DNA from: Spirulina sp. CS-785/01
Lineage (GTDB): Bacteria > Cyanobacteriota > Cyanobacteriia > Cyanobacteriales > Spirulinaceae
NCBI RefSeq assembly: GCF_028330525.1
Contig: NZ_JAQMSD010000127.1
Location: 1 to 45,206 of the forward strand
Length of the DNA: 45,206 nt
Direction of reading: 5' to 3'
Notes under the pieces: generated by a model
What the model was told of the DNA's origin: nothing
Databases searched by the model: none
The model's input: the letters and a program-made list of their open reading frames with translations, nothing else
Program-made: the position numbers and the translations under genes
Shown here: positions 1-45,206 of the stretch, piece after piece
How the letters are laid out: every line of letters begins with the position of its first letter
How positions within the stretch are numbered: position 1 is the first letter of the stretch

Positions 1-140
1 CCGCCCCCTTACAGCTAATCCGGTCTAGAGAAACGACCAGTAGTGTTAATCCGCAATACCCCTGGAGAGCTATTCGCAGCTACGGGAAGGTTATCTCTCC
101 CCACTCCCCCACCTCACGAAGTAGGTGGGGGTCATTGAAT
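1..140 (+). mobile_element. IS200/IS605-like right-end hairpin (tnpB/omega-RNA remnant)
   Basis: No protein gene is visible here. Near its end there is a 9-bp hairpin (106-114 pairing with 123-131, arms CCCCCACCT and AGGTGGGGG) followed by TCATTGAAT. In cyanobacteria a GC-rich hairpin followed by a short GTCATT-like tail is typical of the right end of IS200/IS605 elements, where the RNA guide scaffold of TnpB ends. The tnpB gene itself would lie to the left, outside the window, if it still exists. Assignment is by resemblance only. Confidence 0.35.
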
Positions 141-280
141 AAATCTAAAACGTTTACGCAGTCAAGGTTTGATTTTATTATATTATTGCTACTATACAAA
201 AATCAAACACTTTTAACCCCCAAGAAATACAAAAAATTATTAATCCGCTCTGTGGTCAAAAATGCTTTGAAGCCAGCCCA

Positions 281-459
281 AATGGTGCGTTACGCTCCGC
301 TAACGCACCCTACCTTGCCTAAATGGTGCGTTACGCTCCGCTAACGCACCCTACCTTGCTACCTTGCCTAAATGGTGCGTTACGCTCCGCTAACGCACCC
401 TACCTTGCTACCTTGCCTAAATGGTGCGTTACGCTCCGCTAACGCACCCTACCTTGCCT
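281..459. repeat. Four-copy array of a palindromic repeat (41-49 bp period)
   Basis: Four copies start at about 281, 322, 371 and 420. Each holds a perfect inverted repeat with arms GGTGCGTTA and TAACGCACC around an 8-nt loop (284-309 in copy one), followed by a CTACCTTGC tail. The period changes from 41 to 49 bp because the tail is partly duplicated in the later copies. A half copy (TAACGCACC) recurs near 560. This is a common class of interspersed cyanobacterial repeat. A 69-codon open frame across it looks like a by-product of the repeats. Confidence 0.85.
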
Positions 460-510
460 AACCAATAATTAAAATACTATAGCATCAATTATTAGAGCGT
501 GAATTAAACG

Positions 511-562
511 GGTAAAAGTCGCCCTAAAAGGGCGAGGCTTTAGACCCAACATTTTTTGGTAA
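511..562 (+). mobile_element. Second IS605/tnpB-type 3'-end hairpin or terminator
   Basis: A 6-bp hairpin (520-525 with 529-534, CGCCCT and AGGGCG) is followed by GAGGCTTTAGACCC and a run of six T. The hairpin-GAGGCTTTAGACCC-T-run pattern resembles the end of guide RNAs attached to cyanobacterial tnpB genes. It could equally act as an intrinsic terminator on the plus strand. There is no tnpB reading frame beside it, so it would be a relic. Confidence 0.3.
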
Positions 563-593
563 CGCACCATCCCACTAACAACCCACAATCAAT

Positions 594-2222
594 CTACCCT
601 ACCGTGACAGGTTTTTGGGGGGTTTTAAAGATTAACCCATATTCAATTCCCTCAACCACTGCATGATAGGAAGCATCAATGATATTCGTGGAAACGCCTA
701 CAGTAGTCCAGCGTTGTTCCCCATTGCTAGATTCGACTAAAACCCGTGTTTTGGCCGCAGTCCCGGAATTACTATCTAAAATTCGTACTTTGTAGTCGGT
801 TAGGTAAAAATGGGCAATTTCGGGGTAAAACTTAACAAGGGCTTTGCGTAATGCCGAGTCGAGGGCAGATACAGGGCCATTCCCTTCGGCTACTTCTAGC
901 ATTTCTTCCCCATTGACGGCCACTTTAATGGTTGCGAGGGCATTACTGATGGAATAATCCACCCCTTGGGGGACATCACAATGGACTTGGAAGCCTTTGA
1001 GGGTAAAGAGTTGCTGACGTTGGCCTAACGCGGTTCGCATTAAGAGTTCAAAACTGGCTTCGGCAGCCTCAAATTGATAGCCCTGATTTTCTAAGTCTTT
1101 GAGGTTTTGTAAAATGGTCCGGCAGGTTTCATCTTTGGAGTTGAGATCAATGCCGAAACTTTTGGCTTTGGAGATGACATTACTTAACCCAGATTGATCG
1201 GATACAACAATGCGCCGTTGATTGCCAATCGTTTCCGGTTCAATATGTTCATAGGTGAGAGGGTTGCGTTGGACGGCAGAAACGTGAATCCCTCCCTTGT
1301 GGGCAAAGGCGGAGCGTCCGACGAAGGGGGCGTGATCATCGGGGGCTAAGTTGGCAATTTCGCTGATGAAACGACTGGTGCGACTGAGTTTTTGCAGTTG
1401 CTCATCGGCTAGACAGTGTAGTCCTAATTTGAGTTGTAAGTTGGGGATGAGGGTGCAGAGGTTGGCGTTGCCGCAGCGTTCTCCATAGCCATTCATTGTG
1501 CCTTGTACCATGGTGACTCCTTCTTGGACTGAAGCAAGGGCATTGGCCACGGCGGTCCCGGCATCATTATGGGTGTGAATCCCCAGTTGGGGGGCATCGG
1601 CTTGGGTTTTTAAGTCGGGAAAGGCAGTATAAACCGCTTGGACAATTTGGGTAATTTCGTGGGGCAATGTTCCCCCATTGGTGTCACAAAAGACTAACCA
1701 TTCAGCCCCGGCTTCCCAAGCGGCTTTTAGGGTTTGTAGGGCGTAGTCCGGGTTTTGTTTATAGCCATCAAACCAATGTTCAGCATCATAAATGACTCTA
1801 CGGCCTTGCGATCGCAGAAACTGAATCGTATCCCGGATCATGGCCAAATTTTCCTCTAAGGTGGTTTTAAGCCCTTCTGTGACGTGCATATCCCAAGACT
1901 TGCCGAAAATTGTCACCCAATGGGTTTTGGCGGCGAGAATGGCTTGTAGCATGGAATCCTCTGCCGCGACTTTGTTGGGGCGACGGGTGGAACAGAAGGC
2001 CACGACTTGGGAGTTTTTCAGGGGAGTTTCTTGGAGTTGCCAGAAAAACTGGACATCTTTGGGATTGGCCCCTGGCCATCCTCCTTCAATAAAGGGAATG
2101 CCCATTTCATCCAGTTGGCGAACAATTTTTAATTTATCTTCGAGGGAGAGGGAGATGCCTTCCCGTTGTGCGCCATCCCGTAGGGTTGTATCGTAGAGCC
2201 AAATTTGTTTAGTAGTATTCAT
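594..2222 (-). CDS. cimA: Citramalate synthase (2-isopropylmalate synthase family)
   Basis: Condenses pyruvate and acetyl-CoA to (R)-citramalate, the first step of the threonine-independent route to 2-oxobutyrate and isoleucine. The 542-residue product has the HMGL-like TIM-barrel start DTTLRDG (residues 11-17), the metal-binding HTHND (about 216-220) and a C-terminal LeuA allosteric dimer domain with GPVSALDSALRKAL. Its length fits the CimA branch (TIGR00977 type) of the family. LeuA proper is usually a little shorter, and homocitrate synthase is much shorter. The ATG start directly precedes the conserved N-terminus. It stands alone on the minus strand, with a 550-bp gap upstream. Confidence 0.9.
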   Translation of the reverse strand: MNTTKQIWLYDTTLRDGAQREGISLSLEDKLKIVRQLDEMGIPFIEGGWPGANPKDVQFFWQLQETPLKNSQVVAFCSTRRPNKVAAEDSMLQAILAAKTHWVTIFGKSWDMHVTEGLKTTLEENLAMIRDTIQFLRSQGRRVIYDAEHWFDGYKQNPDYALQTLKAAWEAGAEWLVFCDTNGGTLPHEITQIVQAVYTAFPDLKTQADAPQLGIHTHNDAGTAVANALASVQEGVTMVQGTMNGYGERCGNANLCTLIPNLQLKLGLHCLADEQLQKLSRTSRFISEIANLAPDDHAPFVGRSAFAHKGGIHVSAVQRNPLTYEHIEPETIGNQRRIVVSDQSGLSNVISKAKSFGIDLNSKDETCRTILQNLKDLENQGYQFEAAEASFELLMRTALGQRQQLFTLKGFQVHCDVPQGVDYSISNALATIKVAVNGEEMLEVAEGNGPVSALDSALRKALVKFYPEIAHFYLTDYKVRILDSNSGTAAKTRVLVESSNGEQRWTTVGVSTNIIDASYHAVVEGIEYGLIFKTPQKPVTVG

Positions 2223-2785
2223 AATTGAATTTAGTCCTCTGGGTCAATGGTCAAAAGTCCCTCTACTGGGAGGAGTGAGGAGAAAGAGGCCGAGATGCGG
2301 CTCAATCCAGATAAAGTTTTATCTTAACCTGTGAGCTTCACCGCTATTGCAGAAGAAATTACAGTTTTTCGCCTTGTGTTATTATGGCCAGTCTGATCCT
2401 AGCGTTTGACTCCTCGATATGTCTGTCCTTGAGTTACTTTATCAGCCGTGGGTCTTGGGCAAATTCCTTCCCAAGGAAACCTTTATCAAGCACAGTGGGG
2501 ACTTGATCATGTTAAATTTAAGCGGAGTCTCACTCGAACCGAGCGTCTTGATTAAAGGACAGGGACTTGGCGACAGGTCCTAGGAGATGGATTACCCTAG
2601 AAAGGGTTGAAATTTATGAGAAAAGACCCGTAATCTTAGATATATCGTCTTTGGTCAACTCCGTCGGTGATTGGCGAGGTGCGTGGGCCCTGTCTTGAGT
2701 CCGTGTTTTGTCAGACCTATGATTTATGGGAAAGTACAGTCGTTTGTCGGGAAAAGAGACCATAACTCGTTTTTAGGTGGGCATC
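2223..2785. other. Gene-poor interval with possible structured RNA or small ORF
   Basis: No established gene is seen. The interval holds complementary segments: CTGTCCTT (2423-2430) with AAGGACAG (2555-2562), a CTTGGG/CCCAAG hairpin (2454-2459 with 2470-2475) and ATCAAG/CTTGAT (2485-2490 with 2502-2507). Together they could form a branched RNA of about 140 nt. A 54-codon open frame overlaps the same segment and is listed separately. Confidence 0.4.
2419..2583 (+). CDS. Possible small ORF, 54 aa, unknown
   Basis: An ATG-initiated frame of 54 codons, beginning MSVLELLYQPW and ending GLGDRS. It has no signal peptide, no clear membrane segment and no motif I recognise. There is no good Shine-Dalgarno sequence before the ATG. 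It may be a genuine small protein, the relic of a larger gene, or chance coding within a structured RNA. Low confidence. Confidence 0.2.
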   Translation: MSVLELLYQPWVLGKFLPKETFIKHSGDLIMLNLSGVSLEPSVLIKGQGLGDRS

Positions 2786-3580
2786 ATGATTCGTTCTCCT
2801 GAACAATTTGTTTCTTATTCTGCCTATTTGATGGCAGCCATTCGCGCCCAAGAAACGGAGCGTCGCGATCGCATTTTTAGCGATCCCTTTGCGGCCCAAC
2901 TGGCCGGGAAGGAGGCTATGAGTCTCTTAGATAAACAAGTGACTCCCCAAGATCAAAATTTTGTGGTCATTCGCACCCGGATGTTTGATGACTTATTACT
3001 CAAACACGCCCCTCCTATCAAGCAAGTGGTGATTTTGGCCGCGGGAATGGATACAAGAGCGTTTCGTTTAGCCCTTCCCCGTGACTTACAACTCTACGAA
3101 TTAGACTACGCAGAGATTCTAGAGTATAAAAACGTAGAATTAGCCAACGTGATGCCCAAATGTGAACGGCACGCGATCGCAGCCGATTTAACCAAACTCT
3201 GGACTCCCCGGTTATTCGCCGCCGGATACGACAGCAGCCAAGCCTCCATCTGGCTCTTAGAAGGACTTCTCATGTATCTCAACGAAGCCGATGCCCACAC
3301 CCTCCTACAAACCGTCAGTCGCATGACAGCCCCAGGGAGTCACATTGGTCTAGATTTAGTCAACCGGAAAGCCGTAATTGATAATGATCCCTATCGAGTC
3401 TATTTTCGCTCCGGTGTAGATATCCCCGAAGTCGTCCTCTCCGACTACGGATGGACCACCCAAGTCTTTCAACCCGGCGACGACGGCGCGAGTTTTGGCC
3501 GTTGCAAACCCCCCCCACTCGACAGAGACATCCCCGACACAGCCCGCACCTTCATTATTCATGCAACCAAAGATAGTTGA
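2786..3580 (+). CDS. Class I SAM-dependent methyltransferase, LCMT/PPM1-like (TIGR00027 type)
   Basis: The product of 264 residues opens with RSPEQFVSYSAYLMAAIRAQE and RRDRIFSDPFA, the signature start of the leucine-carboxyl-methyltransferase-like bacterial family. The motif VVILAAGMDTRAFRL is the glycine-rich SAM-binding loop, and YELDYAEIL supplies the acidic residue that binds the ribose. In bacteria this family acts on small molecules, often O-methylating polyketides or other secondary metabolites; the substrate here is unknown. The ATG at 2786 is chosen because AGGTGG ends five bases before it. A GTG at 2777 in the same frame would overlap that ribosome site. It stands alone, so context gives no substrate clue. 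Confidence 0.8.
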   Translation: MIRSPEQFVSYSAYLMAAIRAQETERRDRIFSDPFAAQLAGKEAMSLLDKQVTPQDQNFVVIRTRMFDDLLLKHAPPIKQVVILAAGMDTRAFRLALPRDLQLYELDYAEILEYKNVELANVMPKCERHAIAADLTKLWTPRLFAAGYDSSQASIWLLEGLLMYLNEADAHTLLQTVSRMTAPGSHIGLDLVNRKAVIDNDPYRVYFRSGVDIPEVVLSDYGWTTQVFQPGDDGASFGRCKPPPLDRDIPDTARTFIIHATKDS

Positions 3581-3862
3581 TAGTGGATAGTGGATAGTGG
3601 ATAATGGATAGTGAATAATTGATAATTAACAGCATCCGAAGGCAGAGGGCAGAGGGCAGAGGGCAGAGGGCAGAAGGAAGATGGCAGAAGGAAGGAGGAA
3701 GTAAAAACTGAGCCGAAAAAGAAGGTCAGAAACTAATTAGCACAAGGCTTTCAGCCCATTTTGATTGAGTTTCACCGAGAGTAATTGGGAGTTTCGGGAG
3801 AACAAAGAATAAACAACCCATAACAAAGAGCAAACAACCAACAACCAACAACCAATAAAAAA
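3575..3862. repeat. Simple tandem repeats upstream of mnmG
   Basis: Three low-complexity runs fill this spacer: GATAGTG-type units (about 3578-3630), GAGGGCA units (about 3641-3690) and AACAACC units (about 3825-3857). No gene, promoter match or ribosome site stands out. Confidence 0.7.
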
Positions 3863-5782
3863 ATGACACCACAAACCCCCATTGAATTCCAAGACGAATT
3901 CGACATTATCGTCATCGGTGCAGGTCACTCCGGTTGCGAAGCCGCCCTTGCCGGGGCGCGGTTGGGGTGTCGGACACTCATGCTTACCCTCAACCTCGAT
4001 AAAATTGCCTGGCAACCCTGCAACCCCGCAGTCGGCGGCCCCGCCAAATCCCAACTGGCCCATGAAGTGGATGCCCTCGGCGGGGAAATTGGTAAAATGG
4101 CCGATCGCACCTACCTACAAAAGCGCGTCCTCAACTCCTCACGGGGTCCCGCCGTCTGGGCCTTACGGGCCCAAACCGATAAACGGGAATATAGCCGGGT
4201 GATGAAAAATGTGGTGGAAAACCAAGAAAACTTAGTCATCCGCGAAGGCATGGCCACAGACCTCGTTCTGGGCAGAAATGACGAGGTTTTAGGGGTGCAA
4301 ACCTACTTTGGGGCCAACTTTGCCGCCAAAGCCGTCATTATCACCACAGGCACGTTTTTAGGCGGTTGTATCTGGGTGGGGAATAAATCCATGCCCGCAG
4401 GCCGGGCCGGAGAATTTGCCGCCATTGGCCTCACAGACACCTTAAACCAGTTAGGGTTTGAAACCGGACGCTTGAAAACCGGAACACCGGCCCGCGTGGA
4501 CAAGCGGTCTGTGGACTACAGCAAAATGGAAGTGCAACCCCCAGATGAGGAATTGCGCTGGTTTAGTTTTGATCCCGAAGCGTGGGTGGAACAAGAGCAA
4601 ATGAACTGTTACCTCACCCGCACCACCCCCGAAACCCACCAACTCATTCAAGATAATTTACACCTCTCTCCGGTATATGGCGGGTTTATTGATGCCAAAG
4701 GGCCCCGGTATTGTCCCAGCATTGAGGATAAAATTGTCCGTTTTGCCCATAAGGACTCCCACCAAATTTTTATTGAACCGGAAGGGCGAGACATTCCCGA
4801 ATTGTACATTCAAGGGTTCTCGACGGGACTACCGGAGAATCTACAATTAGCCATGCTGCGGACGTTACCGGGGATGGAAAACTGTGTTATGTTGCGGCCT
4901 GCTTATGCAGTGGAATATGACTATCTCCCGGCAACTCAATGTTATCCCACCTTGATGACGAAATATATCGAAGGGTTATTTGCCGCCGGCCAGTTGAATG
5001 GAACAACGGGATATGAGGAAGCTGCTGCCCAAGGCATTGTAGCGGGCATTAATGCGGTTCGTTTTGTGCGCGGCCAAGAGATGTTGGTGTTCCCCCGTGA
5101 ACAAAGTTATCTGGGGACATTAATTGATGATCTGTGTACAAAAGACTTGCGCGAACCCTATCGGATGCTGACTTCTCGTTCCGAATATCGTCTCCTGTTA
5201 CGGTCTGATAATGCTGACCAACGGTTAACCCCGTTGGGTCGAGAAATTGGCTTAATTGATGACCGTCGCTGGGCGTTATTCCAAAGCAAATATCGTAACA
5301 TTGCGGCAGAAAAAGAACGGTTACAGAATACCCGTGTGAAAGAACACGATGAACTGGGCAAACGCATTTTTGCCGACACGCAACAGCGCATTAAGGGGTC
5401 AATTACTTTGGCGGACTTGTTGCGGCGGTCTGGGTTTCATTATGGTAGTTTAGAACATTATGGCTTAGATAATCCGGAATTAAATAAGGCAGAGAAAGAA
5501 GGCGCGGAAATTGATATTAAATATTCCGGTTATATTCAACGCCAACAAAATCAGATTGACCAAATTAGCAAACACGCTAATCGCCAGTTACCGGAAGATT
5601 TAGATTATATGGCTATTGATACGTTGTCTATGGAGTCACGGGAGAAGTTAGCGAAGGTGCGTCCGTTAACCATTGGCCAAGCATCGAGAATTGGAGGGGT
5701 TAACCCTGCGGATATTAATGCGTTGTTGATTTATTTGGAGGTACAAAACCGGAAGAAAGAGATGGTGGGGGTTAATGGATAA
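3863..5782 (+). CDS. mnmG: tRNA uridine-5-carboxymethylaminomethyl modification enzyme, FAD subunit
   Basis: With MnmE it forms the complex that adds a carboxymethylaminomethyl group to U34 of certain tRNAs, using FAD, methylenetetrahydrofolate and GTP. The 639-residue product has the Rossmann FAD motif [12 protein letters not shown] (18-29), the GidA signatures [15 protein letters not shown] and [21 protein letters not shown], and [20 protein letters not shown], followed by the C-terminal helical domain that contacts MnmE and tRNA. Length and motifs match full-length cyanobacterial MnmG. The ATG lies 11 residues before the first FAD strand and has only an A-rich stretch upstream, with no clear ribosome site. 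It faces the next gene tail to tail. Confidence 0.96.
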
Positions 5783-5866
5783 TTGATAATTGGTGATTGA
5801 TAATTGGTAATTGGTAATTAGTTCTCTCCCATTACCCTCATCTTCCCTATCTCCTCCATTAATATT

Positions 5867-7414
5867 TTATATCCAAGAGGAAAACCACATTCGCATTTGA
5901 TAGCCTTGGGGGGAGAGGGGGAGGCCGATATAGAGGGGCAACCAAAAGAGAAAGGCGAGGAGAATGGCGAGGAGAATGGCGATGGCCCCCTGACGATACA
6001 CATAATAGGAACTCTGTAACCAAACGTCGAGAATCCAAGCAATGGCCAGAATGGCGAAGACTAAGGCGGCCATGTAGTGATAGAGAAATAAACAGCGTGT
6101 GACGGGTATCCAGGGGAGAAGATTGGCGGCATAATTGCAGACTAAATAGAGGCTGAGGCCGGTGGCTGGGGTAAATAAGAGGGTTCGACTGTTGCCCGAT
6201 AGGAAGCGTTGTAGGATTAAGAGGGCAAATAAAATAATGGCGACGGTGGATAACCACCACAGCAGGGGATTCCCCATGGCATGAACATCATAAATGATTT
6301 TCCCGGCCCCACTAGGTAAGGGGGGATAGGCGGGGATCATCTCTTGAGGGTTGCGGGCGGTGTGATAAAAATAGGCTACGGGCCGCCCCATGATTAACCA
6401 ACTATACCAAGGGGAACAATAGGGATGGACTGCTGACCCACTGCCGATGCGTTGGTGAAAGGTGAGGATTTCTTGCTGCATCTGCCAGAATCCGGGGTTG
6501 GGGTTCATGATGAGATGAGGGACCCAGGTGGCAGCATAGGTGAGACTGGGAATTAGGGCAAAGTAGCTGAATAGATGGAGGGGGTTGAGTTGGGTGAGGT
6601 TGGGGAGGGGGTTGGATTGGGGTTTGGAGGGGGTGAGGGGGCGATTGTTGTAACTCAGACGTAGTATCCAGGCGATGATCCAGAGGAGATAAATGCCGAG
6701 TAAAAAGCCTAGGCCATTCCATTTGATGGCGGCGGCCAAACCGAGGAAGATTCCGGCGAGGGTGAGTTTATGCCGGCGTTGTAGGGGTGGGGGGTCTCGG
6801 AAGTAGGCGGTTACGCGATCGCTGATGATGCGAATTAGGCGAAATTTCCCTTGGCGATAGTCGCGGAAATGCCGGGGGGGAGGGGGACTCCAACGGGGAT
6901 GACGTAGGGCCAGTAAGAGGCAGAGGTGTCCTAGGAGGCCGAAGAAGACGAGGTAGATGTTATTTAACCCGTAGCGGGATTCGACGAGGAATAATCCGTC
7001 TAAGGCCATGAGGAAGGCAGCGATCGCGCCATAACTCCGCCGTGAGGTAAGCTGATAGGCCAGCAGTCCCACCACTACGGGAATAAAGGATCCAGTTAAG
7101 GCATTGAACCACCGATAACTAAAGGTGGTTCGCAGTGATCCGGTTAAAGCGTTGGCGGTGTCTTGGCCAAAGGGTAAGTGGGATCCGATCCACATTCCTA
7201 CGGCGATGATTAATTGACTGAGGGGAGGATGGGCATTATACACGGGTTCACCAATTAAGTAACGATTGGCGAAGACGGGATAATAGACTTCATCAAAGAC
7301 CAGGGTGTTAAATTGCCCCAGTCGCCAAAACCGCAATACCAGGGAAAGGATAAAAATCCCCGCTAATGCGAGTTTAAACCAAGGAATGGTCAGGCCAATG
7401 GGTTGTCTATCCAA
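5867..7414 (-). CDS. PMT-family (GT39-like) phospholipid-carrier glycosyltransferase
   Basis: An integral membrane protein of about 515 residues with around ten hydrophobic spans. The N-terminal motif TLVFDEVYYP contains the acidic DE pair of the first periplasmic loop of protein O-mannosyltransferases, followed by NAHPPLSQ. The family transfers a sugar from a polyprenyl-phosphate carrier to proteins or lipids on the outer face of the plasma membrane. I place the start at the TTG at 7414 because AGAGGAG lies six bases before it. The same frame extends to a TTG at 7438, which has no ribosome site. There is no ATG near the N-terminus. The actual acceptor is unknown. Confidence 0.8.
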   Translation of the reverse strand: MDRQPIGLTIPWFKLALAGIFILSLVLRFWRLGQFNTLVFDEVYYPVFANRYLIGEPVYNAHPPLSQLIIAVGMWIGSHLPFGQDTANALTGSLRTTFSYRWFNALTGSFIPVVVGLLAYQLTSRRSYGAIAAFLMALDGLFLVESRYGLNNIYLVFFGLLGHLCLLLALRHPRWSPPPPRHFRDYRQGKFRLIRIISDRVTAYFRDPPPLQRRHKLTLAGIFLGLAAAIKWNGLGFLLGIYLLWIIAWILRLSYNNRPLTPSKPQSNPLPNLTQLNPLHLFSYFALIPSLTYAATWVPHLIMNPNPGFWQMQQEILTFHQRIGSGSAVHPYCSPWYSWLIMGRPVAYFYHTARNPQEMIPAYPPLPSGAGKIIYDVHAMGNPLLWWLSTVAIILFALLILQRFLSGNSRTLLFTPATGLSLYLVCNYAANLLPWIPVTRCLFLYHYMAALVFAILAIAWILDVWLQSSYYVYRQGAIAILLAILLAFLFWLPLYIGLPLSPQGYQMRMWFSSWI

Positions 7415-7604
7415 GGTGATCTCCTCTGGGGATCGCAAGGTCTTGCTTTATCTTTTACGTTAGCAGGTGTTGATCCTTAATGCGGGAGAAACTCCCCAGA
7501 ATTTTGATGGGGTGTGGGTTGTAGCGTGGGGAGAGAGACGCGCGATCGCCTGTCACCCTTCCTCATCAAACATTTTATTTTATTTGTCAAGACATTTGAC
7601 CCCA

Positions 7605-7644
7605 TAAAATAAAGAGAGCAGATCAACCCTAGATGATCTGCTCT
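7605..7644 (-). terminator. Intrinsic terminator after the 50-aa membrane protein gene
   Basis: A perfect 11-bp inverted repeat (7615-7625 with 7634-7644, arm AGAGCAGATCA) has an 8-nt loop and, read on the minus strand, is followed by CTTTATTTTAT. It sits about 25 bp past the stop of the small gene at 7668, which supports that gene being transcribed. Confidence 0.75.
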
Positions 7645-7667
7645 GGTGGAGAATGGCAAACAAGGGT

Positions 7668-7820
7668 TTAACGACGACGGGAGTGAAAAGCTATCTCCTC
7701 ATCAGTGCGCACTTCTACGGGAATGGCCACAGTGTCGAGTTCTGTTTGATCTTCTGTACCCAATTCCCAGTAAAGCGCGATCGCTGCCAAACTCAACAGT
7801 AATACAGTTGCTAAAATCAT
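7668..7820 (-). CDS. Small single-span membrane protein, 50 aa, unknown
   Basis: An ATG frame of 50 codons encodes MILATVLLLSLAAIALYWEL, one hydrophobic helix of about 17 residues, followed by an acidic segment (GTEDQTELDT) and a basic end (HSRRR). This is the shape of small subunits or accessory peptides of membrane complexes in cyanobacteria, but it matches no psb, pet, psa or ndh small subunit that I know. A strong intrinsic terminator follows the stop, and a HIP1 palindrome lies within the coding sequence. It is divergent from crtE, with about 190 bp between the two starts. Ribosome-site evidence is weak. Confidence 0.55.
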   Translation of the reverse strand: MILATVLLLSLAAIALYWELGTEDQTELDTVAIPVEVRTDEEIAFHSRRR

Positions 7821-8013
7821 GAATTTAATGGATTGTTAACTTATATTAACTATTCTAAAATTTTCTTGGCAAAATCGCAATTTTAGTCTCATCTCCCCCT
7901 GGGTATCACCCGCTTCATCTTGTCTCTTAGGGGGGAAACTTAGGGAGAAACCCTAATCCCGTGACCAAATCCCTGTAGAATAATGAGAGCAAATCCATTA
8001 GTTCAAGCAGGGC

Positions 8014-8934
8014 ATGGTCACAACGGACGAACAACTTGCTCATCCCCAAACCTTTGATCTCAAAACCTACCTCAACCAACAGAAAGGAGAGGTAGAAGCG
8101 GCCCTAGAGGCCGCAGTCCCCCTAGCAGAGCCTGCCACGATTTATGAGGCAATGCGCTATTCTCTACTGGCAGGCGGCAAACGCTTGCGTCCCATTCTCT
8201 GTTTAGCCACCTGTGAGTTAATCGGGGGGACAGCAGCCATGGCCATGCCTACAGCCTGTGCGTTGGAGATGGTTCACACCATGTCGCTGATCCATGATGA
8301 TTTACCCGCCATGGATAATGACGACTACCGTCGCGGTAAATTGACCAATCATAAGGTTTATGGGGAGGATATGGCGGTTTTAGCCGGGGATGCCCTCCTC
8401 ACCTATGCGTTTGAATGGATCGCCACTCAAACTGAAAATGTTCTCCCCCAACAAGTCTTACGAGTGATTGGTGTCCTAGCGCGAGCCTTTGGTCCGGCTG
8501 GTGTGGTGGGCGGCCAAGTGGTGGATTTGGAATCAGAAGGAAAGACGGATACGACAGTCGAAACCCTCCACTATATTCATACTCATAAAACAGGCGCGTT
8601 ATTAGAAGCCTGTGTGGTGTGTGGGGCGATTTTAGCGGGAGCAACAGAGGACGATCTACAACGGTTGGCGAAATACGCACAAAATATTGGTTTGGCGTTC
8701 CAGATTATTGATGACATTCTCGATATTACGGCCACTCAAGAGGAGTTAGGGAAAACGGCTGGAAAGGATTTACAAGCCCAAAAGGTGACGTATCCGAGTT
8801 TGTGGGGATTGGAAAAGTCGAAACAGGAGGCGGATCAGTTGATTGCAGAAGCGATCGCCTCCCTCGATCACTATGGCGACAAGGCTATTCCCCTCAAAGC
8901 ATTAGCTCAATATATTACGGCCCGTAAGAATTAA
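8014..8934 (+). CDS. crtE: Geranylgeranyl diphosphate synthase
   Basis: A trans-prenyltransferase of 306 residues that extends farnesyl or shorter diphosphates with isopentenyl diphosphate to C20, feeding carotenoids, the phytyl tail of chlorophyll, and quinones. Visible motifs are GGKRLRP (54-60), the first aspartate-rich motif [10 protein letters not shown] (95-104), [11 protein letters not shown], and the second aspartate-rich motif DDILD (233-237). The bulky region before the first aspartate motif is of the GGPP-synthase type common to plants and cyanobacteria (IspA/CrtE family). The start at ATG 8014 gives the usual length. The gene after it, DUF212, follows this gene in many cyanobacteria, so the two are probably co-transcribed. 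Confidence 0.93.
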
Positions 8935-8968
8935 AGTAACGTTACACCTACAAGAGAAACAACCGACC

Positions 8969-9433
8969 ATGCACGATTTTGGCGAAATCTTCAGCAATCA
9001 AATACTCTTGGTTGCCATCATAGCCTGTCTGCTCGCCCAAGCCATGAAATTGGTGATTGGATTTGTTCAACATGGCTCGGTGAATATCAAAATGTTGTTT
9101 AGTACCGGGGGGATGCCGAGTGCGCATTCTGCGCTGGTTGCTGCGTTGGCCACGGGAGTGGGACAGGTGAAGGGATGGTCGAGTACCGAGTTTGCGATCG
9201 CTTGCCTTTTTGCGGTTATTGTCATGTATGATGCCGCCGGAGTCCGTCAAGCAGTAGGGAAACAAGCTCGCATCCTCAATCAAATTCTTGATGAGATGTT
9301 TCAAGAGGGGAAAGAATTTGATGAGGAACGGTTAAAAGAGTTATTAGGCCACACTCCCTTTCAGGTATTAATGGGGTTAGCGTTGGGGATTAGTACCTCG
9401 ATTTTAGCAGGGATGATGGTGAGAGGGGGATAA
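8969..9433 (+). CDS. DUF212 divergent PAP2-family membrane protein
   Basis: A 154-residue membrane protein with about four hydrophobic spans. The motif STGGMPSAHSA resembles the phosphatase motif of the PAP2/haloperoxidase superfamily, and MYDAAGVRQAVGKQA is the hallmark of the DUF212 group. It begins 34 bp after crtE, and this order is conserved in cyanobacteria. That suggests a role with polyprenyl diphosphates, such as removing phosphate, but I infer this from family and neighbours only. The ATG start is followed directly by the first helix region. Confidence 0.85.
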   Translation: MHDFGEIFSNQILLVAIIACLLAQAMKLVIGFVQHGSVNIKMLFSTGGMPSAHSALVAALATGVGQVKGWSSTEFAIACLFAVIVMYDAAGVRQAVGKQARILNQILDEMFQEGKEFDEERLKELLGHTPFQVLMGLALGISTSILAGMMVRGG

Positions 9434-9629
9434 TTAATATAATAATGGATAATTGATCAGCTGTTCATTATCTAAATCAAAATATCCAGAATTCTAGAAA
9501 TCCTGTAGTGAGACCATCCTTCAACTCCGTTCAGGACAAGTCTTGGTCGCTACGGTATCCCAATTTAAATGTGTGACAGCTGAGTGGATAATTGATAGTG
9601 GATAATTTTGCTTTTCGCTCAGAGGTTCT

Positions 9630-10217
9630 ATGGGAGTAACAACAAAGCGATTGAGTTTAACGGATTATCTCAATTATAGTGATGAGACTGATACCTGTTA
9701 TGAATTAGTCAATGGGGAATTAATTCCAATGGGGTTAGGAACAGGACGACATGGGGAACTAGGAAAACGACTCGTACAGATGTTCGACCAAGAAAGCGAT
9801 CGCACGGGACATCAGTGGACAGCATTGCAGAGTGTCGTTGGGGTACAATCTCCGAGAGGGGAAAAATGGGAGACAGTCCGCATTCCCGATGTTTTAGTCC
9901 TCCCCAAAGAGCAATGGAGAACCTTACAAAACCAAGAAGCGGTCATTCGTTTAGGAGACAGTCCTCCGGTTTTGGTGGTGGAAGTGGTGAGTCCGTCCTC
10001 CCAAAGTATTGATTATCGCGCTAAACGCTCCGAATATAGTGTTTTAGATATTCCTGAATATTGGGTGATTGATCCCTTAGAGGAAAAAGTGACGGTGTTT
10101 ACCCTTTCTGAGGGATGGTATGACGAAGCTGTCTTTACAGGAGAAGCACGGATTATTTCCCCAACGTATCCGGATTTTCCCCTCACTGTCACCCAATTGT
10201 TACAAGGGGAGATTTAA
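9630..10217 (+). CDS. Uma2-family (DUF820) PD-(D/E)XK nuclease-like protein
   Basis: A 195-residue member of the Uma2 group, which is highly expanded in cyanobacteria. Candidate catalytic residues are Asp87 in RIPDVLVL, Glu118 in VVEVVSPSS and Lys132 in DYRAKRSEY, so the nuclease core appears intact. YELVNGELIPM near residue 24 is the usual N-terminal strand pair. Function is unproven for most members; restriction-like or transposition-related roles have been proposed. The gene ends tail to tail with the next minus-strand gene, overlapping it by four bases. Its spacer from DUF212 is filled with GATAATTGATA-like repeats. Confidence 0.82.
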   Translation: MGVTTKRLSLTDYLNYSDETDTCYELVNGELIPMGLGTGRHGELGKRLVQMFDQESDRTGHQWTALQSVVGVQSPRGEKWETVRIPDVLVLPKEQWRTLQNQEAVIRLGDSPPVLVVEVVSPSSQSIDYRAKRSEYSVLDIPEYWVIDPLEEKVTVFTLSEGWYDEAVFTGEARIISPTYPDFPLTVTQLLQGEI

Positions 10218-10720
10218 TCAGAAAGTTGGACTTGGGGGGTTAAGAGAATTACCCGTTCACTATTGACCATCATGGCCGAAAAGCCGCGATCGCTCAATTC
10301 CTGTAAAATTCCACTGGCTGTTTCTACATTGTCCGTATAAGTGGCTAACAGATAAGGCCGGCCAAAGTACACCACCAATCCTACCTCTTGATCTATCGTA
10401 GTTTCTACCTGTTGGGCGATTTGGGGATTATTAAAATAATTCACTAAAACCGCATAACCCCGGCTGAGGGGCTGGGGGTTATAACTTATCCCTTCAGGGG
10501 TAGCAGTGACTGGGGGGAGTTGCTGAGGCTTTTTGCTCGGAATAGCTTGACTGTCTAGAGAGGGGGAAGGGAATTGCGCGAGAATCGCCGCCTCCCCCGT
10601 CCTCCCCGTCCAGAAAGAAGACTGGGCATAACTCTCCCCTCCCCCCAAGAGACACAGGAGTTCCCCTCCGCCCAGCATAGCCAAGAGTCCCACCTTGAGC
10701 AATAACCGCCACTCTTTCAT
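10214..10720 (-). CDS. Secreted SPOR-like protein, unknown
   Basis: A 168-residue protein with a basic start (MKEWRLLLK), a hydrophobic segment and a possible cleavage site near ESYAQ, so probably exported. After a proline-rich linker, residues about 88-165 (GYAVLVNYFNNP, GRPYLLATYTDN, LSDRGFSAMMVNSERVILL) have the alternating strand-helix pattern of SPOR domains, which bind denuded peptidoglycan glycans. I infer SPOR by pattern only. It starts 21 bp after the ycf54 stop on the same strand, so the two are probably co-transcribed, although no functional link is obvious. Confidence 0.6.
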   Translation of the reverse strand: MKEWRLLLKVGLLAMLGGGELLCLLGGGESYAQSSFWTGRTGEAAILAQFPSPSLDSQAIPSKKPQQLPPVTATPEGISYNPQPLSRGYAVLVNYFNNPQIAQQVETTIDQEVGLVVYFGRPYLLATYTDNVETASGILQELSDRGFSAMMVNSERVILLTPQVQLSD

Positions 10721-10741
10721 AAGTCACTGTTTCCTGATCAT

Positions 10742-11071
10742 TTAAGACACCGTTTCCATAGAAGCCAAGGGATCAGGAATCGTCTCAGACGGCGCAGAAA
10801 ACCTCCCTTGGAGGACATATTCTAAACGCAACTTGAGCCAGTCAATAAACTGGGAATTAGTGGAAACAATGGCCACCGAAGGTTGAGGACATTTCGCCTT
10901 CGCCTCCGCCATTTCCGGAGCTTCCAAAAAAGCCGGCTGTTTCACCAACCAAAAATCCATCTCCTTATTGTGTTCCTGATAATACCGGGTTCTTTCCTGT
11001 AAAACCTCCTCAAGGGGTTCTTCTTCAAGTAAAAACTTTTGACTAGCGAGAACGTAGTGATAAGTAGGCAT
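10742..11071 (-). CDS. ycf54: Ycf54, Mg-protoporphyrin monomethylester cyclase assembly subunit
   Basis: A 109-residue protein with the Ycf54/DUF2488 signatures YHYVLASQKFLLEEEP, DFWLVKQPAFL and VAIVSTNSQFIDWLKLRLEYVL. Ycf54 associates with the AcsF/CycI oxidative cyclase and is needed for its stability and for formation of the fifth ring of chlorophyll. The end IPDPLAS is also typical. Start at ATG 11071. It is the first gene of a likely pair with the SPOR-like protein. Confidence 0.92.
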   Translation of the reverse strand: MPTYHYVLASQKFLLEEEPLEEVLQERTRYYQEHNKEMDFWLVKQPAFLEAPEMAEAKAKCPQPSVAIVSTNSQFIDWLKLRLEYVLQGRFSAPSETIPDPLASMETVS

Positions 11072-11212
11072 TGTACTCTTAAACCGCTTTTCTGGGTCAA
11101 ACTAACTAAACTGTTATGTTCAGGGTGGGGGAACTATGGGTCGTTAGGGTTCGCCCCAGTAAATTCGCTCCAAAATCCTATTCTACCGTAATCGGGGTGT
11201 TGCTCCAATGGG

Positions 11213-11731
11213 TCATCGCTCAAGCTGATTTAAGGCTTTTTCCACCTCCGCCACCAAAGAGCGATTATAGGGGTCAATCCGTTTCGCCTTATGCAAATAG
11301 AGACGGGCTTTTTGCCATTGTCGTTGGGTGAGCAAATGACGACCCCAACAATGGTAGGCGATCGCTTGCCATTGTCGCACCTCCGCATCCTGGGGCAAGC
11401 GAATCGCCAACCCCTCCACCAGCGCGATCGCGCGAGCAAACCGACGCGCCTTTAACAACCCCTGTAACTGCTCATACGTCTGCCGTTTTAACCCCTGTTC
11501 CTGAACCGTTAACGGCAGAGGACTCACAGAAGCCCCAGACGGACTCAAAGCCCGTAATAAAACTTGATACGCCTCCGTAATCTCAATAAACTTCGCCTCC
11601 CCCGGTCCCCCCTTTTGAGGATTCACATCAGGATGATACTGTCGAGCCAACTGGCGATAAGAAGCCTTAACTTGCCCCAACTCTGCCCCCACAGGCAACC
11701 CTAAAATTTGATAACAATCCACCAGATTCAT
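11213..11731 (-). CDS. J-domain protein with helical C-terminal repeats
   Basis: A co-chaperone-like protein of 172 residues. The N-terminal J domain is clear: YQILGLPVGAELGQVKASYRQLARQYHPDVNP, with the HPD motif at 33-35 that stimulates Hsp70 ATPase. Residues about 90-170 form TPR-like helices (ALVEGLAIRLPQDAEVRQWQAIAY and AKRIDPYNRSLVAEVEKAL). There is no glycine/phenylalanine linker or zinc domain, so it is a type III J protein with a specialised partner. I use ATG 11731; the preceding codon GTG 11734 is an alternative. Confidence 0.83.
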   Translation of the reverse strand: MNLVDCYQILGLPVGAELGQVKASYRQLARQYHPDVNPQKGGPGEAKFIEITEAYQVLLRALSPSGASVSPLPLTVQEQGLKRQTYEQLQGLLKARRFARAIALVEGLAIRLPQDAEVRQWQAIAYHCWGRHLLTQRQWQKARLYLHKAKRIDPYNRSLVAEVEKALNQLER

Positions 11732-11949
11732 CACTCTTTTTACCCTGTCGAATTGGTTTCATTATCCCAACTCTCCCACAATACGCCCTTCTCCCGCTAG
11801 ACCGCAAAATCACGCCCAAGCTAGTATTGTATCCTGAAAAAGAGTTTCACTATCTTGTGGTTTTAGATGGGGACTGCGCTCAACCGTTGTTCAAAAAATT
11901 CAACGAACCTTGAAAAAACATCAACATCATTCTCCCGTGGGGTGAAACC

Positions 11950-12396
11950 ATGGCCTATCAACACACGCAAATTGGCACAATCATTTTTGTTCTCGTGGCG
12001 ATCATTATTGGCATCATGATTGTAGTCTGGCTCAACAGTGACAACGGATACTGGATTATTCCAGCCGCCACCATTATCTTTTTAGTCGTGCTGTTAACCC
12101 TATTCGGCACATTAACCGTAGAAATTAACGGCAATACCCTTCAATGTCGCTTTGGCATTGGCTTAATTCGTAAATCTTTTTCCCTCTCCGACATCACCGC
12201 AGTCACCACCGTCCGTAACCCTTGGTATTACGGATGGGGCATTCGCCTCACTCCCAAAGGGTGGATGTTCAACGTCTCCGGGTTAGATGCCGTAGAACTC
12301 ACCTTCACCTCCGGGAAACAATTCCGCATCGGTACAGATCAACCTAGACGGTTAGCGGCGGCCATTCAAGAAAAAATCGACCCCCCCAGCGAATAA
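11950..12396 (+). CDS. Two-span membrane protein with PH-like domain, unknown
   Basis: A 148-residue protein with two hydrophobic helices (about 8-30 and 35-55). After them comes a beta-rich domain: VEINGNTLQCRFGIGLIRKSFSLSDITAV, WGIRLTPKGWMFNVSGLDAVELTFTSGKQFRIGTD and a closing helix LAAAIQEKI. This layout (two spans, then a bacterial pleckstrin-homology-like barrel) is found in many small membrane proteins of unknown role. The ATG has GTGGGGTG a short way upstream. No operon partner. Confidence 0.65.
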   Translation: MAYQHTQIGTIIFVLVAIIIGIMIVVWLNSDNGYWIIPAATIIFLVVLLTLFGTLTVEINGNTLQCRFGIGLIRKSFSLSDITAVTTVRNPWYYGWGIRLTPKGWMFNVSGLDAVELTFTSGKQFRIGTDQPRRLAAAIQEKIDPPSE

Positions 12397-12448
12397 ACAA
12401 GCGAAAAGGACGCATCCGAATATCTGACACTCATAATAGACTGTTGTT

Positions 12449-12476
12449 CCCCCTCTCCCAAGGTTGGGAGAGGGGG
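12449..12476. terminator. Strong hairpin between convergent genes
   Basis: A perfect 13-bp inverted repeat (12449-12461 with 12464-12476; arm CCCCCTCTCCCAA) lies between the plus-strand PH-like gene and the minus-strand prk. It could end transcription from both sides, though its T-tracts are short. The sequence, with TTAGGGGGTGAGGGC after it, is a family of interspersed repeat very common in cyanobacteria. Confidence 0.6.
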
Positions 12477-12560
12477 TTAGGGGGTGAGGGCAATCCGTAT
12501 TCCGCATCAGAAGACTTCGCACCCAATATCCCTTGAATGCGAAGCAACTTCCTTCTACTG

Positions 12561-13568
12561 CTACACTTTAGCCGCCACTTTTTGAGACTTGCCTGTTCCG
12601 GTGATGGCTTCGTAAGTTTCGCGCATTTTCAAACCCACGAGAACTTGGAATAAACCCGTCCCGTTATTTGACCCCGGATAGTCTTTATGTTTCAGCAGTA
12701 ATTCGGTCATTTCTCCGTAATAGCGAGTCCCCGTATTACTTAAATGACTTTCCACATAAATCATTTCCTCGATGTTATCAAAGCGACCATCCAGTTCTAA
12801 CATCGACACCTCATGACCCATATAGCTATCAGGGCCGTAGAACATTTTCAGACCTGGATAGCTACAAGTTAACTTCCGACCACAAGGCCGCCAGTCAATC
12901 GTGGACCCTTCATCAAACAGATAAACGGGATCAAAGTGTTCTACACCATCTTTCTGAATTAAGCGCACGCGCAGATATTTACTTTCTTTATCCTCAATGA
13001 GTTGAGTGGGAAGGACTTGGAGAACCACATCCGCAAACTCTTTTTGAGGTTCAATATAGGCTTTGAAGTCTGGCTTCCTGGCATTAATCGAAGCGAGAAT
13101 ATCCTCGTAAGTATGACCCCGTTCAGCCATGTCACGCTGGATTTTCCAGTTAATTTTCACTTCGTCACTGATATCGAGATAAACCCCAAAATCAATTAAT
13201 TCCCGCACACGCTCATCGTAGAGAGGGTGTAATCCTTCAATCACAATCACTTTATTGGGTTCAATCCGTTCCGGTGGGTCGAGTTCCCCGGTTTCGTGAT
13301 TATAAATGGGTTTATCGATCGCATTGCCTTCTTTGATGGCCTTGACTTGCTCATACATCAAGTCAAAGTTATTCGCTTTCGGGTTTAGTGCTGTTACCCC
13401 TGCCGCTTTTCTGCCTTTACGATCAAGACTATGATAGTCATCTAAACAAATCACCGTCATAAATTCTTCGCCAAATAAATCGGCTAGACGGCGTAAAAAT
13501 GTTGATTTACCACAACCTGAGTCTCCTGCTACTCCAATAAGAATTACACGATCTGATTGCTGGATCAT
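12561..13568 (-). CDS. prk: Phosphoribulokinase
   Basis: Calvin-cycle enzyme converting ribulose 5-phosphate and ATP to ribulose 1,5-bisphosphate. The 335-residue product has the P-loop GDSGCGKST (15-23), Cys19 and Cys41, which form the thioredoxin- and CP12-linked regulatory disulfide, DDYHSLDRKGR, IEGLHPLYDERV, and a second cysteine pair (229 and 235, RPCGRKLTC). The start is ATG 13568, giving MIQQSDRVILIGVAGDSG. It matches the family N-terminus and has GAGGG upstream; the 21 extra codons to 13631 do not look like family sequence. It is divergent from petH across 1.2 kb. Confidence 0.96.
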   Translation of the reverse strand: MIQQSDRVILIGVAGDSGCGKSTFLRRLADLFGEEFMTVICLDDYHSLDRKGRKAAGVTALNPKANNFDLMYEQVKAIKEGNAIDKPIYNHETGELDPPERIEPNKVIVIEGLHPLYDERVRELIDFGVYLDISDEVKINWKIQRDMAERGHTYEDILASINARKPDFKAYIEPQKEFADVVLQVLPTQLIEDKESKYLRVRLIQKDGVEHFDPVYLFDEGSTIDWRPCGRKLTCSYPGLKMFYGPDSYMGHEVSMLELDGRFDNIEEMIYVESHLSNTGTRYYGEMTELLLKHKDYPGSNNGTGLFQVLVGLKMRETYEAITGTGKSQKVAAKV

Positions 13569-15941
<2,373 letters not shown>

Positions 15942-15992
15942 ATTCAACAAAATGGCGACTAGGGGGATTTTTCCCTCTCTCGCCCTGAAATG

Positions 15993-16045
15993 CACCTGTT
16001 TTGGCTTTGGCTTTCCTGCTGAACTCAAAACAGGTGTGTTTTTTG
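15993..16045 (+). terminator. Intrinsic terminator of petH
   Basis: An 11-bp perfect inverted repeat (15993-16003 with 16026-16036, arm CACCTGTTTTG) is followed by TGTTTTTTG. It is about 50 bp past the petH stop. The rest of the 311-bp gap up to ftsH holds no gene; it presumably carries the ftsH promoter. Confidence 0.8.
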
Positions 16046-16252
16046 TTGGTTCTTTGTTCTTTGTTCACGGAATCTTGCCGGAAAACTGAGAATTACGTTA
16101 AATTTAGTTAAGATAGCTTTGCAATTTCAGTCCTGATTCTGTAAGGAGAAAGTTTGCTTAAACACATTCATTCGCTTTTTATAAGATTCCCCCTAGTCCC
16201 CAAGCGGCGGCTGAAATTGCATCACCCACTGGATTAGAGAGAAATTTTTGAT

Positions 16253-18145
16253 ATGAAATTATCTTGGCGAGTTATTTTACTCTGGACCTTACCCGCCCTA
16301 GTCATTGGCTTTTTTCTTTGGCAAGGGGCGTTTTCGTCAGGGAATGGCGACCTAGGCAACAATGCGGCTAACACCCGCATGACCTATGGTCGTTTTCTGG
16401 ACTATTTAGAAGAACATCGCATTAGTAGTGTTGACCTGTATGAGGGAGGCCGCACTGCCATTGTTAAAGCCATTGACCCTCAATTGGATGGTCGGATGCA
16501 AACGCTACGGGTTGATCTTCCGGCGAATTCCCCTGAATTAATTACCAAGTTACGGAAAGAAGGCGTAACGATTGAATCCCATCCCGTCCGGAATGATGGG
16601 GCGATTTGGGGCTTTTTGGGCAATTTAATCTTTCCTCTGTTGTTGATCGGTTCACTGTTTTTCTTGTTCCGTCGCTCCAGCAATATGCCGGGTGGCCCCG
16701 GACAAGCGATGAATTTCGGCAAATCCAAGGCTCGTTTCCAGATGGAAGCGAAAACTGGGGTGATGTTTGATGATGTCGCTGGAATTGATGAAGCGAAAGG
16801 GGAACTCCAAGAGGTGGTGACGTTCCTGAAACAGCCTGAACGCTTTACGGCGGTAGGTGCGCGGATTCCTAAAGGGGCTTTACTGGTCGGACAACCCGGA
16901 ACGGGTAAAACTTTATTAGCAAAAGCGATCGCGGGTGAAGCGGGTGTACCGTTCTTCAGCATTTCCGGGTCTGAATTCGTGGAAATGTTTGTTGGGGTGG
17001 GTGCGTCCCGTGTCCGTGACTTGTTTAAGAAAGCCAAAGAAAATGCTCCCTGTTTAATCTTTATTGATGAGATCGACGCTGTAGGTCGCCAACGGGGTGC
17101 AGGTATTGGCGGGGGTAATGATGAACGGGAACAAACCCTCAACCAGTTACTGACCGAAATGGACGGTTTTGAAGGGAATACCGGAATTATTATCATTGCG
17201 GCCACCAACCGTCCCGATGTGTTGGATATGGCGTTGTTACGGCCTGGACGGTTTGACCGACAGGTGATGGTGGATGCGCCTGATCTCAAAGGTCGTCTGA
17301 AGATTTTAGAAGTTCACGCTCGTAACAAGAAAATCGACATGGGGGTTTCGTTAGAGGCGATCGCCCGTCGGACTCCTGGTTTTAGCGGTGCGGACTTAGC
17401 CAACCTCCTCAACGAAGCAGCCATTCTAACCGCCCGGCGACGGAAAGAAGCGGTGACAATGGCTGAAATTGATGATGCGGTTGACCGGGTTGTGGCCGGG
17501 ATGGAAGGGACTCCCTTGGTGGATAGTAAGACGAAACGTCTCATTGCCTATCACGAAGTAGGACACGCTTTGGTGGGGACTTTGGTTAAAGAGCATGATC
17601 CGGTACAGAAAGTGACGCTGATCCCACGGGGCCAAGCACGGGGGTTAACGTGGTTTACGCCGGATGAAGAACAGGGCTTAACCACGCGATCGCAGCTTAT
17701 TGCCCGCATTGCCGGAGCAATGGGAGGCCGGGCCGCAGAAGAAGAAGTCTTTGGTCATGCCGAAGTCACCACCGGAGCAGGAGGAGACTTGCAACAAGTC
17801 ACCGCTATGGCCCGGCAAATGGTGACACGCTTGGGGATGAGTGATTTAGGCCCCATTTCCTTAGAAGACCAAACCGGAGAAGTGTTCTTAGGCAATGGCT
17901 TAATGAACCGTTCTGAGTATTCCGATGAAATTGCCACCAAAATTGACGAACAGGTTCGCATCATTGCTGAACACGGTCATCAGTTGGCGCGGAAGCTGAT
18001 TCGGGAAAACCGGGTTGTGGTAGACCGTTTGGTGGAACTCCTCATTGAGAAAGAAACCATTGATGGGGAAGAATTCCGGCAAATTGTGGCGGAATACACG
18101 GATATTCCGGAAAAAGAAAGTTATGTTCCCCAGTTGAAAGACTAA
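16253..18145 (+). CDS. ftsH: FtsH membrane-bound AAA+ zinc protease (FtsH2-like)
   Basis: ATP-dependent protease of the thylakoid or plasma membrane; the closest cyanobacterial type (FtsH2) degrades damaged D1 during photosystem II repair. The 630 residues comprise a first membrane span (about 8-25), a lumenal domain, a second span (about 119-140), the AAA+ module with Walker A GQPGTGKT (213-220), Walker B IFIDEIDA, sensor ATNRPDVLD and arginine-finger region RPGRFDRQ, and the peptidase motif HEVGH (434-438). Oddly, the Walker A second residue is Gln where nearly all FtsH proteins have Pro. The N-terminus and the [21 protein letters not shown] segment match FtsH2 rather than FtsH1, FtsH3 or FtsH4. 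A terminator follows. Confidence 0.94.
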
Positions 18146-18176
18146 TTAACTTAGGTTCAACTGCCTAATCTATAAG

Positions 18177-18201
18177 CAAGGGGTTTATCCCCTTGTTTTT
18201 T
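18177..18201 (+). terminator. Intrinsic terminator of ftsH
   Basis: Stem CAAGGGG (18177-18183) pairs with CCCCTTG (18189-18195) around a 5-nt loop, followed directly by six T. It sits about 30 bp past the ftsH stop. After it, GGAGATGGA-type repeats occupy roughly 18220-18285. Confidence 0.85.
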
Positions 18202-18312
18202 GTGTGGGGGTTGGGGTTGAACGGAGATGGGGGAGATGGAGGAGATGGAGGAGATGGGGGAGATGGGGAAGATGGAGAAGAACAAAAAACCAAGAACAAA
18301 TAACAAAAGAAA

Positions 18313-19005
18313 ATGAGCCAAGTTCCGTTTAAGTTAGAAAATGTAGTGCCGTGGGGACGGTCGTTGCAGAACTACTGTGAAATGTTTAATTTGGGTGAGT
18401 CAGAGTTTCAAGGGAAAATCTTGGACTGTGCGGGGGGGCCGTCGAGTTTCAATGGGGAAATGACTCGCTTGGGTCGGTCTGTGGTGTCTTGTGATCCCAT
18501 TTATCAGTTTACGGTGGATGACCTAGACGGTCGCATTAAAGCCACTTATCCGGTGATTTTAGAGGGGTTAAAGCGGAATTTTGAGCGTTTCGTCTGGCAG
18601 GAGGTGGAAACCCCAGAACAGTTGGGAGAGGTGCGACTGGCAGCGATGCGGCAGTTTTTGGCTGATCTGCCTCAAGGGTTGGCGGAGGGTCGTTATATGA
18701 CTTCGAGTCTGCCGGAGTTACCGTTTTCTGATGCTACGTTTGATTTGGCGTTATGCGCTCATTTATTGTTTACTTATTCTGAACAGTTTGATTTCGATTT
18801 CCATCAAAAGGCAATTGTTGAACTAGGTCGGGTTGCTCAAGAGGTTCGTATTTTCCCGTTAGTTGAGAATTTTACGGGGGAGCGATCGCGCCATCTTGAT
18901 CCCATTCTAGACTGGTTAACACAACAGCAGTATCAGTGGACTATTCAACCTGTGGCCTATGAGTTTCAACGGGGAGGGAATGAGATGCTGCGGGTGTGGT
19001 GCTAA
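18313..19005 (+). CDS. Class I SAM-dependent methyltransferase-like protein
   Basis: A 230-residue protein. KILDCAGGPSSFNGEM is a SAM-binding motif I variant, and VVSCDPIYQF supplies the acidic residue of motif II. SSLPELPFSDATFDLALCAHLLF is the motif IV region seen in methyltransferases such as the UbiE/Methyltransf_11 group. The substrate is not evident. Such proteins are common, uncharacterised, in cyanobacteria. The ATG lies after an AACAAAAGAAA stretch without a strong ribosome site. No partner genes on either side. Confidence 0.72.
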   Translation: MSQVPFKLENVVPWGRSLQNYCEMFNLGESEFQGKILDCAGGPSSFNGEMTRLGRSVVSCDPIYQFTVDDLDGRIKATYPVILEGLKRNFERFVWQEVETPEQLGEVRLAAMRQFLADLPQGLAEGRYMTSSLPELPFSDATFDLALCAHLLFTYSEQFDFDFHQKAIVELGRVAQEVRIFPLVENFTGERSRHLDPILDWLTQQQYQWTIQPVAYEFQRGGNEMLRVWC

Positions 19006-19019
19006 CAAATTTACATTAA

Positions 19020-19112
19020 AAGTCTATCAAGGCTGAAGATCAGGCTAAAAATAAAAGACAAAAGGCTGAAACCCTTTATCAACAAGCATTAGCGCATCTA
19101 GAGTCATCATAG
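19020..19112 (+). pseudogene. Gene-tail remnant, about 30 codons
   Basis: An open stretch reading KSIKAEDQAKNKRQKAETLY and ending in ESS and a stop, with no start codon and a stop codon immediately before it. The lysine/alanine/glutamate-rich helix followed by a leucine-rich end resembles the C-terminal tail of cyanobacterial Uma2-family proteins. I take it as a leftover of a deleted gene; chance is a real alternative. Confidence 0.25.
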
Positions 19113-19245
19113 AAAATACGGATAATTAAGCTACATATAAAAGAGAGCTTACAAAGGGGGGTCGTCTGGCTTTGTAGTAAATATTGAGATATTTTAGATA
19201 AAATAGGGAAATAACTCCAGATACATTAGACCCAGTAAAAAGATT

Positions 19246-19914
19246 ATGGTGACAACTTCTCCGAGCAATCAACCGGACGCTCCTGTCTATCAAGGACAAT
19301 TCGGTGAATTTACGATTACAGAGAGCGATCGCCAAGAAGTGAAAATCTATCGAGGTGGAATGGCGATCGCAGCATTAAGTTTTGCTCTAGGCACAATGCT
19401 TCTGCTTTGGCAAGGGGCCAATGAATCAATTTTATCTGGGATTAACGTTTGTTATACCCTCTTTTGTGTAGGACTAGGGGTGAGTTTACTCACTATTCAC
19501 ATTTATCTCATTCCCCTTCATCGTCTCCTACAAATTTTTTGGTTAGTTGGGATAGTAACCTCTCTAGTTTTCGCCTATGCTAGTCCTCAACCCTTCGCAC
19601 TTTATGTGTACAATAATCCTTTAACGTTGTTTGGGGTGGGCTTTCTATTTGCTGCGTTAACCGGAATTTTCTTTAAAGAAGCCTTTTGTTTTAATCGTCT
19701 CGAAACAAAAATTTTAACTCCCCTTGTGCCAATGCTTTTGGTAGGGCATTTAGTAAATATTTTACCCTTGGAAGTGGAACGGATGGTTTTAGGGGGATGG
19801 AGTGCCTTATTTTTAATTTTCGCGCTGCGTAAACTCTTTCAACCCATTCCGGATGATATTGGTGATAAATCTGTGTTTGAGCATTTAAAACAAGGTGGCA
19901 AGATTACAGGATAA
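19246..19914 (+). CDS. DUF2301 integral membrane protein
   Basis: A 222-residue protein with about six hydrophobic spans between residues 35 and 195. The cytosolic N-terminus YQGQFGEFTITESDRQEVKIYRGG and the segments GVGFLFAALTGIFFKEAFCFNRLETK and VPMLLVGHL match the DUF2301 (COG5413) family of cyanobacteria and plastids. Its function is unknown. Start ATG 19246. Two HIP1 palindromes lie in the first 130 bases, so it is probably a long-standing resident gene. Confidence 0.78.
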   Translation: MVTTSPSNQPDAPVYQGQFGEFTITESDRQEVKIYRGGMAIAALSFALGTMLLLWQGANESILSGINVCYTLFCVGLGVSLLTIHIYLIPLHRLLQIFWLVGIVTSLVFAYASPQPFALYVYNNPLTLFGVGFLFAALTGIFFKEAFCFNRLETKILTPLVPMLLVGHLVNILPLEVERMVLGGWSALFLIFALRKLFQPIPDDIGDKSVFEHLKQGGKITG

Positions 19915-19959
19915 TCTCCGTTTGCCTTGAGTTCAAATTAAATATTTTTGTATTAATTA

Positions 19960-20148
19960 GGGCTTGCTGAATAACTCTAAAATTCTCGCCTAATCAGGGC
20001 CCGTGAGGATTTTGAAAAGCCAAAAAGGTCAAATTTTGCTCTCAATTGGGGAAAAATCTCGGAAAAAAAAGCCCATTCTTAAATTTCCCTGTTCCCTGTT
20101 CCCTGTTCCCTTACCTCACCAGCAAATGAACACTTTTTCAGCAGACCC
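19960..20148. mobile_element. MITE-like element, 189 bp, with 6-bp target duplication
   Basis: The ends are imperfect inverted repeats: GGGCTTGCTGAATAA at the left and, on the other strand, GGGTCTGCTGAAAAA at the right. Both are flanked by TAATTA (19954-19959 and 20149-20154), which fits a target-site duplication. No transposase is inside. The element carries a run of TTCCCTG units (about 20088-20111). Such short elements are normally moved by a transposase encoded elsewhere in the genome. Confidence 0.6.
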
Positions 20149-20824
20149 TAATTAGAGTAGGAACTTTATGGCACTGAGTCCTAGTCTTTTCGACCAACCA
20201 ACGAGCGAGGTAAGTGTTTTAAGAGTCGCGGCTGACAACTGATAGCTGAATGCTTACGATTGCAGATTTTTGGCATAGGGCCAATTCATGAGTTGCCCCT
20301 ATAGTTCGGTTATGTTAATAATTAACCATATTTAATATAAGCATTCAATATGATTCATCCGTTCCTAGTAAGCTCTAAGCCAGCATCTTGGGAGTGTTTA
20401 ATAGTCTTTTTGGTCACTCAACCCGTTTTTAACGGGTTTAAGCTCTTAGCCTTGGGTTTAAACCCAAGGCTTATACTTCCCCTCCTCCCCTCCAAATCTC
20501 CCGAAAATCTCCCCAACCTCTTTACATTCACCCCCACTAATGTCATCCTCTATCTAAGGAGTACACGAAGCACTCCGGCTACAAAGCCCCCATCTGGGGA
20601 CACCCCTCAACCTCACTCACAGACTCACTCATCACCCTAGGGGTCAGGTCACACCTAAAAACCAACGACTCCATTCTGAACTCGAGGAAAATTTTGCGAA
20701 ACTAATGTATTTTAGAATCGGTCTCAGATAATAGTCGCCCCTAACCCCGATTGAGCGACACATTCCTCACAACTCTAAAATAGAGCTATTCCTCAGCCGT
20801 GAGCCGACCCACTAAACTAGATGA
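20149..20824. other. Intergenic region before the polysaccharide cluster
   Basis: No supported gene. A 96-codon frame at 20350-20640 has proline-rich, low-complexity composition and looks spurious. Two hairpins stand next to each other: AACCCGTT/AACGGGTT (20420-20427 with 20431-20438) and a perfect 24-bp palindrome (20448-20471, arm AGCCTTGGGTTT). The promoter of the Wzt operon must be to the right of these, but I cannot name it. Confidence 0.5.
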
Positions 20825-22219
20825 ATGAGTGAAGTTGTCATTTCCTTAAAAAATATCTCCAAATGCTTTAAACGCTATCATCGCCCTGTTGATCGCCTCA
20901 AAGAGCTATTATTTCCTGGAAAAAGCCGCGCCGAGCTTTTCTGGGCTTTACAAAATATTGACCTAGAAGTCCTCCGAGGTCAAACCGTAGGAGTCGTGGG
21001 ACGGAATGGCTCAGGAAAAAGCACCTTACTGCAAATTATCGCCGGAACACTCACCGCCACCTCTGGAACAGTTCAAGTGAATGGCCGAGTATCCGCACTC
21101 CTAGAACTGGGAAGCGGCTTCAACCCAGAATTTACAGGTCGGCAGAACGTTTTTTTCAATGGTCGCCTCTTGGGATTGACTCGGCAGGAGATTGAAGCTA
21201 AATTTGACGATATTGCCAAATTTGCCGACATTGGCAGCTTTATCGACCAACCCGTGAAAACCTATTCTAGCGGGATGTTCGTCCGATTAGCCTTCGCCGT
21301 CGCCATCAACGTAGAACCGGATATTCTCGTTGTTGATGAAGCTTTAGCCGTCGGTGACGAAGCCTTCCAGCGTCAATGCTTCGGTAAACTGAGAGCCATT
21401 CAAGAAAGAGGAGGAACAATCTTTTTTGTTTCCCACGCTGCACCTTTAGTTGTAGAGTTATGTAATCATGCCATCTTACTCAATCAAGGCAACTTAATTT
21501 TATCCGGTTCACCCAAAGAAGTCGTGTCCCAATATCAAAGGTTAATTTACGCCCCCCTCCATCGACAACAAGCCATTTGTAATGAACTCTTATCCGCCAA
21601 GAGAAATGGTAAAGTTAGCTCCTTGAAGGGTAAAGTTAACCAGAATGGGAAAACCCGTTCTACAACATTGACCCTTGAAGAAAACAATGGAACTCAAGAG
21701 ACTATTGACTATTCCCAAGACTTTTATGATCCGACTCTCATTCCTAAAACGACATCTAACTATGAATCCAATGGAGCAAAAATCGAAAACCCTCACTTAA
21801 CCACATTACAAAATAGAAAAGTTAATGTAATTCGCCGTGGTCAAACGTACATTTATAAATATCAAGTCAAATTCTCTAAACAGGTTTATAATGTACGTTT
21901 CGGAATGATGCTCAAAACCTTAACTGGCTTAGAATTAGGAGGAGCAGTTTCTCATGATTTAGATCATGCGATAGATGTGGTTTATCCTGACCAAGTAATT
22001 CAGGTAGCCTTTAAATTCCGTTCGTCCTTACAACCTAATGTCTATTTTCTCAATGCAGGTGTAACGGGTTCTATAGGAGAAGGTGAAACATTTTTAGATC
22101 GGTGTTTAGATGCTGCCATGTTTAGAATACAACCAGAAGATAGTCTCTTAGAAACAGGGATTGTAGATTTTCAAGTTGAACAAAATATTACTCAACTGAA
22201 TCAATTTATAGAAGTGTAA
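20825..22219 (+). CDS. wzt: ABC-2 polysaccharide exporter ATP-binding protein (Wzt type)
   Basis: Energises export of a surface polysaccharide with the permease encoded downstream. The 464 residues hold an ABC domain with Walker A GRNGSGKST (59-67), signature YSSGM (147-151), Walker B ILVVDEAL (167-174) and switch His in FVSHA. The C-terminal domain (about 290-455, IRRGQTYIYKYQVKF to QVEQNITQLNQF) is of the Wzt_C carbohydrate-binding kind, which recognises the finished, capped chain. The start is ATG 20825; an ATG four bases earlier stops at once. It is separated from its permease by an inserted sulfotransferase gene only 10 bp away. Confidence 0.9.
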   Translation: MSEVVISLKNISKCFKRYHRPVDRLKELLFPGKSRAELFWALQNIDLEVLRGQTVGVVGRNGSGKSTLLQIIAGTLTATSGTVQVNGRVSALLELGSGFNPEFTGRQNVFFNGRLLGLTRQEIEAKFDDIAKFADIGSFIDQPVKTYSSGMFVRLAFAVAINVEPDILVVDEALAVGDEAFQRQCFGKLRAIQERGGTIFFVSHAAPLVVELCNHAILLNQGNLILSGSPKEVVSQYQRLIYAPLHRQQAICNELLSAKRNGKVSSLKGKVNQNGKTRSTTLTLEENNGTQETIDYSQDFYDPTLIPKTTSNYESNGAKIENPHLTTLQNRKVNVIRRGQTYIYKYQVKFSKQVYNVRFGMMLKTLTGLELGGAVSHDLDHAIDVVYPDQVIQVAFKFRSSLQPNVYFLNAGVTGSIGEGETFLDRCLDAAMFRIQPEDSLLETGIVDFQVEQNITQLNQFIEV

Positions 22220-22229
22220 TTTTTTTAAG

Positions 22230-23306
22230 ATGGGAGAAAATCAACTAATAACAAATAAGCTAATAATAACGGGAATGCACCGTTCTGGTACTTCGTTAAC
22301 AGCGTCTCTTTTACAAAATTCTGGTGTTAATTTAGGTACAAATTTTTTAGAGATTAAGCATGGCAATGTAAAGGGACATTTTGAGAACATAGATTTTTAT
22401 GAATTTCATCGAAATGTATTGTTTTCAATCGGGTTAAGTCCGGATGGATGGACTACTGAAAATAAAATTATAGTTCCTGAACAGTTTGTTGCAGATGCTA
22501 AAGCATTAATTGAAAAGTACAATGTTCCACCGATTTGGGGATGGAAAGACCCTAGAACTACGCTGTTTTTAGATTTTTGGGAAAGTTTAATACCAGATGC
22601 AAAATTTTTGTTCATCTATCGTTCTCCTTGGGAAGTTGTTGATTCGTTATATCGTAGAGGAGATATAACTTTTATCAAAAATCCTAACTTTGCTATTCAC
22701 ACTTGGTATAATTATAATAGAATTATATTAAACTTTTTTAGAAAGAATTCTAAAAAAAGTTTGTTATTAAAACTCGATAAAATAATCCAAAACCCAAATA
22801 ACTTGATCTCAAAAATTAATCAACATTTTAATCTTCAGCTTGAATTAAAAGAGAATGTATATGAAAGTTCTTTACTGAATCGTTCAGTTAAAAATACTCA
22901 TCGTCCCACTTTAGTAAAGCTTTATTTTCCAGAAGTTTTTGACCTGTATTGTACACTCGAAAAAGAGATAGGAGAAAACATTGAGGTGTTGACTAAAAAT
23001 GAATCTTCTTCATTAGTTGAAACTGGTGATATATCACTCTACAAAAAATGGGTGTTACAAGATTGGTCAGATAAAAGAAGGATAGAATACGCTTACAAAA
23101 ATAGTCAAACACAATTGCAGGAAACTCAAGCACAATTGCAGGAAACTCAGGCACAATTACATAGTGAATTATTGCAATGTCAAGCTATAATTAGAGGGAT
23201 GGAGAGCAGTAAATTTTGGCAGCTTAGAGAACTGTGGTTTTTCTTAAAGAAAAAATTAAGTTTTTTCTCCGTTTTTTTTCAAGGAAACCAAAAAAATAAG
23301 ACATGA
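22230..23306 (+). CDS. Sulfotransferase-family protein with C-terminal coiled coil
   Basis: A 358-residue protein. GMHRSGTSLTASLLQNSG (15-32) is the 5'-phosphosulfate-binding loop of PAPS-dependent sulfotransferases, and FLFIYRSPWEVVDSLYRR (about 128-145) is the 3'-phosphate site. It probably sulfates the polysaccharide exported by the flanking ABC transporter, though some relatives in such clusters have other roles. Residues about 290-320 form a coiled coil made of a repeated LQETQAQ unit, encoded by 21-bp direct repeats (23111-23160). It is AT-rich compared with the housekeeping genes. The position between the ABC ATPase and permease genes is unusual. Confidence 0.78.
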   Translation: MGENQLITNKLIITGMHRSGTSLTASLLQNSGVNLGTNFLEIKHGNVKGHFENIDFYEFHRNVLFSIGLSPDGWTTENKIIVPEQFVADAKALIEKYNVPPIWGWKDPRTTLFLDFWESLIPDAKFLFIYRSPWEVVDSLYRRGDITFIKNPNFAIHTWYNYNRIILNFFRKNSKKSLLLKLDKIIQNPNNLISKINQHFNLQLELKENVYESSLLNRSVKNTHRPTLVKLYFPEVFDLYCTLEKEIGENIEVLTKNESSSLVETGDISLYKKWVLQDWSDKRRIEYAYKNSQTQLQETQAQLQETQAQLHSELLQCQAIIRGMESSKFWQLRELWFFLKKKLSFFSVFFQGNQKNKT

Positions 23307-23334
23307 ACAAGATTAATTTTTGAGGAAAAAGCAA

Positions 23335-24195
23335 TTGGTCAAAGTTTTCAAAAAGCTAATGGATCAGAAAAATCTAGAAAAACCCAATTTTCTAGTCACT
23401 CAACACTGGCGATCGCAGTTTAGTTTATTGCGATCACTCGTGCGACGAGATTTAGAAGCTAGATATAAAGGTTCAGTTTTTGGCAATCTTTGGCCTCTCC
23501 TCAATCAACTTTCTCAGCTACTGATCTATACTTATGTTTTCTCCATCATCTTACAAGTAAAACTAGACTTAAAGGGGGTGTCCAGCAATACTGATATTAC
23601 CTTTGGATTATGGCTATTTGCAGGTCTTTTACCTTGGATTGCCTTTATTACAGGGTTAACCCAAGCAGCTACTTCTGTTATTGCACAAACGAATCTAGTA
23701 AAAAAAGTGGTGTTTCCTCTTTCACTATTACCTCTTGTTCCAGTCTTATCTAGCTTAATAGAAAGTGCTTTTGGGTTAGCGGCTTTAATTATATTAGTAG
23801 CAATGTCCTCCAAAACTCTTCCTGTAACTTTAGCTTTACTTCCTCTAGTCTGGATAATACAAGTCTTATTTACTGCAGGATTAGGATACTTAACCGCAGC
23901 CCTCACAGTGTTTCTGCGAGATATTCCCCAAACCTTGGGGGTTTTGCTGAATCTTTGGTTTTACTTAACCCCCATTGTGTATCCTGCTGAGGTTATTCCA
24001 GTCCAGTTTCGAGATTGGGTGTTGCGCTTGAATCCTATAGCTGCGATCGCGCAGATCTATCGAGACATTGTTTTAGTCGGTGAAATCAACCATTGGCAAG
24101 AATGGGGGATTACTTTTGTGATATCATGCCTAGTGTTTTCTTTAGGACTATGGGTTTATCAGCGTTTACGTCCCGCCTTTGCTGATGTGTTATAG
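23335..24195 (+). CDS. wzm: ABC-2 polysaccharide exporter permease (Wzm type)
   Basis: About 286 residues with six hydrophobic spans. RSLVRRDLEARYKGSVFGNLWPLLNQL is the conserved cytosolic N-terminal helix of ABC-2 permeases, and the end IAAIAQIYRDIVLVGE ... GLWVYQRLRPAFADVL is typical of Wzm/TagG. With the ATPase it moves a lipid-linked polysaccharide across the plasma membrane. No ATG is well placed. I choose the TTG at 23335 because GAGGA lies eight bases before it. TTG 23320 and ATG 23374 (MDQKNLE) are in the same frame and possible. Two HIP1 sites occur within it, the last until beyond 28.9 kb. Confidence 0.88.
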   Translation: MVKVFKKLMDQKNLEKPNFLVTQHWRSQFSLLRSLVRRDLEARYKGSVFGNLWPLLNQLSQLLIYTYVFSIILQVKLDLKGVSSNTDITFGLWLFAGLLPWIAFITGLTQAATSVIAQTNLVKKVVFPLSLLPLVPVLSSLIESAFGLAALIILVAMSSKTLPVTLALLPLVWIIQVLFTAGLGYLTAALTVFLRDIPQTLGVLLNLWFYLTPIVYPAEVIPVQFRDWVLRLNPIAAIAQIYRDIVLVGEINHWQEWGITFVISCLVFSLGLWVYQRLRPAFADVL

Positions 24196-24277
24196 ATTAG
24201 ACAATATAATATTGTCTCCGGATTCTTAGAGTCTTCAATGAAACAATAGTAAGAAACACTGAAGTAAAAATCTTTAA

Positions 24278-26098
24278 ATGAACGGAAATAACCTACCCCA
24301 CAAACTTCAAAAGCTCAAATCTGTTGTCAAAGAACAGGGAGTATACGGAGCTACCGTTTTTCTTTATCAACGCTTTCTGTCTCGCTTCAAAACAGACACC
24401 ATTAACCTTGACAATCACCAAAAATACCAAATATGGCTAGAGAAAAACTCTTTGAAGGAATCTGATCTTGAAGTCTATCGGCAAGACATTGAAAGTTGGC
24501 ATAATCTCCCTAAATTTTCCATTATTATGCCTGTATATAATGTGGAAACTCAATTGTTAAAAAAAGCTATAGACTCAGTTAAAAATCAGATATATCCCCA
24601 TTGGGAACTCTGTATTGCTGATGACGCTTCACCTTCACCTCATATTCGTCCACTGTTGGAACATTATAGTCAAATAGATTCTCGTATTAAAATAGTTTTT
24701 CGAGAAACCAATGGTAATATATCTGCTGCTAGCAACTCAGCACTAGCAATTGCAACAGGAGATTATATTGCTCTTCTAGATCATGATGATGAAATCACAA
24801 TTGACGCTTTATATCACAATGCTAAATTAATCAACGAGCATCCTGATGCTGATTTTATTTACAGTGATGAAGATAAAATAAATATTCAAGGGATTAGGAC
24901 TGATCCCTTCTTTAAACCAGATTGGTCTCCCGACTATTTTCATGCTTGTATGTACACCTGTCATTTAGGTGTATATAGAAAACAGTTAATCGATTTAATT
25001 GGTGGTTTTCGTAGTGAATATGATGGAGCGCAAGATTATGACCTTGTTCTGAGAGTAGTAGAAAATACCTCAAAAATTTATCATATTCCTCGTGTTTTAT
25101 ATCACTGGAGAACTATCCCTTCTTCGGCAGCATCAGGTGAAAAAGCAAAACCTTGGGCTTATCAATCAGCTCGAAAATCTCTAGAAGCCATGATTCAACG
25201 TAGTACATATCCAGGTTTTTTAGAAGATAGCTCTTTTCCTGGATTTTTTCGAGTTAGACGAAAATTTGACCCTAACAATTTAGTCAGTATTGTTATTCCA
25301 AGTGCAGGAAAAACAATAGAAACTCCTAAAGGATATTTACAGCTTTTAGAAAATTGTATTAATAGTATTAATCAAAAAAGTACATATAAAAACTTTGAAT
25401 TTGTTGTGGTTGATGGTTATAACGTTCCTGATGCTACTCTAGAAAAAATAACTGCCTCTAATGTTAAATTAGTTCGTTGTGATAAACCTTTCAACCTTTC
25501 CATGAGAATTAATTTAGGAGTACAGCATGCTCAAGGTGAGTTTGTCATTCTGCTGAATGATGATACAGAAGTTATTACACCAGATTGGATTGAATCAATG
25601 CTCGAATTTGCTCAACAAGAAGAAATTGGTGCTGTAGGAGCAAAACTATTATTCCCAAATCACACCATACAACATTCCGGAGTTGCTATATTAGGAGGTA
25701 ATCCGGGTCATGTTTTTTATGGATTGGATGCCAACCACCCGGGTTATTTCTTGTCTAATATGGTTAACCGTAACTATTTCGCTGTTACAGGTGCTTGTTT
25801 AATGATGCGTCGTAGCTTATATATAGAGTTAGGAGGGTTTGATGAAGAATTTCCGTTACACTATAACGACGTAAATTTATGCTTAAATGCTCATAAGGCT
25901 GGTTATCGAAACATAGTTACACCTTATGCAAAATTATATCATTATGAATCAGTCAGTAAGGAAAAAAGCGTAGCTCCAGAGGAATGGAATAAACTCAATC
26001 AACGATGGGGACAATATTTTCAATCTCTTGGAGGAGATCCTTATTATAATGTTAACTTATCAAATGATGCCTATTTCTCTATTGATTTGAAGACATGA
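24278..26098 (+). CDS. Glycosyltransferase with two GT2 (GT-A) domains
   Basis: A 606-residue cytosolic enzyme with tandem GT2 folds. The first (about 77-310) begins FSIIMPVYNVETQLLKKAIDSV and has the nucleotide-sugar DXD-type site LLDHDDEIT and SDEDK. The second (about 330-600) begins LVSIVIPSAGKTI, has the site LLNDDTEVI, and ends with the helical GGFDEEFPLHYNDVNLCL acceptor-side motif. Two active sites suggest alternate addition of two sugars, as in polymerising O-antigen enzymes. It lies in the same orientation as the exporter genes. It is AT-rich and has no HIP1 site. Confidence 0.87.
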   Translation: MNGNNLPHKLQKLKSVVKEQGVYGATVFLYQRFLSRFKTDTINLDNHQKYQIWLEKNSLKESDLEVYRQDIESWHNLPKFSIIMPVYNVETQLLKKAIDSVKNQIYPHWELCIADDASPSPHIRPLLEHYSQIDSRIKIVFRETNGNISAASNSALAIATGDYIALLDHDDEITIDALYHNAKLINEHPDADFIYSDEDKINIQGIRTDPFFKPDWSPDYFHACMYTCHLGVYRKQLIDLIGGFRSEYDGAQDYDLVLRVVENTSKIYHIPRVLYHWRTIPSSAASGEKAKPWAYQSARKSLEAMIQRSTYPGFLEDSSFPGFFRVRRKFDPNNLVSIVIPSAGKTIETPKGYLQLLENCINSINQKSTYKNFEFVVVDGYNVPDATLEKITASNVKLVRCDKPFNLSMRINLGVQHAQGEFVILLNDDTEVITPDWIESMLEFAQQEEIGAVGAKLLFPNHTIQHSGVAILGGNPGHVFYGLDANHPGYFLSNMVNRNYFAVTGACLMMRRSLYIELGGFDEEFPLHYNDVNLCLNAHKAGYRNIVTPYAKLYHYESVSKEKSVAPEEWNKLNQRWGQYFQSLGGDPYYNVNLSNDAYFSIDLKT

Positions 26099-26175
26099 GC
26101 AAATTTATGGAAAGAAGGAGTTTAGTCTTTTTTATTTTTATCACAAATTAAGAAAGTTAGGAGTAATTAAAATCA

Positions 26176-27405
26176 ATGACTGGACAATGTAGATTTTGTA
26201 AAACCAAGCTAGAAGAAGTTTTCGCGGATTTAGGAATGTCGCCACTAGCAAATGCGTATTTAAAACCAGAAGACATTCAAGGTGCGGAAAAATTTTACCC
26301 TTTGCGGGCTTATGTCTGCAACAACTGTTATTTAGTTCAACTTGATGAATTAGAAAGTCCGGAAGAAATTTTTAGTAATTACGCCTACTTTTCTTCCTTC
26401 TCGGATAGTTGGTTGAAGCATTGTCAAGAGTATGTAGAACAAGCGATTAAGCAATTAAATTTAGATTCTCAGAGTCAGGTGATTGAACTTGCTAGTAATG
26501 ATGGTTATTTATTACAATATTTTAAGAAAAAAAATATTGAAGTTTTAGGAGTAGAGCCAGCCGCTAATGTAGCTCAGATTGCAACAGATAAAGGTATACC
26601 TACAATAGTTAAATTTTTTGGTGAAAAAATAGCAAAAGACTTAGAAAAAGATGGCTATAAAGCTGATCTTCTGATCGCGAATAATGTAATGGCTCATGTT
26701 CCTGATTTAAATGATTTTATCAAGGGAATGAAAGTAATTTTAAAATCTACAGGAGTTATTACTATTGAATTTCCTCATTTACTGAACTTAATGCAAAAAA
26801 ATCAGTTTGATACAATTTACCATGAGCATTTTTCTTATTTTTCATTAACTACAGTAGAAACCATCTTTTTACATCATCAACTCAAAATTTTTGATGTAGA
26901 ACAATTATCCACTCATGGTGGTTCTTTGAGGATTTATGCTAGTCATATTGAAGATAATACAAAACACAAAACTACTCGTTTTGAAAATTTAAAGAAAGTA
27001 GAAGAAAAGTATAAAATTCAAGACTTGAAATCTTATCATTTTTTTCAAGAACAAGTCAAAGAAACGAAACGCTCAATATTAGAATTTTTAATTCAAGTAA
27101 AACGCGAAGGGAAGTCAATTGTTGCTTATGGTGCTCCAGCCAAAGGAAATACTCTTTTGAACTACTGCGGAATTCGATCTGATTTCATCGACTTTACTGT
27201 AGATCGTAGTCCTTATAAACAAGGATTGTACTTACCCGGAACTCATATTCTTATTAAGCATCCGGATCAAATTAAAGCAGTTAAACCTGATTATGTTATG
27301 ATTCTGCCTTGGAATTTAACACAAGAAATTATGCAGCAAATTTCTTATATTCGAGACTGGGGAGGAAAGTTTGTTGTACCTATTCCTGAAATTAAAGTTT
27401 ATTAA
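26176..27405 (+). CDS. NDP-sugar C-methyltransferase
   Basis: A 409-residue protein of three parts: an N-terminal zinc-binding module with Cys5, Cys8, Cys48 and Cys51 (CRFC and CNNC), a Rossmann SAM domain (VIELASNDGYLLQYF and VLGVEPA, about 104-130), and a C-terminal domain (AYGAPAKGNTLLNYCGI). This order (Methyltransf_13, _23, _14) is that of the TylC3/TcaB9 type, which methylates C-3 of 4-keto-6-deoxy sugars to give branched sugars. The next two genes encode an epimerase and a reductase, so they likely act in sequence on the same nucleotide sugar. The start is ATG 26176, with GGAG a little upstream. Confidence 0.86.
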   Translation: MTGQCRFCKTKLEEVFADLGMSPLANAYLKPEDIQGAEKFYPLRAYVCNNCYLVQLDELESPEEIFSNYAYFSSFSDSWLKHCQEYVEQAIKQLNLDSQSQVIELASNDGYLLQYFKKKNIEVLGVEPAANVAQIATDKGIPTIVKFFGEKIAKDLEKDGYKADLLIANNVMAHVPDLNDFIKGMKVILKSTGVITIEFPHLLNLMQKNQFDTIYHEHFSYFSLTTVETIFLHHQLKIFDVEQLSTHGGSLRIYASHIEDNTKHKTTRFENLKKVEEKYKIQDLKSYHFFQEQVKETKRSILEFLIQVKREGKSIVAYGAPAKGNTLLNYCGIRSDFIDFTVDRSPYKQGLYLPGTHILIKHPDQIKAVKPDYVMILPWNLTQEIMQQISYIRDWGGKFVVPIPEIKVY

Positions 27406-27410
27406 TTGCA

Positions 27411-27953
27411 ATGCTTTTTCAAGAGATTCCCTTAAAAGGTGCTTATATTGTTGATCTAGACTTTAAAAAAGATGAGCGAGGTTTTTTCGCTCGTAGCTAT
27501 TGTTGGGATGAATTTGAACAAAATGGTTTAAATCCCTGCATAGTACAATGTAATATTTCCTTTAATTTAAAAAAAGGAACAGTTCGAGGAATGCACTTTC
27601 AAAGAAAACCAAAACCAGAACCTAAATTAGTTCGTTGTGATCAAGGTTCTATATATGATGTGATTATCGATTTACGCTACAATTCACCTACATATTGTCA
27701 ATGGTTTGGAATGGAGCTAGATTCTAGAAGTTATCGAAGTATTTACATTCCGGATGGTTTTGCTCATGGTTTTCAAACTTTAGAAGATAATAGTCAAGTA
27801 TTTTACCAAATGGGTGAACGTTATGCTCCTGAATACGCATCGGGAGTGCGTTGGAATGATAATGCTTTTTCTATAGTCTGGCCACTGCCTGTAACCTGCA
27901 TTTCATCCAAAGATAATAGTTATCCTAATTTTATACCTGAAAATCTTTATTAA
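27411..27953 (+). CDS. rmlC: dTDP-4-dehydrorhamnose 3,5-epimerase-like protein
   Basis: A 180-residue cupin of the RmlC family. GTVRGMHFQ holds the catalytic base His62, YIPDGFAHGFQTLEDNSQVFYQM holds the matching tyrosine (132), and VRWND follows. It epimerises C-3, C-5 or both in 4-keto-6-deoxy nucleotide sugars. Beside a C-methyltransferase it is more likely part of a branched-sugar pathway than of plain rhamnose synthesis, so the symbol describes the family. It starts five bases after the methyltransferase stop, which indicates co-transcription. No RmlA or RmlB is present in the window; the precursor must come from elsewhere. Confidence 0.85.
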   Translation: MLFQEIPLKGAYIVDLDFKKDERGFFARSYCWDEFEQNGLNPCIVQCNISFNLKKGTVRGMHFQRKPKPEPKLVRCDQGSIYDVIIDLRYNSPTYCQWFGMELDSRSYRSIYIPDGFAHGFQTLEDNSQVFYQMGERYAPEYASGVRWNDNAFSIVWPLPVTCISSKDNSYPNFIPENLY

Positions 27954-27965
27954 ATTCTTTCTACT

Positions 27966-28874
27966 ATGAAAACCGTGTTAGTCACTGGAGGAAGTGGTTT
28001 TGTAGGACATTATACATTACGTAAATTGCTAGACAAAGGCTATGATGTTCATGTAGTCACTCGAAACAAGACTGGTCAGCAGTTTCCTTCTGAAGTAACT
28101 CTTCATTATTGCGATCTACAAAACGTTCAACAGCAAATTCAACTTTTCCAAAGTTTTTCTTTTTCGCACTTGTTGCATTTTGCTTGGTATACTGTACCCC
28201 AAAAATACTGGTCATCTTCTGAGAACCTCAACTGGGTTCAAGTCAGTATTAATTTAGTACAAAACTTTGTAAAGTCTGGAGGTCAAAGGATTGTATGTGC
28301 GGGTACTTGTGCAGAATATGACTGGTCTTATGGATATTGTTCCGAGTATCTTACACCTCAGTTACCTAATACACTTTATGGCACTTGTAAAAATAGTCTT
28401 CGAGTCATTCTAGAACAGTATTGTAAAGAAAAAAATATTAGTCTTGCTTGGGGACGTATTTTTTTCTTATATGGCCCTCATGAACCTCAACAAAAATTAA
28501 TTCCTTCTACTATTAACTCATTATTAAACGGTGAGTTTGCCTATTGTACTCACGGGAATCAAATCCGAGATTTCTTATATGTTGAAGATGTTGCTGATGC
28601 CTTTGTTGCTTTGCTGGATAGTGAGGTACAGGGGTCAGTCAATATTGGTTCTGGACAGCCTATTGCAATCAAAGAAGTAGTAGAGAAAATTGGTGATTTA
28701 CTAGGGAGTAAATCATTAATACAATTAGGAGCTATTGCATCTCGTCCTAATGAGTCTCCTCTTCTTGTAGCTAATACAAAACGTTTAATTGAAGAAGTCA
28801 ATTTTCGTCCAAAAACTTCTTTACTTGAAGGTTTAGATTTAACTATCAATTGGTGGAGACAATTGCAGCAATAG
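27966..28874 (+). CDS. NAD-dependent epimerase/dehydratase (NDP-sugar reductase-like SDR)
   Basis: A 302-residue extended short-chain dehydrogenase. It has the NAD(P) loop TGGSGFVG (7-14), AGTCAEYDW in the catalytic serine/threonine position, the active pair Tyr138 and Lys142 in YGTCKNSL, and GRIFFLYGPHE and RDFLYVEDVADA, typical of nucleotide-sugar enzymes. After C-methylation and epimerisation, a 4-keto reduction would finish the branched deoxysugar, so I favour a 4-ketoreductase role; a 4-epimerase remains possible. It lies 12 bp after the epimerase gene and ends the operon, with a minus-strand gene converging after it. Confidence 0.82.
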   Translation: MKTVLVTGGSGFVGHYTLRKLLDKGYDVHVVTRNKTGQQFPSEVTLHYCDLQNVQQQIQLFQSFSFSHLLHFAWYTVPQKYWSSSENLNWVQVSINLVQNFVKSGGQRIVCAGTCAEYDWSYGYCSEYLTPQLPNTLYGTCKNSLRVILEQYCKEKNISLAWGRIFFLYGPHEPQQKLIPSTINSLLNGEFAYCTHGNQIRDFLYVEDVADAFVALLDSEVQGSVNIGSGQPIAIKEVVEKIGDLLGSKSLIQLGAIASRPNESPLLVANTKRLIEEVNFRPKTSLLEGLDLTINWWRQLQQ

Positions 28875-28939
28875 CCCTAAGAAAAAAATGTGCTTAGTTT
28901 GATTAACATAGGATTGAGTTGTCTTTAGTAGATTCAAGA

Positions 28940-29647
28940 TTAATCCTCCTCCTGAGACGAAGACCGATCGCGGTTAAAAAAACGATCTAGAATGGCGGCT
29001 CGTAAGGTTGGGGATAACTCTACGGATTCGCTGGAGGCGAGGGGAGCTTCAACTTGTTGATCAGGTAAAAAGAGGTCAGTAGTTCGTTCTGGGGGGTCAT
29101 CGACGGCTTCTCCGGAAATGGGGAGAAGGGGCTGTTCTAGCTTGGCTAGAATCTCTCTGGGGACTTCTTGACTAGCTTGGTATTCCCAATGACAGAGGAA
29201 AAAAGAGAAAATAACACTCCCCATGCGCACCCGATCGCCGTCTTGTAATAAAATGCGATCGCGCATCGGCTCTTGATTCACATAAGTCCCATTCTTACTC
29301 TCCAAATCGTACAAATAAAACCCCTGTTCGCGGACATACTGCAAAGCAGCATGATAACGAGACAAATAGTGATCTTGCAGGGAAATAGAAACTTTTTGTC
29401 CCCGGCCAATTGTCCAAATATTCTGACCTTGAAAGAGCTTCCCAGTCCCTTGAGACAATAAATTAGTAATTAAATAAATATTTTGGTGTTCAATCACCCC
29501 CAGAATATACTTATAACGATAGGGAACTCGATTAAAGGTAAAATCCGGGGACTGCTCCAGTTGTAGAATTTCATTCAATAACCCCTGATTATGTTGATAT
29601 AACTTAACAAACACCTGATATAAACCGAGTTTTTCTTGCAGTTCCAT
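28940..29647 (-). CDS. FHA-domain protein
   Basis: A phosphothreonine-reader protein of about 235 residues. The FHA domain (about 80-150) has all key positions: GR in IGRGQKVSISL, S..H in LSRYHAALQY, N.T..N in SKNGTYVNQ, and the closing strands RVRMGSVIFSF. Before it is a helical region of about 70 residues (LYQHNQGLLNEILQLEQSP) and after it a disordered acidic tail (RSSSQEED). It likely recruits a target phosphorylated by a Ser/Thr kinase. I use ATG 29647; an upstream GTG at 29662 is also in frame. Convergent with the sugar gene. Confidence 0.82.
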   Translation of the reverse strand: MELQEKLGLYQVFVKLYQHNQGLLNEILQLEQSPDFTFNRVPYRYKYILGVIEHQNIYLITNLLSQGTGKLFQGQNIWTIGRGQKVSISLQDHYLSRYHAALQYVREQGFYLYDLESKNGTYVNQEPMRDRILLQDGDRVRMGSVIFSFFLCHWEYQASQEVPREILAKLEQPLLPISGEAVDDPPERTTDLFLPDQQVEAPLASSESVELSPTLRAAILDRFFNRDRSSSQEED

Positions 29648-29802
29648 CACTTTGAATTCCACTTATTTTATGGGTCGCACATCAAACTAATACTAAGAGA
29701 GGAATAGAGGACAGGAACAATATCAGACTAATTCCCAGAAAATTGAATACAATGAACGTCTTAGGAAGTCATCTTCCCCTAAGTTCATTGAATTGTAACA
29801 TC

Positions 29803-30930
29803 ATGCTCTACCCCAGATTGCTCCTCCCCTTGACAGTTCTCACCCTTAGTCTCATTTCCTACGAGAGTTTCTCCCTTTCACCGCAAGTCACCGCGCAGGT
29901 GGACACCACTCCCGTTCCTCCCTTATTCCCCATTGTAAAAGAAGGTCAGTTAGGCTATATAGACCCCACAGGAACGATTAGAATTCCTCCTCAATTTACC
30001 TTTACATGGGGAGCAAGGCGATTTTCCGATGGAGTGGCCGTTATTTCTGTGGACGGGAAAGGAGGACTCATTAACCGTCGGGGGGAAATTATCCTTGAAC
30101 CCCGGTTTGAGCATATTGGGGAGTTTCATGACGGTTTAGCACAGGTAAACTATGCACAAAAATGGGGATTTGTCAACCGTTGGGGAAAAATTGCTATTCC
30201 TTTACAGTTTGCGGCAGTGCGGGATTTTTCCCAACGGTTGGCCGCAGTGCAGGTAGAGGGGAAATGGGGGTTTATTAACAAGTTGGGGGAAATGGAGATT
30301 CCCCCCCAATACCAAGATGCTGGGGATTTTACCACAGAGGGGACTGTCCCGGTGCAGGAGGGGGGACAATGGGGATTAACTAACCGCGTTGGAGAATGGG
30401 TCATATCTCCCCAGTTTGAGCGTATTTTACCCTTTCAGGAAGGTTTAGCGGCGGTGCAGAAGGGGGAAAAGTGGGGGTATATCAATACCGCAGGAGAGGT
30501 GGTTATTCCTCCCCAGTTTACTTGGGGGGGAGACTTCTCGGAGGGATTAGCAGTGGTGAAAGAAGGGGAAAAGGTAGGCTATATTAATGCTCAAGGGGAA
30601 AGGGTGATCTCTCCTCAGTTTGAGCAGGGGAGTGATTTTTCTCAAGGACTGGCGGCGGTACAATTAGAGGGAAAATGGGGTTATGTGGATACGACGGGAG
30701 AGGTGGTTATTGTGCCGCAATTTGAGGCCGCTTGGGACTTTTCGGAAGGGTTTGCTCAGGTGAAAGTCGGACAGCAGGTGGGGTTTATTAATTCCTCTGG
30801 TGAAATGATTATTCCGCCTCAGTTTGATGGTGCAAAGGCGTTTCAAGATGGGTTAGCTCAGGTCGAAATTGATCGTCAGATTGGGTATATTAATTCGGTG
30901 GGGGAGTTTGTTTGGCCGCTGAGTCGGTGA
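29803..30930 (+). CDS. Exported WG-repeat protein
   Basis: About 375 residues. After a signal peptide (MLYPRLLLPLTVLTLSLISY) the rest is made of about nine WG (KWG) repeats of 38-40 residues: G.W/Y(G/I)(Y/F)(I/V)(N/D)..G(E)..(I/V).P(Q)F....F..G.A.V. Such repeats form beta-rich ligand-binding surfaces in exported or cell-wall proteins, mostly of unknown role. The ATG at 29803 starts the signal peptide cleanly. The frame extends upstream to TTG 29743 and ATG 29752, but bases 29753-29790 form a hairpin (TGAAC..TTAGG with CCTAAGTTCA), which suggests an untranslated leader. Confidence 0.75.
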   Translation: MLYPRLLLPLTVLTLSLISYESFSLSPQVTAQVDTTPVPPLFPIVKEGQLGYIDPTGTIRIPPQFTFTWGARRFSDGVAVISVDGKGGLINRRGEIILEPRFEHIGEFHDGLAQVNYAQKWGFVNRWGKIAIPLQFAAVRDFSQRLAAVQVEGKWGFINKLGEMEIPPQYQDAGDFTTEGTVPVQEGGQWGLTNRVGEWVISPQFERILPFQEGLAAVQKGEKWGYINTAGEVVIPPQFTWGGDFSEGLAVVKEGEKVGYINAQGERVISPQFEQGSDFSQGLAAVQLEGKWGYVDTTGEVVIVPQFEAAWDFSEGFAQVKVGQQVGFINSSGEMIIPPQFDGAKAFQDGLAQVEIDRQIGYINSVGEFVWPLSR

Positions 30931-30964
30931 TTTTTTAATGGATAATAGATAATTAAAAGAGATT

Positions 30965-31029
30965 AGAAACCGGGTTTCTATCCAGCTTTTTGACTAAACA
31001 GGTTCATTGAACACAGAAACCCGGTTTCT
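30965..31029. terminator. Bidirectional inverted repeat between convergent genes
   Basis: AGAAACCGGGTTTCT (30965-30979) recurs as its exact reverse complement at 31015-31029, with 35 bases between. Placed between two converging genes, it can fold into one 15-bp hairpin on either strand. GAAACCGGGTTTC-type repeats are also dispersed in cyanobacterial genomes, so it may be an interspersed repeat recruited as a terminator. Confidence 0.5.
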
Positions 31030-31086
31030 CCCGACAGGTTTCTTCCCCATGTCCGTGATGGGTTGGCCTTAACTGTCAGAGGGGAG

Positions 31087-33102
31087 CTAGAATTGCTCTG
31101 GGAAGGAAGTTTGGGACTCATTGGGGGCTACAGGTAACATTTTTTCCCAAGCCGTAATTTGTTGTTGTGCCGCATTATAAGCGGGGGTATTGGGAGGGAT
31201 AGCTTGGGCAATGGTAATGGCCTCTCGAATACTAAATTGCGCCCGGCCTTGAGCTTGTTGGAGGATTTGATAACTCCATTGACGGATGGCCTCGTCTCGT
31301 TGGGGGACAATTTGGGTATTATCGGCAATTTGTCGGGCAGAAATAATGGCTGATCGGAGGGCTTGGGGGTTGCCGGAATCGGCGGTTTGATACGCCTGAG
31401 TCAGAGCTTGTCGGGCATCTAATTCCGCTTGCCACTGGGACATCCGGTTTTGCGCTTGTCGATACACCGGGCTATTAGAATCAATTTGGCCAGCTTCAGC
31501 CAAGGCTTCTTGGTAGTTACCATTATTAGCCAAAGCGATCGCCCGATCTAACCTAGGCTGATCTTGATTCTCCTGAATATTCCCCTCCCATTGTTGAATC
31601 CGCCGTTGGGCTTCTTGATAGAGGGGGCGGTTAGGATCAATTTGATTGGCTTGGCGGACTGCTTGCTGATACCCCGACACATCGCCATTACGGGCCAAAC
31701 GGGTAGCTCGCTCTAAATAGGGACGATCTTCAAGGGTTTGTAATTGTCTTGTCCAGTCTTGAATTTGTTCTCTGGCTTGGGGGTAACGGGGGTTAGAGGA
31801 AGATACCATCTTGGCTTGGGCAATGGCCGCATTTAGCCCCTGAATCGTCCCTTCTCGCGCATATCGAGCCGCCCGGGCCAACCGAGCCGCCCCTTGGAGT
31901 TCTGATTGCCACCGGACAATTAATTTTTGGGCATTATGATAGAGGGGGCGACTGGGATCGAGATTACGGGCCATGGCGATCGCATCCTCTAGATTAATCT
32001 GTGATCCAGAACTAGCCGTCGATACCGCATTGGCCAATTGGTTAATATCCTTCACCTTCTCCGTATGGCCCAAACTATTGGGAATTTGATTAGCAATATA
32101 AATGGCCTCTTGCCACGCCCCTTGCTCCATCTCCCGTAGAGCCATCGTCACCATCCGATCGCCTGCCTTTTGGATTAAGTCCTGGGCTTCCGGGTAGGCA
32201 TTACTTTCGGGGGCAATTTGTTCGGCCAATTCAATCCCCTGAAGAATGTCATCAATATTCCCCTTCTCCAGTTGGGCATAAGCCTCATCGAGCTTACGAC
32301 TTTCTTGGCGAGCCAGGGTTAACCGTTGATGAATTTGGTCATAGCGCGTTGTGGACCAATAGCGGTTTTCTAACTGGGTTAAACGAGCCGACGCTTGAAA
32401 GGCCGCCCCCCAATCCCCCTTTTTCATATGGGTAGCGATCTGCGCCTCAATTTCCTCTCCCCTCGCCCAAATATTCCGCCACTCAGTGATTTGTTGAGCA
32501 ATGACATTATTTTCTTTCTCGAAGCGATCGCTAATCTCCTCAGCTAAGGCGATCGCTTCCTTAATCTCCCCATTTTGAAACTTTTCCTCCCCCAACGCCA
32601 ACAGATCAGACACCCAAGCCTCCAAATACCGAGCCACCTCGGCCTGTAAAGGGTGATCCTCCGGCAAATCTTGCACCAACTGAATGGCCTGTAACAAATT
32701 CCCTTGGGTTTGCTTATTGGCCGCCAACTGAGCGCAATATAACCGCATCGACGCACTCGCTGTTGGCCAATGGGTGGTGGGACAATTGGGAACCGCCGGA
32801 AGTTTCAATAATAATGCCGTTGCGATCAACCCAGAAGTCCCCGAAAACAGCACAATCAACGCCGCCCAAAACTGCCAACGCCAGTACCAAGGGCGTTTCG
32901 GTGACGGGTTGGGATCAGACGACGGGGGAATAGGGGGGTAACGGGAATGAGTCTGAGTGAGCCTTTCTCCCTCCCTTGCATCACGAGACACGCGGTTTGG
33001 TGAGGTGCGGGGATGGGACGAGGTACGGACTCGATGAAGATTACCTGTATAGCCTGACTGGACTCTCTCCTCACGGCTCATCTCATTGGGGGTTTTACGC
33101 AT
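31087..33102 (-). CDS. Membrane-anchored protein with long helical repeat domain, unknown
   Basis: A 671-residue cyanobacterial protein. Residues 1-75 are basic and proline/serine rich. A single span follows (about 78-101, FWAALIVLFSGTSGLIATALL). The remaining 570 residues are a repeated helix-turn-helix pattern: RAIALANNGNYQEALAEAGQ, IDSNSPVYRQAQNRMSQWQ and many similar units of about 40-50 residues. This is a TPR-like solenoid, rich in Gln and Ala, probably on the periplasmic or lumenal side. Similar proteins in cyanobacteria are often labelled chromosome-segregation ATPase-like, but there is no ATP-binding motif here. I do not assign a function. AAGGA lies upstream of the ATG. Confidence 0.7.
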   Translation of the reverse strand: MRKTPNEMSREERVQSGYTGNLHRVRTSSHPRTSPNRVSRDAREGERLTQTHSRYPPIPPSSDPNPSPKRPWYWRWQFWAALIVLFSGTSGLIATALLLKLPAVPNCPTTHWPTASASMRLYCAQLAANKQTQGNLLQAIQLVQDLPEDHPLQAEVARYLEAWVSDLLALGEEKFQNGEIKEAIALAEEISDRFEKENNVIAQQITEWRNIWARGEEIEAQIATHMKKGDWGAAFQASARLTQLENRYWSTTRYDQIHQRLTLARQESRKLDEAYAQLEKGNIDDILQGIELAEQIAPESNAYPEAQDLIQKAGDRMVTMALREMEQGAWQEAIYIANQIPNSLGHTEKVKDINQLANAVSTASSGSQINLEDAIAMARNLDPSRPLYHNAQKLIVRWQSELQGAARLARAARYAREGTIQGLNAAIAQAKMVSSSNPRYPQAREQIQDWTRQLQTLEDRPYLERATRLARNGDVSGYQQAVRQANQIDPNRPLYQEAQRRIQQWEGNIQENQDQPRLDRAIALANNGNYQEALAEAGQIDSNSPVYRQAQNRMSQWQAELDARQALTQAYQTADSGNPQALRSAIISARQIADNTQIVPQRDEAIRQWSYQILQQAQGRAQFSIREAITIAQAIPPNTPAYNAAQQQITAWEKMLPVAPNESQTSFPEQF

Positions 33103-33401
33103 CTGTCCTTTCTGTCCTTTGCGGGAGTTGATTTCCGTAGATTTCCTCTTGACATCCTCCCTCGCGCCCCGCGAGGGATTCGGTACGAATCTGGAGGTTC
33201 TTCATTCAACGACACCACTTGCTGTGACAAGATTTCCTGGTTTTAAACTAGCACATTTAGCACAAACCTTTAAGTGCTAAGTTCCAGTCATCCCGTCGCC
33301 AGAGGCGAAGATCCTTTCTCACAATAAGATAAATGTTTTTCTTTGAGAATTGGATCAGAATATTTTAAGAATCATAACATTAGTCACGGATGGATGACCC
33401 C
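33103..33401 (-). mobile_element. Remnant of an IS200/IS605 tnpB 3' end
   Basis: No gene. Around 33150-33180, read on the minus strand, a GC-rich hairpin (arms CCCTCGCG and CGCGAGGG) is followed by AGGATGTCAAG. The hairpin-AGGATGTCAA order is characteristic of right ends of cyanobacterial IS605-type elements and of the TnpB guide RNA scaffold. Upstream, a short open stretch (LNEEPPDSYRI) looks like a degraded tnpB-associated tail. The rest of the transposase is gone. Confidence 0.4.
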
Positions 33402-34370
33402 TTACCGCTTACGACTGCTCGAACCACTGCGTTTAGAACTACCCGAAGGAACACGCTTGCTGCTGCCACTGCGGGAACTAGACCGACTGCTAGACTTGCT
33501 TCCAGACCGACTACTGGATCTGCTGCCAGAGCGACTCTTGCTGGTTTTACCGGGTTTGGCGGCCATATTATTCCCCATCTCTTGGGGGGTTGCCCCTGCT
33601 CGTTTGTTGGGGTTGACACGGAAACTCACATTGGCACCATCTCCCGATTGTTCTAACACCAGTAACGGGGTTGGTTTCGCCTTTTGGTCCCAGTCCATCA
33701 ACGCTACTCGTCCCTGAATCGTCGGTTGCCAAGTATCATGATCTGCATTGGGACTGAGGAATTTTTCAATACATTCAATAATCTGGGTAATAGTAGAAGA
33801 CGTGGACTGAGTGGGTAATTTGGTTAACTTAATTTGAATGCGGAATAACACCCGTTTCACCCGTTTCCCTTGGTTTTCCGTCTCATAGGTGACATCAAAG
33901 GTTTCATCCACTTGACGGCCACTGGTGGCCGCTACCCCGACTTGGTGAGTGGCGGTATTAGGACGTAACGCCACACTAATTAACTGTTTGACCCGTATTT
34001 TAATTTGATTAACAATGGCATAGTGAAACACCTCCTCATCCATCCGCAAGCGGAGATAGTCCAAGTTAAACTCCCGCGAGTGAATTAAGTCCGGGTTGGC
34101 CTCCATCTTCTGAATGGTTTTTAACGCCAGTTTGAGCCGTTTTTGTAAATCTTGGGCTTTAAATTTTTCTAACTTCAGTTCTTTCTGTAACTTGTCATAA
34201 ATTTTCAATTTCACATACACCCCTCCACCTACTAAAGCTAAAAAGAGGGCGGCGGTAGTGTACATCCAAATTTGCCCCGGAATGGCGGCTTGAACCACAA
34301 GAGGGGGGGCTGGGGGTTGTTCTGTGGTTTGAGTTTGGACCGGTTGAACGGGAAGAAATTGAGAAAACAT
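33402..34370 (-). CDS. Single-span membrane protein with Ser/Arg-rich tail, unknown
   Basis: A 322-residue protein: short N-terminus, one membrane span (about 34-54, WMYTTAALFLALVGGGVYVKL), a charged coiled coil (about 55-92), a folded domain (about 95-245, including EFNLDYLRLRMDEEVFHYAIVNQIKIRV), and a basic tail of about 50 residues made of Ser, Arg, Lys and Gly (from about 270). The middle domain looks like a conserved cyanobacterial family without an assigned function. The tail could bind nucleic acid, lipid or polyanions. It follows the 671-residue protein gene on the same strand after a 300-bp insertion-like remnant; they may once have been adjacent. Confidence 0.68.
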   Translation of the reverse strand: MFSQFLPVQPVQTQTTEQPPAPPLVVQAAIPGQIWMYTTAALFLALVGGGVYVKLKIYDKLQKELKLEKFKAQDLQKRLKLALKTIQKMEANPDLIHSREFNLDYLRLRMDEEVFHYAIVNQIKIRVKQLISVALRPNTATHQVGVAATSGRQVDETFDVTYETENQGKRVKRVLFRIQIKLTKLPTQSTSSTITQIIECIEKFLSPNADHDTWQPTIQGRVALMDWDQKAKPTPLLVLEQSGDGANVSFRVNPNKRAGATPQEMGNNMAAKPGKTSKSRSGSRSSSRSGSKSSSRSSSRSGSSKRVPSGSSKRSGSSSRKR

Positions 34371-34762
34371 ATTAGCTTAACGTAAGCGAGCAAAAATTGA
34401 GATGAGAAGGGCTAAGACGATATGTACGGGTGTTTGGGTTGATAGATGTTCGGGTTTAGGTCTAAGCAGAGGACTCCCCAATTATTGATAGATCAATATT
34501 CTTTTTACAGGGTAAGCCATCCCTCTAACCACAACTCCCCAGCAAGGACTCGACTTCACCATAGGACCCCAAAATAAATGACCCAGATCAGGGAATTCAG
34601 GATGAATCATCCCGAATGACAAGGCATTGGCTTTTTTCCCTCTACTTCAACTATAACAGTACCCCCTCAACATTGGCTGAATCTTAGCTCTGGTCTCCCT
34701 AGGGGAAATTCACCGAGGGAAGGGAGTAGCATGGAGAAAGACGACCGTATTTTGAAGGATTC
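34371..34762. other. Intergenic region, nothing clear
   Basis: About 390 bases between divergent genes. A hairpin with one mismatch (TTCAGGATGA with TCATCCCGAA, 34596-34616) is visible. No reading frame over 30 codons looks real, and I cannot point to promoter boxes. Confidence 0.5.
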
Positions 34763-35911
34763 ATGACTAATATTCCCTTTGTTGACCTCTCCCTCCAACA
34801 TGAACCGCTTCTCGACGAGATTAAACAGTCTTTACTCGATGTGGTGGCCCGGGGGGACTTTATTCTGGGGCAAGATGTCCGGGACTTTGAGCAACAATTT
34901 GCCCAACTGACCGGGGTACAATACGGAATCGGGGTAGGATCGGGGACGGATGCGATCGCGCTTGGCCTACAAGCCTGTGGCCTCGGTCCTGGGGATGAAG
35001 TGCTAATCCCCGCTAACACTTTCATTGCCACCGTCATTGGTGCGCTTCATAGCGGAGTTACCCCCATTTTAGTGGATTGCGACCCCAAAACCGCCCTCAT
35101 TGACCTAGAAGCCGCGCAACAAGCCATCACCCCCAAAACCAAGGCCATTCTCCCTGTCCACCTCTACGGGCAAATGGTCCCGCCCCAAGCCTTACTGGAC
35201 TTTGCCCAAGCCCATCATTTAACAATTTTTGAAGATGCAGCCCAGGCCCATCTGGCCCACCGGGAGGGTTATACGGCAGGGGCCGTGGGGAAAGCAGCGG
35301 CCTATAGTTTTTACCCCAGTAAAAACCTAGGGGCCTTTGGTAATGGGGGCATTGTCCTCACCGACAGCGAAGACATCGCCCATAAAATACGCTGTTATCG
35401 TAACTACGGGGCAGCCCAAAAATACGTCCATACGGAATTAGGCACCAATAGCCGTTTAGACACCCTACAAGCGGCAGTGTTAAAGGTCAAACTCCCCCAC
35501 CTGCAAGACTGGAATTTATCCCGCAACCAAGCCGCCGCCCAATACGACAAAGCCCTCAACCCCCTAGCCGACTCCGGAATTACCCCCCTAGAAAACCAAA
35601 GCGGCACGGGACATATTTACCACCTGTATATTGTACGAATCGAGCCGTCTTGCCCATTAAACCGGGATGAAATTCAAGCACAATTGAGCGATCGCGGCAT
35701 TAGTACAGGCATCCACTACCCCATCCCCTGTCACCTCCAACCCGCCTATCATCACCTCGGTTACCAAGAAGGAGACTTCCCCCAAGCCGAAGCCCTCTGT
35801 CGGGAAATCCTCTCCCTCCCCATGTATCCTGGACTCAGTGAAGCCCAAGTCACCAGGGTAGTCGATACCTTAAAAGAAATTCTCGCTGATGCCCAGTCCC
35901 TTCGCGCCTAA
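34763..35911 (+). CDS. DegT/DnrJ/EryC1-family sugar aminotransferase
   Basis: A 382-residue pyridoxal-phosphate enzyme that converts a keto nucleotide sugar to an amino sugar. GSGTDAIALGLQACGL binds the phosphate, EDAAQAHLA holds the ring-stacking Asp region, and YSFYPSKNLGAFGNGG holds the Schiff-base lysine, Lys187. Full length for the family, with FVDL at the N-terminus and GISTGIHYPIPCHLQPAY near the C-terminus. The closest types make amino sugars of surface glycans (e.g. FdtB/QdtB-like). It lies upstream of the exosortase and export genes in the same direction, with a gap of 128 bp, so a link to that system is likely but not proven. Confidence 0.88.
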   Translation: MTNIPFVDLSLQHEPLLDEIKQSLLDVVARGDFILGQDVRDFEQQFAQLTGVQYGIGVGSGTDAIALGLQACGLGPGDEVLIPANTFIATVIGALHSGVTPILVDCDPKTALIDLEAAQQAITPKTKAILPVHLYGQMVPPQALLDFAQAHHLTIFEDAAQAHLAHREGYTAGAVGKAAAYSFYPSKNLGAFGNGGIVLTDSEDIAHKIRCYRNYGAAQKYVHTELGTNSRLDTLQAAVLKVKLPHLQDWNLSRNQAAAQYDKALNPLADSGITPLENQSGTGHIYHLYIVRIEPSCPLNRDEIQAQLSDRGISTGIHYPIPCHLQPAYHHLGYQEGDFPQAEALCREILSLPMYPGLSEAQVTRVVDTLKEILADAQSLRA

Positions 35912-36039
35912 ATGCGTCTTGCGCCAAGGGCGGATACAGTAGAATAGGGTGCATTGACCAGAAATTTTGATCAACGGTTCATTTTTTCCTCAGAAACCAG
36001 CACTATAAATAAAAAAAGAAACCGCGTCCTGCTAGGGTT

Positions 36040-37092
36040 ATGCAAAGCCAATCTAAATTTCCAGCATTCCTTGAGCGTCACTGGCTCAATGGTTTAATCA
36101 TCCTATTTCTAGCCCTGTTATATGTCCCCCTCCTTCTCCATTGGGTGGACGGCTGGATTAATAAAACCATTAGCATTGAACATGAATACTTTAGTCACGG
36201 CCTCATCGGCATTCCTTACGCCGCTTATATTGTCTGGACCAACCGTCACAAGTGGCAACGCCTTGAAGATCGCTCTCACCCCCTAGGGGCGGTGTTACTG
36301 GGGTTAGGGGTCGCCTTTTACCTCTCCGACACCGTAGAATTGGTCAATCTCTCCTTTCCCATCGTCTTAACAGGGATTTGTCTTTGGTTGAAAGGAGGAC
36401 CGGGGTTAAAACTCAACGCCTTTCCGTTAGGGTTTGTCTTTTTTGCCACCCCCAATGCGGTCCCCTATCTCCTCACCGTCTATACCTTACCCCTACAAAA
36501 ATTCATTGCCACTACCGCCGGGTTCATCCTGTACTACTTCGGCATGACTGATATTGTAGTAGAGGAAATCTATCTCTCTGTGGGGGGACGGTTAGTGGAG
36601 GTAGCCCCCTACTGTGCGGGGTTAAAAATGCTCTTTACCAGTTTATATGTGGCCGCCCTGCTGTTACATTGGACGGGACTCTGGCGATCGCTGAAAAAAA
36701 CCCTCTTCCTTTTCTTGGGGGCCATCATCATCAGTGTCACCGTCAATATCTTCCGCAATACCATTCTCACCTATCTCTACGGCATGGGCTTCGATCCCGC
36801 CTTTGAATTTGTCCATGAAGGCACAGGGGGTGATTTAATCTCCTTGGGAATGTTACTGTTAATTGTCCTGTGGCTCGATGTCCTCGAACGAGTGGATCAA
36901 TATCGGAAAACAGGCAACGGAATAGGCATTCTCGACTACGGGGCCATGTTTGCGCTGCCCTTAAATATCTTCGGAGGGGGAACAAAACCCACCCCGGAGA
37001 GCAAAACCCCAGAACCCCCCCCAGAAAAGACCTCCGAGGATTCTCAGGACAATCACAACCACGACCAAACCCATGACCCAGACAGAGACTAA
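36040..37092 (+). CDS. crtB: Cyanoexosortase B
   Basis: Membrane cysteine transpeptidase of the exosortase/archaeosortase superfamily, thought to cleave C-terminal sorting tails and attach proteins to surface glycans. The 350-residue protein has about eight spans. The catalytic set is visible: Cys192 in PYCAGLKML, Arg239 in NIFRNTIL and His259 in FEFVHEGTGG. The N-terminal EYFSHGLIG is also conserved in cyanoexosortases. The C-terminal 50 residues are a proline/acidic tail. It overlaps by 20 bases the gene for the B-system partner, which fixes its identity as type B. The symbol crtB follows the cyanoexosortase naming and does not mean phytoene synthase. Confidence 0.88.
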   Translation: MQSQSKFPAFLERHWLNGLIILFLALLYVPLLLHWVDGWINKTISIEHEYFSHGLIGIPYAAYIVWTNRHKWQRLEDRSHPLGAVLLGLGVAFYLSDTVELVNLSFPIVLTGICLWLKGGPGLKLNAFPLGFVFFATPNAVPYLLTVYTLPLQKFIATTAGFILYYFGMTDIVVEEIYLSVGGRLVEVAPYCAGLKMLFTSLYVAALLLHWTGLWRSLKKTLFLFLGAIIISVTVNIFRNTILTYLYGMGFDPAFEFVHEGTGGDLISLGMLLLIVLWLDVLERVDQYRKTGNGIGILDYGAMFALPLNIFGGGTKPTPESKTPEPPPEKTSEDSQDNHNHDQTHDPDRD

Positions 37093-37825
37093 CAAAAAAT
37101 TTTCCTTTGGCCAACTGATCGGTAAAGGCCGGGGGGCTAAAGCGAAACTGGTGGTGATCCTAGTCTTATTGGTTCTCTTTCTCCTTGGGGCTATTCCCAG
37201 TTACCTTGGGGAGAGTTGGCAGAAACTCCCCCCTGTGGATAACTTAGGCCAAATTCGCCAAATTCGAGAGGAGGGCATTCCCATTCCGGAATGGGAAACG
37301 GCAGATCAAGTGGTGGGACGCATTGGCGGCCATCAATGGTCAATCCAAAATCTCACCCATCCCGACCAACGGCCCGCTTTACTGTTTCTCTTGCCCCAAA
37401 ATGGTCCGAAAACCCAACCCTATGTAGAATGGGTGGATATTGATGGGTTTTTTAAATGGAATATTGACACCCGTGAAACCCTAGAATTTACCGTCGAAAC
37501 CCAAGACCAAACCGCCCCCGTCCAAGCACGGTATTTCTTAGCCCGTGACCCGGAAAACCCGGTTTTTGCTAGGCGACAAACGGTGGTGGTGGTGCAATGG
37601 TATGCTTGGGATACCGGGGGGCATCATTCCTCCCTACAGTGGTTCATTCGGGATCAAAAAGCGCAACTGAGGGATGAGCGTGTTCCTTGGGTGGCGGTCT
37701 GTTTGCGTATTCCCATTGACCCCAGTAGTACCCTTGAAGAAGCTAAACCGTTAGCCACAGAATTAGCGAAGTTTGTTCAAACCAGCTTGATGAAGAATGT
37801 CTTTACTGCCTCTGAATCGTCCTAG
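37073..37825 (+). CDS. Cyanoexosortase B system-associated protein
   Basis: A 250-residue protein with a single N-terminal span (about 26-44, LVVILVLLVLFLLGAIPSYL) and a periplasmic domain beginning ESWQKLPPVDNLGQIRQIR. The domain resembles the EpsI-like partner fused to or encoded beside many exosortases (PALLFLLPQNGPKTQPYVEWVD, WYAWDTGGHHSSLQWFIRDQ). Its start lies within the end of the exosortase gene and its end overlaps the next start by 29 bases, so the three genes are translated as one operon. Its exact role is unknown; it is thought to assist the exosortase or polymer processing. Confidence 0.85.
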   Translation: MTQTETNKKFSFGQLIGKGRGAKAKLVVILVLLVLFLLGAIPSYLGESWQKLPPVDNLGQIRQIREEGIPIPEWETADQVVGRIGGHQWSIQNLTHPDQRPALLFLLPQNGPKTQPYVEWVDIDGFFKWNIDTRETLEFTVETQDQTAPVQARYFLARDPENPVFARRQTVVVVQWYAWDTGGHHSSLQWFIRDQKAQLRDERVPWVAVCLRIPIDPSSTLEEAKPLATELAKFVQTSLMKNVFTASESS

Positions 37826-39128
37826 GTTAAAGACTCGTCCCTTGGGAATGATGGTGTTGAGTCTCTCGTTAGCGTTATACAGTAACGCGGGCTTTTTGGT
37901 CTCTCTCAGTTACAGTCAAATCCCTCCAACTCCCGATATTCCCCCCATGGAGGACAACCCAGGGGACTGGGACTGGGAAGATAGGGACTGGGAAGATAGG
38001 GACTGGGAAGATAGGGACTGGGAAGATAGGGACTGGGAAGATAGAGTGGAGGAGGTGGATGAGTTTTTCCCGAAACCAGAGGATGAGGAGCTTATTTTTA
38101 CCCCCACTGACCCCATTCCACCGTTAGGGGATACCCCGGACTCCTTTGAGGATACCCCCTCCAATCAATTTAAGCCCTACCGTTTAGGGATTGGGGATGG
38201 TTTAATAATCCGCGTCCCCCGTTTCCCGGAATTTGAAACGAGTACACGAGTGAACTTAGAGGGCGATATTACTGTGCCGTTGGTGGGCCAATTAAATGTC
38301 CAAGGGTTAACCCTTGCAGAAGTCAAAGAGAAAGTGCGCTTTGAATTGACCTCCCGGTTTTTACGCACAGACCCCCAATTGATCGTCTCTTTACAGGGCC
38401 AACGCAGCACCTTGATTACCTTGGCCGGGGAAATTGTGCGACCAGGGTATTATGGGTTGCCCCCTGGGGCCGATGCGGTGGATGCGATTTTAGCAGGAGG
38501 GGGGACAACTCAACAGGCCGATTTGCGATCGGTGTTGGTGCGACGGACTCTGGTGGATGGGACGGTGATTGAACAGGAGTTGGATTTATTGGGGCCGTTA
38601 CAACAAGGGGAAGCGTTGCCGGATTTACCCTTACAGGGAGGAGATGCGGTAATTGTGACCCAGCGAGAGATAGGGGAAGAAGGGGATTATGATACGTTTT
38701 TGGCGGCCCAGTCCAATGTGTCGCGGGAATTGATTACGGTGCGGGTGTTGAATTATGCTGGAGGGGGGTTGGGTGCGTTACAGTTGCAAAATGGCAGTAG
38801 CTTTTTGGATGCCATGACCCAAATTGCCCCTAATACCGATGAGGCGAATTTACGCAATATTGCCTTGATCCGTTTTGATCCCGAACAGGGCCGGCCTGTG
38901 ACTCAGCAAATTGATGGGAAAAGTGCCTTAATGGGGAATATGAGTCAGGATGTGCCGTTGAAGCATAATGATGTCATCGTAGTGGGACGTTCTTTGATTG
39001 CGAAGGTGAGTTATGCGTTGAATATCTTTACTCGACCGTTTCGGGATGTTTTGGGCTTTTTACTGTTTTTCCAACAGTTGCAACAAGGGGCCGAAAGTTT
39101 GTTTGGACCAGGGGGAACGACGGAATAA
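37797..39128 (+). CDS. Wza-like polysaccharide export protein with SLBB domains
   Basis: A 443-residue exported outer-membrane/periplasmic protein. After a signal-like segment (MMVLSLSLALYSNAGFLVSL) comes a proline/acidic spacer containing five perfect DWEDR repeats, then the polysaccharide-export domain (about 125-205, YRLGIGDGLIIRVPRFPEF ... VNLEGDITVPLVGQLNVQGLTL) and two SLBB domains (about 205-290 and 310-400). A final amphipathic helix (NIFTRPFRDVLGFLLFFQQL) is in the position of the Wza membrane-spanning helix. It forms the outer-membrane part of a capsule or slime exporter. Cotranslated with the exosortase pair. Confidence 0.88.
   Translation: MSLLPLNRPRLKTRPLGMMVLSLSLALYSNAGFLVSLSYSQIPPTPDIPPMEDNPGDWDWEDRDWEDRDWEDRDWEDRDWEDRVEEVDEFFPKPEDEELIFTPTDPIPPLGDTPDSFEDTPSNQFKPYRLGIGDGLIIRVPRFPEFETSTRVNLEGDITVPLVGQLNVQGLTLAEVKEKVRFELTSRFLRTDPQLIVSLQGQRSTLITLAGEIVRPGYYGLPPGADAVDAILAGGGTTQQADLRSVLVRRTLVDGTVIEQELDLLGPLQQGEALPDLPLQGGDAVIVTQREIGEEGDYDTFLAAQSNVSRELITVRVLNYAGGGLGALQLQNGSSFLDAMTQIAPNTDEANLRNIALIRFDPEQGRPVTQQIDGKSALMGNMSQDVPLKHNDVIVVGRSLIAKVSYALNIFTRPFRDVLGFLLFFQQLQQGAESLFGPGGTTE
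37971..38045 (+). repeat. 15-bp tandem repeat (5 units) encoding DWEDR
   Basis: Five head-to-tail copies of GACTGGGAAGATAGG within the export-protein gene, identical apart from the last base of unit five. Such perfect in-frame repeats can expand or contract by slippage, changing the length of the acidic spacer after the signal region. Confidence 0.95.
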
Positions 39129-39178
39129 GTTGTCGCTTGAGTGTTAAATTAAGAAAGGTAAGTGTTGGGAATTGGCCA

Positions 39179-39814
39179 ATGACACGGATCGCAGTGATTG
39201 ATTATGACATGGGCAACTTGCACTCGGCTTGTAAGGGGTTACAAAAGGCTGGGGCCCAGACGATAATTACCGATTCGGCCCAAGAGATTGAAGGGGCGGA
39301 TGCGGTGGTGTTGCCGGGGGTGGGGGCTTTTGATCCGGCCATGCAACATTTGCGATCGCGGGATTTAATTGCCCCCATTAAAGCTGTCATTGCCAGTGGC
39401 AAACCCTTTTTGGGGATTTGTCTGGGCCTGCAAATTCTCTTTGAAGGGTCCGAGGAAGGCCAAGAAACCGGACTGGGTGTAATATCGGGACAGGTGCGAC
39501 GCTTCTACAAAGAGCCGAATATGACTATTCCCCACATGGGGTGGAACACACTCCACTACACCCAACCCCAACACCCCATCTGGACGGGAATCGGCAACCA
39601 GTCCTATGTGTATTTTGTTCACTCCTACTACGTTGATCCCGTTGATCCCCAAGTCCAGGCCGCCACTGTCACCCACGGCACGCAGGAGGTGACAGCGGCC
39701 ATTGCCTATGATAATGTCGTTGCGGTTCAATTCCACCCTGAAAAGTCCTCAACGGCAGGTTTACAACTCCTGTCTAACTTTGTCACCCAAATCACCAGTC
39801 CTGTTCTAGCTTAG
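39179..39814 (+). CDS. hisH: Imidazole glycerol phosphate synthase, glutaminase subunit
   Basis: With HisF it makes imidazole-glycerol phosphate and AICAR in histidine synthesis; HisH releases ammonia from glutamine. The class I glutaminase triad is visible: Cys near residue 81 in GICLGLQIL, and His and Glu in VQFHPEKSS near residue 185. IAVIDYDMGNLHS at the start, the oxyanion-strand LPGVGAF and IPHMGWN are family hallmarks. I use ATG 39179 (about 211 residues, normal length). A longer frame from 39137 adds 14 residues that are not family-like. It follows the export gene by 50 bp on the same strand but is functionally unrelated. Confidence 0.94.
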   Translation: MTRIAVIDYDMGNLHSACKGLQKAGAQTIITDSAQEIEGADAVVLPGVGAFDPAMQHLRSRDLIAPIKAVIASGKPFLGICLGLQILFEGSEEGQETGLGVISGQVRRFYKEPNMTIPHMGWNTLHYTQPQHPIWTGIGNQSYVYFVHSYYVDPVDPQVQAATVTHGTQEVTAAIAYDNVVAVQFHPEKSSTAGLQLLSNFVTQITSPVLA

Positions 39815-39873
39815 GCGCGATCGGGGTAAGCGGCGACTCCAATATATCTCATTACCCACCCTAATTAATAATT

Positions 39874-40293
39874 TCAAGGAATCTTCTGGCCCGTCTTACG
39901 AATAATAAAATCCCGTAACTTACTATAACTCTCTGGGTCGCCCTGCTTGGTTAAAATAATGGGAATAGACGCATCGGGAAGCCAAAACGTGAGTTTGCTG
40001 TTGGGAGTGTAACAAAAACTGCTGATACGGTTGAGATCAACCCAATATTCACTGCGATCGTAACAGAGATGAATCCAATACCCTAACAGCGATGAGGACT
40101 TGAGACTATGGACAAAATTTAACACCTTATCATAGTCATCCCCATTGCCCTGTCGGGTGAGAATAATGGGGATGGAACTATCCGGCAACCAAAACGTTAC
40201 CCTCCCGTTGGGAGAGCAAGCAAAGGCACTCACCTGGTCGAGATCAACAATATATTCTTGTCTTTCATATTGTATTTTGACCCAGTGTGCCAC
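39874..40293 (-). CDS. Tandemly duplicated-domain protein, unknown
   Basis: A protein of about 139 residues made of two similar units of roughly 60 residues. The first is WVKIQYERQEYIVDLDQVS..FWLPDSSIPIILTRQG..YDKVLNFV and the second WIHLCYDRSEYWVDLNRIS..FWLPDASIPIILTKQG..YSKLRDFI. Each seems to be a small beta-rich fold with a closing helix. I know no function. The GTG at 40293 is chosen because GAGAGGAGG ends four bases before it; the ATG at 40317 gives eight more residues but would bury that ribosome site. It lies about 70 bp downstream of pyrG on the same strand. Confidence 0.6.
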   Translation of the reverse strand: MAHWVKIQYERQEYIVDLDQVSAFACSPNGRVTFWLPDSSIPIILTRQGNGDDYDKVLNFVHSLKSSSLLGYWIHLCYDRSEYWVDLNRISSFCYTPNSKLTFWLPDASIPIILTKQGDPESYSKLRDFIIRKTGQKIP

Positions 40294-40390
40294 AAAACCT
40301 CCTCTCCCATAACGCAAGCCCCGTTTCCTCGCGGCTTGGTCATGTCGTGTAACTTGACAGTGAACCCCTTGCTCTAAAAATTAGCAAGCC

Positions 40391-42357
<1,967 letters not shown>

Positions 42358-42529
42358 CAGGTTTAGATAGATTAACAATAAGGTTAACGGGAAACATCGG
42401 GGGCTTTTGTCCACAGTCTCAAGTCTCGCGCAAGTCTTTTACTTGTTATGGCTTTTTTCTCCCGTTGGAGCGGTTTCGCCAATGGACTGTTAGTTTTAAG
42501 CGAATGGCTGATGGCTAAATGCTTACCAA

Positions 42530-42826
42530 TTAACTTTTGACCATGAGATAAGTGCCAGAGCCAATCATCAAACTTCCAGAAGCGACGTTTGCCTGTTTGG
42601 CCATTGGGAATTGACCTGCGATTTGTGCGACTTTATGGGCTAGTATGACATAAGTGAGCTTCACTCCTCCTACCGTCACAATAATCACTCCAAGTCCCCC
42701 AATTATCTCCACATAACTCAGGGTTGAAAGGTCTAAAAAGGTTGGGAAAAGACTGGCATAGAAAAAAATAGCTTTGACATTTCTCAATGTTACTAATAAA
42801 CCCGTCAGAAAGCTGGCTACTAGCTC
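42530..42826 (-). pseudogene. LysE/RhtB amino-acid exporter, C-terminal fragment
   Basis: The frame reads ELVASFLTGLLVTLRNVKAIFFYASLFPTF and continues to SGSLMIGSGTYLMVKS and a stop. GLLVTLRNVKAIFFYASLFPTF corresponds to the conserved GL..NPK..LF..(F/L)PQF segment in the middle of LysE-family exporters, and the end is their last span. About the first 105 of roughly 205 residues are missing. The homology ends about 55 bp before an orphan CRISPR repeat, so the gene was broken at this junction. A Met-starting frame from 42787 exists only because codons upstream lack ATG; it is unlikely to be functional. Confidence 0.75.
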
Positions 42827-42881
42827 ACCTGTCGAGGGAGGGGGACCGCAAGTGAGCTATCAGCTACTTGGCAACAGTATA

Positions 42882-42917
42882 GTTTCCAATCAATTATGTT
42901 CTCCAACGAGTGGAGAC
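42882..42917. CRISPR. Orphan CRISPR repeat, perfect consensus
   Basis: A single 36-bp copy identical to the consensus repeat of the array at 43648-45082, from GTTTCCAATC to GTGGAGAC. It is 730 bp from the array and separated by a protein gene. No second repeat is found on either side at spacer distance, so it is a solo copy. Confidence 0.97.
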
Positions 42918-42943
42918 TAGAGACGCGAAATTTCGCGTCTCTA
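42918..42943. repeat. Perfect 26-bp palindrome touching the orphan repeat
   Basis: Arms TAGAGACGCGAAA and TTTCGCGTCTCTA meet without a loop. It begins at the base immediately after the orphan CRISPR repeat. Palindromes with this GAGACGCGAAATTTCGCGTCTC core are dispersed cyanobacterial repeats, so this may be a small mobile repeat that inserted at the repeat edge. Confidence 0.9.
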
Positions 42944-42949
42944 CAACAT

Positions 42950-43432
42950 TTACGTCGCCTTGACATTGATTTCACTGAGTATCGACCCGATTACATCAGT
43001 AGAAGACATTTTCAAAAATAAAGTTGCAACCATATTGAATAACAAGATTTGAAATGCAACCGTAAAATAGATGCTCATTGCTGTTCCTAATAGAAATCCC
43101 AGACCCATTAAGATACCAATGTGCGTAACGATGAATAGTGCGCCCGCAACCGAACCTAAAAAGGTTCCAGCTAGGTAGGCAAGGATTGTAGCAATGCCAA
43201 AACCGATTAGTGCTACTACGCCACGAATCCGAGATATATTGTCTTCTTGACGAACCGAATGTAGCAGTACAAGAAAGAGTAGAACGGGTGAGAAAACAAA
43301 TGTCGCTAAAACCTTAATTGGGAAACTCACGATAGATTTGAGTAAACCTTGTAATCGGCTTTGCTCAGATTGAAGATCGTTATGTGCAGTATTCAACGCA
43401 TTTGCTATAAAGCTAAGAACGATTTCTTTCAT
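42950..43432 (-). CDS. Multi-pass membrane protein next to the CRISPR array, unknown
   Basis: A 160-residue protein with a polar helical N-terminus (residues 1-35, LNTAHNDLQSEQSRLQGLLKSI) and four hydrophobic stretches (about 36-60, 70-90, 90-115 and 118-145), rich in glycine. I recognise no family. GAGGT lies upstream of its ATG. It sits exactly between the orphan CRISPR repeat and the array, transcribed on the same strand as the array if the array is read from the right. Nothing in its sequence shows a CRISPR role (no CARF, HEPN or nuclease motif). Confidence 0.6.
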   Translation of the reverse strand: MKEIVLSFIANALNTAHNDLQSEQSRLQGLLKSIVSFPIKVLATFVFSPVLLFLVLLHSVRQEDNISRIRGVVALIGFGIATILAYLAGTFLGSVAGALFIVTHIGILMGLGFLLGTAMSIYFTVAFQILLFNMVATLFLKMSSTDVIGSILSEINVKAT

Positions 43433-43647
43433 GTGCTAGTACCTCTAAAAGAAATTAATTTAAGTTAAAAGTCGATACTCTCTAGAATACCCGATAAAAA
43501 CAAATTAACGGATAAGCGATTAAATAATTTTACTGATGAGTTGCTAACAAGTGTAAATGTTGTCATTCAGAAGTTGTGTTGTCATCAAATTTTGACTTAA
43601 TAGGGCGATACCCCACATCTCCTGCTTAAAAAAGTATAGAAAACTAC
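43433..43647. other. AT-rich stretch between the membrane gene and the array
   Basis: 215 bases with no reading frame. Contains TTGTCAT-like words (about 43558-43592). If the array is read from the right, this is its trailer side; if read from the left, it would be the leader. Confidence 0.5.
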
Positions 43648-45082
43648 GTTTTCAATCAATTATGTTCTCCAACGAGTGGAGACTTTCATTTTTCAATAAG
43701 GACTTCATGGTTGATTCCCCCTGTTTCCAATCAATTATGTTCTCCAACGAGTGGAGACTCCGCAAAGGCTTTAGGGAGCGCTCAACTTTTGAGTTACCGT
43801 TTCCAATCAATTATGTTCTCCAACGAGTGGAGACTCTCTATGAGCTAGTTGAGAAAGCCGAAACTAATGTTGTTTCCAATCAATTATGTTCTCCAACGAG
43901 TGGAGACAAAAGAAAAAAGGAAGTTATGTTTCTTTTAGACTTAGCCATTGTTTCCAATCAATTATGTTCTCCAACGAGTGGAGACTTTAAAAGATGCGAC
44001 AACCTGCATCTGATGGCCATTAGGTTTCCAATCAATTATGTTCTCCAACGAGTGGAGACCAACCCCGTGGGGAGAGTACGGCATTTGAGAAAGCTCCCGT
44101 TTCCAATCAATTATGTTCTCCAACGAGTGGAGACTGAGCTAGAAACTATCCAAGCCCTAGTCTTGGAGGGTTTCCAATCAATTATGTTCTCCAACGAGTG
44201 GAGACTGGGACAATGGACTGGTACTCTATATTGCATTTCCAGTTTCCAATCAATTATGTTCTCCAACGAGTGGAGACGGATACTCATGGGACGCGATCAA
44301 GGACTTGTCCTGTGGGTTTCCAATCAATTATGTTCTCCAACGAGTGGAGACCTTACCACATCCTCCTCTACTCGATATTGCCGTCCGGTTTCCAATCAAT
44401 TATGTTCTCCAACGAGTGGAGACTTAAAAAGAAGGAAGATAGATTAGATTATGGTTCTTGTTTCCAATCAATTATGTTCTCCAACGAGTGGAGACTTAAA
44501 GGACGCCCGTTAACAAGAAAGGGAATAAATCGTTTCCAATCAATTATGTTCTCCAACGAGTGGAGACATAAGGTGTCTATATCGATGGAATATAATCGAG
44601 GGTTTCCAATCAATTATGTTCTCCAACGAGTGGAGACAAAAAGATATGCAACTACAACTACATAATTTTGTCATTAGTTTCCAATCAATTATGTTCTCCA
44701 ACGAGTGGAGACTAAATTTGATTTTACCTCCCTTGGTGGAGGTTGTCGTTTCCAATCAATTATGTTCTCCAACGAGTGGAGACTCAAGAAAGTGTTGGGG
44801 GACTTGAATGAATCCCAAGTTTCCAATCAATTATGTTCTCCAACGAGTGGAGACAAGGAAAAAGATAAAATGGTTCTTTTAGACCTAGTAATTGTTTCCA
44901 ATCAATTATGTTCTCCAACGAGTGGAGACAAAAAACAAAAGACAGGCTGAGGGATGTCTCCCCTTGGTTCAGTTTCCAATCAATTATGTTCTCCAACGAG
45001 TGGAGACAAACGAATGTCTTGACGACGTTGAATATATAGCGTTTTTGTTTCCAATCAATTATGTTCTCCAACGAGTGGAGAC
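43648..45082 (-). CRISPR. CRISPR array, 20 repeats, 19 spacers
   Basis: Repeats are 36 bp and start at 43648, 43723, 43799, 43872, 43950, 44024, 44099, 44170, 44242, 44316, 44388, 44460, 44532, 44602, 44677, 44748, 44819, 44894, 44972 and 45047. Spacers are 34-42 nt. All repeats are identical except the first (43648), with T for C at position 5. On the minus strand each repeat ends TTGATTGGAAAC and has a CTCCA/TGGAG stem, like many cyanobacterial type I-D or III repeats. The degenerate copy at the left end and the leader-like sequence at the right both favour transcription on the minus strand, from the right. No cas genes are in the window, so the subtype is unknown. Confidence 0.97.
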
Positions 45083-45206
45083 CCTTCAATTTTAAACCCA
45101 GATATAGCGGGATGTCTAGACCCCATTTTTTACAATCTCCTAAAAAGACTCCCCAAACTTCCCCAAATCACCCCTCAAAAAACGCTGAAACCCTTGTCTC
45201 ATAAGG
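45083..45206 (-). promoter_or_regulatory. Likely CRISPR leader
   Basis: The 124 bases right of the last repeat are A/T-rich with homopolymer runs. Read on the minus strand they contain AAGGGTTTCAGCGTTTTTTG and later TTGTAAAAAATGGGG before the first repeat. Similar words occur in leaders of cyanobacterial arrays, as I recall them. The window ends here, so the promoter may be cut off. Confidence 0.5.

Follow-up and report, generated by a model that had tools for sequence, protein, structure and literature searches.

Spacers 4 and 17 of the CRISPR array at the end of the window (the whole 45,206-nucleotide stretch of Spirulina sp. CS-785/01 analyzed here, which is contig C108 from base 1 in a genome assembly of 5.4 Mb and 351 contigs) very likely derive from homologous sequences, orthologous or paralogous, by separate captures. 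This reading follows from a similarity that goes beyond chance and from the presence of comparable pairs in related arrays. The full statement, in which a homologous site was captured twice from diverged relatives by a type III-B array and gave rise to antisense crRNAs, appears probable to us, though less secure than separate capture as such; the target, its coding nature, the timing of the captures and the source elements are parts of it that we infer.

Results

Organization and probable type of the array

The features of the array that are needed below are as follows.

43648-45082, minus strand (crRNA orientation): CRISPR array of 20 repeats and 19 spacers, repeat GTCTCCACTCG...ATTGATTGGAAAC
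43648-43683, minus strand: leftmost repeat, with 1 mismatch, a mark of the trailer end
43908-43949, minus strand: spacer 4, 42 nt, on the older side of the array
43926-43949, plus strand: 24-base block of spacer 4 common to spacer 17, ATGTTTCTTTTAGACTTAGCCATT, reading MFLLDLAI
44424-44459, minus strand: spacer 11, which has ATGGTTCTT and a purine-rich lead-in in common with spacer 17
44855-44893, minus strand: spacer 17, 39 nt, on the younger side of the array
44870-44893, plus strand: 24-base block of spacer 17, ATGGTTCTTTTAGACCTAGTAATT, reading MVLLDLVI
45083-45206, minus strand: leader side, whose 124 bases recur without change at the flank of a second array of the same genome (contig C263); the window ends there

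The coordinates that a sequence-only reading of this DNA had given for spacers 4 and 17 were recovered in the extracted array, whose spacers are 34-42 nt long and in which 19 of the 20 repeats (repeats 2-20) are identical. The repeat is 36 nt long, ends in GATTGGAAAC in crRNA orientation and belongs to the CRISPR3 family of Synechocystis sp. PCC 6803 (plasmid pSYSA), whose repeat is alike in orientation and identical at 33/36 positions; the crRNA orientation was assigned from that repeat as printed in PMC3575380. The leader had been placed on the right, and several observations agree with this: the mismatched repeat lies at the left end, the 124-base flank recurs exactly beside the second array, and transcription of the related Synechocystis CRISPR3 comes from that side. 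For CRISPR3, PMC3575380 puts the transcription start 1 base ahead of the first repeat and describes a tag of 13 nt and mature crRNAs that are 42 and 48 nt long. If this transcription and processing are carried over to the window array, the leader lies on the right and the shared block of spacers 4 and 17 occupies guide positions 1-24. With the leader on that side, spacer 17 would be the younger and spacer 4 the older, as had been proposed, provided that insertion is polarised.

The sister array on C263 has a repeat that differs at 3 bases and the identical 124-base leader (4131-4254 of the extracted locus L027, compared with 45083-45206 of the window), and this duplicated leader is probably the cause of the assembly break at the window end. 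Some further repeats of the family were observed outside the two arrays. A lone exact copy of the 36-base repeat lies at 42882-42917, 730 bases left of the window array, with the palindrome gagacgcgaaatttcgcgtctc directly to its right and no further repeat after it. Near an end of contig C332 (locus L028, 3043-3154) lies a pair of repeats of this family, each with 3 mismatches, with partial repeat-like pieces alongside, which suggests a short or decayed array. A search of 42000-45206 against Rfam gave no match.

Cas1 matches were present on four contigs of the genome (C14, C158, C343 and, as a fragment, C267). C14 has a Cas4-Cas1 fusion together with a type I-MYXAN Cmx8 gene, and C343 has a Cas1 and the largest array extracted (68 spacers). 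On C158, six proteins (Cas1, Cas10/Cmr2, Cmr3, Cmr4, Cmr5 and a fused RAMP) were 50-66% identical to their pSYSA counterparts beside CRISPR3, a cas2 match (73% over 84 residues) lies at the contig edge, and the fused RAMP scored 51.4 bits with the Cmr6 model against a cut-off of 51.1. Hence the genome contains the same Cas1, Cas2, Cas10, Cmr3, Cmr4, Cmr5 and fused RAMP proteins as are found at Synechocystis CRISPR3, a locus annotated as type III-B on plasmid pSYSA and called type III in PMC3575380. The spacer lengths are likewise similar, 35-47 nt in Synechocystis CRISPR3 and 34-42 nt in the window array. Because the repeats are identical at 33/36 positions, the III-B operon is the likely partner of the window array, which is probably, judging from repeat and protein similarity, a type III-B array of the CRISPR3 kind. 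We infer the link between the array and the C158 operon: C108 ends within the leader, C158 starts inside cas2, and the join between array and operon is absent from the assembly. The two systems also differ in several respects. In Synechocystis, cas2-cas1 are found on the other strand, between array and cas10, whereas the six matching open reading frames and the cas2 match on C158 are all on one strand, with cas1-cas2 beyond the RAMP gene and further genes between. Unlike Synechocystis CRISPR3, the window array closes a contig and shares an identical leader with a sister array.

Other pieces of III-B-kind adaptation genes were seen in the genome. The sister-array contig carries two gene fragments of the pSYSA III-B kind, one of cas2 at 2-166 of L027 (65% over 55 residues) and one of cas1 at 3330-3413 (61% over 28 residues), which are perhaps remnants of a second adaptation module. 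On C267 (locus L032, 7614-8227), a C-terminal cas1 piece (59%) is followed by a whole-length cas2 match (52%), both of the III-B kind, shortly ahead of an array with a different repeat; this adaptation module looks truncated.

Similarity of spacers 4 and 17

Anchored at their right ends, the two spacers match at 27 of 39 positions. The last 24 bases, from the ATG to the repeat, agree at 20 positions and are flush with the same repeat edge in both spacers, exactly as had been noticed from the sequence. Composition would lead one to expect 7.8 matches in this block, and 20 were reached in none of 100,000 shuffles. The gapped local score of the pair was 18.5. Dinucleotide shuffling of the two spacers, repeated 20,000 times, gave at most 18.0, and the best pair in 500 shuffles of the array reached at most 17.0; neither set attained the observed score (0/20,000 and 0/500), and the similarity is thus above that of shuffled AT-rich spacers. 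When the 141 spacers of six arrays extracted from the same genome (a subset rather than the product of an exhaustive array search) were compared in both orientations, spacers 4 and 17 ranked first of 9,870 pairs, with the runner-up at 14.0.

The left parts of the two spacers behave differently. The sequence-only reading had noted a lysine-rich stretch before the ATG, but the alignment does not detect shared sequence there: these 15 bases match at 7 positions, where 7.5 would be expected, and the similarity begins at the ATG. Both spacers are 26% G+C and purine-rich on the left.

Two further spacers of the array were considered as relatives. Spacer 11, as a third and shifted capture, gave uncorrected p values of 0.035 against spacer 17 and 0.069 against spacer 4, which were not significant, and spacer 14 (uncorrected p = 0.062 against spacer 17) was not accepted either.

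Similar pairs in related arrays

Comparison of the array (43684-45046) with plasmids yielded 11 cyanobacterial records with extended matches, and all eight records inspected hold arrays of related repeats; the remaining plasmid matches were short and were dismissed as chance. Our census of the repeat family drew on these eight records and on stretches from 12 of the 18 other repeat-matching genomes among 119 relatives, the 12 being picked for convenience, and comprised 20 arrays with 632 distinct spacers, including the two arrays of the window's own genome. The 632 do not include exact duplicates within an array, L209, which copies L198, or the two four-spacer arrays L215 and L216, taken as mutual copies; of these two, only L216 was omitted from the analysis of copied blocks. 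L213 and L217 had no array of at least 4 repeats.

Eight non-identical pairs within arrays scored at least 17, all of them in the same orientation, whereas 30 dinucleotide shuffles gave none (maximum 16). At a score of at least 14 there were 13 pairs, 12 of them in the same orientation, compared with approximately 0.9 expected per shuffle. One of the eight (spacers 4 and 8 of L214) belongs to a copied block, as a duplicate in which 2 bases have changed, which leaves seven independent pairs. By its ungapped score of 17, the window pair is the lowest of the eight, tied with spacers 37 and 42 of L206, a less secure pair containing GCGATCGC, which we take to be the common cyanobacterial HIP1 element.

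Copying of spacers was also seen in its own right. In L214, an array of a relative, spacer blocks 4-5 were copied to 8-9 and blocks 6-7 to 12-13, with one copy altered at 2 of 39 bases; this is in-array duplication followed by mutation. The plasmid array of Synechocystis PCC 7339 (L202) has many exact within-array spacer duplications, one spacer occurring five times.

Coding potential and strand

In the plus frame, spacers 4 and 17 read RKKEVMFLLDLAI and KEKDKMVLLDLVI, both stop-free. A minus-strand frame is likewise open in both (MAKSKRNITSFF and ITRSKRTILSFS), with a BLOSUM sum of 28 versus 34 for the plus frame, the best of all. The frame proposed from the sequence, with MFLLDLAI and MVLLDLVI, therefore stands as one that is open in both spacers and scores best, but since the minus frame is open too and codon positions 1, 1, 2 and 3 are those affected by the four differences, the pair alone is no proof of a reading frame. 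It had also been claimed that most differences are silent or conservative. They are not mostly silent: one of the three changed codons is silent, the other two alter the residue (F/V and A/V), and the pair has no third-position excess.

The point at which the similarity sets in raises the question of which part of a gene the block may represent. The block may be a translation start rather than a gene interior, with the purine-rich lead-in as a ribosome-binding region, a tentative reading from two short sequences that we hold to be a fair alternative, though less likely than not. It would explain why similarity sets in at the ATG while the preceding 15 bases match no better than composition predicts, and both lead-ins contain AAGGAA, a motif that is, however, not rare within purine-rich sequence. 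Spacer 11, if related, carries an in-frame stop two codons ahead of its ATG, but its kinship is not significant, and the upstream in-frame reading (RKKEV and KEKDK) is open in spacers 4 and 17 as well. This alternative is about the nature of the target and does not conflict with two captures of a homologous site, which we regard as the best explanation of the pair.

Among nine translated pairs of the census (the seven independent ones and two under the cut-off), the plus frame was best in seven, tied in one and inferior to a minus frame in one, its lead over the next frame being slight in several. Spacers 19 and 64 of L206 had the most third-position changes (6/9), but a minus frame also gave 6/9; this pair speaks for coding, not for strand.

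Over all 632 spacers, an open frame was present on the plus strand in 606 and on the minus strand in 577. Spacers open on the plus strand only outnumbered those open on the minus strand only (47 versus 18, p = 0.0004), and the same bias was observed when the two arrays of the window's own genome were set aside (44 versus 17, p = 0.0007), while the total numbers of stops on the two strands were alike (1230 versus 1267, p = 0.47). The window array alone gave 2 to 0, and the other arrays of the genome 1 to 1, 1 to 0 and 2 to 1, counts too small for comparison. A coding-strand bias averaging 65% is given for type III systems in PMC8482600. The repeat family of the window similarly leans to the crRNA orientation that pairs with mRNA, with the difference that the bias here was judged from open frames alone, without mapped protospacers; it agrees with that published bias and is nothing new. 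In our reading, the crRNAs of spacers 4 and 17 would probably be antisense to the message of their target.

Position of the shared end

It had been suggested that one PAM-defined site was caught twice. The first part of this suggestion is the best reading of the pair, namely separate capture of a homologous site, but a PAM-defined end did not find agreement in the other pairs, in none of whose six cases the right ends coincide exactly. Across the seven independent pairs, the right-end offsets were -1, -6, -1, -19, -2, 0 and 4, and the left-end offsets 5, 6, 11, 18, 2, 3 and -4. The right ends of the six other pairs were thus 1 base apart in two and 2 to 19 bases apart in four. The leader-proximal end appears less variable (right ends within 1 base in 3/7 pairs, left ends in 0/7), which is a hint at most.

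We find it doubtful that a PAM fixes the shared end, with an adaptation module, perhaps that of another Cas1 system acting in trans, cutting both protospacers at one motif. The exact coincidence of the right ends of spacers 4 and 17 and the smaller right-end offsets just described would fit such a mechanism, and the genome does have more Cas1 genes (that of the type I-MYXAN system on C14, that on C343 and the fragment on C267). Against it, the III-B operon carries its own cas1 and cas2, and in PMC8482600 a PAM was detected in 8% of the type III repeat clusters that have cas1-cas2 of their own, compared with 95% of those that lack them; moreover, the right ends in four other pairs are offset by 2, 4, 6 and 19 bases. 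Because systems with their own cas1-cas2 seldom have a PAM and the ends are inexact elsewhere, the shared right end is weak evidence for a PAM. A comparable case is that of Sulfolobus, where overlapping de novo spacers from a single plasmid with a CCN PAM were measured from the PAM end, as described in PMC4390879. The two cases are alike in having several spacers per site with one end fixed or nearly so; they differ in that the window pair involves two diverged sequences and no known PAM.

Searches for protospacers

No convincing protospacer for spacer 4 or 17 was found in searches of phages, plasmids, viral contigs or genomes. An invader that does occur in nature would be expected to escape these searches, since BLAST queries of 40 bases and exact patterns have little sensitivity for a diverged protospacer. 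In BLAST, a 40-base part of the 42-nt spacer 4 gave a best E value of 0.6 against phages, and spacer 17 one of 0.1 against plasmids (Lactococcus). With the array (43684-45046) as query, the best phage matches (E 0.4) were Mycobacterium phage helicases at a repeat end and spacer 12, and were rejected.

Viral contigs were scanned eight times, five times for the pair of spacers 4 and 17. An exact pattern with N positions had no match. A wobble pattern hit 61 loci, the most similar of which (L085) agrees with 28/42 bases of spacer 4 and 27/39 of spacer 17 and lies in an open frame of 282 codons, the longest of all, compared with 11 to 93 codons at the other loci; because the scores of the following loci come close to it, we took L085 as chance, keeping it as a weak lead. 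Two patterns for the upstream peptides found 1 and 5 loci, none running through the shared block, and an any-codon pattern for both peptides found 5 loci with at most 24/42 or 24/39 bases alike. Three patterns from pairs of related arrays had no match in viral contigs either.

Similar results were obtained with genomes. In a collection of genome contigs, the first pattern gave no match and a looser one gave 54 loci, with no cyanobacterium among the 54 titles. Allowing at most 3 mismatches, 59 related genomes (own genome included) had 7 places outside the array versus 3 in a reversed control; with at most 2 mismatches, 388 genomes had 1 place versus 3 in the control; and the any-codon pattern, run on 195 genomes of the order, recovered only the array itself. 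The 19 spacers joined into one query gave matches at E of 0.05 or below in 48 of the 388 genomes besides the own one, the best of them in one genus with genomes of 1.6-1.7 Mb (best E 4.6e-5 per genome, approximately 0.02 over 388). At eight inspected places, an in-frame fit of KEKDKKVLL or KEKEKKVLL covers 26-29 bases from the start of spacer 17, after which the sequences diverge. No match to spacer 17 outside the array was stronger than this one, in a gene that we take to be ffh. It is a second weak lead, but as a protospacer it was rejected as chance, the shared 24-base block being only about half covered and the gene being a housekeeping gene.

Other loci in the window

An open reading frame at 16253-18145 matches a PADLOC model for an IetA-like AAA ATPase (E 1.5e-33), and another at 20825-22219 has a partial match to the PADLOC model of Mad3 (E 9.4e-17); from these matches, the two may form a possible defence region. 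An exosortase (EpsH) gene is present at 36040-39128, with a polysaccharide-export (SLBB) gene two open reading frames further, which suggests an exosortase/exopolysaccharide locus.

Discussion

Our preferred explanation is that a type III-B (Cmr) system close to Synechocystis CRISPR3 has the window array as its memory, and that its Cas1-Cas2 would have acquired one conserved stretch on two separate occasions. The sources would be two diverged relatives of one mobile element. Both spacers would have been stored such that the crRNA is antisense to the presumed message, and each crRNA could direct the Cmr complex to transcripts of the variant from which it derives. Should the tag of 13 nt and the mature lengths of 42 and 48 nt of CRISPR3 apply, the shared 24 bases would lie fully inside the mature crRNA, and the guides from spacers 4 and 17 would then differ at guide positions 4, 5, 9 and 21.

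A single element with two paralogous or repeated copies of the stretch could have supplied both spacers, with no need for diverged relatives. Two diverged copies would fit the pair equally well; the 13 units between the spacers suggest separate events, though one element could return, and some pairs of related arrays are near-identical shifted captures, more easily obtained via related viruses, which is a weak argument. We consider this origin rather improbable. Coincidence between two AT-rich spacers would be helped by their low G+C content, by the left 15 bases that match by composition only and by the many spacer pairs on offer, but the shuffles of pair and array and the clear gap between this pair and the second of 9,870 make it very unlikely. 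In-array duplication of one spacer with later mutation is the least credible origin of all: such decay exists, as between spacers 4 and 8 of L214, but spacers 4 and 17 differ at 12 of 39 positions and in length (42 versus 39), no neighbouring spacers were copied, and the mutually identical repeats 2-20 indicate that the window array is not decaying.

Separate capture of a homologous site therefore remains our reading of the pair, which is real and slightly unusual, yet ordinary immune record-keeping. Repeated capture of one invader is well known, and the pair is a fresh example of this phenomenon. A more far-reaching proposal would be that the cyanobacterial III-B family repeatedly recaptures conserved coding sites, mostly antisense, that diverged guides hedge against target drift, and that the window pair may mark a translation-start site; taken as a whole, this is speculative and we give it little credence. 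Diverged spacer pairs are, on the other hand, dated snapshots of one invader site, which could track the drift of a target and could be used to test whether type III arrays preferentially re-acquire conserved sites. The single pair of the window is a minor case in this respect, and the eight pairs in 20 related arrays suggest that such trends would be measurable on a larger set.
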